In this document: piece by piece, positions 1 to 64,000 of the stretch
Layout of the letters: each line of letters opens with the position of its first letter
Numbering within the stretch: position 1 is the first letter of the stretch
IMG/VR virus record: IMGVR_UViG_3300045003_000166
Location: 1-64,000 of that record
Direction: 5' to 3' (one strand)
Origin: a virus
Length of the DNA stretch: 64,000 nt
The notes under the pieces: generated by a model
The model's database searches: none
What the model was told of the DNA's origin: nothing
The model's input: the letters and a program-made list of their open reading frames with translations, nothing else
Program-made: the position numbers and the translations under genes

Positions 1-1
1 C

Positions 2-160
2 CACTTCGTCGACGACGAGGAGTACGCCGACCTGGAACGCCAGGGCCTGCTCATTCCCGGCAAGGGCGACGTCCCCCTCCCCGGCCCGACCGAGTTGCAC
101 GAAGCGCCGTCCCCGCTTCCCCCCCATCAACCTGACCCCTCAGGAGGAGGCGAACGATGA
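2..160 (+). CDS. C-terminal end of a truncated head-tail region protein
   Basis: An open frame enters from the left edge and stops at a TGA that overlaps the next start (ATGA). About 52 residues are visible, acidic at first and proline-rich at the end (PLPGP, PPHQPDP). Its place just upstream of the tail tube gene suggests a head-tail connector or tail-completion protein, but nothing visible proves this. The 5' end is outside the window. Confidence 0.55.
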   Translation, partial: HFVDDEEYADLERQGLLIPGKGDVPLPGPTELHEAPSPLPPHQPDPSGGGER

Positions 161-420
161 CGGCACCGAAGAAGAGCCCGAAGCTGACCGCGGCGAAGAC
201 GCGGTCGCTCCCGCCTAGTTCCTTCGCCCTGCCCGGCAAGGGCAAGGCGACGGTCAAGGGCGCCGCGGGCGCCTACCAGATCGACACCCCCGGGCGCGCC
301 CGCAACGCACTGGCGCGCGGTGCGCAGAACGCCAGCCCGGCCGAGCAGGCGACGATCCGCAGGAACGTCGCGAAGAAGTACCCGAAGATCAAGGTCGCCC
401 AGCCCGGAAAGAAGAAGTAG
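157..420 (+). CDS. small basic head-tail region protein (DUF6582-like)
   Basis: An 87-residue lysine/alanine-rich protein. The pattern FALPGKGKA, then YQIDTPGRARNAL and SPAEQATIRRNVAKKYP resembles a short phage/actinobacterial domain of unknown function in which ALP-x-K-xYPI is followed by a helical RHARNAL segment. The start overlaps the previous stop by four bases and an SD-like AGGAGG lies about 12 bases upstream. It sits between a partial connector gene and the tail tube. Function unknown. Confidence 0.6.
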   Translation: MTAPKKSPKLTAAKTRSLPPSSFALPGKGKATVKGAAGAYQIDTPGRARNALARGAQNASPAEQATIRRNVAKKYPKIKVAQPGKKK

Positions 421-423
421 GCC

Positions 424-1002
424 ATGTCCGTCACCGTCACCAACCTCATCCTCGGGCCGGGCACGCTCTACCAGGGCGCCTTCGGCAACACCGAGCCCTC
501 CGACGCCAACGTCAACGTCTCCCCGCCCAACTCCGGCACCTGGACCGACGTCGGCGGCACGCTCAACGGCATCACCGTGAGCATCGACCAGACCTACACC
601 GAACTGCAGGTGGACCAGCTGGTCGACTCGGTGGGCCGGCGTCTGACCAAGCGCGAGTTCCTGGTCACCACGCAGATGGCCGAGCCGACGCTCAACAACC
701 TGACCCTCGCCCTCAACGGCTCCACCTCCACCTCCGGCACGACCTCCAGCTCGGGCACCTACTCGACCGTCGAGCCGCTGTTCGCAACCTCCGCCACCCA
801 GCCCACCTACGCCGCGCTGCTCGTGGACGGCTATTCGCCCAACTCGCTGCGCCGCCGGGCGATCTTCCGCAAGTGCCTGTCCACGGCGAAGGTCGACACC
901 TCCATGGACAAGAGCAAGCAGACCGTCTTCACCGTGACCTTCAACGGCCACTACGTCTCCAGCTCCATCGCCCCCATCCACGTGGTCGATCAAACGTCGT
1001 GA
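424..1002 (+). CDS. major tail (tube) protein
   Basis: 192 residues, no transmembrane segments, rich in T, S, N and V as in beta-sandwich tube proteins. The N-terminus (VTVTNLILGPGTLYQG) followed by WTDVGGTLNGITVSID and a central DQLVDSVGRR resembles actinophage tail tube proteins. Its place immediately before a pair of frameshifted tail assembly chaperones and the tape measure gene is the conserved siphovirus order. It should polymerise into the tube of a long non-contractile tail. Confidence 0.8.
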   Translation: MSVTVTNLILGPGTLYQGAFGNTEPSDANVNVSPPNSGTWTDVGGTLNGITVSIDQTYTELQVDQLVDSVGRRLTKREFLVTTQMAEPTLNNLTLALNGSTSTSGTTSSSGTYSTVEPLFATSATQPTYAALLVDGYSPNSLRRRAIFRKCLSTAKVDTSMDKSKQTVFTVTFNGHYVSSSIAPIHVVDQTS

Positions 1003-1042
1003 CGTTTCCACCGTCCCCGCTTCGTCCCAGGAAGAACCGCCG

Positions 1043-1435
1043 ATGACCACCGCCAACGCTGCTCGCACCCGGACCGCGGCCTCTCGCAAGAAGAACGCCG
1101 CGAAGCCGCCCGTTGTCGAGGCGCCGTTCGAGCCGATCGAACTGACCACCGAGGACGACACCAACCCCGAGGTGCTCGTCCACCTGTTCAGCGTCAACGG
1201 GACCAAGTACTACGTACCGGGCCAGCAGGACATGGCCAAGGCCCTGCAGTACCTGAAAAAGGTCGAGTCGGTAGGCCCGGACCTGGCCGCGCTCTGGATG
1301 CTCGAGCAGGTCCTTTCCCCTGAGGGCTTCGCGGCACTCATGGGGATGAAGGGCCTGAAGGCGGCGTCCCTTGCCAAGCTCACCGCGGTCATCCAGAGCA
1401 TCATGCTCGGCGCGGAGGAGGTCCCAAAAGCCTGA
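1043..1435 (+). CDS. tail assembly chaperone, short form (gpG-like)
   Basis: 130 residues. An alanine/lysine-rich N-terminus is followed by a helical region (MAKALQYLKKVESVGPDLAA, shown in part). It lies directly upstream of the tape measure gene, where lambda gpG/gpT analogues sit. The last codons contain a slippery heptamer CCCAAAA at 1423-1429 just before the stop. Such chaperones coat the tape measure during tail assembly and are absent from the virion. Confidence 0.8.
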   Translation: MTTANAARTRTAASRKKNAAKPPVVEAPFEPIELTTEDDTNPEVLVHLFSVNGTKYYVPGQQDMAKALQYLKKVESVGPDLAALWMLEQVLSPEGFAALMGMKGLKAASLAKLTAVIQSIMLGAEEVPKA

Positions 1436-1752
1436 TCCCCCGCCTCGCGCAGACCGCTTGGGTTCTGCACGCGCTACCGGACATCGAATCCGACATGTCC
1501 CGGTTCCACCGGGTCGACGACATCCACGACCTGACCCCGTCCCGGTTCTTCCTGCTCGCCAACCGACTCGCCCACTATGGAGGCGCCGTGGCGCACCGCC
1601 TGCTTGCACAGGCACAGGCCGCACCTGCGGCCCCAGCCGCGTTGCCCGCACCGTCGCTACCCACCCCTGCGGGCGCCACGGTCGTGCCCTCCACCCGGGC
1701 AGCGATCTCCTTGTCCGACCTCGGGCCGTTCATCTCGTTCGGGACGGGGTGA
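1043..1752 (+). CDS. tail assembly chaperone, -1 frameshift product (gpGT-like)
   Basis: A -1 slip on C-CCA-AAA (1423-1429) moves ribosomes from the gpG frame into an open frame that runs to 1752. The new frame continues SLIPRLAQTAWVLHALPDIE and then joins MSRFHRVDDIHDLTPSRFF, typical T-domain sequence. The product would be about 236 residues: 129 shared and 107 new. The frames, the heptamer phase and the gene position all fit the conserved programmed frameshift of long-tailed phages. The T part might also start independently at ATG 1495, but no SD is obvious there. Confidence 0.75.
1423..1429 (+). other. programmed -1 ribosomal frameshift site CCCAAAA
   Basis: The heptamer is phased C CCA AAA relative to the chaperone frame, which matches X XXY YYZ. 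The zero-frame stop follows one codon later (GCC TGA). A GC-rich segment follows, but no specific stimulatory structure was established. Confidence 0.75.
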
Positions 1753-1755
1753 GTC

Positions 1756-4608
1756 GTGGCCGACGAGGGCGGATTCGAGATCGCCAAGGCGTACGTCACG
1801 ATCGAGGCGGACGACACCGGGCTGCGCGAGAAGATCGCAGCGAAGATCGGGGCGGCGGCCGAGGGGCTGTCCATCCCGGTAGGGTTCGAGGTCGATCCGG
1901 CCAAACTGCGTGAGGAGGTCTCCGCCGCGGTCAAGGTGGCCGGCGCCGGCGAGCACGTCGATGTCGGGATGCGCCTGGACGACGCCGGGCTGCCCGCGGT
2001 TCTCAGCGAACTGAACGCCTCGTTCGGGGACCTGATGACCAGGACCCAGGATCTGCAGGGCGTGTTCGACGACCTGGCGAACGGCGCCCACGACGCCCAG
2101 CAGGCTCACGAGGACTTGCGGGACTCTTCGGACCGGCTCAGCGCCTCGCTCGATGACGCGGGCCGGTCAGGCGACGACCTCGCGAAGAAACTCGACTCGG
2201 TCGGTGCCTCGAGCCGAGGCGCGGGCGCTGCCGCGGGTGACGCTGGGGGCGGTTTCTCCGGCATGTCCACGATGATGATGGTCGGCGTCGCCGCTGCGGT
2301 CGCTCTCGGCCCGGCTCTAGCTGCCCTTCCCGCCCTGTTCGGCGGTCTCGGCCTCGGCATGGGTGCCGCCCTCGGGCCGCTCAAGGACATCGTCGCCGCC
2401 CTGTCCGCGTCCGACCAGGCGGCGGCAGGGGCGGGACAGACTGCCGCGCAGGCTGCCCAGACTGCCTTCTCCAACGCCGTCGCCATCCAGAACGCCGAAC
2501 AGGCGATCGTCGACGCCAAGCGCCAGAGCGCGATCGCCGCCCAGAATTCGGCCGACTCGATCGCCGCCGCCAACCAGCAAGTGATCACCTCTGAGCAGAA
2601 CGAGGCTCAGGCCGCCCAGAACCTCGCGCAGGCGCAGGCTGACGCCCTCAACCAGATCGCCGACCTGAACAACTCGGCGGCCGACGCCAAGAACGGCGTC
2701 GCCGACGCCAACCTGGCAGTGCAGCAGGCCCAACAGAACCTGAACTCGGTGATGGCCAACTCGCTGTCCACCGACCTGCAGAAGCAGCAGGCCCAGCAAG
2801 CGTTGGTCGACGCTGAACAGCGGCTCACCGACGCTAAGCAGCATTCCACCGAGGCAACTCAGGCCGCTGACAAGGCCAACCAGGAGGGCGTGGCCAACTT
2901 CCCGCCCGTCGTGCAGGCCCAGCACGCCTACGAGCAGGCGGTGCTCGCCACGGCCAACGCCCAGCACCAGTTGCAGGTGGCGCAGCGCAACGCCAGCGAC
3001 CAGATGATCTCGTCGGCCGAGGCGGTGCAGAAGGCCGAGACGAATCTGACCGACACGATCAAGCAGCAGCAACTCGCCGCCGCGGTCGCCGCCCAGTCCG
3101 GTGCCGCGGGCGCCACTGCCTATGCCCAGGCCATGGCGAAACTGACCCCTGTGGGGCAGCAGGTGGTGCTGTTCCTGAAGAACATGAACGACGGCATGTC
3201 GGCCGCTGCACAGAACTCCTTCCTGCCCGGCGTTCTGACGTTCCTGCAGGACATCCAAGGGGTGATGCCGCAGTTCGTCTCCGCCGTCTCCCAGGCCGGC
3301 AGTGCCTTTGGCGGCATCATCGCCCAGGTGGGAGGCTTGTTCAAGAACCAGACCTTTGTCACCCAGTTTTTCACCGTGCTGCAGCAGGGCGTCGGCATGC
3401 TGACCACGATCGGCGGCGGCATCGTCCAGATGATCCAGGGGGTCACTTCCGCGGCGTCTGGCGCCGGGCCGATCGTCTCCGCCGTCGGCCAGGGGATCGC
3501 CGACCTGCTCGCGGCCATCGGGCCGCTTCTGCAGGGCCTGACTGACAACGCGTCCGGCGCAGGGCAGTCGATCGAATCGATCATCGGGTTCGTCGCCGAC
3601 CTGCTCGGGCCACTCGGCCAACTCGTCGGAGCCATCTCAGGCGCCCTCGGCCCGGCACTCGCCATCCTACGGCCCGCCCTGGACGAGATCATCCGCGCTC
3701 TACTGCCACCGCTGATCCAGTTGATCACCGCGCTCTCGCCGATTCTCGCCGCCGTCGCACAGGCCCTGGCACAAGGACTGGACGCCGCCATCACGGCCAT
3801 GCTTCCGAGTCTCGACAACCTGATCAACGCCGTGGTCCAGCTCCTGCCGGGGCTGACCCCGCTGATCCCTACCCTGGGCAACCTGCTGGCTGCCGCGATG
3901 CCGCTGATCGAGTCGCTTCTCACACTTTCGGTCGCCATCCTCGGACCTGTCATCAGCGCCTTGACTCCGCTCCTCGACTGGCTGGTCAAGATCATCGACT
4001 ACGGTGTCAACTACGTGACACCGTGGGTGCAGAAGATCAGCACCGACTTCACCAACACGACGAAGCAGATCAGCGACGCTTTCGACACGGCAATCAACTG
4101 GGTGGAGGACCACTGGAACGGCTTCGTCCGCTGGCTGGAGGGCATCCCGGGACAGATCGGCAGTGCCTTGTCAGGACTCTGGGATTCTATCCCCAACATG
4201 TTCCGGGCCGCGGTCGACACCGTGATCGGCTGGTGGGACTCGATCAGTTTCACCGTGCCGAAAATCGAGGTTGCCGGGTTCACCATCTTCGGCGGCGAGA
4301 CGTTCACCATGCCGCAGATCCCCAAACTCGCCGACGGCGGCACCGCCACGTGGGGCGGCTTCGTGAACGTCGGCGAGCGCGGCATGGAGCGCATGTGGAT
4401 GCCCGCCGGGGCGACCGTTCAACCGCTCACCCACCACAACCAGGCGATGCCCGGATCAGGCGGCATCACCGTGCAGAACCTCAACGTGACCGTCAACCAG
4501 AAGGGCTTCGCCGACTTCACCAATCCCAACGCCATGTCGGCCTCCGCCCGCGCCCAGGCGGTGCACATCCGCGACGCGCTCAACCAGCTGCAGGCGGCGT
4601 ACTCATGA
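1756..4608 (+). CDS. tail tape measure protein
   Basis: 950 residues with a GTG start four bases after the chaperone stop. Residues roughly 220-460 form a long Q/A-rich helical and coiled-coil region. Around residues 170-215 and 480-750 there are strings of hydrophobic, glycine-rich segments (GLGLGMGAALGPL, ILGPVISALTPLLDWL) typical of tape measures. The C-terminus has the usual LADGGTATWGGFVNVGERG motif. It sets tail length and enters the envelope during DNA ejection. The stop overlaps the next start (ATGA). Confidence 0.95.
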   Translation: MADEGGFEIAKAYVTIEADDTGLREKIAAKIGAAAEGLSIPVGFEVDPAKLREEVSAAVKVAGAGEHVDVGMRLDDAGLPAVLSELNASFGDLMTRTQDLQGVFDDLANGAHDAQQAHEDLRDSSDRLSASLDDAGRSGDDLAKKLDSVGASSRGAGAAAGDAGGGFSGMSTMMMVGVAAAVALGPALAALPALFGGLGLGMGAALGPLKDIVAALSASDQAAAGAGQTAAQAAQTAFSNAVAIQNAEQAIVDAKRQSAIAAQNSADSIAAANQQVITSEQNEAQAAQNLAQAQADALNQIADLNNSAADAKNGVADANLAVQQAQQNLNSVMANSLSTDLQKQQAQQALVDAEQRLTDAKQHSTEATQAADKANQEGVANFPPVVQAQHAYEQAVLATANAQHQLQVAQRNASDQMISSAEAVQKAETNLTDTIKQQQLAAAVAAQSGAAGATAYAQAMAKLTPVGQQVVLFLKNMNDGMSAAAQNSFLPGVLTFLQDIQGVMPQFVSAVSQAGSAFGGIIAQVGGLFKNQTFVTQFFTVLQQGVGMLTTIGGGIVQMIQGVTSAASGAGPIVSAVGQGIADLLAAIGPLLQGLTDNASGAGQSIESIIGFVADLLGPLGQLVGAISGALGPALAILRPALDEIIRALLPPLIQLITALSPILAAVAQALAQGLDAAITAMLPSLDNLINAVVQLLPGLTPLIPTLGNLLAAAMPLIESLLTLSVAILGPVISALTPLLDWLVKIIDYGVNYVTPWVQKISTDFTNTTKQISDAFDTAINWVEDHWNGFVRWLEGIPGQIGSALSGLWDSIPNMFRAAVDTVIGWWDSISFTVPKIEVAGFTIFGGETFTMPQIPKLADGGTATWGGFVNVGERGMERMWMPAGATVQPLTHHNQAMPGSGGITVQNLNVTVNQKGFADFTNPNAMSASARAQAVHIRDALNQLQAAYS

Positions 4609-5873
4609 CCCAGTTCGGCTTCGTCAACTTCGGGCGCCTGCTCCTGGTCGAATTCCCCACCCAGGCCGCGTCACTCGCCGCCGCGGCGCCGTCCACGACC
4701 GCTCCCACCGGCCGCACACTGGCGCTCGCCGGCCAGGAGTCCACACCCGCCGCCCCCAACGTCGCCACCACCGCGGCCCAACTGCGCGCCCGGCAGGCCG
4801 ACCTGCTCGGCTCGCAGGGCTCCTTCCTCCCGGTCACCTTCACCGACAAGGCCGAACTCAACGGCTACTACACCGTCACCGACGTCTCCGCCGACCTGCA
4901 GAACTGGGAGCAGGAGGCCGTCACCCTCACCTGGAAGACGAACCTCGAGCGTATCGGCACCGACCTGGAGGTGGACCTCGAATCGCGGTTGACCGGTGGC
5001 ATCCGTAACTCCAGCTTCGCTGCGTCCGCGAACGGCGTGCGGTGGCACGCCCCTTCGATCGGCCACTACGCGTATTTCACCGCCTCGGGCAACACCCCGT
5101 CCGTGATCGTGCGCCAGAGCGCCGAAGGCGCCATGAACATCTACACGGGGCTTCCGCTGACCGGGTCCGTCATCCCTAGGTGGGGCTGTGCCGTCGGCAA
5201 CTACCTGGGCGGCCGGGTCCGCTTCCTCGACGACCAGGGCATCGAACGGGCCGGCATCCTGTTTGCCAACGGCTCGCCCTCCTCCTGGACGATCCTCAAC
5301 GCACTGGTCCAGGTCACTCCCTTGTCGTCCGGCGGTGTGTTCAACGTCGCCTCCTGGGCGAGCGGATCGTCCGCGTACCAGTCGAAGAACTGGGACCTGC
5401 AGTACAACAGCTCGTCACTCGGCGTGCCGCTGGGCATCAGTCTGCTGCGCAACGAGCCGGAGATCCTGGTCGCGCGCCTGATCTGGTCCACCACCGGGCC
5501 GAACCGGGTGACCGCGGACCTCACCCTGCGCCGCGGTTCCCGGTTCCTCGAGTTGTACCTGCAGTCGCAGGTGGCGGGCGTGCTCAAGGTAGTGCGCTCG
5601 AGCGCAGAGGCGGGAACGTCGGGCGGCTCCGGCGCATACCTGTCCGCCACCGCAAACGACGCGGCCGGAAACCGGTACGTCATCGGCAGCGCCCTGACCA
5701 ATACCCAGGACCTGGTGAACGGCGGCATCTCGGTGTCCGCCTCCACCACGTTCGACGCCTTCGTGGGCGCGGCCGTCGGCGGTTCCTCCGCCCAGGGCGG
5801 TGATGCGGCGTCGGACCTCTGGAATCAGTACATTGCGGCGCCAGCGGAGCTGGTGCAAGGCATCAGGCGGTAA
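4605..5873 (+). CDS. minor tail protein (distal tail-like)
   Basis: 422 residues starting at ATG 4605, overlapping the tape measure stop. The first 150 residues include VTFTDKAELNGYYTV and WEQEAVTLTWKTNLER, which fit the beta-rich N-terminal ring domain of distal tail proteins. The remainder is beta-rich and may bind carbohydrate. Position after the tape measure supports Dit or first minor tail protein. The exact family is not certain. Confidence 0.7.
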   Translation: MTQFGFVNFGRLLLVEFPTQAASLAAAAPSTTAPTGRTLALAGQESTPAAPNVATTAAQLRARQADLLGSQGSFLPVTFTDKAELNGYYTVTDVSADLQNWEQEAVTLTWKTNLERIGTDLEVDLESRLTGGIRNSSFAASANGVRWHAPSIGHYAYFTASGNTPSVIVRQSAEGAMNIYTGLPLTGSVIPRWGCAVGNYLGGRVRFLDDQGIERAGILFANGSPSSWTILNALVQVTPLSSGGVFNVASWASGSSAYQSKNWDLQYNSSSLGVPLGISLLRNEPEILVARLIWSTTGPNRVTADLTLRRGSRFLELYLQSQVAGVLKVVRSSAEAGTSGGSGAYLSATANDAAGNRYVIGSALTNTQDLVNGGISVSASTTFDAFVGAAVGGSSAQGGDAASDLWNQYIAAPAELVQGIRR

Positions 5874-5878
5874 ATCAG

Positions 5879-8737
5879 ATGCCTGTAACTGAGACTTTGA
5901 TGGCCGTCGGCTCCTGGAGCCTGACACTGTCTCCGGACACCCCGCGCTCCATCATCGACTCCCTGCAGTACTTCCAGCACATCGTGATCGCCACCGGCCG
6001 CCAGGACCCCCGGGTGGCGGGCAACTCGCTCTTCTCCGCCGGACGCTACACCGGGGTCATCACCGGCCTGGACTTCCAGAGTCTGAAGGCCGGCCGCGGT
6101 CCGGTGATTTCCGGCGACGGCCTGGCGACGTGGCTCGGGACGCCGAAGGGCGTCGGGCCGGTCATCGAGAACACGACCACGTTCACCTCGGCCGCCTACT
6201 CGACCGTGGTGGGCACCCTGCGCCCGGCCGCCGTCGGGGCGGGTACCAATTACGCGATGCCGGTGTCCGCCACTTACACGGGCGCCTTCGTCTGGAAGAC
6301 CCCTCGGGACGCGCTCACCTCCTTCGCCCAGCAGGTGACCCAGGGGCCGCTGCCCACCCAGATCGCCGAGTGGCGGGTGAACGGGAACTGCACGCTCGAC
6401 TTCGGCCCCGTCGCCTCCCTCTACCGCACCAACCCCACGGTCGCGATCGTCGCCAAGAACGAGGGCGTCGACATGCAGGTGCGCGCCCTGCCCGGGGTCG
6501 CGGAGCTCATCGAAGACGTCAAGGACTACACGACCAGGACCGTGGTCCTCGCCTCCGGCACGGGAGCGGCGACCGCGGTCGGAGCGGCGAACATCGCCGA
6601 CGTCGGGGGTTCGAACCCGTACACGGACTTCTTCGGCAACGCGGTCCAGATGACCCGGATGATCTCCGCGTCGTCGGTCAGCTCCTTCAACGCCACGGCC
6701 TCCGCCCAGGCCGCCCTCATCCCATACACCGTCCCGGCCGACCAGGTGAAGCTCACCTCGTCCGAATACGACATCAAGGGCGAGTTGCAGGTCGGCGACT
6801 ACGCCTGGGTGTACGACCCGGACGCGGGCCTGGTCGACTTCAGCCAGCAGATCGTCTTCCGCGGCCAGCGGATCAACCCCACCAAGCAGCGCATCATCGA
6901 ACTGACCTGGCCGATCGTCGAGGACATGACGGTCGCCTACCGCGACCAGTCCGGCACCTGGCACGACCTGACCGACTACGTGCAGTGGGAGACCGGCGAC
7001 ACGACCGTGGTCGTCGGCGGCTACAACCGCAACCTGGTGCCCACCTCCGAGCCCGTCGGCCCGCGGCCGATCCCGGACACCACGATCCCCGGCACGCCTG
7101 CGTTCAACCTGCCGTTCACCACCACGACCTATCTGAGCAGTTCGAACGGCCACACTCGCGCGCAGATCCAGCTGTCCTGGACCACGCCGACCAACACCGA
7201 CGGCACCACCATGACGGACCTGGACCACTACGAGATCCAGTATCGGCCGGACCTCACCGTCAGCGCGGTCAACCCGACGTGGAACGCCCTGAACTCCGGC
7301 GGCTACACCTGGAACGCGCTGAACGCGGCCGGCGGCACCTGGAACCAGCTGCTCGCCCCTCCCACGTCCCAGTGGAAGGTGACATTCGTCGCGGGCGGAG
7401 TCAACACTCTGCTCGTTCAGGAGCTGACCCCGGGCGTCACCTACGATTTCCAGATCCGCGCCGTCGACACGGCGCAGCCGCCCAACGTCGGGGCCTGGTC
7501 GGCGACCACTCTTTTTCAGGCGTCGGTGGACACGATCCCGCCGCCCACGCCAGACGCTCCCACAGTGGCAGCCGGCCTCGCCTCCGTGCAGATCACCTGG
7601 GACTGCGGCTCCGCGAGCGGCGGCACCTTCAACCAGGCGGCGGACCTCAACCACATCGAGGTGCACGGCTCCCTCGACCCGCTGTTCCAGCCGAGCGCGA
7701 CGACGAAGATCGGCAACGTCATCGCGAACATCGGCAACATCCTGGGCCAGATCCCGGTGGTGGCGACCCTCACCCTGCCGCCCGGCCAGCCGCCGGCCCA
7801 GAGCCTGTTCATCAAGATCATCGCGGTGGACAACTCGGGCAACAAGTCCAGCCCGTCCGCCTCGGCCGGCGCCAGCGCGGTCCTGTGGTCGAATGCGTAC
7901 ATCACCGACCTGTCTGTCAGCAAGCTGACCGCGGGCACGATCACGGCATCGGTGATCATGGGCGGGGTGATCGGGACCGCCCTGTCCGGCCAGCGCGTCA
8001 CCATGGACTCCACCGGGTTCCATGCCTACGACGCCAACGGCAACAAGATCTTCGACGTCAGCAGCGCCAGCCCTGTCCTCACCCTGGGCCGGTCGGCGGC
8101 CAACTCCATCCTGATGGACACGTCGCAGACGTTCCCGACGATCCAGTTCAACAACGGCGCCAACTACGGCCCCACGCAGTCGTCCACGCTGGCCGGCGGG
8201 AACCTGCCCGGCGGCATTCCCGCCCTGATCGCGACCGGCAGCCAGTACACGCCCAACAACCCGATTTCGACGAACTCCACCGCGCAGCTGGTCCTGGGCT
8301 CCGATGGCGGGACCACAGGCCTGCAGATCGCGGATGTGACCAGCAAGGTAGCGTATTCCGGCCTGACCGTGGCCAGCGACCAGGTCCGCATGGTGGTTAC
8401 CGACCTGTCCGGCAACGTGGTGGGGGCGCTGCGGATCGGCGACGACGCCAATTTCTACGGCACGGGAGTTTTCCTCGACTCTTTCGCCCTGGCCGGGACG
8501 GACCTGTGGTTCGCCGGCCAGACCGGCGGAGCGAGCGGGTTCAGCGGCTTCGCCATCAGCTACGGTCTCACCTTCTCTGGGCTCGTCCTGCCGGTGGCGG
8601 CCGTGCTCGACACCACCGGCGGCACCTCCACCCAGGGCTGCTATCTCAGCGCCGCGTCCAGCACCGGTTTCACCGTCTCCTGGCACACCACGACGGTCAG
8701 TCAGGTGAACTACTGGGCGCCTCGGTATGCGAACTAG
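5879..8737 (+). CDS. large minor tail protein with fibronectin III-like region
   Basis: 952 residues. The N-terminal 370 residues resemble siphovirus baseplate hub/tail-associated proteins (domain like the gp27/Tal N-terminus). Residues about 415-560 contain fibronectin III-like sequence (IQLSWTTPTN, DHYEIQYRPDL, TYDFQIRAVD), and a second similar segment begins near 560. The C-terminal 270 residues are glycine/serine/threonine-rich beta sequence as in receptor-binding tips. Likely the central fibre or host-recognition protein. Confidence 0.75.
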   Translation: MPVTETLMAVGSWSLTLSPDTPRSIIDSLQYFQHIVIATGRQDPRVAGNSLFSAGRYTGVITGLDFQSLKAGRGPVISGDGLATWLGTPKGVGPVIENTTTFTSAAYSTVVGTLRPAAVGAGTNYAMPVSATYTGAFVWKTPRDALTSFAQQVTQGPLPTQIAEWRVNGNCTLDFGPVASLYRTNPTVAIVAKNEGVDMQVRALPGVAELIEDVKDYTTRTVVLASGTGAATAVGAANIADVGGSNPYTDFFGNAVQMTRMISASSVSSFNATASAQAALIPYTVPADQVKLTSSEYDIKGELQVGDYAWVYDPDAGLVDFSQQIVFRGQRINPTKQRIIELTWPIVEDMTVAYRDQSGTWHDLTDYVQWETGDTTVVVGGYNRNLVPTSEPVGPRPIPDTTIPGTPAFNLPFTTTTYLSSSNGHTRAQIQLSWTTPTNTDGTTMTDLDHYEIQYRPDLTVSAVNPTWNALNSGGYTWNALNAAGGTWNQLLAPPTSQWKVTFVAGGVNTLLVQELTPGVTYDFQIRAVDTAQPPNVGAWSATTLFQASVDTIPPPTPDAPTVAAGLASVQITWDCGSASGGTFNQAADLNHIEVHGSLDPLFQPSATTKIGNVIANIGNILGQIPVVATLTLPPGQPPAQSLFIKIIAVDNSGNKSSPSASAGASAVLWSNAYITDLSVSKLTAGTITASVIMGGVIGTALSGQRVTMDSTGFHAYDANGNKIFDVSSASPVLTLGRSAANSILMDTSQTFPTIQFNNGANYGPTQSSTLAGGNLPGGIPALIATGSQYTPNNPISTNSTAQLVLGSDGGTTGLQIADVTSKVAYSGLTVASDQVRMVVTDLSGNVVGALRIGDDANFYGTGVFLDSFALAGTDLWFAGQTGGASGFSGFAISYGLTFSGLVLPVAAVLDTTGGTSTQGCYLSAASSTGFTVSWHTTTVSQVNYWAPRYAN

Positions 8738-8750
8738 GAGGGAGGGCGGC

Positions 8751-9215
8751 ATGGCAGACAAGACCAGGGTCCTGATCCAGGACGTGACGTACGACCCGGG
8801 CAAGCGCTGGTGGCGCATCGCCCAGCAGGTCACTGCGCCCGACGGGACGACCCACCGGATCCTGCACGCCATCGCGGACCACGCCACCGTCAACCACGCC
8901 GCGGAGTACGGCCTCGACCCGCACGACAGCGCCACCGTCGTCGACTGGCTGCTGCACGAGCGCTTCGCCCCTCCCCCAGCCGACCCGACCGTTCTCTGCC
9001 CTTACCGCAACCCGCCGCAGCAGGCATGGGCGGCGCATCAGGAGCGGCTGGCCGAGGTGAAGACCCGGGTGGAGATCGCCGACCCGGACGGCCACCTGGG
9101 CAAGATCCACGCCGCCCACCGTCCCACCAAGGGTGACATCGCCACCGCCCGGCACCGTGTCACCTGCGACCGTGCACACGTCGCCCACCTGATGGAACGA
9201 GGAGCAACCCGATGA
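8751..9215 (+). CDS. conserved hypothetical tail-region protein
   Basis: 154 residues. The ATG at 8751 has a strong SD (GGAGGGAGG) and is preferred over the in-frame ATG at 8727, which lies inside the previous gene. The sequence is soluble (DVTYDPGKRWWRIAQQV, WLLHERFAPPPADP) with no domain I can name. It lies between two minor tail genes and overlaps the next start (ATGA), so it is probably co-expressed with the tail genes. Confidence 0.65.
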   Translation: MADKTRVLIQDVTYDPGKRWWRIAQQVTAPDGTTHRILHAIADHATVNHAAEYGLDPHDSATVVDWLLHERFAPPPADPTVLCPYRNPPQQAWAAHQERLAEVKTRVEIADPDGHLGKIHAAHRPTKGDIATARHRVTCDRAHVAHLMERGATR

Positions 9216-10333
9216 GCGACACACTCACAGCCAACATCGGCCTGCTCGTCGCCGACCCGAACGACGTCGTCACCTACACGACGCACATCGGCAACAACCT
9301 GACGAAAGTGGACACCTTCCTCGGGGCCGTCGACTGCCTGTCCACCACCCGGCCCACCACCACGTACAAGGGCCAGATCATCTTCGAGGAGGACTCCCAG
9401 CGCTACGCACAGAACACCGGAACGTCCGCCAGTCCCAACTGGCTGTACATGTCCCATCAGGCCTTGTCCGCCACCAGCTCCTCCCGGCCCACGTCGGGCC
9501 TGACGGCCGGGGAGCTGATCTACGAGTCCGACAACACCCTGGTCCGACCGCGTGGATCCGGCCTCTGGCTGCCCAACGTCGCGTCCTGTACGTCGGGAGC
9601 GCGGCCCGCCAACCCGGTGGCGGGCGACCTGCTCACCGAGTCCAACACCCACCGCCTCATCCAGTGGACCGGTTCGGCGTGGCTGCAGACCGCGTTCAGC
9701 AACTTCGTCGCCACCAGCTCCACCCACCCCGGCGCGCCATTCCAGGGCCTGGAGATCTTCGAATCGGACACCGGCCTGTCCGCGATCTACAACGGGTCCA
9801 ACTACCTATACGGGATGCAGCAGCTCGCGCCCACCCAGAAGCTGGGATCGGCGGCGAACACGGTGACGTTCACCAGCATCCCGGCTGTCAACAACCTGCT
9901 GATCACCTGGCGCACACGCACCACCAGCGGCAACAGCAACGACAACATGTTTCTGCAGTTCAACAGCGACACCGGGCTGCACTACGGCGCCGAGCTGCTG
10001 GACGCGACCGGGACGACAGCCGCCGCGTCCAGCAACGCGATCAACTCCGCCAGCGGCGTGCTCATCGGCGTGATCACGGGGGGAGCCGGAAGCGCGGGAT
10101 ACGGTTCGTGCGGTTTCGCGTTCATTCCCGGTTTCTCGCAGGCCGCCTCCGGCACCCAACTGGACTGCGTCAGCACCTGGTTCGCGGCCTGGGGAACGGG
10201 CGCCAGCAACATGTTCGCCGGAATCTCCGGAGGTGCCTACAACCCGTCTGCCGCGGTCACCAGCCTCACCCTCAACCCGGCCAACGGCCAGCTCGTGGCC
10301 GGCAGCGTATTCAGCCTCTACGGGAGCAATTAG
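9212..10333 (+). CDS. minor tail protein / tail fibre tip
   Basis: 373 residues. Repeated segments of the type STTRPTTTYKGQIIFEEDS, SSSRPTSGLTAGELIYESD and SGARPANPVAGDLLTESN recur about every 55 residues. This looks like the short repeated beta module seen in fibre proteins. The C-terminal half is a beta-rich, glycine/serine-rich domain ending in VAGSVFSLYGSN. A structural tail-tip role is likely. Receptor specificity cannot be read from sequence. Confidence 0.7.
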   Translation: MSDTLTANIGLLVADPNDVVTYTTHIGNNLTKVDTFLGAVDCLSTTRPTTTYKGQIIFEEDSQRYAQNTGTSASPNWLYMSHQALSATSSSRPTSGLTAGELIYESDNTLVRPRGSGLWLPNVASCTSGARPANPVAGDLLTESNTHRLIQWTGSAWLQTAFSNFVATSSTHPGAPFQGLEIFESDTGLSAIYNGSNYLYGMQQLAPTQKLGSAANTVTFTSIPAVNNLLITWRTRTTSGNSNDNMFLQFNSDTGLHYGAELLDATGTTAAASSNAINSASGVLIGVITGGAGSAGYGSCGFAFIPGFSQAASGTQLDCVSTWFAAWGTGASNMFAGISGGAYNPSAAVTSLTLNPANGQLVAGSVFSLYGSN

Positions 10334-10572
10334 TGGATGCCGACATCGAGCGACACGGCGACCTGGTCCACCACGTGGTGGACTGCCGGACCGGCGCACA
10401 GACGATCACTCCGTTCACCGAGGCGGAGACCGCCGCGTTCTGGGATAACGAGCGGCGCGGCGCCGAACTGGCCGCCCAGAAGGCGCAGGAAGACGAGCAG
10501 ATCAAGGCGCTTGTCGAAGCGCATTCCGACCCGCTCGTCCAGTTGCTGGCCAGGAAGGCGGGGCTGGCGTGA
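10333..10572 (+). CDS. small hypothetical protein after tail fibre
   Basis: 79 residues. The GTG start overlaps the preceding TAG (TAGTG). The visible segments are VDCRTGAQTITPFTEAE and an amphipathic helix rich in E, A and Q near residues 35-60. This is the pattern of a short protein often found after the last fibre gene in Streptomyces phages. Function unknown; a chaperone or tail attachment role would be a guess. Confidence 0.6.
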   Translation: MDADIERHGDLVHHVVDCRTGAQTITPFTEAETAAFWDNERRGAELAAQKAQEDEQIKALVEAHSDPLVQLLARKAGLA

Positions 10573-10757
10573 ACGAGCCCACCGAGTCGATCCCCGCCCC
10601 GGTGCTGATCGCGGAACTGGAGGCCGAGCTCACCCAGTCGATCGCGGACCGCGTGGTGCTCAAAGCACGTATCACCGTGCGCGACCAGCGGATCGCACAA
10701 CTCGAACAGGAACTGGCCGCCGCCCGGGGGTCAGCGGACGGCGGCCAGCTGTCCTAA
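10569..10757 (+). CDS. small coiled-coil protein
   Basis: 62 residues with a GTG start overlapping the previous stop (GTGA). Residues 10-55 form one long helix with heptad-like hydrophobics (LIAELEAELTQSIADRVVL, QRIAQLEQEL). It ends the rightward tail operon and meets the leftward gene at 10754 convergently. Function unknown. Confidence 0.55.
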   Translation: MNEPTESIPAPVLIAELEAELTQSIADRVVLKARITVRDQRIAQLEQELAAARGSADGGQLS

Positions 10758-11158
10758 TAGGCCTTCGGCAACTGGTCGCCGTCGGTCGCGGTCAGCGTCC
10801 ACTGGCACGAGGTGGTCACGGCGATCCGGTGCGCCCCGGCGACATCGTGGTAGTACATCGTGTGGTTTCCGGCTGGGCCGGTGAGGTCGTCGACGACCAG
10901 GCCGCTGTCATGGTCGCCGTACTCGACGGCGCGGAAGCGTCCCGTGGTGGGGCAGGCGAAGGTGTAGTGCAGCGACCAGTCTGAGCCGGTGGCGAAAGCC
11001 GCCGTCGTGGTGTTCCCGCTTCCCGACACCTGCAACACGACGGAGGTGTTCGCGTGCGCCGGAGACGACCCGGCCTGTGTGAGTCCGAACGTTGCGAGGC
11101 CGGCGGACGCGGCGAGCGCGCCGACAACGAGGCGGGCCCTCCCCCTGAACGGTTTCAT
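10754..11158 (-). CDS. putative secreted protein
   Basis: 134 residues starting at the ATG with a clear signal peptide: MKPFRGRAR, a hydrophobic core VVGALAASAGLATFGL, then a signal peptidase site after SSPAHA. The mature part is a small beta-rich domain with two cysteines (FACPTTG, TTSCQW). Expressed leftward, opposite to the tail genes, just downstream of a copy of the phage promoter/operator element. It may act outside the host cell or at the membrane, possibly during lysogeny. No family recognised. Confidence 0.6.
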   Translation of the reverse strand: MKPFRGRARLVVGALAASAGLATFGLTQAGSSPAHANTSVVLQVSGSGNTTTAAFATGSDWSLHYTFACPTTGRFRAVEYGDHDSGLVVDDLTGPAGNHTMYYHDVAGAHRIAVTTSCQWTLTATDGDQLPKAY

Positions 11159-11180
11159 GCGTCCAGTGAAGGGCCAAGTA

Positions 11181-11194
11181 TGACGATCTGTCAA
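11181..11194 (-). promoter_or_regulatory. variant of the phage promoter/operator element
   Basis: Reading leftward this is TTGACAGATCGTCA, one base off the common form. A possible -10 (TTCACT) lies 18 bases further. It precedes the secreted protein gene. Confidence 0.5.
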
Positions 11195-11211
11195 GTTGGC
11201 GGGAGGAAGAG

Positions 11212-11439
11212 CTAAGCCTCCGCCATGGCCTTCGTCAAGGCCTCGTTCTTTGCCCGCAGCGCGCCGAGCTCCCCGCGGGCGTTGTTCAGGGCCGTCTCCA
11301 GCATCGCGTTCTCGTAGGTGAGCTGGGCGACGAGCATCGCGAACTTGCGCTGCAGCGTCTCCACTACCTGGCTCTGGTCGACGGTGACGGGCGGTGCCTC
11401 CTCGGCCGCGCCGTTCTGGACGTCGGTTTCGACGGTCAT
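11212..11439 (-). CDS. small coiled-coil protein
   Basis: 75 residues, acidic, with one long predicted helix from about residue 20 to the end (VVETLQRKFAMLVAQLTYEN, in part). Its start overlaps the stop of the glycosyltransferase gene, so the two are translationally coupled. It could be a partner subunit of the cassette. Function unknown. Confidence 0.55.
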   Translation of the reverse strand: MTVETDVQNGAAEEAPPVTVDQSQVVETLQRKFAMLVAQLTYENAMLETALNNARGELGALRAKNEALTKAMAEA

Positions 11440-12296
11440 GTCAGCTCCCTGGAAAGCGCGCGGTACTGCTCGAGGATGTCGGTGGCCAGCACGGCGTCGC
11501 GCTGGGGGTAGAAGGTGTAGTGCGACACGAGCGCGTCGCCGACGATGACGTTGTCCTTGCCCACCAGCGGCGGCCGGTGCACCGTGATCCAGTGCTCCTC
11601 CTCCGGGTAGTCCAGGACTCCCGGCACGGGCAGCGCGCAGAAGTCCTCCCCGTCGATGACGTGGCAGGACACGGAGAACTGCTGGCGCGGCGCGAGCGGG
11701 AAGTTCTGGTAGAAGAAGACCTCCTCCGGCTTCCCCACGCGCAGGTGTTCGAGTAGCAGGCGGTGGATGCGCACCGCGAACTCACCGTCGCCCCACCCGA
11801 CCGGGTCCATGCAGAACGCGGACTGCACGATCCCGAACTCCCTCGGGATCTTGCCGAGCTTCTGCGCGTACCAGGAGACGATCGCGTTGTTCCACATCAG
11901 GGCGAAGCAGGCGAGCGTGCCAGGCAGCGCGACCTTGGCCTTCACCAGGTTCTCCACCGCGGCTTCGTGCACATACACGATGTCGTCGTCGAAGCGGAAG
12001 AAGACCGCGTCCGCGTCCGTCATGTACCGGTACGCGTAGCCGGTGTTGCGCTGCTTCGGGTAGAGGCGCGGCAGCCCGGCCGGCTTCTCGATAATCTTCA
12101 CCCAGGTGCTGTGCGCCTTCGCCAGTCGGTAGGCGTAGGCGAGGTCGGAGACCTGGTTGTCGTCCGTGTTGAGGTACAGCCAGTACTCGTCGACCAGGCC
12201 GCGCTCGTGGTCACGTCTCAGGTACTCGAACAGAATGTTAACAGTCTGCTCTCGCCCGAAGGGTGTCCACGCCACTACCTTCTTGCCGCCGATCAC
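11436..12296 (-). CDS. glycosyltransferase-like protein
   Basis: 286 residues, GTG start overlapping the upstream stop (GTGA). The N-terminus KKVVAWTPFGRE is followed by a nucleotide-sugar-type fold and an acidic cluster FFRFDDDIVYV near residue 95, the kind of DxD motif that binds the metal and sugar nucleotide in GT-A enzymes. Together with the adjacent GT and epimerase this forms a sugar-transfer cassette next to tail genes. Acceptor unknown; tail proteins are a reasonable candidate. Confidence 0.65.
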   Translation of the reverse strand: MIGGKKVVAWTPFGREQTVNILFEYLRRDHERGLVDEYWLYLNTDDNQVSDLAYAYRLAKAHSTWVKIIEKPAGLPRLYPKQRNTGYAYRYMTDADAVFFRFDDDIVYVHEAAVENLVKAKVALPGTLACFALMWNNAIVSWYAQKLGKIPREFGIVQSAFCMDPVGWGDGEFAVRIHRLLLEHLRVGKPEEVFFYQNFPLAPRQQFSVSCHVIDGEDFCALPVPGVLDYPEEEHWITVHRPPLVGKDNVIVGDALVSHYTFYPQRDAVLATDILEQYRALSRELT

Positions 12297-13282
12297 GCCT
12301 TCTCCTCCCCGAACAGCGCGCTTTCCCAGAGGGGCGCGAGGTTCTCGATCGTGTAGTCCTGGGCGCGCAGCCGGGCCGCGTCGCCCATTTGCTCGCGCAG
12401 GTCCGCGTCGTTCAGCAGCAATCCGAGGTACTCGCCCCACTCCTGGGCGGTGGAGGCGAGGAAACCGGTGACACCGTGCACCACCCAGTCCCGGTACGGG
12501 ACGATGGGCGAGGCGACGATCGGAATGCCGAGGAACGCGGCCTCCAGCGCCTTCGTCGCGCCCTTCGCCTCGTTGTAGGGGGTGGAGCGGTAGGGAGCGG
12601 CCCATACGTCGAAGTCGACCGTGTCCAGATATGCCTCGTTGGGCTGGACCCAGCCGGTGTGCCGCCATCCGGGAGCGGTCAGGCCCAGTTTGCGCAGATG
12701 CGGGTAAGGGATGCCGACCGTGTGCACGACTCCGCCGTGGTCCGGTACGGCCTTGAGTGCCTCGAACGCGATCGGCAGCTCGAACACGGTGGAGGAGGTG
12801 CCCGCCCAGCCGACCACCGGCTTCGGGTTCTCGGGGCGCGGCCGGTCCAGGTACTTCGCGGGCAGGCTGTTGGGGATCACCTGGACGTTGTCGCAGTACT
12901 GCTCCAGGATCATCGCGAGCACGTCGCTGCAGACGGTGACGGCGTCCGCGGCGTAGGCGTTCGCCATGAGGCGGGTGCGCACCGTCGGCTCGGAGAAGAA
13001 CCGGTATGCGACCTCGTTGGTCGAGTCCACGTGCCAGTAGTCGTCATCCGCGTCGAACACCGTGCGCACGCCCGGCGCGTGCACCATCCTCGCCCACTGG
13101 GTGGAGGGCTCCGGCGTGCACACCCGCTGTCCGAGGAACGCGTCGCTGTCCTCGTAGCCCTCGCCGATCCGTTGGCCGGCCTGGACGTCGTGGCCCCGTT
13201 CCCGCAGAGCCTGGGCGACGATCTTGGTCCGGTACCACGAACAGCCGGCGTCGTCCGCCGCCCAGAGCCACGCCTTACCCAC
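12293..13282 (-). CDS. glycosyltransferase, group 1 (GT-B) type
   Basis: 329 residues, GTG start inside the end of the epimerase gene. Visible features: an N-terminal GT-B-like segment (ALRERGHDVQAGQRIGEGY), VFDADDDYW, the linker SDVLAMILEQY..VQVIPNSLP typical of group 1 enzymes, and a C-terminal donor-binding region (VGWAGTSSTVFELP, LEAAFLGIPIVASPIVPYRD). It probably transfers a nucleotide-activated sugar supplied or modified through the neighbouring epimerase. Confidence 0.75.
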   Translation of the reverse strand: MGKAWLWAADDAGCSWYRTKIVAQALRERGHDVQAGQRIGEGYEDSDAFLGQRVCTPEPSTQWARMVHAPGVRTVFDADDDYWHVDSTNEVAYRFFSEPTVRTRLMANAYAADAVTVCSDVLAMILEQYCDNVQVIPNSLPAKYLDRPRPENPKPVVGWAGTSSTVFELPIAFEALKAVPDHGGVVHTVGIPYPHLRKLGLTAPGWRHTGWVQPNEAYLDTVDFDVWAAPYRSTPYNEAKGATKALEAAFLGIPIVASPIVPYRDWVVHGVTGFLASTAQEWGEYLGLLLNDADLREQMGDAARLRAQDYTIENLAPLWESALFGEEKA

Positions 13283-14246
13283 GGGAGGCCAGGTGCCCGG
13301 GCAGCCAGTGCGCGGCGAACCATTCCACCGTGTCGTGGACGCCCAGGCCGAGCGGGACGAGAGCGTCCGGTTCCAGGCCGAGCAGCCGCATCGTCTCGTT
13401 GTCCGCGACCACCCGGGCGCCCGGCGTCTCGCCCGGCCGCATCGGCAGGTGCACCAGCGAGGGCGCGGGGTCGTAGCCGATTTCCCTCGCCTCCTGGATG
13501 ACGAGGTTCGCCACATACGCGACCGTGGCGTGCTCGCTCGGCCCGATCTCGACCACCTGCTCGAGCACGTCGCCCTTCGCGGCGTACTCGAGGGCCTGGA
13601 CCAGGCCGCGCGCCACGTCGGTCACGTAGACGCAGTCGGAGATCTGCTGACCGTCCCCGTACACCTCGATCGGCGTGCCGGTCAGGGCACGGGCGATGAA
13701 CGCGGGCATGATCTTTCGGACCTTGCCCGGCCCGTACGGCGCCGCCATCACCTGCCGCGGCCCGTACGCGTTGACGACGCGCACCTGGTTGAGAGCGAGG
13801 CCGCGGTCCCGCACGAACATGTGGCCAAGGGACTCGACACAGGTCTTGCTTGCCGAATACGGGTTGCTCATCCCGTGGTTGCCGACGCAGATGTTGACGC
13901 ACGGCAGTCCGTATTGGACGCAGGCCTCGAACACGTTCAGACCGGAGGCGACGTTGGTCTGCACCGCGGGCCGCGGGTTGTGCACCGTCTCCTGGGTGCC
14001 GAGCACGGAGGCGAGGTGGATGATCCCGTCCGTGTGTGCGGCCAGCTCGGTGACGGCCACCTCGTCCCGGGTGTCGCCGAGCATCGTCGGGATGTAGGAG
14101 TCGAAATGGCCTGATCCGGGCCGCGATTCGACGGGATGACGCTTGGAGCGGTGGTCGAAGATGACGGGCTCGTGGCCGCGCTTGAGCAGTTCGTCGACGA
14201 CGTGTCCGCCGATGAATCCGGCGCCGCCGGTGACACCGATGCGCAT
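13275..14246 (-). CDS. NAD-dependent epimerase/dehydratase (extended SDR)
   Basis: 323 residues. The N-terminal VTGGAGFIGGHVVDEL is the GxxGxxG NAD-binding motif. HLASVLGTQ and a YSASKTCVE catalytic Tyr-x3-Lys follow near residue 125-150. The C-terminal region fits nucleotide-sugar binding. Closest in pattern to UDP-glucose 4-epimerase or dTDP-sugar dehydratases. An SD-like CCGGAG lies about 5 bases before ATG. It heads the leftward sugar cassette. Confidence 0.85.
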   Translation of the reverse strand: MRIGVTGGAGFIGGHVVDELLKRGHEPVIFDHRSKRHPVESRPGSGHFDSYIPTMLGDTRDEVAVTELAAHTDGIIHLASVLGTQETVHNPRPAVQTNVASGLNVFEACVQYGLPCVNICVGNHGMSNPYSASKTCVESLGHMFVRDRGLALNQVRVVNAYGPRQVMAAPYGPGKVRKIMPAFIARALTGTPIEVYGDGQQISDCVYVTDVARGLVQALEYAAKGDVLEQVVEIGPSEHATVAYVANLVIQEAREIGYDPAPSLVHLPMRPGETPGARVVADNETMRLLGLEPDALVPLGLGVHDTVEWFAAHWLPGHLASRG

Positions 14247-14360
14247 GAACGCTCCGGAAAGTGAGGGGACGGAGTATCAAGTGGAGAATACAGCGCAATG
14301 GACACGGTTCGGGTCGTTCGGGACAATGGCCAAGAAACCGGGCAGGAAGGGCGTGATCGC

Positions 14361-15158
14361 GTGAGGGTCATGTACGACGCGGCGTTCCCGCCGCCCGACC
14401 CGCACCTTGATGTCTGCGCTGGGTACATTGGCGGCGACACGCCCCATGTGTGGACCGATGCCGAATGGAACAGCCAGTCGGCCAGGTGGCGGCTGCCGAT
14501 CTTCACACGGTCGAATCCGACCGATGCGAATCAGGCCGCGAGCGACGCGGCCAGCGCGATCGCCTGGGCGAGAGCGCACGGACAGCCAGCCGGAACGGCG
14601 ATCGCCCTCGACTACGAGACGGCGAAAGACGCGGCGTACCTGACGGCATTCGACGCGGACGTGGTCGCGGCCGGCTGGACTGTGCTGGTGTACGGGTCAC
14701 TGTCCACGGTCTTCCAGAATCCGCGGCCGAGCGCGGGCTACTGGACCGCGTCCTGGACGGGCGCGGCGCACCTTGATGTGGGCGCCGCAGCCACTCAGTG
14801 GGCCAGCGACACCATGCTCGGCAAACCGTACGACCTGTCCGAGGTCACGGACTCACTCAATCTCTGGGATACACAGGAGGCCATGGTGTCGCTCACTCCG
14901 CAAGAGGACAACGAACTGCTCCAGCTGTACAACGCCATGTTCAACGGCGGTTCCTCCATGGGCATCACACCGTCCGGGGCGACGAACAACTCACTGGTCT
15001 CTAAGCTCGACTACCTGATCACCACCCTGGGACAGCTCGCTACGCCGACGGTCGACGCGACCGCCCTGGCCGCAGCACTGGCCGCGAACCCGGCGTTCGT
15101 CCAGGCGGTCGTGCACGGCCTGGCCGTCGAGTTGCACAACGCGACGCCGTCCAGCTGA
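14361..15158 (+). CDS. glycoside-hydrolase-like cell wall hydrolase (endolysin candidate)
   Basis: About 265 residues from GTG 14361; an in-frame ATG exists at 14298. GTG is preferred because AGGAAGGG lies 9 bases upstream and a possible promoter (TGGACA at 14300, GACAAT at 14322) would place transcription start after 14298. The fold signature is AGYIGGDTPHVWT, TAIALDYETA and VLVYGSLSTV, as in the DUF1906/GH25-like TIM barrels used as lysins. The C-terminus ends in a helical tail. It is followed by a holin-like gene, which supports a lysis role. Confidence 0.65.
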   Translation: MRVMYDAAFPPPDPHLDVCAGYIGGDTPHVWTDAEWNSQSARWRLPIFTRSNPTDANQAASDAASAIAWARAHGQPAGTAIALDYETAKDAAYLTAFDADVVAAGWTVLVYGSLSTVFQNPRPSAGYWTASWTGAAHLDVGAAATQWASDTMLGKPYDLSEVTDSLNLWDTQEAMVSLTPQEDNELLQLYNAMFNGGSSMGITPSGATNNSLVSKLDYLITTLGQLATPTVDATALAAALAANPAFVQAVVHGLAVELHNATPSS

Positions 15159-15187
15159 CCTCGCAACGGGTGGCATAGGAGTCCGAC

Positions 15188-15508
15188 GTGACGATGTCGA
15201 TCCCCGAGGGCAGTGTCGTCATCACGCCCATCGAGGTTTACCGCGAGGTACAGGCGACGCACCAGGCGGTGCAGCAACTGCTCGGCAAGCTCGACACGTT
15301 CGTCGGCACCCAGAGCGACCACGAGACCAGGCTGCGCAAGGTCGACGACCTGCCCCGCCAGGTTGAAGAACTGAAGACGGACAGTGAGGAGCACGACAAA
15401 CGGATCGGCCATCTGGAGACGCGGATGGCGATGTACGCGGGCGCGTCGGGTGTCCTGGGCACCGCGGCCGGGTATCTGGCGAGCTGGGCCATCTTCGGCC
15501 ACCACTGA
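15188..15508 (+). CDS. holin-like membrane protein
   Basis: 106 residues, GTG start. Residues 18-75 form a helical/coiled-coil segment (EVYREVQATHQAVQQLL, RQVEELKTDSEEHDKRIGHL). One hydrophobic segment follows (MYAGASGVLGTAAGYLASWA) and the protein ends at once. This coiled coil plus C-terminal membrane anchor, directly after a wall hydrolase, fits an actinophage holin or spanin-like protein. Confidence 0.6.
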   Translation: MTMSIPEGSVVITPIEVYREVQATHQAVQQLLGKLDTFVGTQSDHETRLRKVDDLPRQVEELKTDSEEHDKRIGHLETRMAMYAGASGVLGTAAGYLASWAIFGHH

Positions 15509-15539
15509 GCGGTGTCCGAATCGTCCGGACCTGTCCTGA

Positions 15540-15569
15540 TTGACGGATAGTCACGGGTACATCTAAGAT
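15540..15569 (+). promoter_or_regulatory. phage promoter/operator of the XRE regulator gene
   Basis: The -35 TTGACG opens the repeated element TTGACGGATAGTCAC. An 18-base spacer separates it from -10 TAAGAT (15564-15569). The start codon follows six bases after the -10, so the transcript would be leaderless. TGAC-N5-GTCA symmetry suggests a repressor site overlapping the -35. Confidence 0.75.
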
Positions 15570-15575
15570 CGCTGC

Positions 15576-15848
15576 ATGACACAGCGACGTCCCGTGACCC
15601 AAGGGCAGTTCGCCGAGGCCATCGGGTGTCACTACACCTTGGTCACCCGGTACCGCAACGGTGAGCGCCTGCCCACCGTCGAGCACCTCGCCAAGATCAT
15701 CGAGGTCTACGAGTTGGATCCCATGGAAGTGATCAGGGCGGTGAACCGGGCGAACGAGAAGAACGCCCAGGGTGAGAAGACCCACCCGATGGAGTTCGCG
15801 CACTACCTGCGCGACCACATCTTCACCCTCCCCGAGGCACCACAGTAG
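15576..15848 (+). CDS. XRE-family HTH regulator, candidate immunity repressor
   Basis: 90 residues. Residues 7-55 match an XRE/Cro helix-turn-helix (GQFAEAIGCHYTLVTRYRNG, then RLPTVEHLAKIIEVYELDP). The C-terminal 35 residues are short and polar. It stands alone between the lysis genes and a strong terminator. Its own promoter carries the dispersed operator element, as expected for an autoregulated repressor of the regulon. That role is inferred; the XRE proteins at 27509 and 27896 are alternatives. Confidence 0.7.
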   Translation: MTQRRPVTQGQFAEAIGCHYTLVTRYRNGERLPTVEHLAKIIEVYELDPMEVIRAVNRANEKNAQGEKTHPMEFAHYLRDHIFTLPEAPQ

Positions 15849-15870
15849 GGTCGAAGTCCTCATCAGCGAG

Positions 15871-15899
15871 AAGGGCCCCGGCTACACCCCGGGGCCCTT
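15871..15899. terminator. strong hairpin terminator, probably bidirectional
   Basis: AAGGGCCCCGG and CCGGGGCCCTT form an 11-bp stem around a 7-base loop. It lies between the rightward XRE gene and the leftward PAPS-reductase-like gene that ends at 15943. No long T run follows on either strand. Confidence 0.65.
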
Positions 15900-15942
15900 C
15901 CGCTTTCCGCCGTTCCGCATGGGGTCAGAACGGAGGTCTGGA

Positions 15943-16737
15943 TCAGGCAGCTGCGGCGACGATCTCGGCCATCGACAGGTCAGCCTTGAAGGTGTGACCC
16001 ACTAACCGCTCAACCGCCAGGTACTCCTGCGCCATGGCCGGGTTGAGACGCGCGGACAGAACGAGCTCCGTACGCCCGGCCAGGACACAGAACATGCACG
16101 ACAAGCGCGGCATCCCGGCGTCGTAAGCCGGGTGGTACGGAAGGCCAGAGCGGCGGATCGTGTCCCAGACCTGCTCCTCTGACCAGTCGAAGATGGGCAG
16201 CCAGCGATCCACGATCCGACGCCCGTTCGTCGCCGCGGCGTCGGGGCCGAAGGGGATCTTCTTGGCGCGCGCCGGAGACTCGGCCGCCCTGATGCCCAGG
16301 CAGTTCAGGATCCTGATCGGGCGGTCCGGGTGTGCGGCGCGGTGGTCGGCGGCCAGTTTCGTCATGATCTTGGCGACCTGGCTGGTCTTCTGATCGGAAG
16401 TGCAGTACCTGGCCTGGCTGGACGGCCATGCCGGAGTCGTGGTGTCGCCCTTCGCCCGGAGGGTGTTGTGGCGCGTCACGACCTGGTCGAGCAGGTCTTC
16501 GGAACGAGCGACGGTCTCGAACCGCAGGCCGTATACCGCGGCCTGCTTCTCGGCAAGTTCGCGCGTTCCCTCCCACTCCACCCGGCCGAGGTCGGCGTGG
16601 ACCACGACGATCCGGTCGCGGGAGACGCCCTCAGCGTCGGCGCGCTCGACTAGGTGGGTGAGCATCGCCTGAGAGTCCTTGCCTGCGCTGGAGTTGATGA
16701 GGATCACGTCGTAGGAAGCGAGGTTCACGGTGGACAT
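15943..16737 (-). CDS. PAPS reductase-like (adenine nucleotide alpha hydrolase) protein
   Basis: 264 residues. The PP-loop LINSSAGKDSQAML lies at residues 11-24. VVVHADLGRVEWEGT, RYCTSDQKTSQ and CLGIRAAESPAR follow in the order expected for the PAPS reductase/DndC superfamily. It ends in PRLSCMFCVLAG with two cysteines. In phages such proteins are common and may activate nucleotides or take part in sulphur modification; the true substrate is unknown. Upstream genes are co-oriented. Confidence 0.75.
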   Translation of the reverse strand: MSTVNLASYDVILINSSAGKDSQAMLTHLVERADAEGVSRDRIVVVHADLGRVEWEGTRELAEKQAAVYGLRFETVARSEDLLDQVVTRHNTLRAKGDTTTPAWPSSQARYCTSDQKTSQVAKIMTKLAADHRAAHPDRPIRILNCLGIRAAESPARAKKIPFGPDAAATNGRRIVDRWLPIFDWSEEQVWDTIRRSGLPYHPAYDAGMPRLSCMFCVLAGRTELVLSARLNPAMAQEYLAVERLVGHTFKADLSMAEIVAAAA

Positions 16738-16745
16738 GTCAGGCC

Positions 16746-17096
16746 TCAGACGGCGTAGTGCGCGGACCAGACGGACCACAGGATCGGCAGGTCGGCCTGG
16801 CGGTAGACGGCGACCTCGACCGCGCGCTCCTTGCCCGAACTCGGAGAGACGATCGCCTGCCACATCGTCTTCGGGGCGCGCCCCCGGGTCTCGGTGTACA
16901 GGGCCTTCACCCGCTTGCCGAAGGTGCCCCACACCGACCGCAGCACACCGCCGGACAGGCCGCGTTCCGTCAGGAACGACTCGACGGTGACCGGCTTCGC
17001 GAACACGCCGGCCAGCCGGGCGAAGGGCCGCAGCAGACGGCCGAGCCGGGCCAGGCGCAGCTCGGCGACGCGGGCGCGGATCTCGGGCTGGGTCAT
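16746..17096 (-). CDS. hypothetical protein
   Basis: 116 residues from ATG 17096, with GAGAGGAG about 7 bases upstream. Arginine-rich helical N-terminus (RARVAELRLARLGRLLRP) followed by a compact region (RVKALYTETRGRAP, VEVAVYRQADLPILW). No family recognised. It heads a two-gene leftward operon with the PAPS-reductase-like protein, behind a double operator (17115-17163). Confidence 0.6.
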   Translation of the reverse strand: MTQPEIRARVAELRLARLGRLLRPFARLAGVFAKPVTVESFLTERGLSGGVLRSVWGTFGKRVKALYTETRGRAPKTMWQAIVSPSSGKERAVEVAVYRQADLPILWSVWSAHYAV

Positions 17097-17114
17097 CGTT
17101 CGGGCTCCTCTCCT

Positions 17115-17163
17115 GTGACTATCTGTCAAAGAGGAGTCTGCCGGTCGTGTGACTATCTGTCAA
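17115..17163 (-). promoter_or_regulatory. tandem pair of phage promoter/operator elements
   Basis: Two identical leftward copies of TTGACAGATAGTCAC at 17149-17163 and 17115-17129. The upstream copy gives -35 TTGACA with a 17-base spacer to CAGACT. The downstream copy lies between that promoter and the start codon, close to the SD, and probably acts only as an operator. Confidence 0.7.
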
Positions 17164-17175
17164 TCCGCTGCGCGG

Positions 17176-17409
17176 TCAGCAGGGTACCCAGCCCGCGGGC
17201 CCGCGCCAGTAGCCGTGCGTGCCGCACTCCAGGCACTTGATCGAAGGATTGAGCGAGCCGTCCGGCTCCCACTGCCAGCCCTCCGGGCCGAGAGGGAGCT
17301 TCCCGCCGATGCGTTCGAAGTCTTTATCGTCCTTGAGCCAGGGCGACGTGCAGCGGTGGAAGAACACCGGATGGCCGTCCACCGGGTCCTTCTCCACGCG
17401 CGGGATCAC
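17176..17409 (-). CDS. small hypothetical protein with CxxC motif
   Basis: 77 residues from a GTG overlapping the upstream stop (GTGA). Contains HRCTSPWLKDDKDF in the N-terminal half and IKCLECGTHGYW near the C-terminus, so a metal-binding knuckle is possible. Ends WVPC. No family recognised. Part of the leftward operon 17176-18201. Confidence 0.55.
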   Translation of the reverse strand: MIPRVEKDPVDGHPVFFHRCTSPWLKDDKDFERIGGKLPLGPEGWQWEPDGSLNPSIKCLECGTHGYWRGPAGWVPC

Positions 17410-17537
17410 TGGTTGCCTGCCCCGCCCCACTCCGGCTCACCGGTCTGTGAACAGACGTAGAAGCCCTTCCACTCACCAGTCCCCGCGGCCCGGGCACGGC
17501 CGCAGTGAGGACAAGCAGGAGGCCAGTTGACAGGCAT
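17406..17537 (-). CDS. zinc-ribbon-like microprotein
   Basis: 43 residues starting at ATG 17537, which overlaps the preceding TGA. It has ACPHCGRARAAGTGEW followed by GFYVCSQTGEPEW: one clear CxxC plus a third cysteine. Translationally coupled on both sides. Small zinc proteins of this kind are common in actinophage accessory regions. Function unknown. Confidence 0.55.
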   Translation of the reverse strand: MPVNWPPACPHCGRARAAGTGEWKGFYVCSQTGEPEWGGAGNQ

Positions 17538-17797
17538 CAGAACTTCACCAGCTGCGTGCTCGAGTACCCCTGGCCGAAGCCGTCCCCGTCGCCCGTCCAC
17601 TCGACGATCGGGTGCTGGACGTCGCTCGAGAACGGGTCCATGTGCACACCCGTCACCACGCCCTCCTGGCCCGAGAGCCGGTGCCTCACCCCGTCACCCA
17701 CCTGGATGGGCGCCTGCGGCGCGGTCTGGGGCGGCGTGTAGGCCGGGTTGCCGGAGCGGTCCCCGGGCGGCTGGTCGGTTGCTACCTTCAGCGTCAC
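17537..17797 (-). CDS. small SH3/KOW-like barrel protein
   Basis: 86 residues. A proline/threonine/glutamine-rich N-terminus precedes VGDGVRHRLSGQEGVVTGVH and HPIVEWTGDG. The pattern G-D-x-V-x-H..G..G-V-V-x-G, then a V-x-W strand, is a small SH3/KOW-type barrel. At least five other small proteins in this genome share it (17794, 22187, 26523, 49942, 60994). It overlaps its neighbour's start. Confidence 0.55.
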   Translation of the reverse strand: MTLKVATDQPPGDRSGNPAYTPPQTAPQAPIQVGDGVRHRLSGQEGVVTGVHMDPFSSDVQHPIVEWTGDGDGFGQGYSSTQLVKF

Positions 17798-18201
17798 CGC
17801 AGCCTCCTGGGCGCGTCCGAGACGGCGTTCTGCGTGCCGGCGTAGAGGCCTTCCGGCGTGACCCCGGCCGGCCTAATCGAGTTGGGCGCGACGCCCTGGG
17901 CGAGGGAGGCGTCCTCTCCCGCGAACGCGACGCGCGGCGTGATCCGAGTGGTGTGCGGGTCGCGGTGGTGGCCGACCACCGTCCCCTCCCCCAGGGCGCG
18001 GTGCACGACCCGGGAGCCGACTGCTGGGGTCGGATCGGCGCCGTGCTGGTCCTGGTTCATCTCGGCCGCCCCGCGCGGGTGGTAGGCCTGGTTGAGGGCG
18101 AGCTCCTGGGGGATCGTCGCGCCCAGGTTCAGGCCGCCGGTGGACGGCGCGCCGTCGCCCTGGCTCTGGTACGGGCCGCCGCCCTGGAACTGGGCTCTCA
18201 T
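17794..18201 (-). CDS. SH3/KOW-like small protein, leaderless start
   Basis: 135 residues from ATG 18201. Residues 60-105 contain VGSRVVHRALGEGTVVGHHR and RVAFAGED, the same barrel pattern as the neighbour at 17537. The first 50 residues are G/Q/P-rich and probably disordered. TACACT lies 7 bases before ATG with no SD, matching the start of the paralogue at 49942 (TACACT, then 7 bases). That indicates a leaderless mRNA. First gene of the leftward operon. Confidence 0.6.
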   Translation of the reverse strand: MRAQFQGGGPYQSQGDGAPSTGGLNLGATIPQELALNQAYHPRGAAEMNQDQHGADPTPAVGSRVVHRALGEGTVVGHHRDPHTTRITPRVAFAGEDASLAQGVAPNSIRPAGVTPEGLYAGTQNAVSDAPRRLR

Positions 18202-18236
18202 GTCAACCAGTGTACGTATGAGTCCTGGAAAGGGAA

Positions 18237-18269
18237 CCGCCCCGGACGCGTTCCGTGCGTCCGGGGCGG
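18237..18269. terminator. hairpin terminator
   Basis: CCGCCCCGGACGC and GCGTCCGGGGCGG form a perfect 13-bp stem with a 7-base loop. It separates the tRNA/Ro transcription unit from the next leftward operon. Confidence 0.65.
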
Positions 18270-18401
18270 TGAGGCTTGAGCGGATCCCGTGCCCGTGTCC
18301 GCGCGACTGCTCCGGTGTCGCGTCCACCATCACAGTCGGTTATCCGGGCGCAGTTGCCGGGATTAGTCTGCAGCCGTACCCGACCAGCTTGCGCCTCCGC
18401 G

Positions 18402-18475
18402 TGGCAGGGAGCGGATTTGAACCGCCGACCTCTGGGTTATGAGCCCAGCGAGCTACCGAACTGCTCCACCCTGCT
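18402..18475 (-). tRNA. initiator-type tRNA-fMet (CAT)
   Basis: Full 74-nt cloverleaf without encoded CCA. The anticodon arm is CTGGG-CTCATAA-CCCAG, so it has the three G:C pairs of initiator tRNAs. The first acceptor pair is unpaired (A1, C72). The D stem GAGC/GCTC has A11:U24. All three are initiator hallmarks and differ from elongator tRNA-Met. T arm is GGCGG-TTCAAAT-CCGCT. It is the last RNA of the leftward Ro/tRNA unit. The call is from base pairing by eye. Confidence 0.85.
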
Positions 18476-18526
18476 CTGTGAGCCGGATTGCCGCCCCCGG
18501 CTCTACTCGCCCATACACCTCAGCAC

Positions 18527-18544
18527 AGCCCGTCTTCACGGGCT
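18527..18544. terminator. small hairpin between the small protein gene and tRNA-fMet
   Basis: AGCCCGT and ACGGGCT pair around CTTC (7-bp stem, tetraloop). It could be a processing signal or weak terminator. No T tract. Confidence 0.35.
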
Positions 18545-18583
18545 TACCTAGCGAGCCCCACTCAAGAGCTTACCTCACACGAC

Positions 18584-18787
18584 CTAAATCGAAGCGTTGA
18601 AACTGGCAACCGTCAAGAGACCGGATGCCTCCAGGTCCAGTACTCGGTCGATCGCAGCACCCGCGAACGCGGTCTCGTCACCGACCAGCTTGCTCATCGG
18701 AGTGTCCCGTAGGTCGGCGACCTGTGTCGACGCAAGCTCCTCTTCTGGGCGGGGCAGCCTGTCATCGGCCGTGGGCTCTGAGATCAC
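18584..18787 (-). CDS. small protein resembling FxSxx-COOH RiPP precursors
   Basis: 67 residues, GTG start. It contains TQVADLRDTPMSKLV followed by a helix (AGAAIDRVLDLEASG) and ends VASFNASI. The DLRDxPLxxL..RVL..F-N-S-S-I-COOH layout is that of actinobacterial FxSxx peptides, which a radical SAM enzyme cyclises at the C-terminal Phe. Here the motif is FNASI, one residue off FNSSI. No radical SAM gene is visible in the window, so a host enzyme would be needed. It could also be an unrelated small protein. Lies between the Ro gene and tRNA-fMet. Confidence 0.5.
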   Translation of the reverse strand: MISEPTADDRLPRPEEELASTQVADLRDTPMSKLVGDETAFAGAAIDRVLDLEASGLLTVASFNASI

Positions 18788-18797
18788 GTCGACGACC

Positions 18798-20453
18798 CTA
18801 CCCGCGCAGGAAGCCGGAAACGAGCTGAGGCAGGCTGGCGTCGAAACCCGCCACCTGCAGCACGCCCTCGTCCCGCGGGTCCGCGATCGTGTGCCCGGCC
18901 GCGGTCATCGACGCGACGATCAGTCGGGCGTTCGGGTTCCTCGCCGACCGGTACGAGCGCAGTGCCTGGGAGGGGTGCATCTTGCCCGCCCAGGTCTCGT
19001 TGTCGGTCAGGACCAGGAAGCCGTCCGCCACGACGCCCGCTCGCTGCGCCCATGAGAAGGGGAGCGAGAGGTCGGTGCCGCCCCCGGACGGACGCCACGA
19101 CTGGATCTCGCGCAGACTGGTGCGCGCCGTGAGCCGGGAGGCGTGGACACTGGTGTCGACGTCGATGACCTGGACGTTGCCCTTCTCGATCCGGGCCGTG
19201 GTCAGCGCCATGCCGTTCGCGACCTCGTACACGCTGCCCAGCGGCGAACCGCCGAGCGTCATGTGGCTGCTCATCGAGCCGGACGAGTCGACCGCGATCA
19301 CCAGCTTCCTTCCCGACGGCTCGACGTGGCCGAAGGAGAGCTCGAACGCCTCCTCCAGCGCGTCGGAGACGGCGGTGATCGGCGACCAGGTGCGCAGCTT
19401 CGCCTTCGGGTTGGGCTGCGCGGACCCTGAGTTGTAGACCTTCAGGGCGAGGTAGAGGTCCAGCGGGTGGACGCGCGCCTTCGCCAGGGCGCCCGAGTCC
19501 GTCAGCCGCTTCGCCACGTCGCTGACCGAGGATCCCAGCGGGGTGAGGGCGCCGATCCTCGTCATCCGGGCCAGGTTGCGGATCAGGGCCGTCAGGCCCA
19601 CTGTGTGCGCCAGCTCCGCCCAGACCTCCGGCGAGTCCAGCACGCCGTCGTCCAGGAACTCCCACGGCACGCGCAGCGTACGTACGGCTGTCACGGCCTC
19701 GGCCGGACGGGTCACCGACTTGGCGATCCGGTACTTCTCGACGCTCGGCAGCAGCGCGCCCGCCTCCGCCTCGGTGACGGTGCCGGCGAGCCAGCCGAAC
19801 AGCGCCCGGTACGCGGGATCTTCGACGTGCGGCTTCGCGAGCCGGAGCATGTCCTTGAGGGCGAACGGCTCGCCGGAGCCGGTCTTGCGCGCCTTCGCCT
19901 TACACGCCCGGAACGCGACCCGGTCCGCCTCGTCGGACAGGAACCAGTCAGTCAGGGCGGTGCGCATCAGCCGGTTCATCACCGGCTTCGTCCCGCGCCC
20001 CGACGGCTTGCCGCGCAGGTTCTTGTAGTAGCCCCAGAAGTGCGCCAGGTGGTCCGTGGTCCTCGCCACCCGGGGAAGCGCGGCGCGCGCCGCCCGGCGC
20101 GTGTCCAGGTCGCCGGTCGCGACCGCGGCGGCGAGCACGAACAGGGCCGGGAAGTTCTTCGGCGCGCGGGCCGGCTGCGCGGCACTGATCTGGGTGGCCA
20201 GGGCGACCGCGCGCACACCGTCGGCGGTGATCGCGTCGAACACGACCTTCGCGCCCGCGTAGGTGTGCTCCTTCTCCCCCACGTAGTAGGTGCCGCCCGT
20301 GGTGCCGAGGATGACGAAGTCCTCGAGCTTCGTCCACACGTCCTTGGCGAAGGTGAATCCGCCTGCCGAGTTGCGGACCATGTCAGCCTCGCGGCCCAGG
20401 ATCGGCTCGCTCTGCGGCGTACGCACGGTACTGATCGCGGACAGTGCGTCCAT
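18798..20453 (-). CDS. rsr: Ro60/TROVE-domain RNA-binding protein
   Basis: 551 residues, about the length of bacterial Ro (Rsr). Residues 1-370 are the helical TROVE repeats (NSAGGFTFAKDVWTKLEDF, RTTDHLAHFWGYYKNLRG, in part). The C-terminal third is a von Willebrand A domain with a full MIDAS: AVDSSGSMS near residue 385, GGGTDLS, and LTDNETWAG. Bacterial Ro proteins bind Y RNAs and misfolded RNAs and steer exonucleases. Four structured RNAs, three with tRNA-like parts, lie directly upstream on the same strand, as expected for Y RNA genes. Transcribed from the promoter at 21141-21170. Confidence 0.9.
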   Translation of the reverse strand: MDALSAISTVRTPQSEPILGREADMVRNSAGGFTFAKDVWTKLEDFVILGTTGGTYYVGEKEHTYAGAKVVFDAITADGVRAVALATQISAAQPARAPKNFPALFVLAAAVATGDLDTRRAARAALPRVARTTDHLAHFWGYYKNLRGKPSGRGTKPVMNRLMRTALTDWFLSDEADRVAFRACKAKARKTGSGEPFALKDMLRLAKPHVEDPAYRALFGWLAGTVTEAEAGALLPSVEKYRIAKSVTRPAEAVTAVRTLRVPWEFLDDGVLDSPEVWAELAHTVGLTALIRNLARMTRIGALTPLGSSVSDVAKRLTDSGALAKARVHPLDLYLALKVYNSGSAQPNPKAKLRTWSPITAVSDALEEAFELSFGHVEPSGRKLVIAVDSSGSMSSHMTLGGSPLGSVYEVANGMALTTARIEKGNVQVIDVDTSVHASRLTARTSLREIQSWRPSGGGTDLSLPFSWAQRAGVVADGFLVLTDNETWAGKMHPSQALRSYRSARNPNARLIVASMTAAGHTIADPRDEGVLQVAGFDASLPQLVSGFLRG

Positions 20454-20534
20454 GTACGTTCCCTTCTACTCAACCCGGCGAGGTGCCGGATGTGTTGCGT
20501 CCCGCACGCCGTGGTGGATGCGTACGGGCCGAGG

Positions 20535-20668
20535 AGGCGGATGTGGGAGTGAAGACCGGGTTTAAGCGTCTTAGGCCGCTGGACCACCGGACCGGGGAAA
20601 GGCCCGGGCAGGATTCGAACCTGCATCTCTCCTTTGGAAGAGGTAACCGATCTGCGTTCAACCCGCCC
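20535..20668 (-). ncRNA. permuted tRNA-Gly(TCC)-containing Y RNA-like unit
   Basis: Closing helix GGGCGG/CCGCCT, then GTTGAAC, then a second helix AGATCGG/CCGGTCT. Inside, the 3' part of a tRNA (anticodon CTTCCAA, V loop, T arm GCAGG-TTCGAAT-CCTGC, acceptor CCGGGCC, T73; 20600-20643) comes first. A 6-base loop follows, then the 5' part (acceptor GGTCCGG, D arm; 20565-20593). Rejoined, they give a tRNA with a perfect acceptor and a perfect anticodon stem CTCCT/AGGAG. U73 fits tRNA-Gly. Ends are inferred from pairing. Confidence 0.65.
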
Positions 20669-20722
20669 GAATTCGTGCTGGTGCCGACCCGTTCGCCTTC
20701 ACCGTGCGCGCGGGGCGGCGGA

Positions 20723-20856
20723 CCGGACGGATGTGGATTTTGGAACCGGGGGAAGTGCTGCCGCTACACCACAGAACCCGTTTCCGGATCCCGGCGGGAT
20801 TCGAACCCGCGCCTTATCTTTACGAGAGATAACCGATCCCTGTTCAACCCGTCCGG
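20723..20856 (-). ncRNA. permuted tRNA-Thr(CGT)-containing Y RNA-like unit
   Basis: Closing helix CCGGACGG/CCGTCCGG, GTTGAAC, second helix GGGATCGG/CCGGTTCC. Inside, in order: anticodon arm TATCT-CTCGTAA-AGATA, T arm GCGGG-TTCGAAT-CCCGC, acceptor 3' strand CGGGATC (20786-20831), a 7-base loop, then acceptor 5' strand GGTTCTG and a D arm GTGT/GCAC (from 20778 downward). The acceptor has three G-U pairs and C73 is not the usual Thr discriminator. The 3'-half-before-5'-half order is clear. Confidence 0.65.
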
Positions 20857-20914
20857 GTTGCCGTGCTGGTGGTGCTCAAAACCCGGACCCTGAGGGAACC
20901 GGGTGGTGCAAGGT

Positions 20915-21050
20915 GTCCGGATGTGGAGTCGACCACCGGTGTTAAGCGCTCTGCCAATTGAGCTACCGACCTGTTTTACCAGCTCGGGCGGGACTTGAAC
21001 CCGCAACCACTCTCTTAACAGGAGATAACCGACGGTCTTTCAACCCGGAC
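20915..21050 (-). ncRNA. permuted tRNA-Asn(GTT)-containing Y RNA-like unit
   Basis: Closing helix GTCCGG/CCGGAC, GTTGAAA, then a 10-bp helix GACCGTCGGT/ACCGGTGGTC. The enclosed 3' part has anticodon loop CTGTTAA, V loop TGGTT, T arm GCGGG-TTCAAGT-CCCGC, acceptor CCGAGCT and G73 (20980-21025). A linker GTAAAAC follows, then the 5' part with acceptor AGGTCGG and D arm GCTC/GAGC (20945-20972). Rejoined, it is a 73-base tRNA-Asn with the G73 expected for Asn and one G-G mismatch in the acceptor. Confidence 0.7.
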
Positions 21051-21064
21051 GAAGTCTGTGCGGC

Positions 21065-21133
21065 GGAACGGATGTGGAGTGCTGCTACCGGATCAATCGC
21101 CAAAAGATAACCGGCGGCGTTTCAACCCGTTCC
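21065..21133 (-). ncRNA. short Y RNA-like unit without a tRNA insert
   Basis: 69 bases. Closing helix GGAACGG/CCGTTCC, then GTTGAAAC, a second helix GCCGCCGG/CCGGTAGC with one mismatch, and the same 3' motif CTCCACAT. The inside is only a short loop where the other units carry tRNA halves. It starts at the predicted transcription start of the promoter at 21141-21170, so it is the 5' end of the array transcript. Confidence 0.6.
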
Positions 21134-21140
21134 GTGGAAC

Positions 21141-21170
21141 ACGCTACAGGGCGGCGTGACTATCCGTCAA
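21141..21170 (-). promoter_or_regulatory. phage promoter/operator driving the RNA array and Ro gene
   Basis: Leftward TTGACGGATAGTCAC at 21156-21170 with -35 TTGACG, an 18-base spacer and -10 TAGCGT (21141-21146). Predicted start about 21134, where the first structured RNA begins. It overlaps the 3' end of the upstream gene, where it encodes LTDSH. Confidence 0.75.
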
Positions 21171-21518
21171 CTCAATTTTGTCGGCATCAGTCAGTCCGCC
21201 CGCAATCATGGCGCGCGTCTTGCGTGACACCGACACCAACAGGTCGCCCTCGTACTTCACGCGGACCACCGCGACCAGCACGGCGTCGCCGTACACGGGT
21301 GACAGGGTCAGCGCCTCGGCTCGGCGGTTGAACGGGACGACGGCATCGAGCGGGTGGGAGTGCAGGTCCAGGAACGCGCCGCGGTCCGTGCCCACCTGCA
21401 CATGCGGACCGGGCGCCAGCCGGCGCACGACACGCCGCGCCCAACCCTGGAAGGGAGGAAGCCAGACAGAACGCACCGGCTTGCCGTCGTCGGCCGGGAT
21501 GAGGAGGGCGCGCATCAT
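21144..21518 (-). CDS. hypothetical protein
   Basis: 124 residues, ATG overlapping the upstream stop (ATGA). Mostly beta-type sequence (HVQVGTDRGAFLDLHSHP, AVLVAVVRVKYEGDLLVSV). No family recognised. Its last codons coincide with the promoter/operator element at 21156-21170, so that operator is part of a reading frame. Confidence 0.6.
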   Translation of the reverse strand: MMRALLIPADDGKPVRSVWLPPFQGWARRVVRRLAPGPHVQVGTDRGAFLDLHSHPLDAVVPFNRRAEALTLSPVYGDAVLVAVVRVKYEGDLLVSVSRKTRAMIAGGLTDADKIELTDSHAAL

Positions 21519-21688
21519 CTCTTCCTTCGCTGCTTGGACTTGTAAGGGCTCTTGATGACGGGCGCCTGGGACAGGTCATGGACCTTGTCCACGTCGTACA
21601 CCCACGGCTGCCACGCGGCCCGCGTGTGGGCGGCGAACACCGCCGGGTCGCCGAGTTCGGCGACCAGCTGGTCGTAGATGGGTGTCAC
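21515..21688 (-). CDS. small hypothetical protein (57 aa)
   Basis: GTG start overlapping the upstream TGA (GTGA) and ATGA overlap downstream. Sequence begins VTPIYDQLVAELGDPAVF and ends with a basic tail KSKQRRKR. It fills an otherwise empty gap in the operon exactly, which supports it being real. Function unknown. Confidence 0.6.
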   Translation of the reverse strand: MTPIYDQLVAELGDPAVFAAHTRAAWQPWVYDVDKVHDLSQAPVIKSPYKSKQRRKR

Positions 21689-21939
21689 GGTGCCTCCTTC
21701 AGGCGATAACGTCCCTTGATCCGGTCGGAGATCTCGTCCACCCGGTCCCAGTACTGGCGCGGCACGGCGCAGGCGTCCGCGCAGAAGTCGACGAGCGCGG
21801 CGATGAGGATCGCCGGGTCGGTGCGCAGCGCCGTGTAGTGGGTGGCGATGCTGTCCGGCAGGTGGGCCTCGTCCACCTTCTTGTAGCGCTTCGCCAGGTA
21901 GGCGACCTGGCGATTCAGGTCGTCGAGAGCGGCGGTCAT
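21685..21939 (-). CDS. small helical hypothetical protein
   Basis: 84 residues, ATG at 21939 overlapping the upstream stop. Almost all helical (LNRQVAYLAKRYKKVDEA, ILIAALVDFCADAC). No known domain recognised. Coupled on both sides within the leftward operon. Confidence 0.6.
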   Translation of the reverse strand: MTAALDDLNRQVAYLAKRYKKVDEAHLPDSIATHYTALRTDPAILIAALVDFCADACAVPRQYWDRVDEISDRIKGRYRLKEAP

Positions 21940-22190
21940 GCGGCGTGCGGCTCGTAGATCGCGGCCAGCAGCCGGTAGTGGTGCTCGATCTTGTCCTTCA
22001 CAGCGTTGCCCTCGCCGTAGCCGTCTTTCAGCCACCGACGCCGCAACTCGTACAGGTCCTTGACCTGCTTCCATGCGAACTCGTGATGCCGTTTCTCGGC
22101 GGTCGAGAACCCCGGCGGCTCGTTGACCAGCGCCGCCAGGGACTCCTGCAGAACCCTCATCGTGTCTCTTCGCACGTCGGGAACGCTCAT
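21936..22190 (-). CDS. small helical hypothetical protein
   Basis: 84 residues from ATG 22190. Helical and charged (KRHHEFAWKQVKDLYELRRR), ending YEPHAA. Starts and stops overlap both neighbours by four bases. Function unknown. Confidence 0.6.
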   Translation of the reverse strand: MSVPDVRRDTMRVLQESLAALVNEPPGFSTAEKRHHEFAWKQVKDLYELRRRWLKDGYGEGNAVKDKIEHHYRLLAAIYEPHAA

Positions 22191-22519
22191 CCCACCTCCA
22201 CCCACTTCCTCAGCTCGTTGGTGACCAGCTGCACCTGGGTGCGCAGCCCCTCGTTCTCCTGCGCCAGGCGGACGTTTTCGGCCAGCACCTCGGCGCACTG
22301 GGCGCAGGCCTGCGCATCCGGTTCGGCTTTCAGCAGGCGCAGCTGATCGGCGCGGTACGCCCTCTCGAACTTGTCGCCGTCCACCAGGACGTAGAACAGC
22401 CGCGCCTTCGCCTCCCCCGGTACCTGGGCGGAGCTGACCACGGTGCCCGGTTTCCAGCCGGCCATCCGCCGCACCTCCACCCGGTCGCCCTTGGCATAGA
22501 GGTTCCGTTCGTCAGCCAC
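22187..22519 (-). CDS. SH3/KOW-like barrel plus coiled coil protein
   Basis: 110 residues. N-terminal barrel pattern: KGDRVEVRRMAGWKPGTVV, then LFYVLVDGD and RADQLRLL. A CAQC pair near residue 75 follows, then a coiled-coil C-terminus (VLAENVRLAQENEGLRTQVQ). Same small-barrel class as several other proteins here. Function unknown. Confidence 0.55.
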   Translation of the reverse strand: MADERNLYAKGDRVEVRRMAGWKPGTVVSSAQVPGEAKARLFYVLVDGDKFERAYRADQLRLLKAEPDAQACAQCAEVLAENVRLAQENEGLRTQVQLVTNELRKWVEVG

Positions 22520-22814
22520 GTCCGGCTCTCCCGGTCAGCCGCCGCTCGCGCTTCTGCTCGTCCAGCGTCAGCACGAAGCCCCGGTTCTGCAGCGGGAACC
22601 AGCCCATCCGGAAGCAGATCCCGATCAAGTGATCGGCGCCGGTCGCGCCCAAGCGCCTGCTCATCCGGCCCAGGTGCGATTTCACGCTAAAGGCGCTGAT
22701 GTGCACCCGCTTGGCCACGCCCTTCTGCCCCAGGCCGTGGGCGATGAACCAGAGGATCTCCAGTTCCCGCTCGGTGGGCGCGGTCCCGAGAGCGGGATAG
22801 TTGCGGCCGGCCAT
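22512..22814 (-). CDS. LuxR/GerE-type HTH protein
   Basis: 100 residues from ATG 22814. Residues 10-60 fit a GerE helix-turn-helix: PTERELEILWFIAHGLGQKG, then AKRVHISAFSVKSHLGRMSR. There is no receiver domain, so it is a stand-alone DNA-binding module. It may act on phage or host promoters. Neighbours include a GntR-type HTH protein and an ECF-like sigma factor. Confidence 0.75.
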   Translation of the reverse strand: MAGRNYPALGTAPTERELEILWFIAHGLGQKGVAKRVHISAFSVKSHLGRMSRRLGATGADHLIGICFRMGWFPLQNRGFVLTLDEQKRERRLTGRAGRG

Positions 22815-23044
22815 CACGTGCTCCAGTGGTCGCGAATGTGGATGAGCTTGCCGATCAGTGCCTCGAGCCGAGCAAAGTAGGCCGGGCTGACCACCTCCAA
22901 ACCACCCACGCCGTCCGGGACGGCGGTGACGGAGGCCAGCCGGGCGGCGGTCAGGCCGCACAGTAGGTCGACATCCGCCTTGTCGATCTCCTGCGCGCGC
23001 CGCTCGGCCAGCCGCCGTAGCGCGCGCTCCTGACGGCGGCTCAC
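22814..23044 (-). CDS. small hypothetical protein
   Basis: 76 residues from GTG 23044, overlapping the GntR gene stop (GTGA). Basic helical start (RRQERALRRLAERRAQE) and a helical C-terminus (ALIGKLIHIRDHW). No recognised family. Probably co-translated with the two flanking regulators. Confidence 0.55.
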   Translation of the reverse strand: MSRRQERALRRLAERRAQEIDKADVDLLCGLTAARLASVTAVPDGVGGLEVVSPAYFARLEALIGKLIHIRDHWST

Positions 23045-23430
23045 ACCTGCTCCCCGACCGCGTGCAGGCGCCTGACCACCGTCTGCGCGATCCGGCCGGG
23101 AACGCCAGTGAGGGCGAAGAGCACCGCTTTCGCCTCCCGGGCCAGGGACTCGTCGTGTACGGCGAGCCAGCGCAGCACGTCCGGGTCCAGCAGGTCCCAC
23201 TTCTCCGGAGGCGCGGCCACGGTTCCGGTGTTCTGGCGGATGGCGATCAGGCCCTTGTCGATCAGGCACGCCACCGCCTCCCGAACGACCGTGCGCGACA
23301 CGCCGTACTGCTCGCACAGCTCGTGCGCGTTGGTGGCCTCCAGGTCGCCCGCGACGATGCGCGCGCCGAGGATCTCGACGAGCCGCTGGGTGAGGCTGGG
23401 GTTGGAGATGTGGTCCAGGGCGGCTGTCAT
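23041..23430 (-). CDS. GntR-family (FadR-type) HTH protein, short
   Basis: 129 residues. The N-terminal 70 residues are a winged helix of the GntR family (LTQRLVEILGARIVAGDL, CEQYGVSRTVVREAVACL, GLIAIRQNTGTVA). The C-terminal helical part is only about 55 residues, much shorter than a full FCD effector domain. It may be a constitutive DNA-binding protein. Overlaps both neighbours by four bases. Confidence 0.75.
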   Translation of the reverse strand: MTAALDHISNPSLTQRLVEILGARIVAGDLEATNAHELCEQYGVSRTVVREAVACLIDKGLIAIRQNTGTVAAPPEKWDLLDPDVLRWLAVHDESLAREAKAVLFALTGVPGRIAQTVVRRLHAVGEQV

Positions 23431-23939
23431 GGCCGCGCTCCTTCCAGGTGGCGCCGCGCACTGCACGTCGCACGGTATTGAAGAGCTCTTAGAGCGCTGT
23501 CTTTGATCCCCATCACCCGCGCCGCCTCGCACACGTCGAGGTCGAGCAGGAAGCGCAGCGTCAGGCACTTCGCCTGGGGAGCGGACAGACGGGGCAGTAC
23601 ATCGACGACAGCGTGGCGTTCCGCGAGCGTCGCCGGGTTGTCGGGCTCCCGGCCCCACACCATCGGCTCGTCCGCATAGAACTCGGCGCACAGGCCTTCG
23701 CGTTCGAAGCGGGCCGACTTGCGGAAGTCGAGGAATACGCGGGTGGTGATCGTCTGCAGCCACGGGCCGTAACCGCGCCCGTCGTCCGTGAAGCCGTCCA
23801 GATTGCGCAGGGCTTTGACGAACACGTCGTGGGTGAGGTCTTCCGCGTCACTCGCATTGCGCACGCGCAGGTAGAAGAACCGGAACACCCACGGGCGGTT
23901 GTCCGCGTAGAGCTGCGAGACCGCGTCAGTCCCGTCCAC
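23427..23939 (-). CDS. ECF-like sigma-70 family factor
   Basis: 170 residues. Region 2: QLYADNRPWVFRFFYLRV, then SDAEDLTHDVFVKAL, then PWLQTITTRVFLDFRKSA. Region 4 near residues 110-160: VDVLPRLSAPQAKCLTLRFL, followed by EAARVMGIKDSALRALQYRA. Likely redirects host RNA polymerase to phage promoters, but its target sequence is unknown. The main promoter class here looks like the host housekeeping type, so this factor may serve late or special genes. GTG start. Confidence 0.8.
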   Translation of the reverse strand: MDGTDAVSQLYADNRPWVFRFFYLRVRNASDAEDLTHDVFVKALRNLDGFTDDGRGYGPWLQTITTRVFLDFRKSARFEREGLCAEFYADEPMVWGREPDNPATLAERHAVVDVLPRLSAPQAKCLTLRFLLDLDVCEAARVMGIKDSALRALQYRATCSARRHLEGARP

Positions 23940-24180
23940 ACAGGCTCCTGACGACGCGCACCAGCCGGGGAGTGGCCGCGATCGCGGTCGCGGCGGTGGC
24001 CAGCAGGACGTACACGGAGCTCACCCAGATCGCGGCATGCCAGGACTGTGCCCAGTCGCCGGTCAGGATGTGGCAGAGCCAAGCGGAGGCGAAGAACGTC
24101 CCCGTCGCGGCGGCCAAGATGACAGCCCCGGCCAGTGCGGTGTCGCGGACGGTTCGGGAATGCAGAACGCGGAACAGCAC
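23926..24180 (-). CDS. two-TM small membrane protein
   Basis: 84 residues from GTG 24180, chosen because GGGGGA lies about 5 bases upstream and the promoter at 24217-24246 starts transcription near 24210. Two hydrophobic segments (LAGAVILAAATGTFFAS, WVSSVYVLLATAATAIA). First gene of the sigma-factor operon. Function unknown. Confidence 0.6.
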   Translation of the reverse strand: MLFRVLHSRTVRDTALAGAVILAAATGTFFASAWLCHILTGDWAQSWHAAIWVSSVYVLLATAATAIAATPRLVRVVRSLCGRD

Positions 24181-24216
24181 GAAGTCCCCCAGACAGGTGT
24201 AAAACGTGACGTTCCG

Positions 24217-24246
24217 ATGGTACGACGATACGTGACTATCCGTCAA
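24217..24246 (-). promoter_or_regulatory. phage promoter/operator of the sigma-factor operon
   Basis: Leftward TTGACGGATAGTCAC at 24232-24246. Spacer 18 bases, -10 TACCAT at 24217-24222. Confidence 0.75.
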
Positions 24247-24258
24247 GACAAGGGACGC

Positions 24259-24402
24259 TTATTCGACCTCGTCTTTGAGGAGCACGCCGAAGCAGTAGCA
24301 CTGGTCGCGGGTGCACTCGTCGCAGACGAGGCAACAACCGCACTCCTCGCAGAAGGCCTCACCGCATACCGGCTCGTCGTCCTCGGCCGGCGCCTCGTCC
24401 AT
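24259..24402 (-). CDS. cysteine-rich metal-binding microprotein
   Basis: 47 residues from ATG 24402; an in-frame GTG at 24462 is possible. Nine cysteines lie within 25 residues (CGEAFCEECGCCLVCDEC, then CYC), flanked by acidic ends. This is the density seen in zinc-binding or metallothionein-like peptides. It ends just before the promoter at 24246. Function unknown. Confidence 0.5.
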   Translation of the reverse strand: MDEAPAEDDEPVCGEAFCEECGCCLVCDECTRDQCYCFGVLLKDEVE

Positions 24403-24508
24403 GCCACTCACCACGCACGCGGTCCCTTCCAGTACTGCTTGGAGTACCAGCGCGTCGCACACCGCCCCGACCGGGCGGCCAGATGGAGCGACCGGCTCGC
24501 GCCGCGCC

Positions 24509-24880
24509 TCACACCGGTTTCGGCCAGCAGGCCGCGTACTCGTCGTAGAGACCGGCCTCTTTCAACAGCCCGACGACGAGGCGGCCGGCCTCCGTGATCC
24601 GCCAGAAGTCGCTGAACGGCCGCTCGTTGGTCGGTCCTTCGCCCTTGGCCGGCTGCCACAGGTGCTCGACCAGGCCGCGGCGTTCCAGCCCCGGCGCGCC
24701 GGTGGCGAACAAGGACGGTGACCTCACCCAGAACGACGGGTCGATCCGGTGCTTGCCGGCCGCCTCCAGCTCGAGCACCCAGTCGATGTAGACCAGCGTC
24801 TCGATATGCGTCTTGCGCAGGTCCAGGACGAAGGCCCGGCTGGTGGTGTAAGCGCGCAGCGCCTCATTCCGAATGGACAC
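24509..24880 (-). CDS. hypothetical protein (winged-helix-like)
   Basis: 123 residues from GTG 24880 with GAGGAGAT upstream. The region LVEHLWQPAKG to FWRITEAGRLVVGLLKEAG resembles the wing and last helix of a winged-helix protein (FWRITxAGRxV is common in phage and plasmid wHTH proteins). The first half is helical. DNA binding is plausible but not certain. Confidence 0.5.
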   Translation of the reverse strand: MSIRNEALRAYTTSRAFVLDLRKTHIETLVYIDWVLELEAAGKHRIDPSFWVRSPSLFATGAPGLERRGLVEHLWQPAKGEGPTNERPFSDFWRITEAGRLVVGLLKEAGLYDEYAACWPKPV

Positions 24881-25202
24881 AGAGATCTCCTCGGCAGTCC
24901 GCGTGCCGTTCAAGGGCCTTGACGACGACGCACGGCCACGTATCGCAGCTGCGGTCGCGGTAGGGACAGCCGCCACACTCCAACCACGCCTCGCGCCAGT
25001 GCAGGACGGGGAAATGGCGGTCAACCAGGTCGGTGGACAGGCAGTCGTCGCGTCGAAGGATCTTCAGCCGCAGATCGCTGTGGTGTGCCTGCGCCGCGGC
25101 CATGCGGTCAGCCCGTGCAGCGGCGAGCTCGGCCGCTTCCCTCTCCCGGTCCGCCTTGCGCCGCTGCCTGGCCGCGTACCGCTCGGCTGCTGTCATCCTC
25201 AC
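24864..25202 (-). CDS. cysteine-rich hypothetical protein
   Basis: 112 residues from GTG 25202 (overlapping the upstream stop); ATG 25196 is an alternative. A highly charged alanine/arginine helix of about 40 residues precedes a compact domain with LECGGCPYRDRSCDTWPC and HADCRGDLC. Seven cysteines suggest metal binding. No family recognised. Confidence 0.5.
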   Translation of the reverse strand: MRMTAAERYAARQRRKADREREAAELAAARADRMAAAQAHHSDLRLKILRRDDCLSTDLVDRHFPVLHWREAWLECGGCPYRDRSCDTWPCVVVKALERHADCRGDLCVHSE

Positions 25203-25684
25203 CGGAACATCGGTCCCGACCGCTCGTGCTCCATCCACCGCAGGTACACCGGGTAGCCGAGGCCGAGCGACGGCGGAACTTGGTGCGTGTAGCGCGCCCA
25301 CGGATAGGCGGTCATGTGGTGCCAGGTCGCGGTCACCGTCCCGGTGGCGGTCCGGGTCAGCATCTTCGGCGGCCGGCGCCGGGCGAGAGCGCGCATCCAC
25401 CAGCGCTCGCAGTACTGGTGCTTGAAGTGCTGCCACCAGGTCTCCGGGTAGTCGACACTGACCGAGCCGGTCTGCGTCACCGTGTTGTCCGGCAGTTTCT
25501 CGCCCAGGACGTACGCGGACAACTGCATCAGCAGGCCCTCGTAGGCCATCTCCCGGGTCTCGAGCCGGGCGGTCTCCATCAGCTCGCGCGACAACATGGT
25601 GCGCACCTGTACCCGCTGCCAGGTCAGCATGATGCTGGTGTCCGACGTGTCGCCGGACAGTCTGTTGCGGTGCCAGTCGCTCAC
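25199..25684 (-). CDS. hypothetical protein
   Basis: 161 residues, GTG start. Helical middle (ELMETARLETREMAYEGLLM), then a tryptophan-rich region (WWQHFKHQYCERWWMRAL) and a beta segment TRTATGTVTATWHHMTAYPW. Not recognised. Overlaps both neighbours, so it belongs to the same leftward operon. Confidence 0.55.
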   Translation of the reverse strand: MSDWHRNRLSGDTSDTSIMLTWQRVQVRTMLSRELMETARLETREMAYEGLLMQLSAYVLGEKLPDNTVTQTGSVSVDYPETWWQHFKHQYCERWWMRALARRRPPKMLTRTATGTVTATWHHMTAYPWARYTHQVPPSLGLGYPVYLRWMEHERSGPMFR

Positions 25685-25878
25685 GCCACGACCTTGCGCG
25701 TCACCGTGGTCACGACCTCCACCACCCGCATCTTCGCGCCGCGGTACGCCTTCTCCGACACGCGCACGTCGCGATAGTCCACCGCGCGCTGCTTGTCGGT
25801 GAAGCCGCCGAAGTCGTGCTCCCAGGCGTCGCCGTACTCGTACTGGACCTCGTACTCGGTCTCAGTCTCCGGATCCAT
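25681..25878 (-). CDS. small hypothetical protein
   Basis: 65 residues from ATG 25878. Very acidic first half (ETETEYEVQYEYGDAWE), basic second half (KMRVVEVVTTVTRKVVA), probably a small beta fold. Coupled to the following gene by overlap. Function unknown. Confidence 0.5.
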   Translation of the reverse strand: MDPETETEYEVQYEYGDAWEHDFGGFTDKQRAVDYRDVRVSEKAYRGAKMRVVEVVTTVTRKVVA

Positions 25879-26056
25879 CGTCCTCGTCCTCTCCCCAGAT
25901 CAGCGCGTACAGAGCCTCGGCCAGGTGCGCGGTCTCCTCGTCGGCTGCCAGTTGGAAGTCCGCGACCGGCCGTTCCTGCCCCATCCACCCGCACACGCAC
26001 TCGGGCCGCACCGTTGCAGCCGACGGGAAGAGGAGGACGCGCGTGACGCAGCTCAT
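25862..26056 (-). CDS. small hypothetical protein preceded by a GT repeat
   Basis: 64 residues from ATG 26056. It has a cysteine pair (ECVCGWMGQERPVADF) and an acidic C-terminus (WGEDEDDGSGD). Where an SD should be there is instead a run of AC dinucleotides (26061-26080), four bases before the start. Repeat length could alter expression. Function unknown. Confidence 0.45.
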   Translation of the reverse strand: MSCVTRVLLFPSAATVRPECVCGWMGQERPVADFQLAADEETAHLAEALYALIWGEDEDDGSGD

Positions 26057-26060
26057 CGCG

Positions 26061-26080
26061 GTGTGTGTGTGTGTGTGTGT
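26061..26080. repeat. dinucleotide repeat (GT)10
   Basis: Uninterrupted GT x10 on the + strand in the gap between leftward genes starting at 26056 and ending at 26104. It occupies the ribosome-binding position of the 26056 gene. Simple repeats of this length are prone to slippage. Confidence 0.9.
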
Positions 26081-26103
26081 CCGGTTTCACCGCTCGGTGC
26101 GCC

Positions 26104-26337
26104 TCAGTCGGCCGGGGCGAAGCAGTCCGGCAGCACCGGCGCCCCGCCCACGGCAGCGCGGTGGGCGTTTTTCGCGGCCGTCGCCGCGGTCCTGGCGTCC
26201 GCGGTGTCATCGACCGTCAAACTGAACCGGCCGCACTCGCACCGCACGCTCAGAAGGCCGTCCGGCTGCGACTCCGTGTAGATCGTGTGCCCGGTCGCCG
26301 TCCGGGGCGCGTCACTCGGCGTCGTCGGTTCGGACAT
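26104..26337 (-). CDS. small hypothetical protein with CxC motif
   Basis: 77 residues. A polar N-terminus, then LLSVRCECGRFSLTVDDTAD and a helix AATAAKNAHRAAVGG. The C-E-C-G element with following beta strand and helix resembles small dsRBD- or zinc-like mini-domains common in Streptomyces phages, but the family is not certain. Start lies within the end of the tiny membrane protein gene. Confidence 0.55.
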   Translation of the reverse strand: MSEPTTPSDAPRTATGHTIYTESQPDGLLSVRCECGRFSLTVDDTADARTAATAAKNAHRAAVGGAPVLPDCFAPAD

Positions 26338-26443
26338 CGTCCGACCCTCCGCGCTTCGCCCACGCGTCCTGCCAGTTGATCAGGACGAGCATGGTGCCGA
26401 TGATCCCGACCACGATCGCGCAGAATTGTTCGAACCCTGTCAT
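26312..26443 (-). CDS. single-TM microprotein (43 aa)
   Basis: ATG 26443 overlaps the upstream stop (ATGA). One membrane helix (IVVGIIGTMLVLI), then a polar tail (WAKRGGSDDVRTDDAE). Frame and overlaps on both sides fit the operon. Function unknown. Confidence 0.5.
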   Translation of the reverse strand: MTGFEQFCAIVVGIIGTMLVLINWQDAWAKRGGSDDVRTDDAE

Positions 26444-26526
26444 CTGGCGACCTTGAAGACGATGTAGACAACGGCGATCAGCAAACCGTCGTTGATCAGG
26501 TCGTCCACGACATGTGCCCAGTTCAC
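26440..26526 (-). CDS. single-TM microprotein (28 aa)
   Basis: GTG 26526 overlaps the stop of the SH3-like gene (GTGA) and the stop overlaps the next ATG. The sequence is almost entirely one membrane helix (DGLLIAVVYIVFKV). Coupled position and clean frame support it despite the small size. Confidence 0.45.
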   Translation of the reverse strand: MNWAHVVDDLINDGLLIAVVYIVFKVAR

Positions 26527-26711
26527 GGGAGCTTCTCCAGTTCGTCGATGTAGAAGTTGGTGCCGTCCTCGTCCCCGTCGAGCTGCACGTGGTAGACCCG
26601 GCTGCCCTCGCGGTGCTCGACCACCACGCCGGCCTCGCCCATCAGGGAGGACAGGCGGTTGATGACCATCACCCGGTCGCCGGTCTGCAGCCGGGTGCGC
26701 AGGCCTCTCAC
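26523..26711 (-). CDS. SH3/KOW-like small barrel protein
   Basis: 62 residues from GTG 26711. TGDRVMVINRLSSLMGEAGV is followed by VVEHREGSRVYHVQLDGD and DELEKLP. Apart from a short N-terminal arm it is the whole barrel and little else. Similar to the domains at 22187 and 17537. Function unknown, nucleic acid or protein docking possible. Confidence 0.6.
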   Translation of the reverse strand: MRGLRTRLQTGDRVMVINRLSSLMGEAGVVVEHREGSRVYHVQLDGDEDGTNFYIDELEKLP

Positions 26712-27316
26712 CCGAGGATCGCTTTCAGGGAGGCCAGGAAGCCGGAAAACTCGGGGTCCGTGTACTCCAGCAGCGCGACGTCGACCGCCGCCTGTGCGGT
26801 CTTCAGCTTCAGCTCCAGGTCCTCGGCCGCCACCTGCTCGGCGTCCCGGTCCGCGCAGTGCGCACTGCACCGGTCCCGGAATTCCTCGAACTCCTGGCGC
26901 AGGGCGAGCAGCTCGTCCGTCTTGTCGGCGGCGAGCCGGGCGCGGCGGTTCAGCTCCTCGAGCAGCTCGGTCGCGTACTGCGCCGAGTCCCGCATCCAGC
27001 GCGCCACCGGGTTGTCGATGTCGCGGAACGTCTTGGTGTCGTAGTCGGAACGCGGGACCATGCACTCCTTGGCGTCTTTGAGGATCGCCAGACCCTGGCC
27101 GACGTCGACCGGGAACACCGGCTGCGCGCCCTGCATGCCGATGCGCCGGAAGTGCATCACGCTCTTCCACCCGCCGCGGACGGTGCACAGGAACGGGCCG
27201 CCGTTCGTGTCGCCCCGCCAGTGCCACGGCGGAGCGGGGACTGCGCGCAAGGCCGCGAGGATCTCATCCAGCCGGGCGGCCGTCATCCCCTCCCCGGAGC
27301 CGTACCGGGTGGTCAC
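26708..27316 (-). CDS. hypothetical protein with coiled-coil C-terminus
   Basis: 202 residues if started at GTG 27316 (overlapping the upstream stop); ATG 27286 is an alternative with GGGGAGG close by. The first half is a compact domain (VPAPPWHWRGDTNGGPFLC, DVGQGLAILKDAKECMV) that resembles ead/Ea22-like phage accessory proteins. The second half is a long coiled coil (ELLEELNRRARLAADK, in part). Function unknown. Confidence 0.55.
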   Translation of the reverse strand: MTTRYGSGEGMTAARLDEILAALRAVPAPPWHWRGDTNGGPFLCTVRGGWKSVMHFRRIGMQGAQPVFPVDVGQGLAILKDAKECMVPRSDYDTKTFRDIDNPVARWMRDSAQYATELLEELNRRARLAADKTDELLALRQEFEEFRDRCSAHCADRDAEQVAAEDLELKLKTAQAAVDVALLEYTDPEFSGFLASLKAILG

Positions 27317-27516
27317 GAACCCACCGTGGGAACGCGGCCGACCACACCCCGGCCGTCCACCTCGAGGATGTCGCCCACCCGGGCGAAAGACACCGCGCTG
27401 TCGTCGGACAGGGCGTACACAACACCGCGGCCCTGCACGGGCGCGGCGCGGTATCCCAGCGCCTGCAGCCACCTGGCCGCATCCTGCGCGCCCTCGATCA
27501 GGTAGTCCTCACTCAC
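27313..27516 (-). CDS. small hypothetical protein
   Basis: 67 residues, GTG overlapping the XRE gene's end. Helix-strand pattern (AQDAARWLQALGYRAAPVQG) ending in a beta region DILEVDGRGVVGRV. No family recognised. Second gene of the operon headed by the XRE repressor. Confidence 0.55.
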   Translation of the reverse strand: MSEDYLIEGAQDAARWLQALGYRAAPVQGRGVVYALSDDSAVSFARVGDILEVDGRGVVGRVPTVGS

Positions 27517-27769
27517 CGTCGTCCCCCTTCTCCTGGCTGTCGTAGTCGAGCAGTTCGTCGACGGCGATCCCGAGCGCGTCGGCGAGGGCTTTGAGCACGG
27601 GCGCGGACGGCTTGCGGTCGCCGCACTCCAGGTGCGTGATCGTGGTGCGCGACACCACACGCTCCGTGTCAGTGGTCCGGTCGGCCAGGCCGCCCTGGGT
27701 GAGACCGGCGCGCTCTCGTGCCTTGACCAGGCGCTCGGGACTGAAGGGGAGTGAGAGGGTGCGTGCCAC
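27509..27769 (-). CDS. XRE-family HTH regulator
   Basis: 86 residues from GTG 27769. The HTH spans residues 12-65 (RLVKARERAGLTQGGLADRT, ITHLECGDRKPSAPVLKALA). TATTTT ends six bases before the GTG, so the mRNA is likely leaderless. Tandem 10-bp repeats lie in the promoter spacer, as expected for an autoregulated repressor. Divergent from a second XRE gene at 27896. It heads a long leftward operon of small genes. Confidence 0.75.
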   Translation of the reverse strand: MARTLSLPFSPERLVKARERAGLTQGGLADRTTDTERVVSRTTITHLECGDRKPSAPVLKALADALGIAVDELLDYDSQEKGDDGE

Positions 27770-27895
27770 TCCGGAAAAATACCGCACATCACCGCACATC
27801 ACAAGCGACGAGCGGTGTTCAACCAACAGTCCTCGACCTAAGTCTCTATGTGCGCTAAGGTGCGCCTAAGTGCGCTTATCCCGAGGAGCACACTC
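27770..27895. promoter_or_regulatory. divergent control region with two sets of 10-bp tandem repeats
   Basis: Two copies of ACCGCACATC stand in tandem at 27781-27800. Reading leftward they fill the spacer between a -35-like TTGTGA and -10 TATTTT of the XRE gene at 27769. Three units GTGCGCTAAG, GTGCGCCTAA, GTGCGCTTAT stand in tandem at 27850-27879, before the rightward XRE gene. One-turn spacing suggests cooperative repressor binding. A related copy (CATCACCGCACATC) occurs at 39206. Confidence 0.65.
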
Positions 27896-28294
27896 ATGGA
27901 AAACCCCATCAAGCACATCGCGGACGCAGTGGAGGATCGCCGTCTGGAGATCGGCCTCAAGAAGCAGGACGTGGCCACCCGCGCAGGAGTCACCCCCTCC
28001 TACCTGCGCAGAGTTCTCAACGGCGACCATCCGATGAGTGCAGACGTGAAAGCAGGCCTCGAACGGGCGCTCCAGTGGCCCTTCGGCTACATCGACCGCA
28101 TCCCCGGACCGCGCAAACCGCCTGCCGCTCCGCCCCCGGGCAGCAGGTATACCCAGGCCGAATGGGACGCACTCGATCCGTCAGACCGGCTGCTCATCGC
28201 GGACATCCAGCACAAACTGGACGAACGCAAAGCCAATGCAACTGCACACAAGGGCGACCACCCAACTGAGCGACGACGCGCACGCGGTGCGTGA
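27896..28294 (+). CDS. XRE-family HTH regulator
   Basis: 132 residues from ATG 27896 with GAGGAG seven bases upstream. HTH at residues 8-60 (IADAVEDRRLEIGLKKQDVA, TRAGVTPSYLRRVLNGD). The C-terminal half is proline-rich then charged. A Cro/cI-like pair with the divergent gene is plausible. Operator repeats precede it. Confidence 0.75.
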   Translation: MENPIKHIADAVEDRRLEIGLKKQDVATRAGVTPSYLRRVLNGDHPMSADVKAGLERALQWPFGYIDRIPGPRKPPAAPPPGSRYTQAEWDALDPSDRLLIADIQHKLDERKANATAHKGDHPTERRRARGA

Positions 28295-28308
28295 GTAAAC
28301 TAGATTGA

Positions 28309-29028
28309 ATGATTGTCGGTCTTTTCATAGCTCTAGGAGCTACTTTCATCGCATCGCTGCTCGGCATCGGACTTCTGTTGCGTGAAATGCGCCGAAACCG
28401 ACGGATACTGTCCGCCCGGCTCGACGCCCACGCCGAGGCGCTGCGGATGCTGGCCGAGCTCGTGAAAGCGGAACTGCCCCAGGAGCCGAAACCGCCACAA
28501 CGGCCCGAGTTCACCGTGTACAAGGGTGGCAAGACCCTTCTTTCCCTGGCCGCGCTGGCGGGCACCACCGCGGCCGGGTGGGGCGGTCGGCATCTGCGGG
28601 TCGTAGCCGGCACGAGCGTCGCCACGGCGCTCGCAGCGGCCGTTGCCGGAATACTCGTCGTCGGCTCGGGGCACGGGTCGCGGCAAGCCGGCCGAGTGCC
28701 CGTCACGCCGCCTACGGCTTCTTCGACACCGTCCACGCCACCGTCCGCTATCCCTCCGTCGAACTCTTCCACCGCCGTCCCCGGGACCAGACCGGCGCCA
28801 GGCTCGAGCAGCATCCCCATGGTCCCGATCGGTATGCGCCGCCGTCCGCCGCGTCCGTCCCCAAGCGCGAGCGGGCCCGGACGCAGTTCCGTGCCCGGGC
28901 CGTCGCCCTCGGTATCGGTGCCTGTGACGGCTGGGGGTCCGCCGTCATCTCCGTCGCCGAGTCCCACCTGCGCACTCAAACTGGTGCTCGACCCAGTTCG
29001 GCTGGTGTACGTGCAGGTGTGCGTCTAG
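28309..29028 (+). CDS. membrane protein with proline-rich tail
   Basis: 239 residues. The first TM helix is residues 2-24 (GLFIALGATFIASLLGIGLL), then a charged helix, a second TM near 103-125 (TSVATALAAAVAGILVVGS), and a P/S/T/G-rich tail of about 110 residues that would lie outside the membrane. TAAACT lies seven bases before ATG with no SD, a leaderless start. Could be an exclusion or lysogenic surface protein; unproven. Confidence 0.6.
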   Translation: MIVGLFIALGATFIASLLGIGLLLREMRRNRRILSARLDAHAEALRMLAELVKAELPQEPKPPQRPEFTVYKGGKTLLSLAALAGTTAAGWGGRHLRVVAGTSVATALAAAVAGILVVGSGHGSRQAGRVPVTPPTASSTPSTPPSAIPPSNSSTAVPGTRPAPGSSSIPMVPIGMRRRPPRPSPSASGPGRSSVPGPSPSVSVPVTAGGPPSSPSPSPTCALKLVLDPVRLVYVQVCV

Positions 29029-29163
29029 CCGTCGGTTTCGACCAGCTGGCGCCGGCACCTTCGGGCAGTACCGCGTCCGCTGGAACACTCTCCGTCCCGC
29101 GTGCGACCAGGACGACCACTCGCCGGGGACGTGTCCGATGAGGAAGCAGAGCAGCTTCCTCAC
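29025..29163 (-). pseudogene. small zinc protein (DUF1660-like) with apparent one-base frameshift
   Basis: From GTG 29163 (overlapping the upstream TGA) the frame reads VRKLLCFLIGHVPGEW and later RTRYCPK. Removing one G gives CRRQLVETDG and a stop at 29025, which restores the CxxC zinc knuckle expected for a C..GH.W..CxxC protein and ends just at the convergent gene. As written, the frame runs on to 28945 with a poor arginine-rich tail under the convergent gene. Sequencing error or true decay. Confidence 0.5.
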
Positions 29164-29237
29164 TTCTGAAGCTGGGGGACGTTCGCGTAGGTGGGGATGG
29201 GGGCGTTGGAGACCAGGGACGGCATGTCGGTCTCCAC
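29160..29237 (-). CDS. possible short peptide, frame perhaps broken
   Basis: 25 codons from GTG 29237, reading VETDMPSLVSNAP and ending TYANVPQLQK. A second frame upstream begins MGVFFRTVGG at 29274. Joining the two would need a one-base shift in a GGGGCCCC run. It couples to the next gene (GTGA). Low confidence that it is intact. Confidence 0.3.
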   Translation of the reverse strand: METDMPSLVSNAPIPTYANVPQLQK

Positions 29238-29308
29238 CAGGGGCCCCGCCGACCGTCCTGAAGAACACGCCCATCGAACCGCCCTCGTCTGACCCGTAGG
29301 AGCCGTCG

Positions 29309-29425
29309 TCACGAACGTCGCCGCAGGTTGGCCTTCACGATCAGCAATACCGTCATCAGAAGGCTGCTGACCTTGCACGCCTGCGCGACGATGATCGTCT
29401 GGCTGCCGCCTCTCTTCTGCAGCAT
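29309..29425 (-). CDS. small membrane-anchored peptide (38 aa)
   Basis: ATG 29425 with AAAGGAAG seven bases upstream. A basic start (MLQKRGGSQ), a hydrophobic segment (SSLLMTVLLIV) and a basic end (NLRRRS). First frame after the promoter at 29469-29498. Function unknown. Confidence 0.45.
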   Translation of the reverse strand: MLQKRGGSQTIIVAQACKVSSLLMTVLLIVKANLRRRS

Positions 29426-29468
29426 CGTTCTTCCTTTCAAGTGCCGTGCCCGTTATAGGCACTTTGCG

Positions 29469-29498
29469 ATACTAGGGAAGGGTGTGACTATCTGTCAA
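29469..29498 (-). promoter_or_regulatory. phage promoter/operator
   Basis: Leftward TTGACAGATAGTCAC at 29484-29498, 18-base spacer, -10 TAGTAT at 29469-29474. It overlaps the 3' end of the endonuclease gene, whose C-terminal LTDSH is encoded by the element. Confidence 0.75.
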
Positions 29499-29894
29499 CA
29501 CGAGCCGGGCGGGCGGATTGATCAGGTACAGGCCGAGCCGGAAGAAGGCTTCCGCGTCGTCGCGCAGATGGCCGATGGCCCGGTTACATCCGGAACACAG
29601 CAGTCCTCGAACTTCCCCCGTAGTGTGGTCGTGGTCGACGGCGAGTTTCTTCGTGCGCCCGGTGGCACGGCGGCACCCCGCGCACCGGCCATTTTGTGCG
29701 GCGTACAGCCGCTCGTAGTCCCCGGGACCGAGGCCGTAGACCGCTCGGACCTTGCGGTCGTGTTCCGCGGCCCGGCGCAGAGCGGTGACCTTGCGGTGAT
29801 GTGTCACGCACCTAGGTCCGGGGTGAGGCGCCGGCCGCTTGGTCGTGATGCCCTCAGCCGCACAGTCCTTGCAGGGCTTCGGCTGTGTGGTCAC
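29472..29894 (-). CDS. HNH endonuclease VII-like nuclease
   Basis: 140 residues from GTG 29894 overlapping the polymerase stop. The core is CAGCRRATGRTKKLAVDHDH, then TGEVRGLLCSGCNRAIGHL: two zinc CxxC pairs around the VDHDH catalytic motif of the endonuclease VII family. In T4 this enzyme resolves branched DNA. Here it directly follows the replication protein, consistent with processing of replication intermediates. An N-terminal CKDC adds cysteines. Confidence 0.85.
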   Translation of the reverse strand: MTTQPKPCKDCAAEGITTKRPAPHPGPRCVTHHRKVTALRRAAEHDRKVRAVYGLGPGDYERLYAAQNGRCAGCRRATGRTKKLAVDHDHTTGEVRGLLCSGCNRAIGHLRDDAEAFFRLGLYLINPPARLVLTDSHTLP

Positions 29895-32800
29895 ACCGCG
29901 GCCTTCGCCGCCGCGTTCTTCTCCGCCTGCTTGGACGTCATCCACCGGCTTACCCCGTGTTCGTCAATCAGGGGGACAGCGGACGCGCTGATCGGCACGC
30001 CGAGGAAGTCGAACCGCATCGCGGTCTCGATGGCGGCGGTCATCTCCTCCACCCGTTCCTCGGGAACCTCGAGGACGAGTTCGTCGTGCACCGGGTACCA
30101 CACCGCGTCCGCGTAGCCGAGCTCGGCCGCGAAGTAGAACCAGGCGTCCACCAGGAGGTCTCGGCTGGAGGACTGCACTTCGTAATTGATATTGGCGTAG
30201 GAGGCCAGGTCGCCGCTCGCCCAGCGCTTGACCGGGATGCGGCGTCGGCTGACCGTACGGATGCTGTCACGGAACTGGGCTAGTTCACGGGTCAGATCGG
30301 CGATAGCCGGATACCGTTCCCGGTAGCCGGAGACGATCTGCTGAGCGGCCTCGAGTGGGATGTTCGCCTGTTGGGAGAGCGCCTTCCCACCCCCGCCGTA
30401 CACGACTAAGAATCCTGTCATCTTCCCGACATCACGAGTGATCTCGATGTCCATGGCGGCCAACTCGTCCACGGTGAGCTGGTGCAGGTCGCCTCCGGCC
30501 AGGATGACCTCGATCATCTTCTGCTCGCCAGCCAGCGCGGCTACGACGCGCAATTCGATCTGGTCGAAGTCGGCGGTCAGCAGGATGTTGCCGTCGTCCG
30601 GGATGAGGCACCCGCGCATCCGCGGGTCCTTCTTGCTGAAGTTCTGGAAGTTGGGACCGGCCGACGACATGCGCCCGGTCACCGCACCGATCGTGTTCAG
30701 GACCGGGTGCACCCGTCCGTCGGGGGTGAGGTGCTCCCAGACGCCCTTGGTCTTGTTGAGCATGTCCTGGTGGCCCTTGAACCGGATCAGCTGCTCGGCC
30801 GCGGTCCGGCCGTCGGCGTCGAGCGGGTAGTCGAGCAGGAGCCTGACGTTCTCCTTAGCCAGGGAGGGCGCACCTCCCTCCGTCATTGCGCCGGGCCACG
30901 CGTTCCAGTCCACGCCGTGCTCGGCCAGGTATCCCTGGATCCTCGGGGAGCGGGCCGGGGTGCCGCCGGTCAGCTCCTTGATGACCGCCTCCGCCTCCCC
31001 CGTCTCCCGCGCGGCCTCGTCGGTCAGCTCCTGCAGCATCTCCCGGTCCACGCGCATGCCGCGGGCGCGGATCCGGGCGGCCTGCCCGGTCAGCCAGGAC
31101 TCGGTGCGCAGCAGGGTGGCCGGCGCCTGGGTGGCGGGGACGAGCAGGTCGGCCAGTCGCCGGGCAGCCACCGTGTCAAGGCCCGCGTAGACCAGGTAGG
31201 CCGGGTCGTCGATCGGGATGTTCGCCCAGCCGAAGGCCTCGACGTCGGCCTTCTTGGCGTTCTTCCGCCCGGTCCAGATCTCACGGAACCGCTCGTGAAG
31301 GACCTTTTCCCCCGCCTCCACCTGCGGCATCCCCCAGGAGGTGGCCAGGGTCTTGAGGTCTTTGCCGCCCAGTTTGTCGTCGGGCGCGGCCATGGAGGCG
31401 AGCGTCTTCGTGTCGACGAACCGCTGCGTGATGTCCACGCCGAGGAAAGTCAGCGCGCCCATCGGGTCGATGTCGGTGTGGGAGCAGAAGGACACGGTCT
31501 CGTCGGACAGCAGCTCGACGACGGCGGCGCGCTGCTCGTCGTCGTCCATCCGCAGGACCCAGGCGTAGCCGGTGGTGGCGACCTGGACCAGGCGCAGGCG
31601 GTAGTCCGGATCCCACGGCCCGAGGTCGGTCAGGGCGGTGGACTCGACGTCGAGGCCGTAGAGGGCGCCCCCCGGGAAGCAGGCGCGGAACACCGCCGGG
31701 TCGAACTCCCCGGGCCGCGGCGCGTGGATCACCGCCTCGCCCTGTCCGAGCGGGACGGTGAAGGTCCTCATGCCCGCGTCGTGCGCAGCAGGGTCAGCGG
31801 ATGGCAGGTGGGGCAGCGGTAGATCAGCTCGGCCGGCGGCACCGGGGTCAGGGTCGTTCCGCACGTCTCGCAGTCGATCGGGGGAAGGGTCGCCGCCAGG
31901 GGGAGCAGCCGGTCGATCGGCAGCCGCGGCCGTGTGCTCGGTTCGCTCATCGTCGCGTCCTGTACTAGCTACTAGTTTGGGAGCAACTGGTAGATCACTA
32001 GCAGGTGAGCTACCAGACGGTGCCGCGGCCGGCTTAGGTGAAGCCAGCACCGACGGCGCGGGTTCAGCGGGGGTCAGCTCGCTATGAGCAGGCGAAGTGC
32101 CAACTGAAACGGCGGTTTGGTTGGAACCGCTCGGTTCAGGGCCAACTGAACTTGGTGCTGTGGGTTCAGGGTTCGGGCCGCTTCCCTGACTGCCGAACAG
32201 GTCGTCTTGCTCACCCGAGTCGGGCCCGACGATCGCCCACTTGGTGACCCGGCCGTGGCCGGTGCCGTCGGTCTTCAGCAGCACGAAGCCGTCGATGTTG
32301 CGGTCCCGCGTCCGCGCGTAGGCGTAGCCGAGCTGGCGCGGGTAGGACTTGCCGGAGGTGTCCTCCAGGCCCGGCGGGTGCTCGGCCACCGGGTCTCGGT
32401 CCAGAGCCCTGATCACCTGGGCGGAGGTGAAGCGGTCGTCGCCGAAGGTCCTGCGCAGCCAGGCCAGGTGCTCGCCCCAGTGCGCGCGCTCGAAGTCGGA
32501 TTCGGAGCGCTTCACCTTCACGTTGTCCAGGAACCCGGGCACTCCGATATGGGCGAGGACACCGGCCAGCAGCTGCTGCCACTTCTCGAACGAGCCGAAC
32601 GAGTCGGTGCGCACCCAGGGCTTCCCGGCCGCGAACCAGGAGCGCACCAGGGTGAGGCACGCGGCCACCAGCGCGGCGCGGTTCTCGTGCGCCCAGTCGC
32701 GCAGGTCCGGATGCTTGAAGTCGGACGACGGCCGGTTCTCCGGGCTCGCGCCCGGGTATGACAGGGTGATGAAATAGCAGCGGCGCCCCATGTCGCCCGC

Positions 32801-34492
32801 AACCTCCACCCGGTTGCCGAGCGACATCCAGGTGATGCGGTTGGGGAAGTCCACCAGGTTGGACACTCCCAGGACGCGGTCCTGGTAGGTGACGGAGGTC
32901 AGCGCCCGGGCGAACGACGGGCCGTCGAGCTTGTGCGCCTCGTCGAAGACGAACAGCTCCGCGCCGGACCGGAACGCCGAGGTGATCACCTTGCGCTGTT
33001 CGGCGTCGTCGGTCGTGTACGGCAGCGGCTGACAGGCCTGCCCGGTGGCGACGATGGACACGGCGTCCGCGAACAGGTTCTTGCCGGAGCCGGCCTCCTT
33101 GCCGTCCACCACGGCGAGCGGCGCGAGCGGCACTAGTCCGCGGATGAACGGGGTGAGCAACAGCGCGAGCGCGCCGGCCCGCGACGCGTCGTCGGGGAAG
33201 GGGAAGCCCTCCAGCAAGTCATCGAAGATCAGGGACTTGGCCGCGGCCACGTCCTGCGCCGTGGGCTCGTCCGGCACCTTCACGTCCGCCAGATCGTCGG
33301 ACAGCATCAGGTAGGTGCACGTGGCCTCGTCGTAGCCGGGCTCCTGCACGAGCGACCCGTCGGCGCGCAGGTACGGCACGCGGCTGATCCGCTCCAACCT
33401 CGCGAACTCGCCGGGCTCGGACATGACGGCGCCGAGTGTCCGGTCGTCCGGCCACGCGTCCACGTCCACCGCCTCCTCCCCCGCGCCGGACCGGGCGACG
33501 GTGCGCGCCGTCTCCGCGATCAGCCGGGCGAAGGCGTCCTTGTGCAGGGGGATCGTCGTGGCGCCGCGGCGCACTGTGGGGATGCCGCCGAAGTCGAAGA
33601 GCCTGGTGCCGCTCCACCGCTCCCTCAGGGCGTCGGTCAGCTCCCTGATGACGCGCAGCTTGTCGCCGTTGACGACCAGCGTCGGGCGCCCGTCGTCCTC
33701 CACCTCCTGCGCCCCCGCGCGCTTCTTCGCGGAGGCCTTCGGCTTCGTGTCCGCGGGCCGCGCGCCCTTCACCCCCGACGCCGCGGCCTTTTCGATCATG
33801 TTGGCGAGCATCGGGCCGCGCCGGTCGTGCGGCTGGCCACCCAGGACGTCGTCGAGGCCGGCCTTCTTGCCCGCCCCCATCCGCACGAACCGCACGCTGC
33901 GCGCGCCCTGGTCGGTCAGCGCCTCGGCCAGAGCGCAGCCGGCGTTGTAGACCTCCAGGTTGGTGGCGGCGTCGGCGTCGAGGATCACGATCACGTCGCG
34001 CCCCTCGGCCACCGCCAGGTGCGGGGTGGGTACGCCGTCCTGCGACCACATCCGGCAGCCGCCGATGCCGTAGACCGCGGTGCCCTCGGGAGCGTAGGAC
34101 GCGGCAGCCAGGGTCTGCTTGGTTCCTTCGACGATGAGCATGCGCCCCGCGCCGTCCTGCGGGCGCGCCGCCCAGAGCTTCGCCGCGGCGTCCCTGCCCC
34201 ACAGGTACTTGGCCGGCTTGCCGTGCGCGTCCTTGATCCTGCCGTCCGGGACGCGCAACTGGCGGCGCACCGCGCCGTCCGGCTCGGTCCAGGGGTACAG
34301 CAGGGCGGGAACCGCCTGGTCGCCGTGGTGGGCGAACTCCTCGGGCAGCTGGTCGGCTGTCATCACCGACCGCACGCCGTGCGCGGCGGCGACGTGGGGC
34401 AGGATGCCGTGCCCGGCGAGGTACACCGCGTGTGTCGGATCGATGGGCAGGCCGTCCCAGCCCGGTTCGATCTCGTCAGACACCGCGGTCAC
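29891..34492 (-). CDS. fused primase - ATPase/helicase - family A DNA polymerase
   Basis: 1533 residues in one uninterrupted frame. Residues 1-235: TOPRIM-type primase region (LIVEGTKQTLAAAS, DVIVILDADAATN). Residues 360-730: P-loop ATPase (DGKEAGSGKNLFADA, LFVFDEAHKLDGP) like primase-helicases. Residues 760-910: proline/serine-rich linker. Then a 3'-5' exonuclease (GLDVESTALTD, YAGLDTVAARR) and a Pol I core: motif A TADFDQIELRVV, motif B GGGGKALSQQ, motif C HDELVLEV. The polymerase part could also start separately at ATG 31771. Since no in-frame stop exists, the fusion is what the DNA encodes. Confidence 0.8.
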   Translation of the reverse strand: MTAVSDEIEPGWDGLPIDPTHAVYLAGHGILPHVAAAHGVRSVMTADQLPEEFAHHGDQAVPALLYPWTEPDGAVRRQLRVPDGRIKDAHGKPAKYLWGRDAAAKLWAARPQDGAGRMLIVEGTKQTLAAASYAPEGTAVYGIGGCRMWSQDGVPTPHLAVAEGRDVIVILDADAATNLEVYNAGCALAEALTDQGARSVRFVRMGAGKKAGLDDVLGGQPHDRRGPMLANMIEKAAASGVKGARPADTKPKASAKKRAGAQEVEDDGRPTLVVNGDKLRVIRELTDALRERWSGTRLFDFGGIPTVRRGATTIPLHKDAFARLIAETARTVARSGAGEEAVDVDAWPDDRTLGAVMSEPGEFARLERISRVPYLRADGSLVQEPGYDEATCTYLMLSDDLADVKVPDEPTAQDVAAAKSLIFDDLLEGFPFPDDASRAGALALLLTPFIRGLVPLAPLAVVDGKEAGSGKNLFADAVSIVATGQACQPLPYTTDDAEQRKVITSAFRSGAELFVFDEAHKLDGPSFARALTSVTYQDRVLGVSNLVDFPNRITWMSLGNRVEVAGDMGRRCYFITLSYPGASPENRPSSDFKHPDLRDWAHENRAALVAACLTLVRSWFAAGKPWVRTDSFGSFEKWQQLLAGVLAHIGVPGFLDNVKVKRSESDFERAHWGEHLAWLRRTFGDDRFTSAQVIRALDRDPVAEHPPGLEDTSGKSYPRQLGYAYARTRDRNIDGFVLLKTDGTGHGRVTKWAIVGPDSGEQDDLFGSQGSGPNPEPTAPSSVGPEPSGSNQTAVSVGTSPAHSELTPAEPAPSVLASPKPAAAPSGSSPASDLPVAPKLVASTGRDDERTEHTAAAADRPAAPPGGDPSPDRLRDVRNDPDPGAAGRADLPLPHLPSADPAAHDAGMRTFTVPLGQGEAVIHAPRPGEFDPAVFRACFPGGALYGLDVESTALTDLGPWDPDYRLRLVQVATTGYAWVLRMDDDEQRAAVVELLSDETVSFCSHTDIDPMGALTFLGVDITQRFVDTKTLASMAAPDDKLGGKDLKTLATSWGMPQVEAGEKVLHERFREIWTGRKNAKKADVEAFGWANIPIDDPAYLVYAGLDTVAARRLADLLVPATQAPATLLRTESWLTGQAARIRARGMRVDREMLQELTDEAARETGEAEAVIKELTGGTPARSPRIQGYLAEHGVDWNAWPGAMTEGGAPSLAKENVRLLLDYPLDADGRTAAEQLIRFKGHQDMLNKTKGVWEHLTPDGRVHPVLNTIGAVTGRMSSAGPNFQNFSKKDPRMRGCLIPDDGNILLTADFDQIELRVVAALAGEQKMIEVILAGGDLHQLTVDELAAMDIEITRDVGKMTGFLVVYGGGGKALSQQANIPLEAAQQIVSGYRERYPAIADLTRELAQFRDSIRTVSRRRIPVKRWASGDLASYANINYEVQSSSRDLLVDAWFYFAAELGYADAVWYPVHDELVLEVPEERVEEMTAAIETAMRFDFLGVPISASAVPLIDEHGVSRWMTSKQAEKNAAAKAAV
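31768..31950 (-). CDS. zinc-ribbon protein nested in the primase-polymerase linker
   Basis: 60 residues in another frame of the same strand. ATG 31950 has AGGA about 5 bases upstream. It carries DCETCGTTLTPVP and YRCPTCHPL, a four-cysteine zinc ribbon. Its TGA overlaps an ATG (31771) that is in frame with the polymerase, as if the original order was primase, zinc ribbon, polymerase. The same 183 bases are also read as the low-complexity linker of the fusion. Confidence 0.5.
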   Translation of the reverse strand: MSEPSTRPRLPIDRLLPLAATLPPIDCETCGTTLTPVPPAELIYRCPTCHPLTLLRTTRA

Positions 34493-34555
34493 CTCGCCTC
34501 ACACGGGCCCGGACGCTTGCACACCGGGCGGGGACGGTCTTGGATCTGAGGCGGC

Positions 34556-34584
34556 GCCCCCGCCTACTTGACCTAGGCGGGGGC
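34556..34584. terminator. hairpin terminator
   Basis: GCCCCCGCCTA and TAGGCGGGGGC form an 11-bp stem with a 7-base loop, between the gene ending at 34606 and the primase-polymerase start at 34492. Possibly an attenuator reducing read-through into the large gene. Confidence 0.65.
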
Positions 34585-34605
34585 GTCTCGTACTGCGGGT
34601 GGTGC

Positions 34606-35007
34606 CTACGCGAACGGGTCCTTCGGCGCGGTCAGGCTCGCGAGGTAGTCGCGGGCGACCTGCTTGTCCTCGTCGGTCGGCGTCTGCGGCACCCAGACCG
34701 GCTTGCCGTTCTCGTCCTTCTTGTTCGGGACGGTGACGATCCGGGCCAGCAGCATGTTGCGCTCCTGGCCGATCCGGCGGCTGAGCTCTCCGACGAAGAT
34801 CTTCTGGAAGATCCGGACGCTGTCCTCGCGGACCGGGGCGCCCGGCCCGTCCAGCACGACGATGTCGGTGAGGACCGCGTCGCTCTTGCCGTACTTGGTC
34901 TCGACGTCCTTCAGGTGCTCCTGGGGCGTGAACAGCACCAGGCGGTCCTTGAAGTCGGCCAGCTTCGTTCCGCCCGACGGGGCGGCGAAGGGGTCGGTGA
35001 CGGTCAT
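34606..35007 (-). CDS. probable ssDNA-binding or replication accessory protein
   Basis: 133 residues from ATG 35007 with AGGAGAA upstream. Sequence: KLADFKDRLVLFTPQEHLKD, VLTDIVVLDG, EDSVRIFQKIFVGELSRRIG and a conserved end PTDEDKQVARDYLASL. This layout is common in actinophage replication loci and resembles an OB-fold-type protein, but I cannot show ssDNA binding. Lies between the RecB-like nuclease and the polymerase fusion. Confidence 0.5.
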   Translation of the reverse strand: MTVTDPFAAPSGGTKLADFKDRLVLFTPQEHLKDVETKYGKSDAVLTDIVVLDGPGAPVREDSVRIFQKIFVGELSRRIGQERNMLLARIVTVPNKKDENGKPVWVPQTPTDEDKQVARDYLASLTAPKDPFA

Positions 35008-35082
35008 CGGTTCTCCTGTTCCTTGTCCTGTGTTGTGTATCAATGTCTTACTACAGGCGGTTCACAACGATACCGCCCGGTT

Positions 35083-36153
35083 TCACACCAGCGCCAGTTC
35101 CGCCTGTCGCTGCTTGCCGAGCTGCTCGAGCTCGGAAGTCCACTCGCCCGCGGCCGTGGCCTTCTTCCACACCGCGGACAGGTCCGCCTTGCTGCGCGCC
35201 GCGCCGATCAGGTCCTTGTACGTCGGCTCCGCGACGGGCGCCGCAGGCTGCTCGGGGCTGGCGCCGCCGATGAACACCGACCCGGCCAGCGCCCTGCGCT
35301 TGCGCCAGGCACGCACCTGCTCGCACAAGGTCGCCGCCTCCCAGCCGGCCTCGATGTCGACGGCGTACAGCGTCGCCTTCGCCTGCCCCACCGGGAGGTG
35401 CACGACCAGGCCGATGCGCTGGTCGACCGGAGGCATCGGCTCCCAGCGCTGCTCGCCGCCGTTCCAGATGCCCTCCGCGTGGGCGTAGAGGGCGAGCTGG
35501 ATCGCGATCTCGTTCCAGCCGTAACTCAGGTCCCTGCCGGTCTTCGTGTCGTCCACCACCCAGGTCCCCGCGGGCAGGTGGATCGGCTCACGGCCCGGCC
35601 GCTCCGCCGTCAGATCCTTGGCCAGGCACGCGATCCGGTCGAAGGTGCCGGCCACTTCGAACTGCGGAACGACGACGACGCGTTCGATGTGCTCGGGCAG
35701 GAAGGTGAGTCCCGCCTCCTGGACGAGCTGCTGGTAGGCGAGCACGTCCTGGTCCCAGGGCTGCGGGACGTCCGGTGTCTCGCCCCGGTCCACCGCCTCG
35801 GTGAAGGCGTGCAGCGCGGTGCCCAGGTTCGCCGCGCCCTTCGCGTTGGCTGCGGTCTTCGCGTCCTCCGCGATCTGGTTGAGCTTGTCCTTGTCGTCCA
35901 GCGGCGTGGCGGCCGTCAGGGCGAACAGGTCCGGGCGCAGCGCCAGGCCCTTGATCGCCATGCGTTCTCCCCACTTGCCCAGGGCGAAGGTGTCGCTGAT
36001 CGACTTGGCGAAGGTGGTGGCGCGCGTGTAGGCGGTCTCCTTCCCCTTGGCGTCGGTCAGGGGCGGCAGAAGGTAGCGACCCCAGCGGTCCCTCTTCGGC
36101 TCGTACGGATCGGTCTTCTTCACCCCGTCGGCGGCGGTGAACGGGTCGTTCAT
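35083..36153 (-). CDS. RecB/Cas4-type PD-(D/E)XK exonuclease
   Basis: 356 residues from ATG 36153. The nuclease core is FEVAGTFDRIA around residue 165, followed by TWVVDDTKTGRDLSYGWNEI and AIQLALYAHAEG: the D, D-x-K and Q-x3-Y motifs of RecB-family nucleases. Likely used in phage recombination or end processing together with the SF2 helicase upstream and the accessory protein downstream. Confidence 0.8.
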   Translation of the reverse strand: MNDPFTAADGVKKTDPYEPKRDRWGRYLLPPLTDAKGKETAYTRATTFAKSISDTFALGKWGERMAIKGLALRPDLFALTAATPLDDKDKLNQIAEDAKTAANAKGAANLGTALHAFTEAVDRGETPDVPQPWDQDVLAYQQLVQEAGLTFLPEHIERVVVVPQFEVAGTFDRIACLAKDLTAERPGREPIHLPAGTWVVDDTKTGRDLSYGWNEIAIQLALYAHAEGIWNGGEQRWEPMPPVDQRIGLVVHLPVGQAKATLYAVDIEAGWEAATLCEQVRAWRKRRALAGSVFIGGASPEQPAAPVAEPTYKDLIGAARSKADLSAVWKKATAAGEWTSELEQLGKQRQAELALV

Positions 36154-36428
36154 CAAGGCGTGCTCTCCTTCAACTGGATCGACAGGTTCTGGTACAGCTC
36201 GGCTCGACCGTCACCACTGCATGCAGCCAGGGCGTCGAGGGCGTCGATGCACAACTGGGCGTGGTAGTTGGACAGGTGCACGCCGCGTCCGATCGCGCAG
36301 TCGTTACCACGCAACTGGTTCCAGCGACGACGCAGCGCCGTCTGCTCGTCCTGGGTGAATGCGGACCCGTTGACATGGGCCAGCACGCCCTCGGCGAGGA
36401 TGCAGTCCAGATCGCGATCCGTGATCAC
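36153..36428 (-). CDS. hypothetical protein between helicase and nuclease
   Basis: 91 residues from GTG 36428 overlapping the helicase stop. Contains DLDCILAEGVLAHVN and a helical end (CIDALDALAACSGDG). It is coupled to both recombination genes. No domain recognised. Confidence 0.55.
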   Translation of the reverse strand: MITDRDLDCILAEGVLAHVNGSAFTQDEQTALRRRWNQLRGNDCAIGRGVHLSNYHAQLCIDALDALAACSGDGRAELYQNLSIQLKESTP

Positions 36429-38026
36429 GACACCGCCCGGTCGAGGATCTTGCTGGCGTGGTGGATCGAGATGGCGTTCGACAGCTCGTTCTTGCTGAGG
36501 TTCTTGACGTTGATGCCGAGCCGGACGGCGTGACCCACCTGCGCTTCGCTGGGCCGCGCCTTCTTCTTGCGCCAGGACGCGTCCCGGGAGGCGACCATCG
36601 GGTCTTCTTCCTCCGCGTACTGCTCGGCCCAGCTCATCGCGAGGTCGAGGGAGAGGCCGCCCATCAGCCACTCGCCACCACGGGCGGAGTAGACCCCGCA
36701 CTTGCCGATCTTGAACGTGCCGTCGTCGCCGTCCGGCCACAGGAAGTAGGTGTGCTCGCGGGTGGGGATGAACCACACGCCCTTTGCCGTCTGCAGCCAC
36801 GCCGCGTGGGAGGAGGTGAACAGGTCCAGTTCGCGCGCCGAGACGTCGAGCTGCAACCGGACCGACGCGTCGCGAGCGGCGCCTTCCGTCTCCTCTCGCT
36901 CCAGTGCCTCGAGCAGCAGCTCGCCCGGCTGCGGCCGGATGCCGGTCTCGGTCAGGTCGACGATGGAGCGCAGCGACTTGCCCTCGGACGCGCCCACGAC
37001 GTCGAGCAGGAGCGCGTCCCTCTTGCCCGGGTGGGGGCGCAGCACGCGGCCGGCCATCTGGACGTAGAGCCCGTGCGACTGGGTGGGCCGGGCGAGCACC
37101 GCGCAGGAGAGCTGCGGCATGTCGAAACCCTCGGTGAGCACACCCACGGAGGAGAGCACCTGCGTGTCGCCGTGCCGGGTGCGCTTGTAGATGAGCTGGC
37201 GTTCCTCGGTCGGCGTCTCCCCCGTCACGGTCTCGGTGGGAATCCCGGCCGCGTTCAGCGCGTCGGCGAATGTCTGCGCCGCGGCGACGGTGGGGGCGAA
37301 CAGGGCGCCCTGCCGGTCGGCCGCGTGCTCGCGGTACGCCTCGGCCACCACGGATCCGGCGTCCGCTTCGATGAGGGCGTCGCCGAGCGCGCCGTCCTGG
37401 TAGTCGCCCCGGGACTTCTTCACCTTCCCCAGGTCCAGGTCCGGGATGGCGACGGACGTGCCGCGCACGTCCACCAGGAAGCCCTCGCGGATGCCGAAGA
37501 GGATGTCGCGCTTGAACACGACGTCCTGCCACACGTCGCCCAGGCCCCGGTCGTCGGCGCGGTTCATGGTGGCGGTCACGCCCAGCGCGAGGACGTCGCG
37601 GAAGCAGCCGTAGTGCTCCAGGATCTCCATGTAGGTGCGGGCCGCAGCGTGATGCGCCTCGTCGACGATCACCAGGCCGACATCGCGCAACTGCTCGCGT
37701 CGGGAGAGCCGGGCGAGGGTCTGCACGGAGCCGACGACGACCTGCGCGTCCACCTCGTTCTCGGCCGCCTTCACCACGCCGACGCGAAGGGAGCGGTCGA
37801 AGGCGCGGATCTTGTCCACGGCCTGGCGCGCCAACTCGTCGCGGTGCACGAGGACCAGAGGCTTACGGCCCGCGGTCGCCGCCCGGTGGCAAAGTGCCGC
37901 GATGACCGCCGTCTTGCCCAAACCGGTAGCCATGACCACGGCGGGGCGCAGTATGCCGTCCGACCACGCCTTCTCGACAGCGGCACAGGCGGCGTCCTGA
38001 TAGTTCCTCAGGCGCAGGGATTCCAT
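36425..38026 (-). CDS. SF2 DEAD/DEAH-box helicase
   Basis: 533 residues from ATG 38026 (AAGGA six bases upstream). Motif I ATGLGKTAVIAAL, motif II VIVDEAHHAA, motif III VTATMNR, motif V/VI VLTEGFDMP and QMAGRVLRP. This is a UvsW/RadD-like helicase architecture. The C-terminal 150 residues are unique and end in a helical domain. Acts in replication or recombination with the RecB-like nuclease. First protein gene after the promoter at 38190-38219. Confidence 0.85.
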   Translation of the reverse strand: MESLRLRNYQDAACAAVEKAWSDGILRPAVVMATGLGKTAVIAALCHRAATAGRKPLVLVHRDELARQAVDKIRAFDRSLRVGVVKAAENEVDAQVVVGSVQTLARLSRREQLRDVGLVIVDEAHHAAARTYMEILEHYGCFRDVLALGVTATMNRADDRGLGDVWQDVVFKRDILFGIREGFLVDVRGTSVAIPDLDLGKVKKSRGDYQDGALGDALIEADAGSVVAEAYREHAADRQGALFAPTVAAAQTFADALNAAGIPTETVTGETPTEERQLIYKRTRHGDTQVLSSVGVLTEGFDMPQLSCAVLARPTQSHGLYVQMAGRVLRPHPGKRDALLLDVVGASEGKSLRSIVDLTETGIRPQPGELLLEALEREETEGAARDASVRLQLDVSARELDLFTSSHAAWLQTAKGVWFIPTREHTYFLWPDGDDGTFKIGKCGVYSARGGEWLMGGLSLDLAMSWAEQYAEEEDPMVASRDASWRKKKARPSEAQVGHAVRLGINVKNLSKNELSNAISIHHASKILDRAVS

Positions 38027-38054
38027 CACGTGTCCTTTGTCAGTTGTCTTAGAG

Positions 38055-38154
38055 CGGCCACAGCGGGAGTCGAACCCGCTTTACGACGTCCAAAGAGATC
38101 GGTCGAAAACGCCTGTGTCGCACTCCCAGCGCCAGGAGTGTCCGGACCATGGCC
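38055..38154 (-). ncRNA. tRNA-like structured leader, anticodon not assigned
   Basis: A perfect T arm GCGGG-TTCGACT-CCCGC is followed by TGTGGCC, which pairs with GGCCATG 100 bases away (two G-U pairs). A hairpin CACTCC/GGAGTG and an arm CGAC/GTCG lie in between. No standard D arm or anticodon loop could be placed. It is the first RNA downstream of the promoter at 38190-38219. It may be a degenerate or long-arm tRNA, a Y RNA-like RNA, or an att-related tRNA fragment. Confidence 0.45.
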
Positions 38155-38189
38155 TCCAACGGAAAGGTCAGCATTTTCCGCTGTGGACA

Positions 38190-38219
38190 AGGATACCGAG
38201 CCAGGTGACTATCTGTCAA
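38190..38219 (-). promoter_or_regulatory. phage promoter/operator of the recombination/replication block
   Basis: Leftward TTGACAGATAGTCAC at 38205-38219, 18-base spacer, -10 TATCCT at 38190-38195. A small hairpin CGGAAA/TTTCCG (38160-38180) lies at the start of the transcript. Confidence 0.8.
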
Positions 38220-38420
38220 TACAGAAGGTTGATGACCTTGCACCGGTTGCAGTCCGGCAGGCAGTGCAGTTCGTCGTCCAGTTGGTGGGGAAGGGCGCGG
38301 TCGAGTGCGCGGACGTCGCCGCGACTGAGCACCTTGTAGCCGGCCGACTCCAGGAACCGTCACCGCCAGGTTGATCGACACCTGGCCCGGCGTCTGCGGC
38401 TCGGCGAACGGCTTCGTCAT
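38217..38420 (-). pseudogene. small cysteine protein with apparent one-base frameshift
   Basis: ATG 38420 overlaps the upstream stop and reads MTKPFAEPQTPGQVSINLAV. One base further the adjoining frame reads RFLESAGYKVLSRGDVRALD and ends HCLPDCNRCKVINLLY with a stop inside the promoter -35. As written, the first frame continues into low-quality arginine/proline sequence. Removing one base near 38360 would give an intact protein of about 67 residues. Error or decay. Confidence 0.5.
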
Positions 38421-39154
38421 CAGTGCACCGCGGCGAGGACCGACACGGCCAGGCACAGGAACGTGGCCCAGGCCAACTGTCCGAACGTGCCGCGGCGCGC
38501 GGGTCGGCCCCGGCGGCGCAACGGCGTCACGGCCTCCTCCCGCACCGGCTCGAGGAGTTGGGTGGACGGGCCGCCGTCGGTCATCGATGCGCTAGAGCGC
38601 TGGGGCAGGCGGCTGGTAGGCAGTGGCTCGAGCATCTGGGTCACGGCCTCGTCGTCCAACGGGTGCGGGCGCACCAGCAGCCGACTGGCGGGCGCCTTAC
38701 CGTCGCCCCGTGGCGGGATCGCCGGCCGCACGGTGGTGGGGCGCACGGCCATGCCGTCGAAGGTGCCCTGCTCGCCGTCGCGGATCCGCGCCTCCTGGTC
38801 GAACGGGTGCCCCAGCGCGGCGTGTACGTCAGGAGTGTGCGGAACGCCTCGCGGGACTCCGGTGACGTCGGCGAAGCGCTCCTCCTGCGCCTCGATCAGC
38901 TCGCCGTGGTCCCTGTACTTCCCCGGCATGGCCGGCGGTTCCATGACCTCGTCGCCCTGCTCGCCCGTGTGCCGGTAGAACAGCCAGCGGCCCTCGTTGA
39001 ACTCGGCGATCGGGTGGCGCTTGGGTTCACGGCGCGTGGACCAGCGCAGGATCCGCAGTGTGCCGTGGCTGTTGACCGCGTAGGCGTCCTCGAAGATCTG
39101 GGGGACGGACGGGTCCACGAAGACGTGGACGTCATGGCGCTTCTCGAGCTCCAT
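38420..39154 (-). CDS. hypothetical protein with C-terminal membrane anchor
   Basis: 244 residues from ATG 39154 (AAAGG upstream). Residues 1-85 form a compact beta domain (HVFVDPSVPQIFEDAYAVNS, WLFYRHTGEQ). A long proline/arginine-rich linker follows, and the protein ends in one hydrophobic helix (LAWATFLCLAVSVLAAV). Function unknown. It is the first gene left of the 39.2-39.5 kb intergenic region. Confidence 0.55.
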   Translation of the reverse strand: MELEKRHDVHVFVDPSVPQIFEDAYAVNSHGTLRILRWSTRREPKRHPIAEFNEGRWLFYRHTGEQGDEVMEPPAMPGKYRDHGELIEAQEERFADVTGVPRGVPHTPDVHAALGHPFDQEARIRDGEQGTFDGMAVRPTTVRPAIPPRGDGKAPASRLLVRPHPLDDEAVTQMLEPLPTSRLPQRSSASMTDGGPSTQLLEPVREEAVTPLRRRGRPARRGTFGQLAWATFLCLAVSVLAAVH

Positions 39155-39467
39155 ATCAATACCTTTTCTCACAATGGCTCTCACGAAGCAGAAGAGCCGC
39201 GACGGACATCACCGCACATCCCTGGAAATGAGCGGTACTTGAAAGTGACACAAACACGACATGGAACACTTGCGCTTGGCAGACTGGTAACCTTCAACCG
39301 GGCAGTCTCGGTTTTCCACTCCGGCCTTCGGGGAGAGAAACCCCAGGTCCGGCCTCCGTTCAGTTGTCAATCGCTCGGGCGAGAGGCCGAATTGTGGATC
39401 TTCCCCTCACGATCTCTCACAAAGAGTTATCGATCTTGGTTATCTCTCACGGCTTCCCACCCCCGCA
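39155..39467. other. intergenic region with operator-like repeats, possible attP
   Basis: No gene visible over about 310 bases. Contains CATCACCGCACATC near 39206, similar to the tandem operator at 27781, and AGCGGTACTT matching AGCGGTGTTC beside that operator. A hairpin pairing GGTTT with AAACC lies around 39309-39345. The stretch is less GC-rich than its surroundings and borders the integrase locus, so attP may be here. No core site could be identified without the host sequence. Confidence 0.4.
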
Positions 39468-39746
39468 TCACGCCTCCCGGATCTTCGCGGCGTGGCAGGT
39501 CCGGCACACCGGGACCGGCTTGCCGAACAGCGTCTTACTCGGCACCTCGCGCACGACGCCGTCCGCGCGCCAGCCCTCGCACAGGTGAGGCTCGTAGACC
39601 GGGCAGAGGCAACAACATGCGGCGTCGGCCGGGATCCTCGTCAGCGCCAGTTGGGCGGTGACCGCAGCCATGCGCTTCAGCGCACCGGCCGCCGCGTCCA
39701 CGCTCTCCCGGAACGCCTCCGGGTCGAAGGGCTTGTCAGTCGTCAC
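39468..39746 (-). CDS. small zinc-binding hypothetical protein
   Basis: 92 residues. Helical first half, then CCCLCPVYEPHLCEGW and VPVCRTCHAAKI: several cysteines suitable for zinc. Ends in a basic helix. Last gene of the integrase operon. Function unknown. Confidence 0.55.
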   Translation of the reverse strand: MTTDKPFDPEAFRESVDAAAGALKRMAAVTAQLALTRIPADAACCCLCPVYEPHLCEGWRADGVVREVPSKTLFGKPVPVCRTCHAAKIREA

Positions 39747-39939
39747 CGCGCTGCATCTCCCTGAACGCCTCCACCAGCTCCTCCACCGCGCTGATCGTGG
39801 CGGAGAGAGCGGCGGCCAGCAACCCTTCCTCGTGGCCCGCGCACCGGCCGTTCAACTGGTGCCACCCGTCCAGCTCCGCCAGGCTGTCCTTCGCCTTTTC
39901 CAACTGCTCGGTCGGCATCATCGTGTCGTAGTGCGCCAC
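39736..39939 (-). CDS. small helical hypothetical protein
   Basis: 67 residues from GTG 39939 with GGAGG six bases upstream. Reads VAHYDTMMPTEQLEKAKDSL and ends VEELVEAFREMQRGDD. It overlaps, in a different frame, the last 200 bases of the integrase reading frame, which has no stop there. The strong SD argues that this frame is the real one in the shared region. Confidence 0.55.
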   Translation of the reverse strand: MAHYDTMMPTEQLEKAKDSLAELDGWHQLNGRCAGHEEGLLAAALSATISAVEELVEAFREMQRGDD

Positions 39940-41134
39940 CAGTCTCCTCCCTCCTGACACGCGCCAGCGCGTCCCGGCCCGCGGCCAGGTCCTCGGGCCG
40001 CGCGTGCACGTAGTTGTCGTAGGTGAAACTCGCCTTCGTGTGCCCCATCCACGCCGCGATCACATGGCCCTGCACACCGGCCCGGGCCATCCGGGAGCCG
40101 GCCGCGTGGCGCATCGCCTCGTACGGCGTCACCTTGCGCACCCCGGCCTGGTCCATCAGCCGGTACATGTAGCGGCGCAGCCGCTGCGTGTCGAACGGGG
40201 CGCCCAGTTGATCGGCCAGCACGTAGCCGCCCTGCGGGTCCAGGAACCAGGCGTCGCCCGCGTTCTCCCGCTCCGCCTCCTGGACGCGTCGCCACTCGCG
40301 CAGCGCGTCGGTGAGTGCTTCGTCCAGGGGGAGGATGCGGATTCCGGCCGGGGTCTTCGCCTCCTTCTCCACCGGCTTGCCCTTCACCATGGTGCGCACG
40401 ATCATCCCCACCGCCACATTGCGGGCGATCAGGTGCACGTGCGGCCAGCGCAGCCCGCACAACTCCTCCGGGCGAAGGGCGCGGGCGAACAGCTCCACCA
40501 GCGCGGCCAGCCGGTCCTGCGCGGCGCACGCGAAGAAGCGCTCCTCCTCGGCGTCGCTCCACAGGTCGTGCACCGGCTTGCTCCGCTTCGGCCGCTGCAC
40601 GAGCCGGACCGGGTTGTAACCGATGCGCCGCTCGGCCACTGCCACATCCAGGGCCGTCTGTAGCTGCGCCAGCGTCTTGGAGATCGACGTGGGCCCGTGT
40701 CCGCGCCCGTACTTCTTCGACACGCTGCGGGCGCGTCCCTGCGTCTCCATCCACACGACCAGCTTGTCGAACTCGGCCTTGTCCAGTTCCTGCAGCGGGC
40801 GCGTGCCCATGAACCGGCGCACCGGGGCGAGGAGGTTCCGGTAGGTGTTGAGAGTCGCCGCTTCCTTCCCCCGCAGTCCCGCCTCCCAGGCGTCCAGCTC
40901 CTCGTTGAGCGTCCGCTTGGAGGGAAGGACGATCATGCCGGTGTTGATCTCGTGCCGGATGCGGGCGAGCTCGGCGCGCGCCTCCTTCAGCGTGTCCCAG
41001 GTGGAGGTGTCCTGGTTGCGCTTGCCCGGCTGCGCCGGGTCCGGGGGCAGGTCGACGACGAGCCGGTACCGGACGGTCTTGCCGTCCGCCAGCTTGATCC
41101 TGCGGATCGGCTCCTTGCCCGCCTTCGCCACCAC
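39743..41134 (-). CDS. int: tyrosine recombinase integrase
   Basis: 463 residues as open. Arm-type/core N-terminal domains to residue 175 (TLNEELDAWEAGLRGKEA), catalytic domain with ALRPEELCGLRW (Arg I), a Lys-containing beta region, TPYEAMRHAAGSRMARAG (H-x-x-R), AAWMGHTK and SFTYDNYVHA (Tyr). After LARVRREE the last 65 residues are arginine/glycine-rich and overlap another gene, so the functional protein probably ends near residue 395. Integrates the phage; divergent from the excisionase. Confidence 0.9.
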   Translation of the reverse strand: MVAKAGKEPIRRIKLADGKTVRYRLVVDLPPDPAQPGKRNQDTSTWDTLKEARAELARIRHEINTGMIVLPSKRTLNEELDAWEAGLRGKEAATLNTYRNLLAPVRRFMGTRPLQELDKAEFDKLVVWMETQGRARSVSKKYGRGHGPTSISKTLAQLQTALDVAVAERRIGYNPVRLVQRPKRSKPVHDLWSDAEEERFFACAAQDRLAALVELFARALRPEELCGLRWPHVHLIARNVAVGMIVRTMVKGKPVEKEAKTPAGIRILPLDEALTDALREWRRVQEAERENAGDAWFLDPQGGYVLADQLGAPFDTQRLRRYMYRLMDQAGVRKVTPYEAMRHAAGSRMARAGVQGHVIAAWMGHTKASFTYDNYVHARPEDLAAGRDALARVRREETGGALRHDDADRAVGKGEGQPGGAGRVAPVERPVRGPRGRVAGRRSLRHDQRGGGAGGGVQGDAAR

Positions 41135-41155
41135 GGCCTCCTTCCGCCGTCAACC

Positions 41156-41185
41156 TTGACAGATAGTCACGCCGCTGTCCACACT
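41156..41185 (+). promoter_or_regulatory. phage promoter/operator of the excisionase gene
   Basis: TTGACAGATAGTCAC at 41156-41170, 18-base spacer, weak -10 CACACT at 41180-41185. Located between divergent int and xis, so a repressor here would keep excision off during lysogeny. Confidence 0.65.
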
Positions 41186-41216
41186 CGAGCGAACACCCTG
41201 TGGACAAGGACCCCGC

Positions 41217-41411
41217 ATGAAACCCACCCTGGACGAGATCCGCGCCTGGCCTGCCACCGTCGGCGTGAGACAGGCCGCGGCGGCGTTCGGCATCAGCGCC
41301 AGCCACGCCTACGCCCTGATCCGGGCCGGTCAGTTCCCGGCCCGGACGCTCCCGCTCGGCGACCGGGTGAGGGTGGTCACCTCGTCGATCGTCGAGGCGC
41401 TCGGCGGCTAG
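41217..41411 (+). CDS. xis: excisionase / MerR-like HTH protein
   Basis: 64 residues from ATG 41217. One winged-HTH: ATVGVRQAAAAFGISASHAY, ALIRAGQFPARTLPLGDRVR. This fits recombination directionality factors and DNA-binding excisionases. Position beside and divergent from the integrase supports excisionase. A simple repressor of int is the alternative. Confidence 0.7.
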   Translation: MKPTLDEIRAWPATVGVRQAAAAFGISASHAYALIRAGQFPARTLPLGDRVRVVTSSIVEALGG

Positions 41412-41596
41412 AGCACCAAAACCCCGTCGCCCACGATCTCCCAGCCGTCGGCGTTGTGCTTCTCGGACAGTTCGTCCGCGCGGTCCTCGGCCAGTTCGAA
41501 GGAGTCGGCGCGGATCGTGAGGTCCTTGTGTATGCCCCGGTCGATGCCCAGTCCGGGGCACTCGTCCCAGAACAGACGCACGGTGAACTTGTACAT
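41408..41596 (-). CDS. small hypothetical protein
   Basis: 62 residues from ATG 41596. Beta-rich start (YKFTVRLFWDECPG), then IHKDLTIRADSFELAEDRAD and EIVGDGVLVL. Convergent with the excisionase gene (four-base overlap of stops). Controlled by the double operator at 41618-41661. Confidence 0.55.
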   Translation of the reverse strand: MYKFTVRLFWDECPGLGIDRGIHKDLTIRADSFELAEDRADELSEKHNADGWEIVGDGVLVL

Positions 41597-41617
41597 GGGA
41601 TCCGACCTCCCGAATTC

Positions 41618-41661
41618 TTGACTGATAGTCACATCATCTCCCATGCGTGACTATCTGTCAA
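41618..41661 (-). promoter_or_regulatory. paired phage operators, second copy inverted
   Basis: Leftward TTGACAGATAGTCAC at 41647-41661 with -10 GATGAT at 41633-41638. A second, inverted copy TTGACTGATAGTCAC lies at 41618-41632 on the + strand, immediately after that -10. Arrangement parallels the pair at 17115-17163. Confidence 0.65.
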
Positions 41662-41912
41662 CCTCCGGGCCGAGGTCGGAGGTTGTCGTTCGCATCCGCC
41701 TCGAGCTCGTCGAACGAACTCGGCAGCACACGGACGGTGCCGATCACGATCCCCGTCATCCGGTCACGCAGCGGGTAGGAGAAGCCCTCGACCAGATCGC
41801 CCTGCAGTCCCGACTTCTCGTCGAGGGACCGCTCCAGGAAGCGCGTCTCCGCCTCCGACCGGGTGGCGTAGTACGTCTTCCCGTCCCCGACGACGCGGTA
41901 GAGTTCAGGCAC
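41658..41912 (-). CDS. small hypothetical protein
   Basis: 84 residues from GTG 41912 overlapping the upstream stop. VPELYRVVGDGKTYYATRSE, then FLERSLDEKSGLQGDLVEGF and a beta region GIVIGTVRVLP. Its 3' end overlaps the operator at 41647-41661. Family unknown. Confidence 0.55.
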   Translation of the reverse strand: MPELYRVVGDGKTYYATRSEAETRFLERSLDEKSGLQGDLVEGFSYPLRDRMTGIVIGTVRVLPSSFDELEADANDNLRPRPGG

Positions 41913-42147
41913 GGCGCACCGGATACACGGCGTAAGCCCAGCCGAAACCACGGTCCGCGGTCACCCGGTTCGGGTCGTTCACGTCGATCGGGCAGGAAGC
42001 GCCGACCGACGTCTCCGGCTCCCCCACCTCCCAGAACCGGCGCGCCGGATGCCACTCCACCTCGCGCAGCGCGTGCTCCAGCTCCTCCTGCGTCGCGCCC
42101 CACGCGAGCACCCGCACACCGGTGCGCTCCGAGTTGAGGGTATCCAT
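41905..42147 (-). CDS. small hypothetical protein
   Basis: 80 residues from ATG 42147. RVLAWGATQEELEHALREVE is followed by WHPARRFWEVGEPET and a compact end. Divergent from the GntR regulator, sharing the control region that holds the CTAGTTT operators. Family unknown. Confidence 0.55.
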   Translation of the reverse strand: MDTLNSERTGVRVLAWGATQEELEHALREVEWHPARRFWEVGEPETSVGASCPIDVNDPNRVTADRGFGWAYAVYPVRRA

Positions 42148-42177
42148 GCACGTCCCCTACGCTTGTCACTGGGCAAT

Positions 42178-42207
42178 CTAGTTTGAGATTAGGGGAAACT
42201 AGTTTCC
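42178..42207. promoter_or_regulatory. CTAGTTT operator repeats upstream of the GntR regulator
   Basis: CTAGTTT at 42178-42184 and again at 42199-42205, 21 bases apart. The second is inside a perfect 14-base palindrome GGAAACTAGTTTCC (42194-42207). It lies just before ATG 42220 and is a likely autoregulatory site for the GntR/UTRA protein. Confidence 0.65.
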
Positions 42208-42219
42208 TCTGGCAAGGGG

Positions 42220-42975
42220 ATGGCTATGCCGCGTCAGGCCAAGTTTCCTGGGATTGCGGACAAATACCGCGAGCTGATCCTGGAGGGAAGACTCAAGCCC
42301 AACACCCAGCTGCCCACCGTCGAAGAACTCGCCGGGCGGGAAGGTGTGGCCTCCGCGACCGCCGCGAAGGTCTACGCCGCGCTGCAGGTGGAGGGACTGG
42401 TGCGGATCTCGCACCGCGGCGTCTTCGTCAGCGACGAACACGGCGTCACCCTCGTGGGCCTGGACCGGCTCTCGCGCATCCGGCGCGGACTGCCCTACCT
42501 GGTGGAGGGCGAGAGCGCGTACGTCAACTCGGCCGAGGTGGTCACCCCGCCCGCGTACGTGGCGGACCTGTTCGACCTGGACCCGTCGCTCGCCCGGGTG
42601 CTGCGCCGCGAATACGTGATCGGGCGCAGCACGCACAGGCTCATGCTCGTCGTCGACTGGATGCCGGCGGAGGCCGCCGTGCTCGCCCCGAGCCTGCTCA
42701 AGACCAACCCGAGCGGCGTCAACCAGGCCGTGGCGCTGTACCTGAAGGTCTCCGGCCGGGTCATCACCTCCGCCCGCGACGACATGCACGCGCGCCGGGC
42801 TAGCGGCCGGGAGGCGGCGCAGCTGCTCGTGGCCACCGGCTCCCCGGTGCTCGGCCACGTGTCACGGTGGTGGGACGACGACGGCGTCATCGTCTACTCG
42901 GAGGCGGTGCTGCCCGAGCGCGAGGTGATCGGCTACCAGACGATGCCGCCGGACCAGCTCGAGCTGGTGGACTAG
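42220..42975 (+). CDS. GntR-family regulator with UTRA domain
   Basis: 251 residues. Winged HTH at residues 8-75 (ADKYRELILEGRLKPNTQLP, REGVASATAAKVYAALQVEG). The C-terminal part fits a UTRA ligand domain (VLRREYVIGRSTHRLMLVVD, SRWWDDDGVIVYSEAVLP). GntR/UTRA proteins often control integrative elements and respond to small molecules. Here it probably represses its own promoter through the CTAGTTT palindrome. Confidence 0.8.
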   Translation: MAMPRQAKFPGIADKYRELILEGRLKPNTQLPTVEELAGREGVASATAAKVYAALQVEGLVRISHRGVFVSDEHGVTLVGLDRLSRIRRGLPYLVEGESAYVNSAEVVTPPAYVADLFDLDPSLARVLRREYVIGRSTHRLMLVVDWMPAEAAVLAPSLLKTNPSGVNQAVALYLKVSGRVITSARDDMHARRASGREAAQLLVATGSPVLGHVSRWWDDDGVIVYSEAVLPEREVIGYQTMPPDQLELVD

Positions 42976-43223
42976 CGCCTGCGGGCGCGGGAGATCGCCA
43001 GGGGGATCCAGACGAACAGTCCCCACGCTCCTCCCGTCCAGAACGTCAGCCAGAAGTGCAGGCGGTTGTTGAGCCCGCGGCGGCGGACATACACCGGGCC
43101 TGCCTGCTGGACCACGTTGACGACGACCTGGGGCGGAGGATAGCCGTACGGAGGCTCCTGGTATGGGCCTCGATACGGCTGGGGCGGACGGCCAGGCACG
43201 GAGTCTTCAGGCTGGTAGGACAC
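42972..43223 (-). CDS. small membrane protein with proline-rich N-terminus
   Basis: 83 residues from GTG 43223. The first 35 residues are P/Y/G-rich (PYRGPYQEPPYGYPPP). A hydrophobic tail follows (FWLTFWTGGAWGLFVWIPLA). This layout matches small actinobacterial membrane proteins with cytoplasmic proline-rich arms. Function unknown. Confidence 0.55.
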   Translation of the reverse strand: MSYQPEDSVPGRPPQPYRGPYQEPPYGYPPPQVVVNVVQQAGPVYVRRRGLNNRLHFWLTFWTGGAWGLFVWIPLAISRARRR

Positions 43224-43294
43224 GGCGAAACCCCCACGGGACGGTTGACCGCAGCGTACCGCTCCGCAGGGGTCTGCGTCGGAGGTTTCCTCTT

Positions 43295-43756
43295 TCAGCC
43301 CCAGTACGAGACCAGCCACCAGCCCGGCTGGTTGTCGCCGTCCGGCGCCCCGATGCCCTGCGAGGAGAGGAACGCGGCCAGCTTCTCCCTCCACGCCGGA
43401 TCGACGTCCAGGCTCGTCACCGGTTCGCGGTCGCCGCGGTGCGCGGTCTTCTCCGACCCGACGGCGTACAGGTAGGGGATCGGGTAGTCGCCTGAGCAGT
43501 GCGTGTCCCAGTCGACGCCCAGCTCCTGCTTGACCTGCTTCGCCGCGTCGTACCAGGCCGAGACCTCCTCGCGGCCCTCGCCGTCCGCCCACCGACGGTA
43601 CGCCTGGTAGTCGCCGTTGTAATGCTCGTCCCACGGATCGGTGCGTCCGCGCGACTTCAGGATCGCCTTCACCACCAGATCCATGTCGGTGTCGAACTCC
43701 TGCTGGTCCTCCCAGCAGTAGCCGTAGAACAGCACGCCGTTGGTGCTCTGGCCCAT
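43295..43756 (-). CDS. hypothetical protein
   Basis: 153 residues. Begins MGQSTNGVLFYGYCWEDQ and carries acidic, tryptophan/tyrosine-rich segments (DEHYNGDYQAYRRWADGEG, DTHCSGDYPIPYLYAVG). This starts like a conserved Streptomyces phage protein of unknown function. Follows the gene at 43760 with three bases between them. Confidence 0.6.
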   Translation of the reverse strand: MGQSTNGVLFYGYCWEDQQEFDTDMDLVVKAILKSRGRTDPWDEHYNGDYQAYRRWADGEGREEVSAWYDAAKQVKQELGVDWDTHCSGDYPIPYLYAVGSEKTAHRGDREPVTSLDVDPAWREKLAAFLSSQGIGAPDGDNQPGWWLVSYWG

Positions 43757-43759
43757 GTG

Positions 43760-44671
43760 TCAGTCCTCACTGGCGGCGGCGCGCACGCGCTCGTCGCGGT
43801 CGGGGGCGAACAGGTCGAAGATGTTCACCCCGAAGTGGAAGGTGTAGTGGGTGAGATCCGGGTACAGCCGGATCCACGGACGCTTCGCGCGCAGGCCCCG
43901 CAGGGACCGCTCCCAGCTCTCCGCCTCCGGCAGGTCGTCCCAGAGATCGCTGACGTGCTCGTCCCAGTAACTCCGCCGCACGTCGTCGGAATATTCCGCA
44001 GCGTCCCACTCGGCGCGGCCCTGCTCACTGCGCGCCCACTCAGGCATCCAGTCCTCGGGCATCTGCGGCGCCGCCCAGTCGGCGACACTGCGACTCGGGA
44101 AGGAGTCCGCGACCGTGTACCAGGCGACCACCGGCTCGTCGTCGCGGCACCGCAGGAACTCCTGCACCGCCGGCCAACCCAGGTCGTAGCCGTTGAGGGC
44201 GCGGCGGTAGATGCCGGTGCGCAGTCCCTCCTCGATCACCCCGGCCATCCAGGCGCGGTCCGGTCCCTCGACGAACGGGAAGCGGTCCGCCCAGTGCGCG
44301 AGCTTTGCGGCGAGGCGCACCGGGTCGCTGCCGAAGGCCAGCGCGGTGTTCAGCTCACAGTTGCCGGTGCGCAGCTCCACGCCCGCGATCACCATCCGGA
44401 AGTTGCCCACCTTCAGCGACGTGCGCAGCGAGTCGAGGAAGTCGCGCCACAGGTGGGAGCCGCCGGGCGCCTTCGCCTTCTCGAACGCGTCGAACAGGTG
44501 GCCGTTGTCGCGGTCCCGCTGCAGCAGGGCCATGATCTCCTCGGCCCGGTTCCAGCCGCCCACGTCCCAGGCCACCTCGCCGGGCATGCCGGCGATCCTG
44601 AGCAGGTGGTGGTACTCGGCGCCGGCCAGCTCCACGCTGCCGGACGGGGAGGTGAAGACGAGTTTGCTCAT
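43760..44671 (-). CDS. hypothetical protein (303 aa)
   Basis: 303 residues from ATG 44671. N-terminal beta region SKLVFTSPSGSVELAGAEYH, a middle helical region (RDRDNGHLFDAFEKAKAPGG) and a tryptophan-rich C-terminus (RRSYWDEHVSDLWDDL). No catalytic motif recognised. Coupled to the upstream zinc-ribbon gene by a four-base overlap. Confidence 0.55.
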   Translation of the reverse strand: MSKLVFTSPSGSVELAGAEYHHLLRIAGMPGEVAWDVGGWNRAEEIMALLQRDRDNGHLFDAFEKAKAPGGSHLWRDFLDSLRTSLKVGNFRMVIAGVELRTGNCELNTALAFGSDPVRLAAKLAHWADRFPFVEGPDRAWMAGVIEEGLRTGIYRRALNGYDLGWPAVQEFLRCRDDEPVVAWYTVADSFPSRSVADWAAPQMPEDWMPEWARSEQGRAEWDAAEYSDDVRRSYWDEHVSDLWDDLPEAESWERSLRGLRAKRPWIRLYPDLTHYTFHFGVNIFDLFAPDRDERVRAAASED

Positions 44672-44958
44672 CGCGGCTGCCCGTCCGATCCGCGCCAATC
44701 GTCCCAACCCCTGCGGTGCACGGCCGGTTCGTGATTCTCGGCCAGCAGGCATCGGTCGCCGAACCGGGAGACTGACGGGCACTGCGACACGCTCGGGTTC
44801 TGCCAGGTGCCCGGGTCGGTGAACGCGTAGGCGGTCTTCCACCTGGCTCCGCACGGCTTGCAGACGAACTTGTCGTCCTCGAGCTCGACGGTCCGCCCGC
44901 ACACCGAGCAGTTCGGCATCGCCATCTCCAGCTCGGGAGGATCCTCGCGTTCCTCCAT
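44668..44958 (-). CDS. zinc-ribbon protein
   Basis: 96 residues. PNCSVCGRTVELEDDKFVC and KPCGARW form a clear four-cysteine ribbon in the first half. The second half (SQCPSVSRFGDRCLLAENHE) has two more cysteines and a histidine. Possible nucleic acid binding or structural role. Start touches the stop of the upstream HTH gene. Confidence 0.6.
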   Translation of the reverse strand: MEEREDPPELEMAMPNCSVCGRTVELEDDKFVCKPCGARWKTAYAFTDPGTWQNPSVSQCPSVSRFGDRCLLAENHEPAVHRRGWDDWRGSDGQPR

Positions 44959-45296
44959 CAGCTCCTCTTCCTGTTGATCAGGCGCTCGTCTTCGAGCAGG
45001 TGCGCGCGCAGCGACGCGCCCAGCTCCTCCAGCGCCAGGCGCAGACGGGCGGCGTCCGCCTCGGCCGCCGCCACCCGGGTGAGAAGGTCGGAGGCGTCCA
45101 CGCCGCGGGTGACCCGCGAGCCGGCCAGTGCGAGGCGCACCTCCTCCAGGTTGTAACGGCGGTGCCCGGACGGCGTCACGTCACAGGGGATCTTGCCGGT
45201 CTTCGCGTAGCGGCTCACGGTGGCCACGTCGATTTTCAGCATCCGGGCCACCTCGCCCGGCCGAGCGGTGCGCGCGGGCGCGATGTCCTCCATCAC
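44958..45296 (-). CDS. BldC/MerR-like HTH protein (paralogue 1)
   Basis: 112 residues, GTG start. Residues 10-60: ARPGEVARMLKIDVATVSRY, AKTGKIPCDVTPSGHRRYNL, the single-wing HTH of BldC. A coiled-coil tail of about 50 residues follows. A second protein of the same design lies at 46064. BldC proteins bind direct repeats cooperatively and control Streptomyces development genes, so a role in host gene control is possible. Confidence 0.75.
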   Translation of the reverse strand: MMEDIAPARTARPGEVARMLKIDVATVSRYAKTGKIPCDVTPSGHRRYNLEEVRLALAGSRVTRGVDASDLLTRVAAAEADAARLRLALEELGASLRAHLLEDERLINRKRS

Positions 45297-45505
45297 GCCT
45301 CCCAGCTGATGTCGATGTTCGCCTTCGCGATCAGGTCGTCGATCTCGCGCAGCGCTTGGTCCCGGTCCTGTTCGCTGAGGTTCTTCAGCGACTCCTCGTC
45401 CTCGCTCATCTCGGAGATGGACAGGAACTCCACGTCGCGGGCGTGGTCGAGCATGATCTCCGCGGCGATGCGCCGCAGCTCCTCCTGGGACGGGTACGCG
45501 CTCAT
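45293..45505 (-). CDS. small acidic hypothetical protein
   Basis: 70 residues, helical and acidic (EEESL-type segments, ISEMSEDEESLKNLSEQDRD). Overlaps the BldC-like gene start and the next gene by four bases. Could be a binding partner of the HTH protein; unproven. Confidence 0.5.
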   Translation of the reverse strand: MSAYPSQEELRRIAAEIMLDHARDVEFLSISEMSEDEESLKNLSEQDRDQALREIDDLIAKANIDISWEA

Positions 45506-45849
45506 GGTCGCCCGCCCAGCAGCAGGTACGCGCGCATGATCGTGCCCGCGCCCTGGTCCTGGACGTGCAGGTCGAGCCAGTTGCGTAGCAACCTAACGGC
45601 CTCGGCCCGGTCGTCGGCCTCCATCCTCAACTGGGTGAGGTAGACCGTCAGGTCGACGGCTTCCTCCCAGGCGTCCTGCAACGCGTCGCGGCCGTTGTGC
45701 GTCATCAAGGGCTGGCCGTAGCGCTCGACCCCCAGGTTCCTGCGCTCGCGGATCGCCTCGATCAGCCGGTCCTGGACGCACTCCCGGCCACCGCTCGGCA
45801 GCGGCTGGTCGCCCGGTCTCTGCTTGTGGGAAGAGGAATCCTCCGTCAC
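45502..45849 (-). CDS. MazG-like / nucleotide pyrophosphohydrolase-type helical protein
   Basis: 115 residues. LIEAIRERRNLGVERYGQPL, THNGRDALQDAWEEAVDLTV and YLTQLRMEAD resemble the short phage all-alpha NTP-PPase-like proteins (DxxxEEAxD segment). The full set of metal ligands is not obvious, so activity is uncertain. Part of the leftward accessory operon. Confidence 0.55.
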   Translation of the reverse strand: MTEDSSSHKQRPGDQPLPSGGRECVQDRLIEAIRERRNLGVERYGQPLMTHNGRDALQDAWEEAVDLTVYLTQLRMEADDRAEAVRLLRNWLDLHVQDQGAGTIMRAYLLLGGRP

Positions 45850-46064
45850 GACGCCACCTTTTCCCAGCCCGAGCCCTCACGCTCCGTCGCGTCGACCCAA
45901 TACGGTGAGTCGTGCGTCAGGGCGGTCGCGGCGGCCAGGGCCAGTGTCGCGTGCACCTGTGCCGCACGAAGGTGATAGGACTCCTGATCACTGCCGTATT
46001 TCTCGCTCTTGGCCAACTTCAGGAACTCTTCGGCTTCCTTGTAGTGCTCCGGTCCGGTCGCCAT
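45846..46064 (-). CDS. small helical hypothetical protein
   Basis: 72 residues from ATG 46064. GPEHYKEAEEFLKLAKSEKY and RAAQVHATLALAAATAL form two helices, resembling a common small Streptomyces phage protein family of unknown function. Coupled to the second BldC-like gene. Confidence 0.6.
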   Translation of the reverse strand: MATGPEHYKEAEEFLKLAKSEKYGSDQESYHLRAAQVHATLALAAATALTHDSPYWVDATEREGSGWEKVAS

Positions 46065-46360
46065 CAGGCCTCTTTCTTTCTCAGTTGTTCGGCGAAGGCC
46101 TCGACGCGCAGCGTCAGCAGGACCACCGACTTGGTCAGTTCGTGCACGTCCGCCAGCAACGTGTCTGGGTCGAGTGACGGGCCCGGCGTCGCGGCCAGGG
46201 CGGTGCGCGCCTCCGCCAGGTTGAACCGGAAGTGGCCGCCGGGTGTCGTGTCGTGCGGCAGCCGGCCCAGGCGCACGTAGCGGCTGATCGTCGCGGAACT
46301 CAGATGCAGGATGTCGCCGAGCTGGCCGGAGGTCAGCGTCCGGGAAGGCGGAGTGCTCAC
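46064..46360 (-). CDS. BldC/MerR-like HTH protein (paralogue 2)
   Basis: 98 residues from GTG 46360. SGQLGDILHLSSATISRYVR, LGRLPHDTTPGGHFRFNLAE matches paralogue 1 in HTH and wing. The tail is shorter and helical (ELTKSVVLLTLRVEAFAEQL). Two such genes in one operon suggest a duplicated regulator with different targets. Confidence 0.75.
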   Translation of the reverse strand: MSTPPSRTLTSGQLGDILHLSSATISRYVRLGRLPHDTTPGGHFRFNLAEARTALAATPGPSLDPDTLLADVHELTKSVVLLTLRVEAFAEQLRKKEA

Positions 46361-47085
46361 GCCGCCTCCCTCCGCACACCTCTCGGCCTGGCCTTCGGGT
46401 CGTCGATCGTCTCGTCGTCCCATGCCTGGGGCGGAGCCCAGCCCCGCGACGCGGCGAGGTTGCGGGCCCTGGTCGCCGCCTGCGCCGTCATGCCGTACTC
46501 CAGCGGGTCCTTGTTCCACAGCTCCTCGTAGACTTCGCGGGCCCGGCGGTCCGTGAGGACCGTGACCCGGTCGGTGGGGCGCAGGAAGTTGGCCAGGGTG
46601 CGGCCGAACCGCCGGGCGAGGAAGGCGTGCGAGAAACCGACCGCCACCAGGGCTCTGGTCCTGCGGTGGAAGCCGGTCGCGTCCACCAGCTGGTGGTCGG
46701 CGAGCGCGGCGGACTCCGGCTCCAGGGCGAGCAGCGCCGCCGCGGTGCGCAGCCGGACCCTGGCCGAAGGCTCCCGGCCCGGCTTACCGTACAGGAGCGT
46801 GTTCAGCACCGAGGGCGACACCCCGGCCAGTCTCGCGATCCGGCGCCGGCCCAGTCCCGCCGCCCTCAGGCTGCGCACGTGTGCCCGCACGGGCTCGGCG
46901 TCGGTGAACGGCTTCCACTGCCCGTACGCGATCAGGCGGTTGCGGCGGTCGTCGTAGTCGGACCGCGCCGCGGCGCACGGGTAGCAGCGGCAACCGTGGA
47001 TCCGGTATCCGGCGTAGGTACCGTGTCGGAAGGTGGAGGATTCCCCCTCCCCCGAAGTCGGAACCGGCTCTCGGTTCTGCGTCAT
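46357..47085 (-). CDS. HTH DNA-binding protein
   Basis: 242 residues. N-terminal HGTYAGYRIHGCRCYPCAAA gives a small cysteine cluster, typical of phage proteins that also carry an HTH. Residues 72-105 are a helix-turn-helix (AGLGRRRIARLAGVSPSVLN). The rest is helical. The first residues (NREPVPTSGEGESS) are encoded by a copy of the GGAACCGG repeat at 47060-47077. Probably a transcription regulator. Confidence 0.65.
   Translation of the reverse strand: MTQNREPVPTSGEGESSTFRHGTYAGYRIHGCRCYPCAAARSDYDDRRNRLIAYGQWKPFTDAEPVRAHVRSLRAAGLGRRRIARLAGVSPSVLNTLLYGKPGREPSARVRLRTAAALLALEPESAALADHQLVDATGFHRRTRALVAVGFSHAFLARRFGRTLANFLRPTDRVTVLTDRRAREVYEELWNKDPLEYGMTAQAATRARNLAASRGWAPPQAWDDETIDDPKARPRGVRREAA
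47060..47077. repeat. dispersed repeat copy (GGAACCGGCTCTCGGTTC)
   Basis: Core shared with 47603-47620 (inverted orientation, diverged), 48205-48224 (diverged) and the large inverted repeat at 49193-49244. Here it is inside the 5' end of a coding region. Confidence 0.55.
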
Positions 47086-47225
47086 CGCAGGCCACCCGTC
47101 AGTTTCGCCAGCGGGCGGCGCAACAGGAACGCGGTCAGTACGAGCAGGCCGGCGGCGGATGTGGCGACCGCGACCAGCAGGGCGCGCTCTTCCGGGTCCG
47201 GCCGGTCCAGAACCGGCGTCCTCAT
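47082..47225 (-). CDS. single-TM microprotein (47 aa)
   Basis: ATG 47225 overlaps the ATPase stop. Charged start (VLDRPDPEER), one membrane helix (ALLVAVATSAAGLLVLTAFL), basic end. Coupled to the RsbW-like ATPase upstream and the HTH protein downstream. Function unknown. Confidence 0.5.
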   Translation of the reverse strand: MRTPVLDRPDPEERALLVAVATSAAGLLVLTAFLLRRPLAKLTGGLR

Positions 47226-47581
47226 CGCGCGTCCCAGGCGGCCCACACCGCGTGGTGGCCGGTGGGGGTGTTCCACTCGCCGGTGCGGTCCGACAGCTCG
47301 TCGACCAGGTTCAGGCCCCAGCCCCGCTGGTCGTCCGGACGCTCCGGGTCCAGCACCTCGAACGGGTTGGGGCCCGGGTCGACGACGATGACGCGCGCCC
47401 CGTACCGGTCCTGCTGCGCGATCACGCGCACGTCGCCGGGCAGGGCGTACTGGATGGCGTTGGTCGTCAGCTCCGAGAGCACCAACGCGGCGTTGTCCGC
47501 GATCTCGGCCGGGAAGCGGGAGGACACGGTCCGGCGCGCGTCGGACAGTGTGGTCGGCTCGCCGTTGAGCAGAAGCGTCAC
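47222..47581 (-). CDS. RsbW/SpoIIAB-like ATP-binding (HATPase_c) protein
   Basis: 119 residues from GTG 47581. The Bergerat fold is complete: N box VLSELTTNAIQYA, G1 VIVVDPGPNP, G2 QRGWGLNLVDELSDRTG, and a C-terminal GHHAVWAAWD. Streptomyces has many such stand-alone kinases or anti-sigma proteins. In a phage it could bind a host sigma factor or the phage ECF-like factor at 23427. No anti-anti-sigma partner is visible nearby. Confidence 0.75.
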   Translation of the reverse strand: MTLLLNGEPTTLSDARRTVSSRFPAEIADNAALVLSELTTNAIQYALPGDVRVIAQQDRYGARVIVVDPGPNPFEVLDPERPDDQRGWGLNLVDELSDRTGEWNTPTGHHAVWAAWDAR

Positions 47582-48174
47582 TGAACTGCACCTTCCTCGA
47601 AACGAGAACCGGTTCCGGCCGGGGCGGAGGATGAGGGATCGCTTCCGCCCAGTGCCTCTTCCAGGAGTTCGGCAACGCGCTTGTGGGCTTCGAGCCAGCC
47701 GCCCATGAACTCGACGTCGTCCTTGTCCGACGTCGGAGCCTTCCTCAGCTCGGCGAGGACGTCCTCCACCCGGCGCAGCGCGAGCAGCGGATCCGGGCAC
47801 GGGATCTGCGCGCCCTCGGGGAGGGAGAAGCCGAACGCCGCGTCCACCAGGTCGATCGCGTGCTGGACGCCGACCGCGGTCTGGCCGTTGGCGATCTGCT
47901 CGGAGCGCTCCAGCTCCTGCTTCGTCTGGCGCAGCCGGAGGATCAGGATCTCCGCCCGTTCGCGGTGGCTGACCAGCGGCCACCAGCCGATCGGGCGCTG
48001 CTCTCGCGGCAGCTGGTCGATTGACATGGCCAGGTTCCGGGCGGCGCACGCCACCAGGTCCCGTGCGGGTTGCAACGCGTAGATCGTCTCGTCGCCGAGC
48101 CGGGCGAGCTGGAGGCGGGCGACAGCGCGCAGAAGGTCGGCCTCGCTCCGGCTGACGGAGGTGGACTCGTCCAT
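47578..48174 (-). CDS. helical hypothetical protein
   Basis: 198 residues. Mainly helical (SEADLLRAVARLQLARLGDE, EILILRLRQTKQELERSEQI). C-terminal tail APAGTGSRFEEGAVQ resembles the tail SAGTTLSFEETAG of the next gene upstream and is encoded by the GGAACCGG repeat. Family unknown. Confidence 0.55.
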   Translation of the reverse strand: MDESTSVSRSEADLLRAVARLQLARLGDETIYALQPARDLVACAARNLAMSIDQLPREQRPIGWWPLVSHRERAEILILRLRQTKQELERSEQIANGQTAVGVQHAIDLVDAAFGFSLPEGAQIPCPDPLLALRRVEDVLAELRKAPTSDKDDVEFMGGWLEAHKRVAELLEEALGGSDPSSSAPAGTGSRFEEGAVQ

Positions 48175-48578
48175 CAGATGTCACCTGCGGTTTCTTCGAA
48201 ACTTAAGGTGGTTCCGGCACTGGGGGAGGAAAAGGAACCGCCGTCCTCCCCGTGGTCGGCGGTGTCGCGCTCATATTGCTCGAGCAGCCTGCGCAGTTCG
48301 GCGTCGCGATCCGCGTCCAACGCCTTGATCTGGTCCATGACCCGCGTCGTGTAACGGTCCAGGTCCGCCTTGCGGCCGGAGATCTGTGCCGCATACCTGT
48401 CGTTGACCGCCTTGCGGTCGGCGAGCAGGCGCCGGAAGCGGTCCACTTGCCACACGTCCTCGGGCTCGAGCGGGCCGTCGGCCAGGACGCAGGTCGCGCC
48501 CGCCAGCGGGGAGGAAGAGGGATTCACCGTCTCGCGGACGGCCTGACGCACCGCGGGATCGTTCCAGGCGCCGTCCAT
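48174..48578 (-). CDS. helical hypothetical protein
   Basis: 134 residues from ATG 48578. A central coiled coil (FRRLLADRKAVNDRYAAQIS, DQIKALDADRDAELRRLLEQ) and a polar tail similar to that of the 47578 protein. The two tails look like a repeated cassette. Function unknown. Confidence 0.55.
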   Translation of the reverse strand: MDGAWNDPAVRQAVRETVNPSSSPLAGATCVLADGPLEPEDVWQVDRFRRLLADRKAVNDRYAAQISGRKADLDRYTTRVMDQIKALDADRDAELRRLLEQYERDTADHGEDGGSFSSPSAGTTLSFEETAGDI

Positions 48579-48805
48579 CAGTCCGCGTCCGGGTCGCCGA
48601 TGAACGACAGAACCGTCAGGGCGTTCTGGCCCTCGTCGGTCAGCTGCAGGCACAGTGCGCCGTCGGTGGCGCGGACCGCCTCCAGCTGACCGGCCTGCAG
48701 CAGGTCGATGACGGCCAGGTCGAAGGCCGGGTCGTTGACGCCGCCCTCCGCGTGGTCGCCGGTGACGATTGCGTGCACGGCCTCGTCGACGGGCATCGGG
48801 GACAC
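48578..48805 (-). CDS. small hypothetical protein
   Basis: 75 residues, GTG start at 48805. VIDLLQAGQLEAVRATDGAL and LQLTDEGQNALTVLSF suggest a small winged-helix-like fold (LTDEGxxAL). First gene of the leftward 43-48.8 kb accessory operon. Confidence 0.55.
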   Translation of the reverse strand: MSPMPVDEAVHAIVTGDHAEGGVNDPAFDLAVIDLLQAGQLEAVRATDGALCLQLTDEGQNALTVLSFIGDPDAD

Positions 48806-48844
48806 GACACACCTCCATGGGCGTGAAATCAGGTTTGTGTCCCC

Positions 48845-48873
48845 AGTATCGGGCTTACGTGACTATCCGTCAA
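48845..48873 (-). promoter_or_regulatory. phage promoter/operator of the accessory operon
   Basis: Leftward TTGACGGATAGTCAC at 48859-48873, 17-base spacer, -10 GATACT at 48845-48850. Drives the operon that begins at 48805. Confidence 0.75.
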
Positions 48874-49293
48874 GACATATTGTCACATGATTCAAGATTC
48901 AACTACTTTAGTTCACGATTCAACCACTTCGGGCGCCCCTTACAGATCCTGAGCGTGGCTAACGGTTTATACCGGCCAGTAATACAACCAAGGTCCGGTT
49001 CCGGCAACTGAGAGCCGGTTTGGGATGAGGAAGAGGTTTCCTCAGCAGCTCCACTGTCAGTCAGCAGAATTTTTTATACGTCTACGTGTGTTGACCCTTT
49101 AGGGTGAACGTGCACGTTTAATGCGTTTTTGGTGGCTGGCGGAGCAGTGGCGGGCGCAACATCTTCCCCCACCCAAACCCTGTGCCGAATCACCGGAACC
49201 GGCTCTCGGTTCCGGTCGCCGGTCAAACCGAGAGCCGGTTCCGGCTTTCAGGCAATTAGGACATACGTGGACGTAGACGTGTAAGCTGAACCT
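48874..49293. promoter_or_regulatory. divergent control region with several repeat classes
   Basis: No gene over about 420 bases. AT-rich start with GATTCAACTACTT and GATTCAACCACTT as direct repeats. A rightward promoter-like pair TTGTCA and TACTTT lies near 48880-48910. ACGTCTACGT at 49078 and its inverse ACGTAGACGT at 49271 lie around palindrome AACGTGCACGTT (49107-49118); these suit a ribbon-helix-helix repressor. A 19-bp inverted repeat lies at 49193-49244. The gene at 49294 starts 6 bases after TAAGCT. Confidence 0.6.
49193..49244. repeat. 19-bp perfect inverted repeat
   Basis: CCGGAACCGGCTCTCGGTT (49193-49211) and AACCGAGAGCCGGTTCCGG (49226-49244) with a 14-base loop. The arm matches the repeat copies at 47060 and 47603. 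Could be a terminator hairpin, a protein site or a mobile repeat. Confidence 0.7.
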
Positions 49294-49518
49294 ATGCCTA
49301 GTAAGACCTTCTATGTGAAGCCCGTCCACGCCCAGCTCTTCGAAGAGGCCGAGGAGTACGGGCGCCGCACCGGCCGCTCCCTGTCCGACCTGATCGCCGA
49401 AGGCCTGCGCCTCGCCCTCGTCGAGCACGGCGTGCACGGTCCTGCGAAACCTGTGCCTAGCTACGTCCCCGCACCGCCGCGCGCTCCCGTCCCCAACCCG
49501 TTCGCCGCTACGGAGTGA
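49294..49518 (+). CDS. ribbon-helix-helix (CopG-like) regulator
   Basis: 74 residues from ATG 49294. KTFYVKPVHAQLFEEAEEYG, RRTGRSLSDLIAEGLRLALV is a strand-helix-helix of RHH proteins, followed by a proline-rich tail. Likely a leaderless transcript (TAAGCT six bases before ATG) and autoregulated by the ACGTAGACGT sites just upstream. First gene of the rightward 49.3-57.6 kb operon. Confidence 0.7.
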   Translation: MPSKTFYVKPVHAQLFEEAEEYGRRTGRSLSDLIAEGLRLALVEHGVHGPAKPVPSYVPAPPRAPVPNPFAATE

Positions 49519-49522
49519 CCGC

Positions 49523-49897
49523 GTGGACGTCCCTCCTCCCGAACTCCATCGCCAGGACGTCCTGGAAACTGTGGCCGGCCTGAGCGGTTACTACTCCGGT
49601 ACCGATCTCTACGCGCGATACCGCACCCGCTGCGAGGTCAACGGTCGGCAGCCAGGAACTCACCAGCGCTTTTACCGGGAACTCGGTCGCCTCGGTTACT
49701 GCAAGCACGTGGTGTTCAACATCTCCTGCTATGTCATTGATTCGTCTGCCGAGCGGCACCCGGGTTCGATCGATCCGGTTCGTGCGATGACGGAGACGAT
49801 GGCCGCGGCCAGGGAGCGGCGTAGGACGACCGCGCCCCGGCGCAAAGTGCCGAAGCCGGAGACGAAGCGAAGGTTCCGCGTCCCCTACTCGGACTGA
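49523..49897 (+). CDS. winged-helix-like hypothetical protein
   Basis: 124 residues, GTG start. TDLYARYRTRCEVNGRQPGT, HQRFYRELGRLGY resembles the winged-helix domain found at the C-terminus of phage/plasmid primases. A basic tail follows (RRTTAPRRKVPKPETKRR). A DNA-binding accessory role is plausible. Weak family assignment. Confidence 0.5.
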   Translation: MDVPPPELHRQDVLETVAGLSGYYSGTDLYARYRTRCEVNGRQPGTHQRFYRELGRLGYCKHVVFNISCYVIDSSAERHPGSIDPVRAMTETMAAARERRRTTAPRRKVPKPETKRRFRVPYSD

Positions 49898-49941
49898 CGC
49901 ACCGTCGACCCGCGGCGGTGTCCGTGTCTACACTGCTTGAC

Positions 49942-50232
49942 ATGGACACCGCCCAGTCCCGGATGTATGACGCCGACCAGGGCAGCATGAACTCCGGCTC
50001 CTGGTACACACCGCCGAACGACACCCCGGCCGACCAGCCGTTGCCCGTCGGCTCCCAGGTGACGCACGCCAAGTCGGGCGAGAGCGGCACCGTCACCGGA
50101 TACCTGGACCACCCGCACTCCGGCGAGCGCCTGCCCACCGTGCGGTGGGAGGGACAGCCGGCCCTCGGCGCCGCGCCCGACCAGGGCTACTCCCTCACCT
50201 CGCTGACCGGGCCGACCGGAAACAACGGATGA
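49942..50232 (+). CDS. SH3/KOW-like small protein, leaderless start
   Basis: 96 residues from ATG 49942. VGSQVTHAKSGESGTVTGYL and LPTVRWEGQP match the barrels at 17537 and 17794. The region before ATG (TACACT, then GCTTGAC) is nearly identical to that of the 17794 gene (TACACT, GGTTGAC). This suggests duplication of promoter and gene together. Confidence 0.6.
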   Translation: MDTAQSRMYDADQGSMNSGSWYTPPNDTPADQPLPVGSQVTHAKSGESGTVTGYLDHPHSGERLPTVRWEGQPALGAAPDQGYSLTSLTGPTGNNG

Positions 50233-50501
50233 CGACCGAGCAGCAGGAGGCGGCCGAGAACCTCCGGCGCGTTGTCGGCGAGTATCTCGAGGTGCACAGC
50301 CTGGGCCGCGGCGTCCTGACCGACATCGGCGTGGTCTGCGCCCAGCAGTACTTCGACAAGGGAACGCCGCACACCACCGTCGTCTCGCTGTATCCCGACG
50401 CTCCTCCCCACTACCGGCGCCTCGGCTTGCTCGAGTACGAGTGCACGCGGCTGCGCGCGGTCATCCGCGGCGCCGACGAGTTGACGGAGGATGAGGAGTG
50501 A
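50229..50501 (+). CDS. small hypothetical protein
   Basis: 90 residues from ATG 50229 overlapping the previous stop. Helical start (QEAAENLRRVVGEYLEVH), beta middle (TTVVSLYPDAPP), acidic end. Coupled on both sides. Family unknown. Confidence 0.55.
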   Translation: MTTEQQEAAENLRRVVGEYLEVHSLGRGVLTDIGVVCAQQYFDKGTPHTTVVSLYPDAPPHYRRLGLLEYECTRLRAVIRGADELTEDEE

Positions 50502-50752
50502 ACGAGGTCCGGCTCGTCGACCACTTCGCTCTGCGCAAGGAGGAGCTGGACAACCTCCGCGAGATCTGCGCGCCCGCCCTCGAGTACGGCGCCTCCCTCG
50601 CCCAGATCACCGGCTACCCGGTCCTCGTCGACCAGGAGGTTCCGGCCGGGATGCTCCGCGTGGTCGGTTCCGGCAGCCACGCCGACTACCCGCTGAACTG
50701 GATGACGCTGGACGCGTTACTGCGCCCGTGGAACCAGGGCGCGAAATCGTGA
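50498..50752 (+). CDS. small hypothetical protein
   Basis: 84 residues, GTG start. EVRLVDHFALRKEELDNLRE, then QITGYPVLVDQEVPAGMLRV and LNWMTLDALLRPW. It resembles a short phage protein in which a beta element VPxGxxRVVG recurs, but the family is not certain. Overlaps its neighbours. Confidence 0.5.
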   Translation: MNEVRLVDHFALRKEELDNLREICAPALEYGASLAQITGYPVLVDQEVPAGMLRVVGSGSHADYPLNWMTLDALLRPWNQGAKS

Positions 50753-51186
50753 GGCGTGCCTGGACCGGGCCCGCGGTGTTCGGCGCCTTCGACGGAGCGG
50801 TCACGGTGCTCGGCGGGATGTTCACGCTGCTGCACTCTCCCAGGACGCTGGTGGAGACCGCCGCCGGCCTTGCGATCGCCGGCTTTTTCTCCATGGCCGC
50901 CGGGCAGTGGCTGGGGGATTCGGAGCACGGCCTGGGCGCGTCGCTCGCCATCGGTGCAGGGACCGCGGCCGGCACCTTCCTTCCCGCCGTCCCGTACCTG
51001 TTCGCGCATGGAGGATTCGCCTTCTTCCTGTCCCTCTTGCTGTACCTGGCCCTGGGTGGCGGCATCAGCGCCGCCCGCTCTCGCGACCGCGGCGCGGTGC
51101 GCGCCTCGCTGGAGACCGTGGGCCTGCTCGTCGTGTCGGGCGTGGCCGTGTGGTTGTGCTCCCTCGTCTTCGGAAGCAGTGGATGA
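50749..51186 (+). CDS. VIT/CCC1-like multi-TM membrane protein
   Basis: 145 residues from GTG 50749 overlapping the previous stop. TGPAVFGAFDGAVTVLGGMF and GFFSMAAGQWLGDSEHGLGA echo the VIT-family motifs (VFGxxDGxVTxLG and SMAAGEY). Four or five hydrophobic segments follow, ending LLVVSGVAVWLCSLVFG. VIT proteins move iron or manganese; the metal-binding glutamates are not conserved here, so transport is doubtful. Confidence 0.5.
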   Translation: MRRAWTGPAVFGAFDGAVTVLGGMFTLLHSPRTLVETAAGLAIAGFFSMAAGQWLGDSEHGLGASLAIGAGTAAGTFLPAVPYLFAHGGFAFFLSLLLYLALGGGISAARSRDRGAVRASLETVGLLVVSGVAVWLCSLVFGSSG

Positions 51187-51533
51187 ACATGGAAACCTCC
51201 CTCAAGCCGTCAGTGGGACGGATTGTGCACTACCAGTCGCACGGCTCGGCGGACGGCACGTACCCGTCGGTGTGCCGGGCCGCGATCGTGACCGAGGTGC
51301 CCGAGACCTGGGACGCCCAGAGCGAGCGGGACATGCCGGTCGGCCTGTGCGTGCTCAACCCGACCGGGATCTTCCTGAACACAGGGATCCTCCACCACGT
51401 GCCGACCGAGGTGCAGGGCGATCCGGACTGCCCAGCCAAGGCGTCGCATGGTGATCCGTTCCGCTACTGCCAGTGCGGCTGGATCGAGGCGTCGCCGAAG
51501 GGCGGCACGTGGCACTGGCCCGAGCGCGTCTGA
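51183..51533 (+). CDS. hypothetical protein
   Basis: 116 residues from ATG 51183 overlapping the previous stop. GRIVHYQSHGSADGTYPSVC, VCRAAIVTEV and SERDMPVGLCVLNPTGIFL; ends QCGWIEASPKGGTWHWPERV. It starts like a widespread small actinophage/prophage protein (VxYxSHGTPVREDGSQVYPS, CRAAxVTEV, NPTGxFF) annotated only as hypothetical. Function unknown. Confidence 0.65.
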   Translation: MNMETSLKPSVGRIVHYQSHGSADGTYPSVCRAAIVTEVPETWDAQSERDMPVGLCVLNPTGIFLNTGILHHVPTEVQGDPDCPAKASHGDPFRYCQCGWIEASPKGGTWHWPERV

Positions 51534-51535
51534 CC

Positions 51536-51823
51536 ATGCGACTCGCGAAGGAGATCCGCGTCGACCGGGACGAGCGCGGCGCGCCACAAATCACGATCGA
51601 CGGCGAGACACTGCCGTGGTTCACCGCAGGGATCGTGACACCGGCGCCGAGCCTGGACGAGGTGCCCACGGTGACGATCACGATTCCGGCCGAGAAGGTC
51701 GTGGTCGAGAACCGGGCCACGCCGTCGGCCTCGTATCTGCGAAGGGTGTCGGGAGCCGCGTACCGGTGCGGCCACCCGGCCTGTCTCGGTGTTCACATCA
51801 CGGACAACGAGCAGTGTTGCTGA
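51536..51823 (+). CDS. hypothetical protein
   Basis: 95 residues from ATG 51536. ITIDGETLPWFTAGIVTPAP and VPTVTITIPAEKVVVEN are beta-rich, as in small phage virion-like or chaperone domains. A cysteine pair (RCGHPACLG) and CC end follow. Family unknown. Confidence 0.5.
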   Translation: MRLAKEIRVDRDERGAPQITIDGETLPWFTAGIVTPAPSLDEVPTVTITIPAEKVVVENRATPSASYLRRVSGAAYRCGHPACLGVHITDNEQCC

Positions 51824-51855
51824 CCAATTAGAACACTAGTTCTATCCTGGCGGAT

Positions 51856-52158
51856 GTGACCGGGAAACCTCCGCCCCTGACCAGGATCGCGCGCGGCGAG
51901 GCCGAGCGCTTTCCCAAGGAGCGGATCCGCAGCGTGGACCGGCCCGCGGTCTACTGGGACGGCGAGGCCTTCGTCCCTGCCCGGATCACCGGCTGGATCC
52001 GCTACTACGGCGAGCTGTTCGTGCGCCTGCGCACTCGCAGGGACGTGTGGCGCGACCGCGAGGACTGGTACGTCTGGGCGCCCGGCCACCTCATCGTCGT
52101 ACGCCCCGATCCCATGGACCGCAAGGACTGGCTGCCGCCCCGGCCGTTCACAGGTTGA
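51856..52158 (+). CDS. hypothetical protein, leaderless start
   Basis: 100 residues from GTG 51856. WDGEAFVPARITGWIRYYGE, LFVRLRTRRDVWRDREDWYV is a compact beta fold. TATCCT ends seven bases before GTG and no SD is present. An inverted repeat AGAACACTAGTTCT (51830-51843) overlaps the promoter. Function unknown. Confidence 0.55.
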   Translation: MTGKPPPLTRIARGEAERFPKERIRSVDRPAVYWDGEAFVPARITGWIRYYGELFVRLRTRRDVWRDREDWYVWAPGHLIVVRPDPMDRKDWLPPRPFTG

Positions 52159-52184
52159 CGAAAAGTCAACACCTTGAGGACAAT
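52155..52184 (+). promoter_or_regulatory. variant promoter/operator (GTTGAC-N5-GTCAAC)
   Basis: TTGACG at 52155-52160 and GACAAT at 52179-52184 with an 18-base spacer. GTTGACGAAAAGTCAAC is an inverted repeat with the same TGAC-N5-GTCA spacing as the main element but a different centre. Confidence 0.6.
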
Positions 52185-52193
52185 GGCCATGCC

Positions 52194-52541
52194 ATGGAAT
52201 ACCGCTGGGGCGAACTGTTCGACGGCCGGCCGCACGTCTACCGAGCCGGCCGCGACTTCGACATGCCGCCGGCCGACTTCGCCCGCCTGGTGGAGCAGAA
52301 GGCGGAGGAGAACGGCCTGGGTGTCGCCGTGCGCATCGACGGGCAGTTCGTCGCCATCCACGCGCTGCCGATCGCGGAGCGCAACCTCGCCCCCAGCGAG
52401 GCGATGGAGGCCCGCATCGACGAGGCGATGGCGTTGCGCGCCCAGGGCTGGACGTATCGGGCGATCGGCGAGCACTTCGGCGTGGACATCCAGGTAGCCC
52501 GGCGCCTGATTCTGCGCGAGCAGGGACGGCGGGAGCGATGA
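52194..52541 (+). CDS. HTH protein upstream of terminase candidate
   Basis: 115 residues from ATG 52194. C-terminal HTH ARIDEAMALRAQGWTYRAIG, EHFGVDIQVARRLILREQG. The N-terminal half is a compact domain (YRAGRDFDMPPADFARLVEQ). Very short leader after the variant promoter. The HTH resembles that of the next gene, so the pair could form small-terminase-like DNA recognition. Confidence 0.6.
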   Translation: MEYRWGELFDGRPHVYRAGRDFDMPPADFARLVEQKAEENGLGVAVRIDGQFVAIHALPIAERNLAPSEAMEARIDEAMALRAQGWTYRAIGEHFGVDIQVARRLILREQGRRER

Positions 52542-53050
52542 CCACCACCGACATCCAGCCCGCGTTCACCGTCGAGGGCGCCGACGACATCCGGGCCCGG
52601 CAGCGGCGGGCGATGGAACTGCGCGCCCGCGCCTGGAGCCCACGCGAAATCGCGCAGGAGCTCGGGGTCACCACGCATGTGGTGTCCGCCTGGATTGCCG
52701 CGGCGGTGCGCGAGCACATCCCCACCGAGGTGCGCGAGCAGGTGCGCGCCCTGCAGCTGGACCGCTACGAGGTCCTGCTCAAGGCCTACTTCGAGATCCT
52801 CGCCACGTGCACCACCGTGGAGCAGCTGGAGAAGATCGGCCGGCTGTGCGTGCAGACGATGACCCGCATCGACGTCCTGGCCGGCACCGAGCGGCCGAAG
52901 GAGGTGCGCCTGGACGGCCAGATCGTGCCCATCGGCCAGCTGGACTTGGAGCTCGCGGAGATGATCCGGGAGGCGAAGGCGCGCGCCGCCGCCGAGGAGG
53001 CCGAGATCCGGGACGAGGACGACGAAGACGAGGACGTGTTCGATGGCTGA
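52538..53050 (+). CDS. candidate terminase small subunit
   Basis: 170 residues. HTH near residues 20-55 (RQRRAMELRARAWSPREIAQ, ELGVTTHVVSAWIAAAVREH), a central helical region (VRALQLDRYEVLLKAYFEIL) and a very acidic end (EEAEIRDEDDEDEDVFDG). Layout and position upstream of the large terminase subunit fit TerS. The intervening 2.8 kb of small genes makes this a candidate only. Confidence 0.55.
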   Translation: MTTTDIQPAFTVEGADDIRARQRRAMELRARAWSPREIAQELGVTTHVVSAWIAAAVREHIPTEVREQVRALQLDRYEVLLKAYFEILATCTTVEQLEKIGRLCVQTMTRIDVLAGTERPKEVRLDGQIVPIGQLDLELAEMIREAKARAAAEEAEIRDEDDEDEDVFDG

Positions 53051-53321
53051 CACCGCGTACTGGTTCCAGCAGCTGGTCGCCGAGCGCGACGCCGAGTCGC
53101 CGGTCTACCGCCGCGGCCTGATCGCGTTCCTGGAGAACTTCGCCGCGGCCAATGGCAACGAACTGACCGACGCCGAGGTGGTGCGCTGGGACCACGACCC
53201 GGACCTGAACAAGCTGGTGCCGGCCGGGTTCGTCCTGTTGCGCGTGCAGGGCTGGGTGAGGGAGTTCGACGTGGACCTGGCGGACGACGATGCCGCGCCC
53301 GTGACGGAGGGACTGGGATGA
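53043..53321 (+). CDS. small hypothetical protein
   Basis: 92 residues. AYWFQQLVAERDAESPVYRR, ELTDAEVVRWDHDPDLNKLV, then RVQGWVREFDVDLADDD. Overlaps the previous gene by 8 bases and the next by 4. Family unknown. Confidence 0.55.
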   Translation: MADTAYWFQQLVAERDAESPVYRRGLIAFLENFAAANGNELTDAEVVRWDHDPDLNKLVPAGFVLLRVQGWVREFDVDLADDDAAPVTEGLG

Positions 53322-53554
53322 CCATGCAACCGGTCGGCCGGGCGATGGCCACCACCGCGCCCGCCGCCCACACGGTGGAGCTGGTGCGGGCCGAGGACGG
53401 CGCGCTCGAGCTGCGGCACGTGGAGTGCCGCGGGTCGTGGGTGGTCCCGATCGACGTGCTGGCCGGCCCGGTGACGATGCTCGACGTCATCCACACCGTG
53501 ATCGACCACAAGTGCGGCGAGTCCCAGGCCGCCGCACTTCCCCGAGCGGCCTGA
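53318..53554 (+). CDS. small hypothetical protein
   Basis: 78 residues. ELVRAEDGALELRHVECRGS and VPIDVLAGPVTMLDVIHTVI form a short beta-helix unit. One cysteine pair is possible (HVEC, HKC). Family unknown. Confidence 0.5.
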   Translation: MTMQPVGRAMATTAPAAHTVELVRAEDGALELRHVECRGSWVVPIDVLAGPVTMLDVIHTVIDHKCGESQAAALPRAA

Positions 53555-53555
53555 C

Positions 53556-53831
53556 GTGGCCGAGCCGAGGCGTGTGCGCCGCATCGCAGTCCCTTGTGAA
53601 GCTGTGCAGTGGGACGGCCGGAACATCGCCGAGCTCGAGCTGTTCGCGGGCGAGAAGTTCACCCATGCCACCGACGTGGATCTGGGCGACGACGGCGCCG
53701 CGATCCTGGGCGGCCGGTACCACTCCTGGGTGCCGCTCTATCCTGGGGACTGGGTCCTCAAGGCGTCGGACGGTTCGCTGTCCAAGGTCGACGACGAGGA
53801 GCTCCAGTCTGGATTCGAGGCGGCTCCGTGA
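53556..53831 (+). CDS. PGDYG-like hypothetical protein
   Basis: 91 residues, GTG start. VPCEAVQWDGRNIAELELFA near the N-terminus and VPLYPGDWVLKASDGSLSKV near residue 65 match the phage PGDYG pattern (VPxGDWIIKGxxGE), with a terminal E-x-F. These small beta proteins are frequent in phages of all hosts. Function unknown. Confidence 0.65.
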   Translation: MAEPRRVRRIAVPCEAVQWDGRNIAELELFAGEKFTHATDVDLGDDGAAILGGRYHSWVPLYPGDWVLKASDGSLSKVDDEELQSGFEAAP

Positions 53832-54199
53832 GCTTCGACAACCAGACACCCAGGCCCAACGGCTGGCCCATGGACACCGGCGCGCCCGACGGCACCGGCA
53901 GCGCGCGCAACTACGTGAACCAGCCCAGCTCGCTGCGCTTCGACGTGCACCAGACCAACTCCCCCGGCCAGTTCCACGTTCGGTTGGGGGACAACACGGT
54001 GGGCTACGTCAACGAGTACCCGGACCCGCAACATGGCCGGCTGTACTCCGCCACCTTCCATCCGAAGGTGCTCGCGATGGCGACGCACCTGTCCCCTACC
54101 CGCAAGGGCTTCGTGTCGAAGGTCGACGCGGCCAACCACATCGCGGACAACTGCCGGGACATCGCCCAGATCGAGAACATCGGCGGTTGGAGGGCGTAG
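53828..54199 (+). CDS. hypothetical protein
   Basis: 123 residues from GTG 53828 overlapping the previous stop. VNQPSSLRFDVHQTNSPGQF and VGYVNEYPDPQHGRLYSATF, then AANHIADNCRDIAQIENIGG. No family recognised. Coupled to the exonuclease gene by a TAGTG overlap. Confidence 0.5.
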   Translation: MSFDNQTPRPNGWPMDTGAPDGTGSARNYVNQPSSLRFDVHQTNSPGQFHVRLGDNTVGYVNEYPDPQHGRLYSATFHPKVLAMATHLSPTRKGFVSKVDAANHIADNCRDIAQIENIGGWRA

Positions 54200-54849
54200 T
54201 GACAGACATCTACTACGACTGCGAGTTCGTCGAGGACGGCCGCACCATCGACCTCGTCTCGATCGGCATGGTGACCGACGACGAGCGCGAGTACTACGCC
54301 GTGTCGAGTGAGTTCGACATGAAGAGGTTCGCCGCAAACGACTGGCTGGTGGAGAACGTCTGGCCGTTGCTGCCGAAGATCCACGGCGACGCGCGCAACC
54401 ACATCCGGGCGCGCGGCTGGTTCGGCCGCCCGCGAGCGCGGCACAAGATCCTTAGTGATCTGTTCAACCCGTTCGCCGACGAGGTCAAGTACCGGGACAC
54501 GATCCGTGCCGAGGTCGGAGCGTTCATCGCGACCACGGACGACCCGCAGCTCTGGTCCTGGTATGGCGCCTATGACCACGTGGTGCTCTGCCAGCTCTTC
54601 GGCCGGATGATCCAGCTTCCCGACCGAGTCCCGATGTGGACCAACGACCTGCGCCAGGAGCAGGTCCGTCTCGGGGTTCCGGATGAGCAGATGCCGAAGC
54701 AGGCCGCGGGGCGTCACAACGCCCTGGCTGACGCGAAGTACCACCGCGAGATGGGCCGGTTCCTGCGCGAATACCGCAGGGACCTGACGTACGGCGGATT
54801 GATGCAGGCCGGTTACAGTGCCGCCGACGTCGAGGAACGGCCCAGATGA
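54199..54849 (+). CDS. RNase AS-like DEDD 3'-5' exonuclease
   Basis: 216 residues from GTG 54199. YYDCEFVEDGRTIDLVSIGM supplies DE, LWSWYGAYDHVVLCQLFGRM supplies the middle D, and RHNALADAKYHREMG supplies H and D: a DEDDh exonuclease. The opening D-C-E-F and D-L-V-S-I-G match actinobacterial RNase AS, which trims adenylate tails. A role in RNA turnover or small-RNA processing is inferred. Possibly relevant to the Ro/Y RNA locus. Confidence 0.75.
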   Translation: MTDIYYDCEFVEDGRTIDLVSIGMVTDDEREYYAVSSEFDMKRFAANDWLVENVWPLLPKIHGDARNHIRARGWFGRPRARHKILSDLFNPFADEVKYRDTIRAEVGAFIATTDDPQLWSWYGAYDHVVLCQLFGRMIQLPDRVPMWTNDLRQEQVRLGVPDEQMPKQAAGRHNALADAKYHREMGRFLREYRRDLTYGGLMQAGYSAADVEERPR

Positions 54850-55208
54850 CCGGTGCCTGGTGCGCACGGTTGCGCTGGTCGCCGGATGCGCTGCGGTCCG
54901 TGCTCGATGCTCTTCCCCCGGCACGGTGCCAGGCCAGGATGCTGGCGTGGCTGACCGAGGGCGGCAGCTCGGTGCCGTACCCGAGCGACCTCTACGCGTC
55001 GCGGCAGGGCGGCACGCTCACGGCCGAGATGCTGGATGCGCTGCTGGCGAAGGTCTACGAGAACGGCCGGCTGGGACCGAGCCAAGCGGAGCTCGACTAC
55101 TGGGTCGAGGAAGGGATGCGGCTGAGGGACAGGTACCTCGCCGCTGTTGAGCGGGAGCGACGGGTGCGGGAAGAGGAGGCAATCATCCATGGCCCAGTCC
55201 GGAAGTAA
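54846..55208 (+). CDS. hypothetical protein
   Basis: 120 residues. RLRWSPDALRSVLDALPPAR, WLTEGGSSVPYPSDLYASRQ, then a long charged helix (DYWVEEGMRLRDRYLAAVER). No family recognised. Overlaps both neighbours. Confidence 0.5.
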   Translation: MTGAWCARLRWSPDALRSVLDALPPARCQARMLAWLTEGGSSVPYPSDLYASRQGGTLTAEMLDALLAKVYENGRLGPSQAELDYWVEEGMRLRDRYLAAVERERRVREEEAIIHGPVRK

Positions 55209-55383
55209 GTCAGGGTCCGGTCACCGTGAGTCGCCCGGCCCGGATCACAGCAAGGCCCAGTGGCGATTCCTGTTCGCCACCCACAAACCGTTCGCGCGCA
55301 AGTGGGCGGAACAGGTAGTGGCCGAGCGCGGCAAGAAGACCGGTTACCGCTCGTTGCCGGAGCGGAAGGGCGTGCACAAGTGA
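55189..55383 (+). CDS. small basic hypothetical protein
   Basis: 64 residues from ATG 55189. After a G/S-rich start: QWRFLFATHKPFARKWAEQV, VAERGKKTGYRSLPERKG. The WRFLFATHKPFARKWA pattern is seen in small phage proteins sometimes linked to head or maturation functions. Uncertain. Overlaps the upstream gene by 20 bases. Confidence 0.5.
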   Translation: MAQSGSKSGSGHRESPGPDHSKAQWRFLFATHKPFARKWAEQVVAERGKKTGYRSLPERKGVHK

Positions 55384-55625
55384 CGCAGCTGGTCCAGCAC
55401 ACCGCGCCCAACCTGATGACCTGGTACTGGATCTTCTGGTTCACGATCGGGTTCGGCGTGCCCGAGGGGATCGCGCTCGCGACCAGGCACACCGAGTGGA
55501 CGCTGTCCTACCAGGTGTGGACATTGGAGGGCGCGTCCGGTTCGATCATGCAGTTCATCGTGGCGGCCTTTCTCGTCTGGCTGTTCCGCCACTTGGTGTT
55601 CCGGGACTGGAGGACGCTGCGGTGA
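55380..55625 (+). CDS. two-TM small membrane protein
   Basis: 81 residues from GTG 55380. Two hydrophobic stretches: LMTWYWIFWFTIGFGVPEGI and SIMQFIVAAFLVWLFRHLVF. Located before the terminase; could be an accessory lysis or exclusion protein. No specific family. Confidence 0.5.
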   Translation: MTQLVQHTAPNLMTWYWIFWFTIGFGVPEGIALATRHTEWTLSYQVWTLEGASGSIMQFIVAAFLVWLFRHLVFRDWRTLR

Positions 55626-55855
55626 GTGACGATATCCGGCCTCCGTTCCTTGCCGAGTCTGTGCACTTCGTCCACCGCGACGGCACGTGCCGAGCCGCGC
55701 TCGTGGCCAAGGTCTTCGGCACTGCGCATCGGCGTGCCTCAGTGTTCGTCCTCAATCCGGACTTCTACCACACAGAGTTCCAGGAGGCGGTCTTCAACCA
55801 GGACGGTATGGCCGGCACCTGGCACCACGTGGACACTGCGGTGCCGCAGCACTGA
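55622..55855 (+). CDS. small hypothetical protein
   Basis: 77 residues from GTG 55622 overlapping the previous stop. ESVHFVHRDGTCRAALVAKV, ASVFVLNPDFYHTEFQEAVF and TWHHVDTAVPQH. It resembles the 51183 protein in layout (H-x-x-x-C-RAA, V, LNP), so both may share a fold. Function unknown. Confidence 0.55.
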   Translation: MSDDIRPPFLAESVHFVHRDGTCRAALVAKVFGTAHRRASVFVLNPDFYHTEFQEAVFNQDGMAGTWHHVDTAVPQH

Positions 55856-55865
55856 TTATCAACGT

Positions 55866-57587
55866 GTGAGTACGAAGACCGTCCCCCGGCCCGGGTACCT
55901 GGATGGTGCCACCGCCGAGAACTTCAGCCTCGACGCGTACCTGTCCCGGTTCGACCCGCGCCTGCTCGCCTCCCCCGAAGGCCGGCGCGCCCTCACGCGC
56001 CTGGACCCGCTGCTGTGGGCGGTGGTCTACTTCCGCCACCACCTGGTGGGTGACGCCACCGGCGGCTACGTCGAACACCAGGAACCCGAGCTCGACTTCG
56101 ATCCGGACCCGGTGGTCCCGCCCTCGGCCGAGGTGGCGAAGCACGCCGCCAAGCAGTGGCTGGACAAGGTCACCTTCGCCGACCCGCACCTGGACTGGTG
56201 CCGCCAGGCCCGGCGCTGGATCAAGCGCTCCACCCGCCCCCGGCAGTACCGCGACGCCTACATCGCGCCCCGCGAGCTCGGCAAGAGCACCTGGTTCTTC
56301 CTCATCCTGCCGATGTGGGCGGCGGCCCACGGCCACAAGAAGTTCATCGCCGCCTTCTCCGACTCGTCCGGCCAGGCCGAGACCCACCTGCAGACCTTCA
56401 AGCACGAGCTCGAGACCAACGCCCTGCTGCGGCACGACTTCGAGGACCTGTGCACCGCGGCCGTCCGTAACCGCGGCGTGTCCATGCAGGACACCAAGGG
56501 CATGTACATCGCCAAGTCCGGCTTCGTCTTCTCCGCCAAGGGCATCGACACCAGCTCGCTGGGCCTGAAAGTCGGGAACCTGCGCCCGGACCTCCTGCTG
56601 CTCGACGACGTCGAGCCGGGTGAGGACAAGTACTCGGACTACCAGGCCGAAGGCCGGCTGAAGACGATCCAGGACGTCATCTTCCCGCTGTCCGAGTACG
56701 CCCGCGTGGTGATCGTCGGCACGGTGACGATGCCCGGCTCAATCATCCACCAGCTGGTCAAGAGCGTGACCGAGTCCGGCGAGGAGCCGGAGGCGTGGAT
56801 CGCCGAGCAGAACCTGCGCGTCCACTACTACCCGCCGATCATCACCCGGCCCGACGGCACCGAGCGCTCGATCTGGCCGGCCAAGTGGTCGCTCGCGTTC
56901 CTGAACGCCATCCGGCACACGCGCTCGTACCTGAAGAACTTCGCCAACTCCCCGCTGGGCGCCGACGGCGACTACTGGACGCTCGACGACTTCGAATACG
57001 GCGCCCTGCCCGGCTGTACGCGCGTTCTGCTGTCCGTCGACCCGGCGGTGACCACGGCGAAGAAGTCGGACTACACCGGGATCGCGGTGGTCGCCTGGCA
57101 GCCTCCCCCGCTGCGGGGCGAGTCCGTGCCGCAGGACGACGTCGAGGCGGTGCGCCGGCAGATCGTCGGGCGCCTGGGCCTGTGCGAGGTCAGGCACGCC
57201 GAGCAGGTAAAGCTCACCGGCTCGGCGCTGCGGGCCAAGATCCTGAAGCTGCTCGAGCAGTACCCGGAGATCGGCCTGGTGATCGTCGAAGACAACCAGG
57301 GTAAGGACCTGTGGCTCGACATCCTGCACCACCTGCCGGTCAAACTGCAGTGCTTCGAGCAGAGCGTGAAGAAGGAGGTGCGCGCGGCCGAGCTGCTCGC
57401 CCACTACCAACGCGGCCGGGTCAAGCACATCAGGAGGCTCGGCGCGCTGGAGGAGCAGATGGTGGCGTTCCCGAAGGGGAGCCACGACGACATGGTCGAC
57501 GCCGTCGGCTCGGCGGTCTGCCGGTTCCTGAAAAGGCAAGACCCTGCGACGCGCAAGCCGCAGGGCCGGTCTGTCGTCTATGCCTGA
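55866..57587 (+). CDS. terL: terminase large subunit
   Basis: 573 residues from GTG 55866. ATPase: IAPRELGKSTWFF (Walker A variant), LLLLDDVEPGED (Walker B), then VGTVTMPGS. Nuclease: LLSVDPAVTTAKKSDYTG with the first catalytic Asp, VIVEDNQGKD, and SHDDMVDAVG with the last acidic pair. Packages DNA into the prohead through the portal at 59318. Its 3' end overlaps the convergent gene by ten bases. Confidence 0.93.
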   Translation: MSTKTVPRPGYLDGATAENFSLDAYLSRFDPRLLASPEGRRALTRLDPLLWAVVYFRHHLVGDATGGYVEHQEPELDFDPDPVVPPSAEVAKHAAKQWLDKVTFADPHLDWCRQARRWIKRSTRPRQYRDAYIAPRELGKSTWFFLILPMWAAAHGHKKFIAAFSDSSGQAETHLQTFKHELETNALLRHDFEDLCTAAVRNRGVSMQDTKGMYIAKSGFVFSAKGIDTSSLGLKVGNLRPDLLLLDDVEPGEDKYSDYQAEGRLKTIQDVIFPLSEYARVVIVGTVTMPGSIIHQLVKSVTESGEEPEAWIAEQNLRVHYYPPIITRPDGTERSIWPAKWSLAFLNAIRHTRSYLKNFANSPLGADGDYWTLDDFEYGALPGCTRVLLSVDPAVTTAKKSDYTGIAVVAWQPPPLRGESVPQDDVEAVRRQIVGRLGLCEVRHAEQVKLTGSALRAKILKLLEQYPEIGLVIVEDNQGKDLWLDILHHLPVKLQCFEQSVKKEVRAAELLAHYQRGRVKHIRRLGALEEQMVAFPKGSHDDMVDAVGSAVCRFLKRQDPATRKPQGRSVVYA

Positions 57588-57850
57588 TGCGGGATGAATG
57601 GAATGACGGGAGCGGGCAACGTGGCCGGGTCGACGTGCTCGGTCGGTTCGTCTGGCGGGGTGAGGATCTTCGTTCCCGGCTCGTGCAGCGGCATTGGACC
57701 GTCGTCGGGGTTCGGTGCCTTTTCGCACTCGGTGCTCGTGGTTCCGGCGATGCCGTAGTTGGTCCATACGTCCTCGGCCGTGTTCCGGCGCAGGATCCGT
57801 TTGCAGTGCTTGCATGTGGTCAGTTGCGGGAACTTCTCCGGCTCGGTCAT
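57578..57850 (-). CDS. zinc-ribbon hypothetical protein
   Basis: 90 residues from ATG 57850. FPQLTTCKHCKRILRRNTAE, STECEKAPNPDD, then a proline-rich end. One CxxC and a later cysteine. Last gene of the short leftward operon inserted between terminase and portal. Confidence 0.55.
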   Translation of the reverse strand: MTEPEKFPQLTTCKHCKRILRRNTAEDVWTNYGIAGTTSTECEKAPNPDDGPMPLHEPGTKILTPPDEPTEHVDPATLPAPVIPFIPHQA

Positions 57851-58227
57851 CGTGCCTCCTTGCGTCGGACGATCTTGATAACTGGCGGGGTCCACAGCGG
57901 AGCGTGCTTGCACTTCTCCCGGCCCTTGTCGCACTCCGTCAGGTGGTCCTCGCGCAGCACCTCCACCCAGGTGTGGAACGCGGCCCAGGCCGTCTTGTGC
58001 GTGCCGAAGACCTGCCAGGTGTCCTCGGAGTCGTAGTCGTTCGCGACGATGACGAACGGATGCTCGTGCTCGCCCATCGGGATCAGGCGGTGGAGCTCGA
58101 CGAATCGGGCGTACTCATCCGGGATCGCGTACTCGGCCTCGATCCGGTGCGTCGCCTCGCTGGCGAGCAGGCTGGCGACGCCCGGATCGACTGGTGCTTC
58201 GGTTTCGGGGTACTCGGCGACGATCAT
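57847..58227 (-). CDS. hypothetical protein
   Basis: 126 residues from ATG 58227. EATHRIEAEYAIPDEYARFV, HPFVIVANDYDSEDTWQVFG, HTWVEVLREDHLTECDKGRE. Mixed fold, no family recognised. Coupled to the genes on both sides. Confidence 0.5.
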   Translation of the reverse strand: MIVAEYPETEAPVDPGVASLLASEATHRIEAEYAIPDEYARFVELHRLIPMGEHEHPFVIVANDYDSEDTWQVFGTHKTAWAAFHTWVEVLREDHLTECDKGREKCKHAPLWTPPVIKIVRRKEAR

Positions 58228-58535
58228 GAGGCGACCCATTCCGACGTGCAGATGCTGCACAAGGACGTGTAGTTCGGGTTGTCGGCGAGTTTGGCGGGAG
58301 GCAGTCCGCAATGGCGGTCGTGGACCATGTCGAGTGTCCATGCCAGGCAGTCGTGCCGGTAAAGATCACCGCTCACCCACGACCACACGCGTCCGAAGCG
58401 ATCGACGACGTCGGGGTGTTCAGCGCGCTCCACTTCAGCCAGGGCAGCGCGTGCAGTCTGCCACTCGCGCACGAGCAGACTTGCAGGTCCGTCTTGCGTG
58501 GTTTTTGTCTCGATCTCAGTGAAAGCGGCAATCAT
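58224..58535 (-). CDS. hypothetical protein
   Basis: 103 residues from ATG 58535. ARAALAEVERAEHPDVVDRF, GRVWSWVSGDLYRHDCLAWT, and SLCSICTSEW near the end (CxxC). The W-x-W..DxxxHDxLAW segment resembles small Streptomyces phage proteins of unknown function. Coupled to both neighbours. Confidence 0.5.
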   Translation of the reverse strand: MIAAFTEIETKTTQDGPASLLVREWQTARAALAEVERAEHPDVVDRFGRVWSWVSGDLYRHDCLAWTLDMVHDRHCGLPPAKLADNPNYTSLCSICTSEWVAS

Positions 58536-58855
58536 GCGGCGACCTCTTCCGGGATGAACTCGTGCGCGAACCCGTCGGTGTCCTTGTGCCGCTTCAACAG
58601 CCACGCGATGTCACGGTCCGGCTCGCGCCGCCAGGGCCGCGTCTGCTCACGCATCCAGTCGTGCCAGTGCACCTTCGGCGCCTTCGGGGCACGACTGCCG
58701 GTGGCCTTGTACATGGGCAGAATCGTGACCGTGTGGAGCGGCTCGAGCTGCCAGTCCTTGCCCCAGCCGCGGCCGGGCAGGCGGAACTGGTCGACGATCT
58801 CCTTCGGCAGTTCTTCCTGTCCGCGGATCTGACCGCTCCAGTCCAGCGTTGCCAT
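58532..58855 (-). CDS. hypothetical protein
   Basis: 107 residues from ATG 58855 with GGGGAGAG upstream. EIVDQFRLPGRGWGKDWQLE, LHTVTILPMYKATGSRAPKA, WMREQTRPWRREPDRD. First gene after the promoter at 58892-58921. Family unknown. Confidence 0.5.
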   Translation of the reverse strand: MATLDWSGQIRGQEELPKEIVDQFRLPGRGWGKDWQLEPLHTVTILPMYKATGSRAPKAPKVHWHDWMREQTRPWRREPDRDIAWLLKRHKDTDGFAHEFIPEEVAA

Positions 58856-58891
58856 CGTCTCTCCCCTGTCCGGTTCCCTGCCGACACCTCC

Positions 58892-58921
58892 ATTGTCCTG
58901 CGCGATGTGACTATATGTCAA
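58892..58921 (-). promoter_or_regulatory. phage promoter/operator
   Basis: Leftward TTGACATATAGTCAC at 58907-58921 (one base from the common form), 18-base spacer, -10 GACAAT at 58892-58897. Confidence 0.75.
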
Positions 58922-58940
58922 GACAGAACCCGTAAATAAA

Positions 58941-58978
58941 GGCCGCCCGCGGACTGGGGGGATAGTCCACGGGCGGCC
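58941..58978 (-). terminator. rho-independent terminator after tRNA-Ile
   Basis: GGCCGCCCGCGGACT and AGTCCACGGGCGGCC pair over 15 bases with one C-A mismatch and an 8-base loop. Reading leftward, TTTATTTACGG follows the stem, giving a T-rich tail. It should stop the leftward tRNA transcript before the next operon's promoter. Confidence 0.75.
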
Positions 58979-59082
58979 CGGCTCGGCACCCGACAGGCGC
59001 TCGGGGGTTCGCCTGTGCAACAACGGGCGCCGGTTACGCGCTCGACGCCGCAGCGTTGCCAAATACCGACGGCGGAGCGCGG

Positions 59083-59156
59083 TCCCGGGAACAGGATTTG
59101 AACCTGTGACCAGGGCTTGATAAGAGCCCCGCTCTACCTGGCTGAGCTACCCCGGG
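59083..59156 (-). tRNA. tRNA-Ile (anticodon TAT)
   Basis: Complete 74-nt cloverleaf: acceptor CCCGGGG/TCCCGGG, D stem GCTC/GAGC, anticodon arm GGGCT-CTTATCA-AGCCC, T arm ACAGG-TTCAAAT-CCTGT, A73. The anticodon reads TAT, which would decode ATA, a rare codon in a GC-rich host. C at position 37 is unusual. CCA is not encoded. Driven by the promoter at 59202-59231. Confidence 0.8.
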
Positions 59157-59201
59157 TGGGAGAGGCCGGGCCGTCCTAGTCCCGGTCCGGCCTCTGCGTC
59201 C

Positions 59202-59231
59202 ATGATGCGCAGACACGTGACTATCTGTCAA
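59202..59231 (-). promoter_or_regulatory. phage promoter/operator of tRNA-Ile
   Basis: Leftward TTGACAGATAGTCAC at 59217-59231, 18-base spacer, -10 CATCAT at 59202-59207. Confidence 0.7.
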
Positions 59232-59317
59232 CCCGTCCGCGAAACCGGTCCTTATCGCCAGAAGGCGTAGGGGTCGCTACCCTTGGACAAGTAGTTGATA
59301 TTCAAGGGAGGACGTGC

Positions 59318-60994
59318 GTGGCCAAGGGGCAGCAGCGAGCCGCCAACCCCGACCTGATGGTGGGGTTGCAGCAGCTCGCCAACGGGCTGCCCGACTACCA
59401 CCGCGCAGAGATGTACTACGAGTGCACCATGCCGGAGTTTTTCGCCAGCATCCGGCTGCGGCGCGCGCTCGAGCGCACCGGTGTCTCCTTCCGCTTCAAC
59501 CTCGCCTCCACCCCGGTCGATGTCATGGCGGACCGGCTGGAGATCGCCTCCCTCACCTGCCCCCAGGATGAGCAGGCCGACAACGCGCTGCAGGCGATCT
59601 GGCAGCACAACCTCATGGACCTGACGGCCGCGTCGATGCACCTGCGGGCCGGCGAATTCGGCGACGCCTACGCGATCGTCTGGCCGTCCGCCCCCGAGCC
59701 GGACGAGGACGACGAAGGCGACGACGCCGGGAACGGGGCCAACGACGCCGCGATCGAGCAGTCCCGCCGCGCGCTCTCCCAGCGCGGCAGCTCGGCGTTC
59801 GCCACACGCGGCGTGCACCAGGTGCCGGACGACGTGGACACCGACGTCGACATCTTCTACAACTCAGCGAAGACGACCCGGATCATCTACGACGCCGACA
59901 ACCCGCGGGTGAAGCGGTTCGCGATCAAGAAGTGGACCGAGCCCGCCCCCCTGGGTTCGAAGGCGAAGCCGCAGACCCGGGTCAACCTCTACTACCGCGG
60001 CCGGATCGAGAAGTACATCTCGGCGCCCAACTCGAAGGGCAACCAGCTCAAGGACTGGCTGCGCTACGAGGACCCGGAGGACGGCGGCTGGCCGATCGAG
60101 AACCCGTTCGGCGAAATCCCGGTATTCCACTTCCGCACCGAGATGCCGTACGGGTCGCCCGAGCACCGCGGCGCGTACGGGCCGCAGGACGCCATCAACA
60201 AGCTGATGATCACGCAGATGGCGACCATCGACTACCACGGCTTCCCGCAGCGCTACGTGATCGCCGACCCGGGCAACATGAGCGACGAGCTCGCCGACTT
60301 CGACACCGACGACGACATCAACCGCTTCGAGGACACCGGCCACGACTCCACCCTGCGCTCCGGCCCGGGTGAAGTCTGGTGGCTCAACGGCGTGCGCCAG
60401 GCCGGCCAGTTCAACCCGCCCAACCCCGAGGTGTTCCTGCAGCCGCTGGACACCTACACCCGGATGATGGCGCAGATCACTCGCACGCCGCTGCACTACT
60501 TCGATCCCCAGGTCTACAGCCGGTACGCGCCGTCCGGCGAGTCGATCCGGGCGAGCGAGGTGCCGCTGCTGAAGAAGGTGCGCAAGCGCCAGATCGCGTA
60601 CGGATCGGCGTGGCTGGAAATCTTCCGCTTCGCCCTGAAGGTGGCCGGCATCACCACCGACCCGGCGCTGGATCTGCGCTGGGTACCGGCGGCCACGATC
60701 GACGACCAGGTCGGCTGGGCGATGATCATGCAGAAGCAGCAGGCCGGCGTCCCCGTCCGGCAGACGCTGCTGGAAGCCGGCTACGACCCGGACATGGTGG
60801 ACTCCTGGCTGGTGAACGGCGAAGGCCTCGAGCAGCGGGTGAACCTCCTGTCCAAGATCGCCACCGCCGCCCAGGCGCTGGGTACCGCGACCGGGTTCGG
60901 CGTGCTCGAGCCGACCGACGTCAACAAGGTGATCATGAGCGTGCTCGAGCTTGACGACAAGACACAACCCGAACTCACCGTGGGGACGGCGTGA
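59318..60994 (+). CDS. portal protein
   Basis: 558 residues, GTG start with GGGAGGA upstream. Pattern of SPP1-type portals: N-terminal VGLQQLANGLPDYHRAEMYY, a stem region PVFHFRTEMPYGSPEHRGAY followed by DAINKLMITQMATIDYHGFP, then TRMMAQITRTPLHYFDP and SGESIRASEVPLLKKVRKRQ. The dodecameric portal is the DNA channel and terminase docking site. Its stop overlaps the next start. Confidence 0.93.
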   Translation: MAKGQQRAANPDLMVGLQQLANGLPDYHRAEMYYECTMPEFFASIRLRRALERTGVSFRFNLASTPVDVMADRLEIASLTCPQDEQADNALQAIWQHNLMDLTAASMHLRAGEFGDAYAIVWPSAPEPDEDDEGDDAGNGANDAAIEQSRRALSQRGSSAFATRGVHQVPDDVDTDVDIFYNSAKTTRIIYDADNPRVKRFAIKKWTEPAPLGSKAKPQTRVNLYYRGRIEKYISAPNSKGNQLKDWLRYEDPEDGGWPIENPFGEIPVFHFRTEMPYGSPEHRGAYGPQDAINKLMITQMATIDYHGFPQRYVIADPGNMSDELADFDTDDDINRFEDTGHDSTLRSGPGEVWWLNGVRQAGQFNPPNPEVFLQPLDTYTRMMAQITRTPLHYFDPQVYSRYAPSGESIRASEVPLLKKVRKRQIAYGSAWLEIFRFALKVAGITTDPALDLRWVPAATIDDQVGWAMIMQKQQAGVPVRQTLLEAGYDPDMVDSWLVNGEGLEQRVNLLSKIATAAQALGTATGFGVLEPTDVNKVIMSVLELDDKTQPELTVGTA

Positions 60995-61206
60995 TGGCAG
61001 GCAAGAAGGCCGCGGCGAAGAAGGTGCCCGCGAAGAAGACCGCCGTCCCGGCGAACATCGCCAAGGGCGCTCGGGTGAAAGACCCGAAGGGCAAGACCGG
61101 TGTCGTCACCTCGGTCACCGGCCAGATCGCGAAGGTGAAGCACGACGACGGCACCACCGACACCCACCCGCTCGGCGCTCTGTCCCCCGCCACCCGCGAC
61201 AAGTAA
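60994..61206 (+). CDS. small basic KOW/SH3-like protein
   Basis: 70 residues from ATG 60994 overlapping the portal stop. Lysine/alanine-rich arm (GKKAAAKKVPAKKTAVPA) and a barrel IAKGARVKDPKGKTGVVTSV, TGQIAKVKHDDG. Similar barrels occur at 17537 and 49942. Position suggests a head-associated or DNA-binding role. Confidence 0.6.
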   Translation: MAGKKAAAKKVPAKKTAVPANIAKGARVKDPKGKTGVVTSVTGQIAKVKHDDGTTDTHPLGALSPATRDK

Positions 61207-61216
61207 GGACACGGAC

Positions 61217-61435
61217 ATGACGATGAGCAAGCCCGCCCGGGCGACGGTGAAGCCGACCGCGCACGGGTACCCGGCCGTGAAGAAGGCACGCGCCGTACCC
61301 GCCATGCGCACCGACGCGCTCGGCCGGGCGAAGGCGAAGGCCCCGATGGGTGGTTCGCCCGCCGACCACGTGGTCGCCCCGCCGATCGCCGCGCGCACCG
61401 TGGACAGCAAGACCATGGGCAAGCGCCTGAAGTGA
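61217..61435 (+). CDS. small basic hypothetical protein
   Basis: 72 residues, basic and alanine/proline-rich, probably disordered (KPTAHGYPAVKKARAVPAMR). Overlaps the MuF gene by four bases. No family recognised. Confidence 0.5.
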   Translation: MTMSKPARATVKPTAHGYPAVKKARAVPAMRTDALGRAKAKAPMGGSPADHVVAPPIAARTVDSKTMGKRLK

Positions 61436-63342
61436 GCACGGACCCGGGCCAGGGATCGGGCGCGCCCGATTCCTTCGGCCCGGTCACCGACGCCGTCTTC
61501 GCAGCCACCGCCGCCTACACCGCCGACCTGGCCGCGCTGGAGGACCAGGCCGCGGCGGTTGCCGCGGGCCCTCTGCGCAACGGAGTCGCCGAGTTGTTGC
61601 GGCGCCTGACAGCCCTGTACGCGCGCTTGGCCGGATCACTTGACGCCCCGCTGCCCGTGTCCGCCGTCCCGCAGCTGCAGCAGGAGACCGCCGCGGCGCT
61701 GAACGCATTGCGCGCCCTCGACCCGACGCAGGCGATCGCCGACTCCGCCTCACAGGCCTACCACCGCGCCGCGGCGTTCGGGCAAGAGCAGGTGGGCGCG
61801 GTCGCCGTCGACCAGCTGCCCGGCGCGCAGGCGGACGGCGCGCTCATCCAGGCCCTCGACGACATCGCCGGCACATTCTCCTCCCGGATCGACGAGGCCC
61901 AGCAGATCGCGCAGACGGTCGCAACCCTCGACTACCAATCCGCTGTCCTGGACACCGCGGCGAAGGCGGGCCAGGCGGCCGGCCGGGCGGAGGCCGCGGC
62001 CCGCTGGTCGGTGAACCGCGGCGGCAACGCCGGGATGCGCGACGTCGCCCGGCAGCGCGGCAGCTTCCTGCTCTGGGTGGGCGAGCCGACCGCGTGCCTG
62101 GCGTGTGTCGCGTACGTCGGCCACTTCGTCGTCCCCGGCCAGTCGTTCCCGATCGGGCTGACGTGGGGCGACAAGCCTCTGACGCCGTGGCCGGACCCGG
62201 ATGTGCTCGACGGTCCGCCGCTGCACGCGAACTGCCTACCTGGAGACGCCCTCGTAACGTCCCGTAGTCGAATTACGGGTGCGACCTCTCGGGTATACAA
62301 CGGTGAGCTCGTCGAAATCAGAACTCTGGCAAACAAAGTCTTCACCGCTACCCCCAACCATCCGGTATTGACGGACCGCGGTTGGGTCGCGCTCGGCTGC
62401 CTCGATAAGGGAAGCCACGTGGTCGGCACCCTCGGCAGTGAAGGGGTAGTGCTTCGAGACCAGAATGATCACCACGTGCCAACCCGCATCAAGCAGGTAG
62501 CGGAAGCGTTTTTGGGCTCGGGCCACGTGGTCTCCCGAGAAGTGCCAGTGGCCGCCGAAGACTTCCACGGCGACGGTACCGGTAGCGAGGTCGCAGTTGT
62601 AGGGACCAATCGCCTTTTGCGGCGTGGTCTCGATCCCTCGCTCCGAAAGCACCCTGCGGAGATGGTGCTCGAGCGGGCTGGAGTGCGATTGCCGTCGTTC
62701 TCTCGTCCTCGCGCTGCGGAGCAGTTCACCCTCAGTCCTCTTTCGTCCGCGGACTGCAGCATGGGCCGCTTCCGCCAGACGAGCACGCTCGAGAGCGGGA
62801 GTCTGAGCCATGCGTACGTACATGGCTTCACTACGCCCTCGGGGTTCGACTCCTTGTTCCAGCAGGAAGCGATGGATTGTCCGTCGGCTGACTCCGCTGA
62901 CTTCGGCCAGTGCCTTCTCGCTGGTTCCAGTGGCGTAGAGCTCGATCAGGTCATCAGCGTTCGCCGGTACCCATTTTCGGGACATGTCTACAACCTTGAG
63001 ACGGAGGCAGGATGGTACATCAGCAATGGAATTGTAACCCATAACTGCCGGTGTGAGCTGATCACCTGGCTGGGGCCGGCCGCCCTGCACCCGGTGGACA
63101 CCGCGATCTACCACCGGCCCGAGCTGCAGGGGAACGTCGACCTGGCCGCGGCGATGCGCCGGGAGGCGAAGCGCGCCGTCCTGCGCGGCTGGTCGCTGCC
63201 CAGCGAGTCGGAGGCGGTGCGGCTGCGCGGAGCCGAGCGGCTGCTGCGCGCCGGGTCCGGACTGCCGAAGACGGTGGAGGCGCGGGCCCGCAAGGCGGTC
63301 AAGGACAGGCACTTCCCCGATCGCCGTCATGTCAATATCTGA
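61432..63342 (+). CDS. MuF-like head morphogenesis protein interrupted by an intein
   Basis: 636 codons, GTG start. Exteins: residues 1-267 and 539-636. The N-extein is helical, then ARWSVNRGGNAGMRDVARQR, LLWVGEPTACLACVAYVGHF and PPLHAN. The C-extein begins CRCELITW. Splicing would restore the H-x-NCRC motif of MuF-type minor head proteins. The spliced protein has 365 residues. Expected in the prohead close to the portal, before the scaffold gene. If splicing fails the conserved motif stays broken. Confidence 0.85.
   Translation: MSTDPGQGSGAPDSFGPVTDAVFAATAAYTADLAALEDQAAAVAAGPLRNGVAELLRRLTALYARLAGSLDAPLPVSAVPQLQQETAAALNALRALDPTQAIADSASQAYHRAAAFGQEQVGAVAVDQLPGAQADGALIQALDDIAGTFSSRIDEAQQIAQTVATLDYQSAVLDTAAKAGQAAGRAEAAARWSVNRGGNAGMRDVARQRGSFLLWVGEPTACLACVAYVGHFVVPGQSFPIGLTWGDKPLTPWPDPDVLDGPPLHANCLPGDALVTSRSRITGATSRVYNGELVEIRTLANKVFTATPNHPVLTDRGWVALGCLDKGSHVVGTLGSEGVVLRDQNDHHVPTRIKQVAEAFLGSGHVVSREVPVAAEDFHGDGTGSEVAVVGTNRLLRRGLDPSLRKHPAEMVLERAGVRLPSFSRPRAAEQFTLSPLSSADCSMGRFRQTSTLESGSLSHAYVHGFTTPSGFDSLFQQEAMDCPSADSADFGQCLLAGSSGVELDQVISVRRYPFSGHVYNLETEAGWYISNGIVTHNCRCELITWLGPAALHPVDTAIYHRPELQGNVDLAAAMRREAKRAVLRGWSLPSESEAVRLRGAERLLRAGSGLPKTVEARARKAVKDRHFPDRRHVNI
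62233..63045 (+). mobile_element. intein with antisense endonuclease gene
   Basis: 271 residues. Block A: CLPGDALVTS, Cys1 at 62233. Block B: VFTATPNHPVLTDRGWV with the TxxH of Hint domains. Block F: YPFSGHVYNLETEAGWYISN. Block G: GIVTHN, followed by Cys+1 at 63046. No LAGLIDADG or HNH motif is in the sense frame. The middle is antisense to a Vsr/EDxHD-like endonuclease gene. The segment is visibly less GC-rich than the flanking exteins, consistent with recent arrival. Confidence 0.88.
62236..62985 (-). CDS. Vsr-like (EDxHD/DUF559-type) homing endonuclease, antisense in intein
   Basis: 249 residues from ATG 62985 with AAGG eight bases upstream. Residues 10-48 are a HTH (LIELYATGTSEKALAEVSGV). 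Residues 104-180 fit the Vsr/PD-(D/E)XK fold: SPLEHHLRRVL (Glu106), IGPYNCDLATGTVAVEVFGG (Asp132, Glu141), HWHFSGDH. The stop TAG abuts the intein's first codon, so 750 of 813 intein bases are read on both strands with codons in register. Probably spreads the intein. Confidence 0.8.
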   Translation of the reverse strand: MSRKWVPANADDLIELYATGTSEKALAEVSGVSRRTIHRFLLEQGVEPRGRSEAMYVRMAQTPALERARLAEAAHAAVRGRKRTEGELLRSARTRERRQSHSSPLEHHLRRVLSERGIETTPQKAIGPYNCDLATGTVAVEVFGGHWHFSGDHVARAQKRFRYLLDAGWHVVIILVSKHYPFTAEGADHVASLIEAAERDPTAVRQYRMVGGSGEDFVCQSSDFDELTVVYPRGRTRNSTTGRYEGVSR

Positions 63343-63397
63343 GCATCAAGTCCTATAGTTGACGCAACGTCCCCGGACTCCGCGATGGAGGCTGTAC

Positions 63398-64000
63398 ATG
63401 CTGATCGAGAATCCCTTCGCCCCGCTCGGCTTCCTGGGCGACGGCACCGCGGTCTACCCCTTGGCCGGCGCCGAGCCGCAGGAGGGCGAACTCGAGATCG
63501 AACCCGAAGACGAGGGCGTCGAGACCGGCGACGAGCCGGAGGACGGCGCCGACGCAGAGCCGGGTGGCGACGACGAGAAGGAGAAGCTGCGCGAGGCGCT
63601 GCGCAAGGCGAACGGCGAGGCCCGCAAGTACCGGCTGCAGGTGCGCGAGATGCAGGCGAAAGCAGCCGAGGCCGCGGTCGAGGAGGTCGAGGAGGAGGCG
63701 GCGCAGACCGGCGCTGAGGTCACTCCCGCCCAACTCAAGCGCGCGGTGGACAAGGCTAAGGCCGACGCCACGAAGGCGGCCGAGATCAAGTACCGCAAGG
63801 TCGCCGTCAACGCCGCCGCCCAGTCCGAGTTCGTCAAGGCGGGCGCGAAGGCCGCGAACGTGGCCAAGCTGGTGCGCCTTCTCGACGTGGACGACGTGGA
63901 CATCGACGCCGAGACCGGCGAGGTGACCGGCGGCCTGGCCGAGCAGATCGACGCCCTCAAGGACGAGTTCCCGGAGCTGTTCACCCCGGCGGAGGCTGCG
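63398..64000 (+). CDS. scaffolding protein, N-terminal part
   Basis: Runs off the right edge. ATG 63398. A short start (MLIENPFAPLGFLGDG), a very acidic region (EPEDEGVETGDEPEDG), then a long coiled coil (EKLREALRKANGEARKYRLQ). The end shown reads LDVDDVDIDAETGEVTGGLA. This is the usual actinophage scaffolding protein encoded before the capsid gene, which should lie just beyond the window. Confidence 0.8.
   Translation, partial: MLIENPFAPLGFLGDGTAVYPLAGAEPQEGELEIEPEDEGVETGDEPEDGADAEPGGDDEKEKLREALRKANGEARKYRLQVREMQAKAAEAAVEEVEEEAAQTGAEVTPAQLKRAVDKAKADATKAAEIKYRKVAVNAAAQSEFVKAGAKAANVAKLVRLLDVDDVDIDAETGEVTGGLAEQIDALKDEFPELFTPAEAA

Follow-up and report, generated by a model that had tools for sequence, protein, structure and literature searches.

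The DNA analysed here, referred to as the window, comprises bases 1-64000 of a viral record of 72,563 bases and has a G+C content of 68%. Its minus strand carries, in order, a TTGACRGATAGTCAC motif, a Y-RNA-like array of three units and one shortened unit, a Ro60 gene, a leader, a tRNA gene and a terminator-like hairpin. These features and the gene that follows them are listed below in minus-strand order, with L126 and L127 denoting two related phages.

21156-21170, minus strand: the TTGACRGATAGTCAC promoter/operator-like motif ahead of the Y-RNA-like/Ro60/tRNA unit, present at the corresponding place in L126 and L127
21068-21131, minus strand: shortened Y-RNA-like copy with the shared ends and without the inner domain
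20926-21032, minus strand: Y-RNA-like (YrlA-like) copy 1, RF02553 at 40.8 bits (E 6e-7), short of the gathering score (69)
20727-20852, minus strand: Y-RNA-like copy 2, with the shared ends GGGTTGAA...CACATCCG read from the sequence
20537-20668, minus strand: Y-RNA-like copy 3, with the shared ends and a weak RF02553 match (20.4 bits)
18798-20453, minus strand: Ro60/TROVE protein gene (551 aa), PF25045 E 1.6e-42, PF05731 E 8e-19, phrog_850
18476-18559, minus strand: folded leader of 84 nt that abuts the tRNA 5′ end, with three compensated pair changes relative to L126
18402-18475, minus strand: initiator-type tRNA-Met(CAU) with an A1·C72 mismatch and A73, CCA not encoded
18229-18269, minus strand: intrinsic-terminator-like hairpin CCGCCCCGGACGC..GCGTCCGGGGCGG-TTCCCTTT after the tRNA, read from the sequence
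17794-18201, minus strand: next gene, a leaderless candidate with TACACT-N7-ATG, in which TAC[ATC]CTGGTTGACATG is kept in L126 and L127

The tRNA was called as tRNA-Met(CAT) at 18401-18475 on the minus strand by ARAGORN, and at exactly 18402-18475 by Rfam RF00005 (62.4 bits). Its sequence (5′-AGCAGGGTGGAGCAGTTCGGTAGCTCGCTGGGCTCATAACCCAGAGGTCGGCGGTTCAAATCCGCTCCCTGCCA-3′) is full-length without an encoded CCA. In the drawn cloverleaf, 1:72 is an unpaired A·C, and positions 29-31 (GGG) pair with positions 39-41 (CCC) beside a CUCAUAA loop, so that GGGCUCAUAACCC contains three consecutive G:C pairs adjoining the loop together with the CAU anticodon. Position 11:24 is A:U, a purine-pyrimidine pair where host elongators have C:G. 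All three initiator hallmarks named in the preliminary description were therefore seen, and the formylation determinants G2:C71 and C3:G70 and the methionine discriminator A73 are present as well. Then, two covariance models were built, one from initiators (mostly of hosts) and one from host elongator Met/Ile2 tRNAs. The window tRNA scored 96.6 bits (E 3e-21) with the initiator model (R1), two of whose nine training sequences came from viral contigs yet are host-like (C1), versus 64.5 bits with the elongator Met/Ile2 model, which strongly supports the initiator class proposed earlier. The control L259, an elongator-type CAU tRNA that is the second CAU tRNA of L126, scored the opposite way (57.4 bits as initiator and 77.7 bits as elongator), indicating that the model pair separates the two classes. 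Elongator or Ile2 identity was ruled out by the model scores and the C11:G24 pair of elongators, and a chance cloverleaf by the score and E value obtained with the initiator model.

The closest relative by Ro60 (75% identity), L126, carries an initiator-type tRNA in the corresponding slot, and the order, slot, promoter motif and terminator all match those of the window. The two tRNAs differ at eight positions, which form four double, fully compensated pairs (28:44, 29:43, 51:65 and 52:64, column numbers), and A1·C72, A11:U24 and the GGG/CCC run are unchanged. Relative to a host initiator, the window tRNA shows three compensated pairs and the replacement of one 1:72 mismatch by another. Across 11 aligned phage and host initiators, some of them picked for A1·C72 so that the 1:72 count describes this set rather than a random sample, 1:72 is never a standard pair and 12 other pairs change on both sides, a result reached in 0 of 500 shuffles. 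In addition, the tRNA plus leader (18401-18559) is 88% identical to L126, versus 78% for the Ro60 region. Judged by these substitution patterns, compensatory evolution has preserved the initiator determinants along the phage lineage, and the tRNA is under selection. Together, the hallmarks, the model scores and the compensatory changes strongly support the view that the window tRNA is a genuine bacterial-type initiator, and charging with methionine, formylation, IF2 binding and function in the P site are predicted for it. These compensatory changes, the retained 1:72 mismatch and the high identity to L126 at the tRNA and leader also make it very improbable that the gene is a non-functional passenger taken from a host tRNA locus, a reading with which the 45-nt core shared with host initiators (see below) would agree.

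The core, which runs from the D arm to the variable region (GGTGGAGC...GGTCG), is matched exactly by at least 120 host stretches, and nearly all of these among the matches listed are Actinobacteria by record title. The comparison with host tRNA-fMet suggested by the preliminary description thus revealed an identical D arm, anticodon arm and variable region and the same determinants in actinobacterial initiators. The two differ in the T stem and at 4:69, where the changes are compensated, and at 1:72, since the sampled host copies have C1·U72 or C1·A72. Specifically, among 148 host copies with the identical core, 1:72 is C·U in 92, C·A in 56 and A·C in none. When 197 genomes of the class were searched with a pattern demanding A1, only C1 copies were matched, each through the single mismatch allowed. 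Among 55 distinct phage initiator-type sequences, 43 are mismatched at 1:72 and eight carry A·C, including those of Myrna, Phabba, BeanWater and L126; the window provides a ninth. The A1·C72 mismatch therefore looks phage-typical, and the data suggest that phages vary a mismatch that is always C·U or C·A in the hosts sampled. The tRNA core, together with Streptomyces phage terminases at ~46-48% identity, points to Actinomycetes as the probable host of the phage. The possibility that the gene is an attP relic of a host tRNA was ruled out, as the tRNA is complete and most window-host differences fall in its 3′ half, the part expected to be common to the host and an attP copy.

Initiator-type tRNAs were also sought in other phages. 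A 15-mer from the anticodon arm of the initiator has exact matches in at least 119 stretches of the viral collection, and a BLAST-similar place was found in 272 of 50,697 phage records. Some metagenome contigs could contain host DNA, an explanation that does not apply to isolated phages, and initiator-scoring tRNAs were found in isolated phages of Mycobacterium, Gordonia, Streptomyces, Nocardia, Caulobacter, Aeromonas and Stenotrophomonas. Both the 15-mer count and the isolated phages of these seven genera show that the earlier statement that phage tRNAs are nearly always elongators was too strong. One isolated phage record (Stenotrophomonas phage vB_Sm_QDWS359) is annotated with tRNA-fMet. 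In the open-access literature searched, the coverage of which is incomplete so that absence is weak evidence, no study centred on phage initiator tRNAs was found. By these sequence comparisons, phage initiator-type tRNAs recur widely, usually labelled simply tRNA-Met, and the window case is unusual and not wholly new. The data suggest that many of the phage genes labelled 'tRNA-Met' encode initiators not recognised as such.

The gene upstream of the leader encodes a Ro60 protein with both the TROVE and the Ro60 vWA domains (PF05731 and PF25045) above cut-off, and Ro60 matches were found in 344 phage records. The RNAs beside it adjoin the Ro60 gene and carry tRNA-like modules, as bacterial Y RNAs do, with a T-arm-like hairpin ahead of a D-arm-like hairpin as read from the sequence. 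Their RF02553 scores stay below the gathering score in the window and also in L126 (50.7 bits) and L127 (40.0 bits), and therefore they are called Y-RNA-like only. ARAGORN reported a 'tRNA-Thr(CGT)' at 20786-20859, overlapping copy 2 and with a tRNA score of only 25.6 bits, and a 'tRNA-Gly(TCC)' at 20599-20674, overlapping copy 3; both are probably modules of the Y-RNA-like RNAs, not real tRNAs. The leader folds better than shuffled sequences in both the window and L126 (z about -3 each), and its three compensated changes, coming from two sequences, are only suggestive of a conserved fold. No convincing Rfam match was obtained for the leader of either phage. The idea that it represents a widespread family was rejected, as an exact 17-mer matched only the contig of L126 itself and one unrelated phage family, in which no tRNA follows.

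The TTGACRGATAGTCAC motif occurs in 14 copies in the window versus 0.03 expected. The dispersed copies (e.g., 17115-17163, 41156-41170 and 48859-48873) combine a −35-like box with an adjoining operator-like sequence, and together the copies look like a phage-wide promoter/operator set. A similar terminator-like hairpin lies at the corresponding place in L126 and L127. The order, the spacing, the conserved promoter motif and the terminator indicate that the whole unit is probably one operon, suggesting that a single transcription unit can combine Ro60 with Y-RNA-like RNAs and an initiator tRNA.

The slot itself appears to be variable. L127, a sister phage whose Ro60 is 75% identical, carries a tRNA-Ser(CGA)-like gene at this position and lacks the leader, which implies that the tRNA slot is exchangeable. 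The L127 gene (L127:5782-5860) scores 37 bits and has a very short D loop and an initiator-like 5′ half; it may be a chimaera of two tRNAs. On the window side, the leader and tRNA resemble those of L126, but the minus-strand segment that follows the tRNA (18290-18401) is conserved with L127 and differs from L126; this switch in similarity has the look of a recombination junction situated at the tRNA. The segment shared with L127 showed no excess folding (z 0.0 and 0.9). These observations can be extended to a speculative proposal, which we rate as rather improbable, that the Y-RNA-like/Ro60/tRNA block is a swappable counter-defence or tRNA-salvage cassette. The slot would then hold whichever isotype is under attack (the initiator in two phages, the Ser(CGA)-like tRNA in the third), and A1·C72 would make the initiator hard to detect for enzymes, of the host or of a defence system, that target the acceptor end of the host initiator, yet formyltransferase and IF2 would accept it.

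The start signals of the window were analysed on 117 genes called by a simple script. An SD-like motif precedes 64 of them (55%), versus 12% at internal ATG/GTG codons, and 46 start with GTG. A −10-like hexamer (TANNNT) at leaderless spacing was found for four of the 42 genes able to head a transcript, versus 0.1% at internal codons; two of the four share TACACTGNTTGACATG, and one of these two sits just after the tRNA unit and keeps the spacing in all three phages. The window thus contains some leaderless candidates, but few, two of them convincing, so that the many leaderless genes mentioned in the preliminary description did not hold up. These numbers bear on a general dosage effect, in which an extra initiator would raise initiation or alter start choice (GTG, leaderless) during late synthesis with no link to defence or damage. 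The GTG starts and the conserved leaderless candidate after the unit are in keeping with such an effect, but the frequency of SD-like motifs, the scarcity of leaderless-looking genes and the neighbourhood of Ro60 and Y-RNA-like RNAs instead of late structural genes argue against it, and we regard it as unlikely. That the initiator would favour phage translation, as was proposed earlier, is plausible.

The usual explanation of phage tRNAs, codon compensation, does not readily apply to an initiator. Since an initiator tRNA does not decode internal AUG codons, codon supply is an unlikely reason for carrying it. The only other convincing tRNA of the window is an Ile(UAU) tRNA at 59081-59156 on the minus strand, preceded by a TTGACAGATAGTCAC motif (59217-59231). 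AUA, the codon that it would read, accounts for two of the 21,316 codons of the called genes; being nearly absent, it leaves codon compensation without explanatory power for this tRNA either. Elsewhere in the window, the minus strand carries two glycosyltransferase-like genes, a nucleotide-sugar epimerase and a PAPS-reductase-like gene (11436-14246 and 15943-16737), and the plus strand a head-protein-like ORF (61432-63342) with a weak intein splicing domain match at residues 280-538.

We favour, with moderate confidence, the interpretation that the phage initiator tRNA supplements or replaces host fMet-tRNA during infection and is co-transcribed with the Y-RNA-like/Ro60 unit. The phage-wide promoter would drive the unit with the initiator tRNA as its last product, host RNase P would cut out the tRNA and the host would add CCA; host MetRS would charge it, host formyltransferase would formylate it and IF2 would load it. 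None of the methionyl-tRNA formyltransferase, deformylase, MetRS or CCA-adding families was found among the genes scanned with Pfam, which implies that the phage tRNA would rely on host enzymes. It would fill in when the host fMet-tRNA pool is limiting or damaged, for example by tRNA-cleaving or tRNA-modifying defences or toxins. In bacteria, Ro60 and Y RNAs have been linked to RNA degradation and to operons that damaged tRNA switches on, and the neighbourhood of the window tRNA fits such a setting, with a shared role being attractive though without proof. VapC cleaves initiator tRNA, according to papers cited by PMC10264068, and a tRNA (tRNA-fMet) that the nuclease targets at the anticodon itself is reported to be generally avoided by phages (PMC10264068). 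The window tRNA and the host initiator have the same anticodon arm, so the phage copy is unlikely to resist a nuclease that attacks this arm and could then only replenish the pool. It may act by such replenishment, or alternatively by evading something that recognises the acceptor end. The Ser(CGA)-like tRNA of L127 implies that the initiator is not indispensable to the lineage.

Another explanation would be tRNA-dependent lysogeny, in which the phage integrates into the host fMet gene without rebuilding it and its own initiator keeps the lysogen alive. This mechanism has been proven in other actinobacteriophages with elongator tRNAs (PMC10865867), and the window encodes a tyrosine integrase (39743-41131, PF00589 E 7e-18) that is 62% identical to the integrase of L126. 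As in the phages Fionnbharth, LeBron and Gaia, a tRNA and a tyrosine integrase thus occur together and the isotype varies among relatives; L127 carries another isotype, and close relatives in the published work use different tRNA targets and tRNAs (PMC10865867). Unlike the listed cases, which concern the Lys, Ile2 and Leu isotypes (PMC10865867), the window yielded no attP core to fMet: for a host assigned at the level of Actinomycetes, and with cores that can be as short as 8 bp (PMC10865867), no fMet-gene match of at least 10 bases was found near the integrase except a generic T-arm 10-mer (38079) and one match inside the integrase gene. The two phages share 31 identical bp near the integrase, and this sequence looks like the 3′ end of another tRNA or tmRNA, not like that of fMet. 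Moreover, the tRNA lies 21 kb from the integrase, and several sampled host genomes have two to three initiator gene copies. Lysogeny of this kind is therefore considered improbable. The 31 bp (in L126's phage on L300, near base 20-50) belong to a stretch of ~100 nt at 38055-38154 on the minus strand, between GGCCATGG and a tRNA-like 3′ end AAGCGGGTTCGACTCCCGCTGTGGCCG, whose T arm matches tmRNA weakly. This stretch is possibly a tRNA-like RNA or attP; an exact search of 394 genomes of the class with a 27-mer taken from it gave no match.

This phage, which has just two convincing tRNAs, including an initiator under selection, offers a clean test case for distinguishing tRNA-targeting defence, lysogeny and the take-over of initiation. 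Among known systems, the cluster C mycobacteriophages Myrna, Phabba and BeanWater resemble the window in having a 'tRNA-Met' with CAU, A1·C72 and A11:U24, which scores higher with the initiator model (87.6-90.1 bits) than with the elongator model (67.7-70.1 bits), and BeanWater likewise encodes Ro60. In these phages the tRNA lies within a tRNA array, ~35 kb from Ro60 in BeanWater, and the GGG/CCC run is only partly retained in Myrna and Phabba, whereas the window tRNA, one of only two convincing tRNAs, ends a Y-RNA-like/Ro60 unit. In vB_Sm_QDWS359, the initiator-type tRNA adjoins tRNA-Ile; unlike the window tRNA, it has C1·A72, and neither Ro60 nor a Y RNA lies beside it in the stretch examined. 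The Salmonella rsr-yrlBA-rtcBA RNA-repair operon (rsr-yrl-rtcBA), which responds to tRNA damage (PMC7790460), likewise combines a Ro60 orthologue with Y RNAs. The window unit differs from it in that no RtcB/RtcA family was found among the genes scanned and in that a tRNA gene stands at the end of the unit.

What the first reader, a model, noticed from the sequence alone, without database searches (positions are those of the whole stretch)
20535..21133. Array of circularly permuted tRNAs inside Y RNA-like stems, next to a Ro gene
Four tandem units share one plan: a closing helix, the motif GTTGAA, a second helix ending GGTTA(T/C)C, an insert, then CTCCACAT (or CCCACAT, AATCCACAT) and the closing strand. 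In three units the insert is a whole tRNA in permuted order: anticodon arm, T arm, acceptor 3' strand, a 6-7 base loop, acceptor 5' strand, D arm. Joined across the stem they form tRNA-Asn(GTT), tRNA-Thr(CGT) and tRNA-Gly(TCC), with the expected discriminators G73 (Asn) and U73 (Gly). Several helix pairs are kept by compensating changes between units. Bacterial Y RNAs of the YrlA type are known tRNA mimics with an opened anticodon side and a Ro-binding stem. Units that retain real anticodon arms and identity bases are, to my knowledge, not described. They could be Y RNAs derived from tRNAs, decoys for tRNA enzymes or anticodon nucleases, or precursors that are cut and ligated into working tRNAs.
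Basis: partly seen in the sequence, partly recalled or inferred. Interest (0 to 1): 0.95.

Follow-up and report, generated by a model that had tools for sequence, protein, structure and literature searches.

The report
Phage Y RNAs carrying whole permuted tRNAs
Next to a phage gene for the RNA-binding protein Ro lies a row of four small RNA genes, three of which carry a complete transfer RNA, anticodon arm included, written in rotated order inside a Ro-type stem; the same design recurs in many phages and bacteria of the Actinomycetes and is often mislabelled as ordinary tRNA, so it may be a set of tRNA look-alikes for enzymes that attack or read tRNAs.

Summary
On the minus strand, 20535-21133, just upstream of a Ro/Rsr gene (18798-20453), lie four units. 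One is a short Y RNA-like hairpin. Three are Y RNA-like units with a whole tRNA in permuted order: anticodon arm, T arm, acceptor 3' strand, cap loop, acceptor 5' strand, D arm. Comparable units occur, mostly near Ro genes, in phages of Mycobacterium, Gordonia and Microbacterium, in uncultivated relatives, and in actinobacterial genomes. RNAalifold on 24 units recovers all six helices; 25 of 35 pairs show compensating changes, including the anticodon stem. Loops match many real isoacceptors and change between close relatives while the hairpin is kept. They are variants of the known YrlA Y RNAs (Rfam RF02553), whose described tRNA-like domain has D, T and acceptor arms. Acceptor ends are closed by unconserved loops, often tetraloops; there is no conserved discriminator or CCA, no splice motif and no RtcB or RNA_ligase gene in the phage record, so conversion into working tRNAs is unlikely. 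Best guess: Ro-bound tRNA mimics that occupy anticodon-reading enzymes, most plausibly host anticodon nucleases; function is untested. Key Y RNA papers could not be read, so priority for the anticodon arms is uncertain.

The parts
18798..20453 (-). Ro60/Rsr gene (551 aa; HEAT-like TROVE region plus vWA domain with DSSGS metal-site motif)
   Evidence: Pfam vWA_Ro60 1.6e-42 and TROVE 8.2e-19; D. radiodurans Rsr 2nvo E 2.5e-75
21065..21133 (-). Unit D: short Y RNA-like hairpin, closing helix GGAACGG/CCGTTCC, no tRNA body
   Evidence: sequence; homologous short units head the arrays of L002 and L003
20915..21050 (-). Unit A: Y RNA stem with permuted tRNA-Asn; anticodon GTT at 21019-21017, T arm 21004-20988, acceptor 3' strand 20987-20981, acceptor 5' strand 20972-20966, D arm 20963-20948
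   Evidence: Rfam YrlA 40.8 bits E 2e-7
20724..20855 (-). Unit B: Y RNA stem with permuted tRNA-Thr; 6-bp anticodon stem TTATCT/AGATAA, anticodon CGT at 20824-20822
   Evidence: minimum-energy fold shows all six helices, z -3.2
20535..20668 (-). Unit C: Y RNA stem with permuted tRNA-Gly; anticodon TCC at 20638-20636, 3-bp inner anticodon stem CCT/AGG
   Evidence: weak Rfam YrlA match 20.4 bits
21141..21170 (-). Possible promoter of the array: TTGACG, 18 bases, TAGCGT; TTGACR-N18-TANNGT also precedes the arrays in L002 and L003
   Evidence: read; the consensus scan does not report it, so weak

Best explanation
The array encodes Ro-partner RNAs of the bacterial Y RNA (YrlA) kind. A closing helix and a second helix form the presumed Ro-binding stem (helices shown by covariation; Ro binding inferred). 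The stem presents a complete tRNA body in circularly permuted form, with the acceptor end closed by a loop and the anticodon arm retained (shown by sequence and covariation). Because the acceptor end is closed it should not be charged or take part in translation (inferred). Because the anticodon arm is real and comes in several isoacceptor types per array, the RNA should be recognised by enzymes that read anticodon arms (inferred). The most likely role is a Ro-stabilised set of tRNA mimics that compete for, or are cut in place of, tRNAs by host anticodon nucleases during infection (inferred, untested).
For: Array next to a true Ro/Rsr gene here and in many phages. De novo consensus structure with 25 of 35 compensated pairs. 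Anticodon stem kept by compensating changes while loops stay real anticodon loops with U33 and almost always a purine at 37. Anticodon identity differs between units of one array and between orthologues: BearBQ Ser GCT versus Cashline Cys GCA, 93% identical outside the arm and 67% within it, as expected for an arms race with anticodon-specific enzymes. Acceptor caps vary and are often tetraloops, so aminoacylation is not what is kept. Published precedents: the YrlA tRNA-like domain was suggested as a competitive inhibitor of an anticodon nuclease (PMC7790460); mycobacterial hosts have many anticodon nucleases and phage tRNAs are proposed to counter them (PMC10264068).
Against: No expression, binding or nuclease data. 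Many units in the same arrays lack a tRNA body or an anticodon arm, and the Streptomyces phages examined have lost the D arm, so the arm is not needed everywhere. Bacterial chromosomes also carry anticodon-armed units, so the role is not only counter-defence of phages. Salmonella YrlA, which lacks the arm, was not cut by the anticodon nuclease studied (PMC7790460).
Confidence: 0.4

Rival explanations
1. Ordinary Ro/Y RNA function: the RNA gates Ro and tethers a nuclease such as PNPase for decay of structured RNA. The tRNA body is a structural platform and the anticodon arm is a tolerated inheritance from the tRNA that was captured.
For: YrlA and Rsr work this way in D. radiodurans and Salmonella according to PMC8394870. 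Classic Streptomyces YrlA manage without the arm. Short units without any tRNA body sit in the same arrays.
Against: A free inheritance should decay; instead the stem is kept by compensating changes and the loops stay valid anticodon loops. Identity switches between orthologues come with new matching stems.
Confidence: 0.3
2. Mimics or regulated substrates of tRNA maturation enzymes or synthetases in general (for example modification enzymes of the anticodon loop), modulating tRNA modification or charging in the infected cell.
For: YrlA is modified by TruB and DusA (PMC8394870); retained anticodon loops would extend this to anticodon-arm enzymes. Asn and Asp loops (UGU core) recur in phage and bacterial units.
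Against: Tying up synthetases would also hurt phage translation; the loops cover many isoacceptors, so no single enzyme is singled out.
Confidence: 0.15
3. Permuted tRNA genes: the units are cut at the D-arm/anticodon-arm junction, ligated and opened at the acceptor loop to give working tRNAs, as in some algae and archaea.
For: Joined in silico, 21 of 21 units are called tRNAs, 18 with the expected anticodon. Permuted tRNA genes with this logic exist elsewhere (PMC3978253).
Against: No bulge-helix-bulge at the junction in the folds. No RtcB or RNA_ligase match in the phage record. No conserved discriminator or CCA; caps down to tetraloops that would consume the acceptor end. Outer anticodon pairs 27-43 and 28-42 are mostly absent because the GGTTAYC motif takes those positions.
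Confidence: 0.05
4. Decayed ordinary tRNA genes in native order, as ARAGORN's two calls in the array suggest, with the permutation a chance reading.
For: ARAGORN calls tRNA-Gly and tRNA-Thr in native order.
Against: Those calls borrow the Y RNA stem as acceptor and D arm; Rfam tRNA is below threshold; only 1 of 24 related units is called in native order; the permuted structure covaries.
Confidence: 0.02

Closest known systems
YrlA bacterial Y RNA (Rfam RF02553)
   Same: Ro neighbour, terminal stem, permuted T arm - acceptor - D arm; recognised by the Rfam model from 20 to 51 bits
   Different: Keeps a real anticodon arm with a 7-nt U33 loop where YrlA has a connecting helix; several isoacceptor types per array; all below the gathering score of 69
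Circularly permuted tRNA genes of algae and archaea
   Same: 3' half of the tRNA encoded before the 5' half, joined through a loop at the acceptor end (PMC3978253)
   Different: Embedded in Y RNA stems beside Ro, no bulge-helix-bulge, no conserved acceptor terminus or CCA; in bacterial phages
Phage-encoded tRNAs that counter anticodon nucleases
   Same: Several isoacceptors encoded by phages of hosts with anticodon nucleases (PMC10264068)
   Different: Those are working tRNAs proposed to resist cleavage; these cannot be charged in the encoded form and would act as mimics
Short Y RNAs (vertebrate and Deinococcus Y RNAs)
   Same: Ro-partner stem RNAs; unit D resembles a minimal one, and GGUUAUC-like bases occur in both (recalled, not tested here)
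   Different: Not known to carry a whole tRNA body with an anticodon arm (own knowledge)

Membership tests
YrlA / bacterial Y RNA | Encoded near a Ro60/Rsr gene | tested here: met
   Ro gene 18798-20453, E 2.5e-75 to D. radiodurans Rsr; same arrangement in relatives
YrlA / bacterial Y RNA | Terminal stem with conserved motifs | tested here: met
   Closing and second helices covary over 24 units; GNYGA and CGGTTAY motifs nearly invariant
YrlA / bacterial Y RNA | tRNA-like domain of T, acceptor and D arms in permuted order | tested here: met
YrlA / bacterial Y RNA | Rfam RF02553 gathering score (69 bits) | tested here: not met
   Best 40.8 bits in the window and 50.7 in relatives; many true-looking actinobacterial YrlA also fall below
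YrlA / bacterial Y RNA | Connecting helix in place of an anticodon arm (Rfam consensus) | tested here: not met
   Anticodon hairpin instead in units B and C and in relatives; unit A can form either
YrlA / bacterial Y RNA | Physical binding to Ro and tethering of PNPase | not testable with these tools
   needs pull-down
Circularly permuted tRNA gene | 3' half encoded before 5' half, complete cloverleaf on joining | tested here: met
Circularly permuted tRNA gene | Bulge-helix-bulge at the junction | tested here: not met
   continuous stem and linker in the predicted folds
Circularly permuted tRNA gene | Ligase to close the ends | tested here: inconclusive
   no RtcB or RNA_ligase family match in the phage record, which may be incomplete; host enzymes not tested
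Circularly permuted tRNA gene | Mature tRNA with conserved discriminator and CCA | tested here: not met
   caps 0-16 nt, unconserved
Ordinary tRNA gene | Cloverleaf in native order | tested here: not met
   1 of 24 units called in native order; Rfam tRNA below threshold over the array

The most novel reading that the evidence does not exclude
The anticodon-armed Y RNAs are sensors, not mere decoys: a host anticodon nuclease cuts the loop of the matching unit, the nicked Y RNA no longer gates the Ro ring, and Ro is switched on (or the cut ends are read) during infection, each unit of the array answering a different nuclease.
Probability: 0.08. Interest if true: 0.93.

Novelty: new variant of a known kind. 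Interest (0 to 1): 0.72.

Why it matters
It extends bacterial Y RNAs from three-arm tRNA mimics to complete permuted tRNAs with a changing set of anticodons, found across actinophages and some of their hosts. It makes an open proposal, that Y RNA tRNA domains inhibit anticodon nucleases, directly testable, because each unit names its candidate target. It also warns that several annotated phage 'tRNAs' are really Y RNAs, which may affect surveys of phage tRNA content, and that Rfam's YrlA model scores these units below its cut-off.

Tried and rejected
MAFFT does not keep the anticodon loop in register, because the arm starts one base earlier or later, so the anticodon stem was also counted on a loop-anchored block alignment; there the closing-helix and acceptor strands were chosen for best pairing, which inflates those two. 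An unconstrained choice of the best 7-nt hairpin sometimes picks a shifted loop. ARAGORN on rejoined units was first taken as strong support for the anticodon arm; the shuffled-arm control (71% still called) shows that it supports mainly the T, acceptor and D arms. Genome searches with RF02553 and with the model R1 also pick up neighbouring ordinary tRNAs (partial hits at model positions 28-105), so their genome counts are not used as prevalence; only full-length hits that were read individually are cited. The competing helix in unit A was considered as the true structure; relatives that lack the complement argue against it as a general rule. Structure prediction was not used because Ro family membership was already clear by sequence.

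Full report
What was checked. The window is part of a 72,563-base IMG/VR virus record. The reported region was read on both strands. All four units lie on the minus strand, directly upstream of and co-directional with a gene for a Ro60/Rsr protein: Pfam vWA_Ro60 and TROVE, D. radiodurans Rsr at E 2.5e-75. ARAGORN sees only two 'tRNAs' in the array, built partly from the Y RNA stem. Rfam reports nothing above threshold in the array, but with relaxed limits YrlA matches unit A at E 2e-7 (40.8 bits, gathering score 69) and unit C weakly.

Anatomy. Each tRNA-bearing unit reads 5' to 3': closing helix, GTTGAA, second helix, GGTTAYC, anticodon arm, variable bases, T arm, acceptor 3' strand, cap loop, acceptor 5' strand, U8-R9, D arm, A-rich linker, 3' strand of the second helix, (C)CACAT, closing strand. 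Unit B folds in exactly this way as its minimum-energy structure (z -3.2). Unit A can form a YrlA-like helix that competes with its anticodon hairpin. Unit D has only the stem.

Relatives. Ro occurs in 344 of 50,697 phage records, mostly Mycobacterium and Streptomyces phages. Upstream of Ro, and in some phages also within tRNA clusters, similar units were found in two IMG/VR relatives, in Microbacterium phages SM23, FuzzBuster and Magritte, Gordonia phages Cashline, BearBQ, Boopy, Neville and GMA2, Mycobacterium phages Sparky, Pleione, Tonenili, Myrna, ScoobyDoobyDoo and Phabba, the M. abscessus prophage prophiGD43A-5, and Rhodococcus phage Weasels2. Streptomyces phages of the Spelly and Daubenski kind keep the T arm but have lost a recognisable D arm, and most have no proper 7-nt anticodon loop.

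Statistics. RNAalifold on 24 units finds closing helix, second helix, anticodon stem, T arm, acceptor and D arm; 25 of 35 pairs show a change on both sides. For that structure 94.5% of cells pair versus 72.1% in shuffles, and the covariation score is 0.629 versus 0.203, with 0 of 500 shuffles reaching either; sliding the partners drops pairing to 30-47%. The structure was derived from the same alignment and the units are related, so these numbers are not probabilities. On a loop-anchored block alignment the inner anticodon stem pairs in 98.6% of cells versus at most 78.3% in 1000 shuffles. Of 35 units with a T arm, 25 have a U33-containing 7-nt loop closed by at least 3 pairs, against a mean of 5.0 and a maximum of 11 in 1000 shuffles.

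Anticodon loops. Distinct loops include CTGTTAA (Asn), CTGTCAA (Asp), CTCGTAA and CTTGTAA (Thr), CTTCCAA (Gly), TTCTGGT and ATTTGGA (Gln), ATTGCAA and CTTGCAA (Ala), CTGAAAA (Phe), CTGCAAA (Cys), CTGCTAA (Ser), CTGATAA (Ile), ATTGGGA (Pro), ATGCGGA and CTACGGA (Arg). Seven of 18 match exactly a small set of 43 real loops, against 0.2 expected. A34 is rare; one case, CTACGGA in L194, is the Arg ACG anticodon, the usual bacterial A34 tRNA (own knowledge). The Asn loop is carried on four different complementary stems. Orthologous units of BearBQ and Cashline are 93% identical outside the anticodon arm but 67% within it, with a new loop and a new matching stem. The arm is therefore kept as a hairpin while its identity changes.

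Not a tRNA precursor, most likely. Acceptor caps run from 0 to 16 nt and include UUCG, GAAA and GCAA; no discriminator or CCA is conserved. No splice motif is seen, and RtcB and RNA_ligase families are absent from the phage record. Rejoined units are called tRNAs (21 of 21), but ARAGORN tolerates a shuffled anticodon arm in 71% of cases, so this test supports the other arms more than the anticodon arm.

Bacterial relatives. Rfam YrlA and the model R1 find units in actinobacterial genomes. Some are phage-type and lie beside a Ro gene 56-58% identical to the window's: G280/L214 (Arg TCG) and G320/L215, an array with Asn and Ser CGA. Others are chromosome-type, mostly with GATACTTC or GTTACTTC in place of GGTTAYC, and also bear anticodon arms (Asn, Asp, Lys, Glu, Pro, Ser, Gly). 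The classic Streptomyces YrlA (L179, L188) lack the arm.

Literature. Phage Y RNAs were reported before: PMC12282133 cites Chen 2014 for mycobacteriophages. YrlA is described as mimicking the D, T and acceptor arms (PMC8394870). Its tRNA-like domain has been suggested as a competitive inhibitor of an anticodon nuclease (PMC7790460). Phage tRNAs are proposed to counter anticodon nucleases (PMC10264068). A Ro-like protein, an RNA ligase and a polynucleotide kinase of phage LeBron were each toxic when overproduced (PMC13148394). No held paper was found that describes anticodon arms in Y RNAs, but the primary Y RNA papers are not held.

Verdict. The structure is close to certain; the identity (Ro-partner Y RNA of the YrlA kind, variant with a complete permuted tRNA) is very likely; the function (mimics for anticodon-reading enzymes, preferably anticodon nucleases) is an inference at about 40%.

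Noticed in passing
L153:3985-4051; L159:2250-2328; L210:1179-1255; L164:5034-5101 and 5220-5308; Myrna NC_011273 95168-95249: Public phage records annotate such units as ordinary tRNAs: SM23 tRNA-Asn, prophiGD43A-5 tRNA-Thr(tgt), Magritte tRNA-Arg(tct), Boopy tRNA-Ile and tRNA-Leu, and probably Myrna tRNA-Asp (the last inferred from a 75% match only).
   Followed up: partly
L175, L176, L186, L191, L202, L205, L223-L231, L242: Actinobacterial chromosomes carry anticodon-armed Y RNA-like units with a GATACTTC-type motif and many anticodons (Asn, Asp, Lys, Glu, Pro, Ser, Arg, Gly), sometimes in arrays.
   Followed up: partly
L162:1889-2005; L165:1598-1714; L168:1919-2028: Streptomyces phages with Ro keep reduced units: T arm present, D arm lost, anticodon arm degenerate.
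   Followed up: partly
L160, L170, L155, L171, L156, L164, L211 units: Several loops have A at position 32 (ATTGCAA, ATGCGGA, ATTGGGA, ATTTGGA, ATGCTAA), where the reference tRNA loops mostly have a pyrimidine; unexplained.
   Followed up: no
window 23427-23939 (-): The phage encodes a sigma-70 family factor (Pfam Sigma70_r2, r4_2).
   Followed up: no
window 18401-18475 (-) and 59081-59156 (-): Two ordinary tRNA genes, Met(CAT) just downstream of Ro and Ile(TAT) far away.
   Followed up: no
L209:10744-12162: Mycobacteriophage LeBron has a Ro-like gene, but no GGTTA-type unit was seen in the roughly 540 bases upstream.
   Followed up: partly
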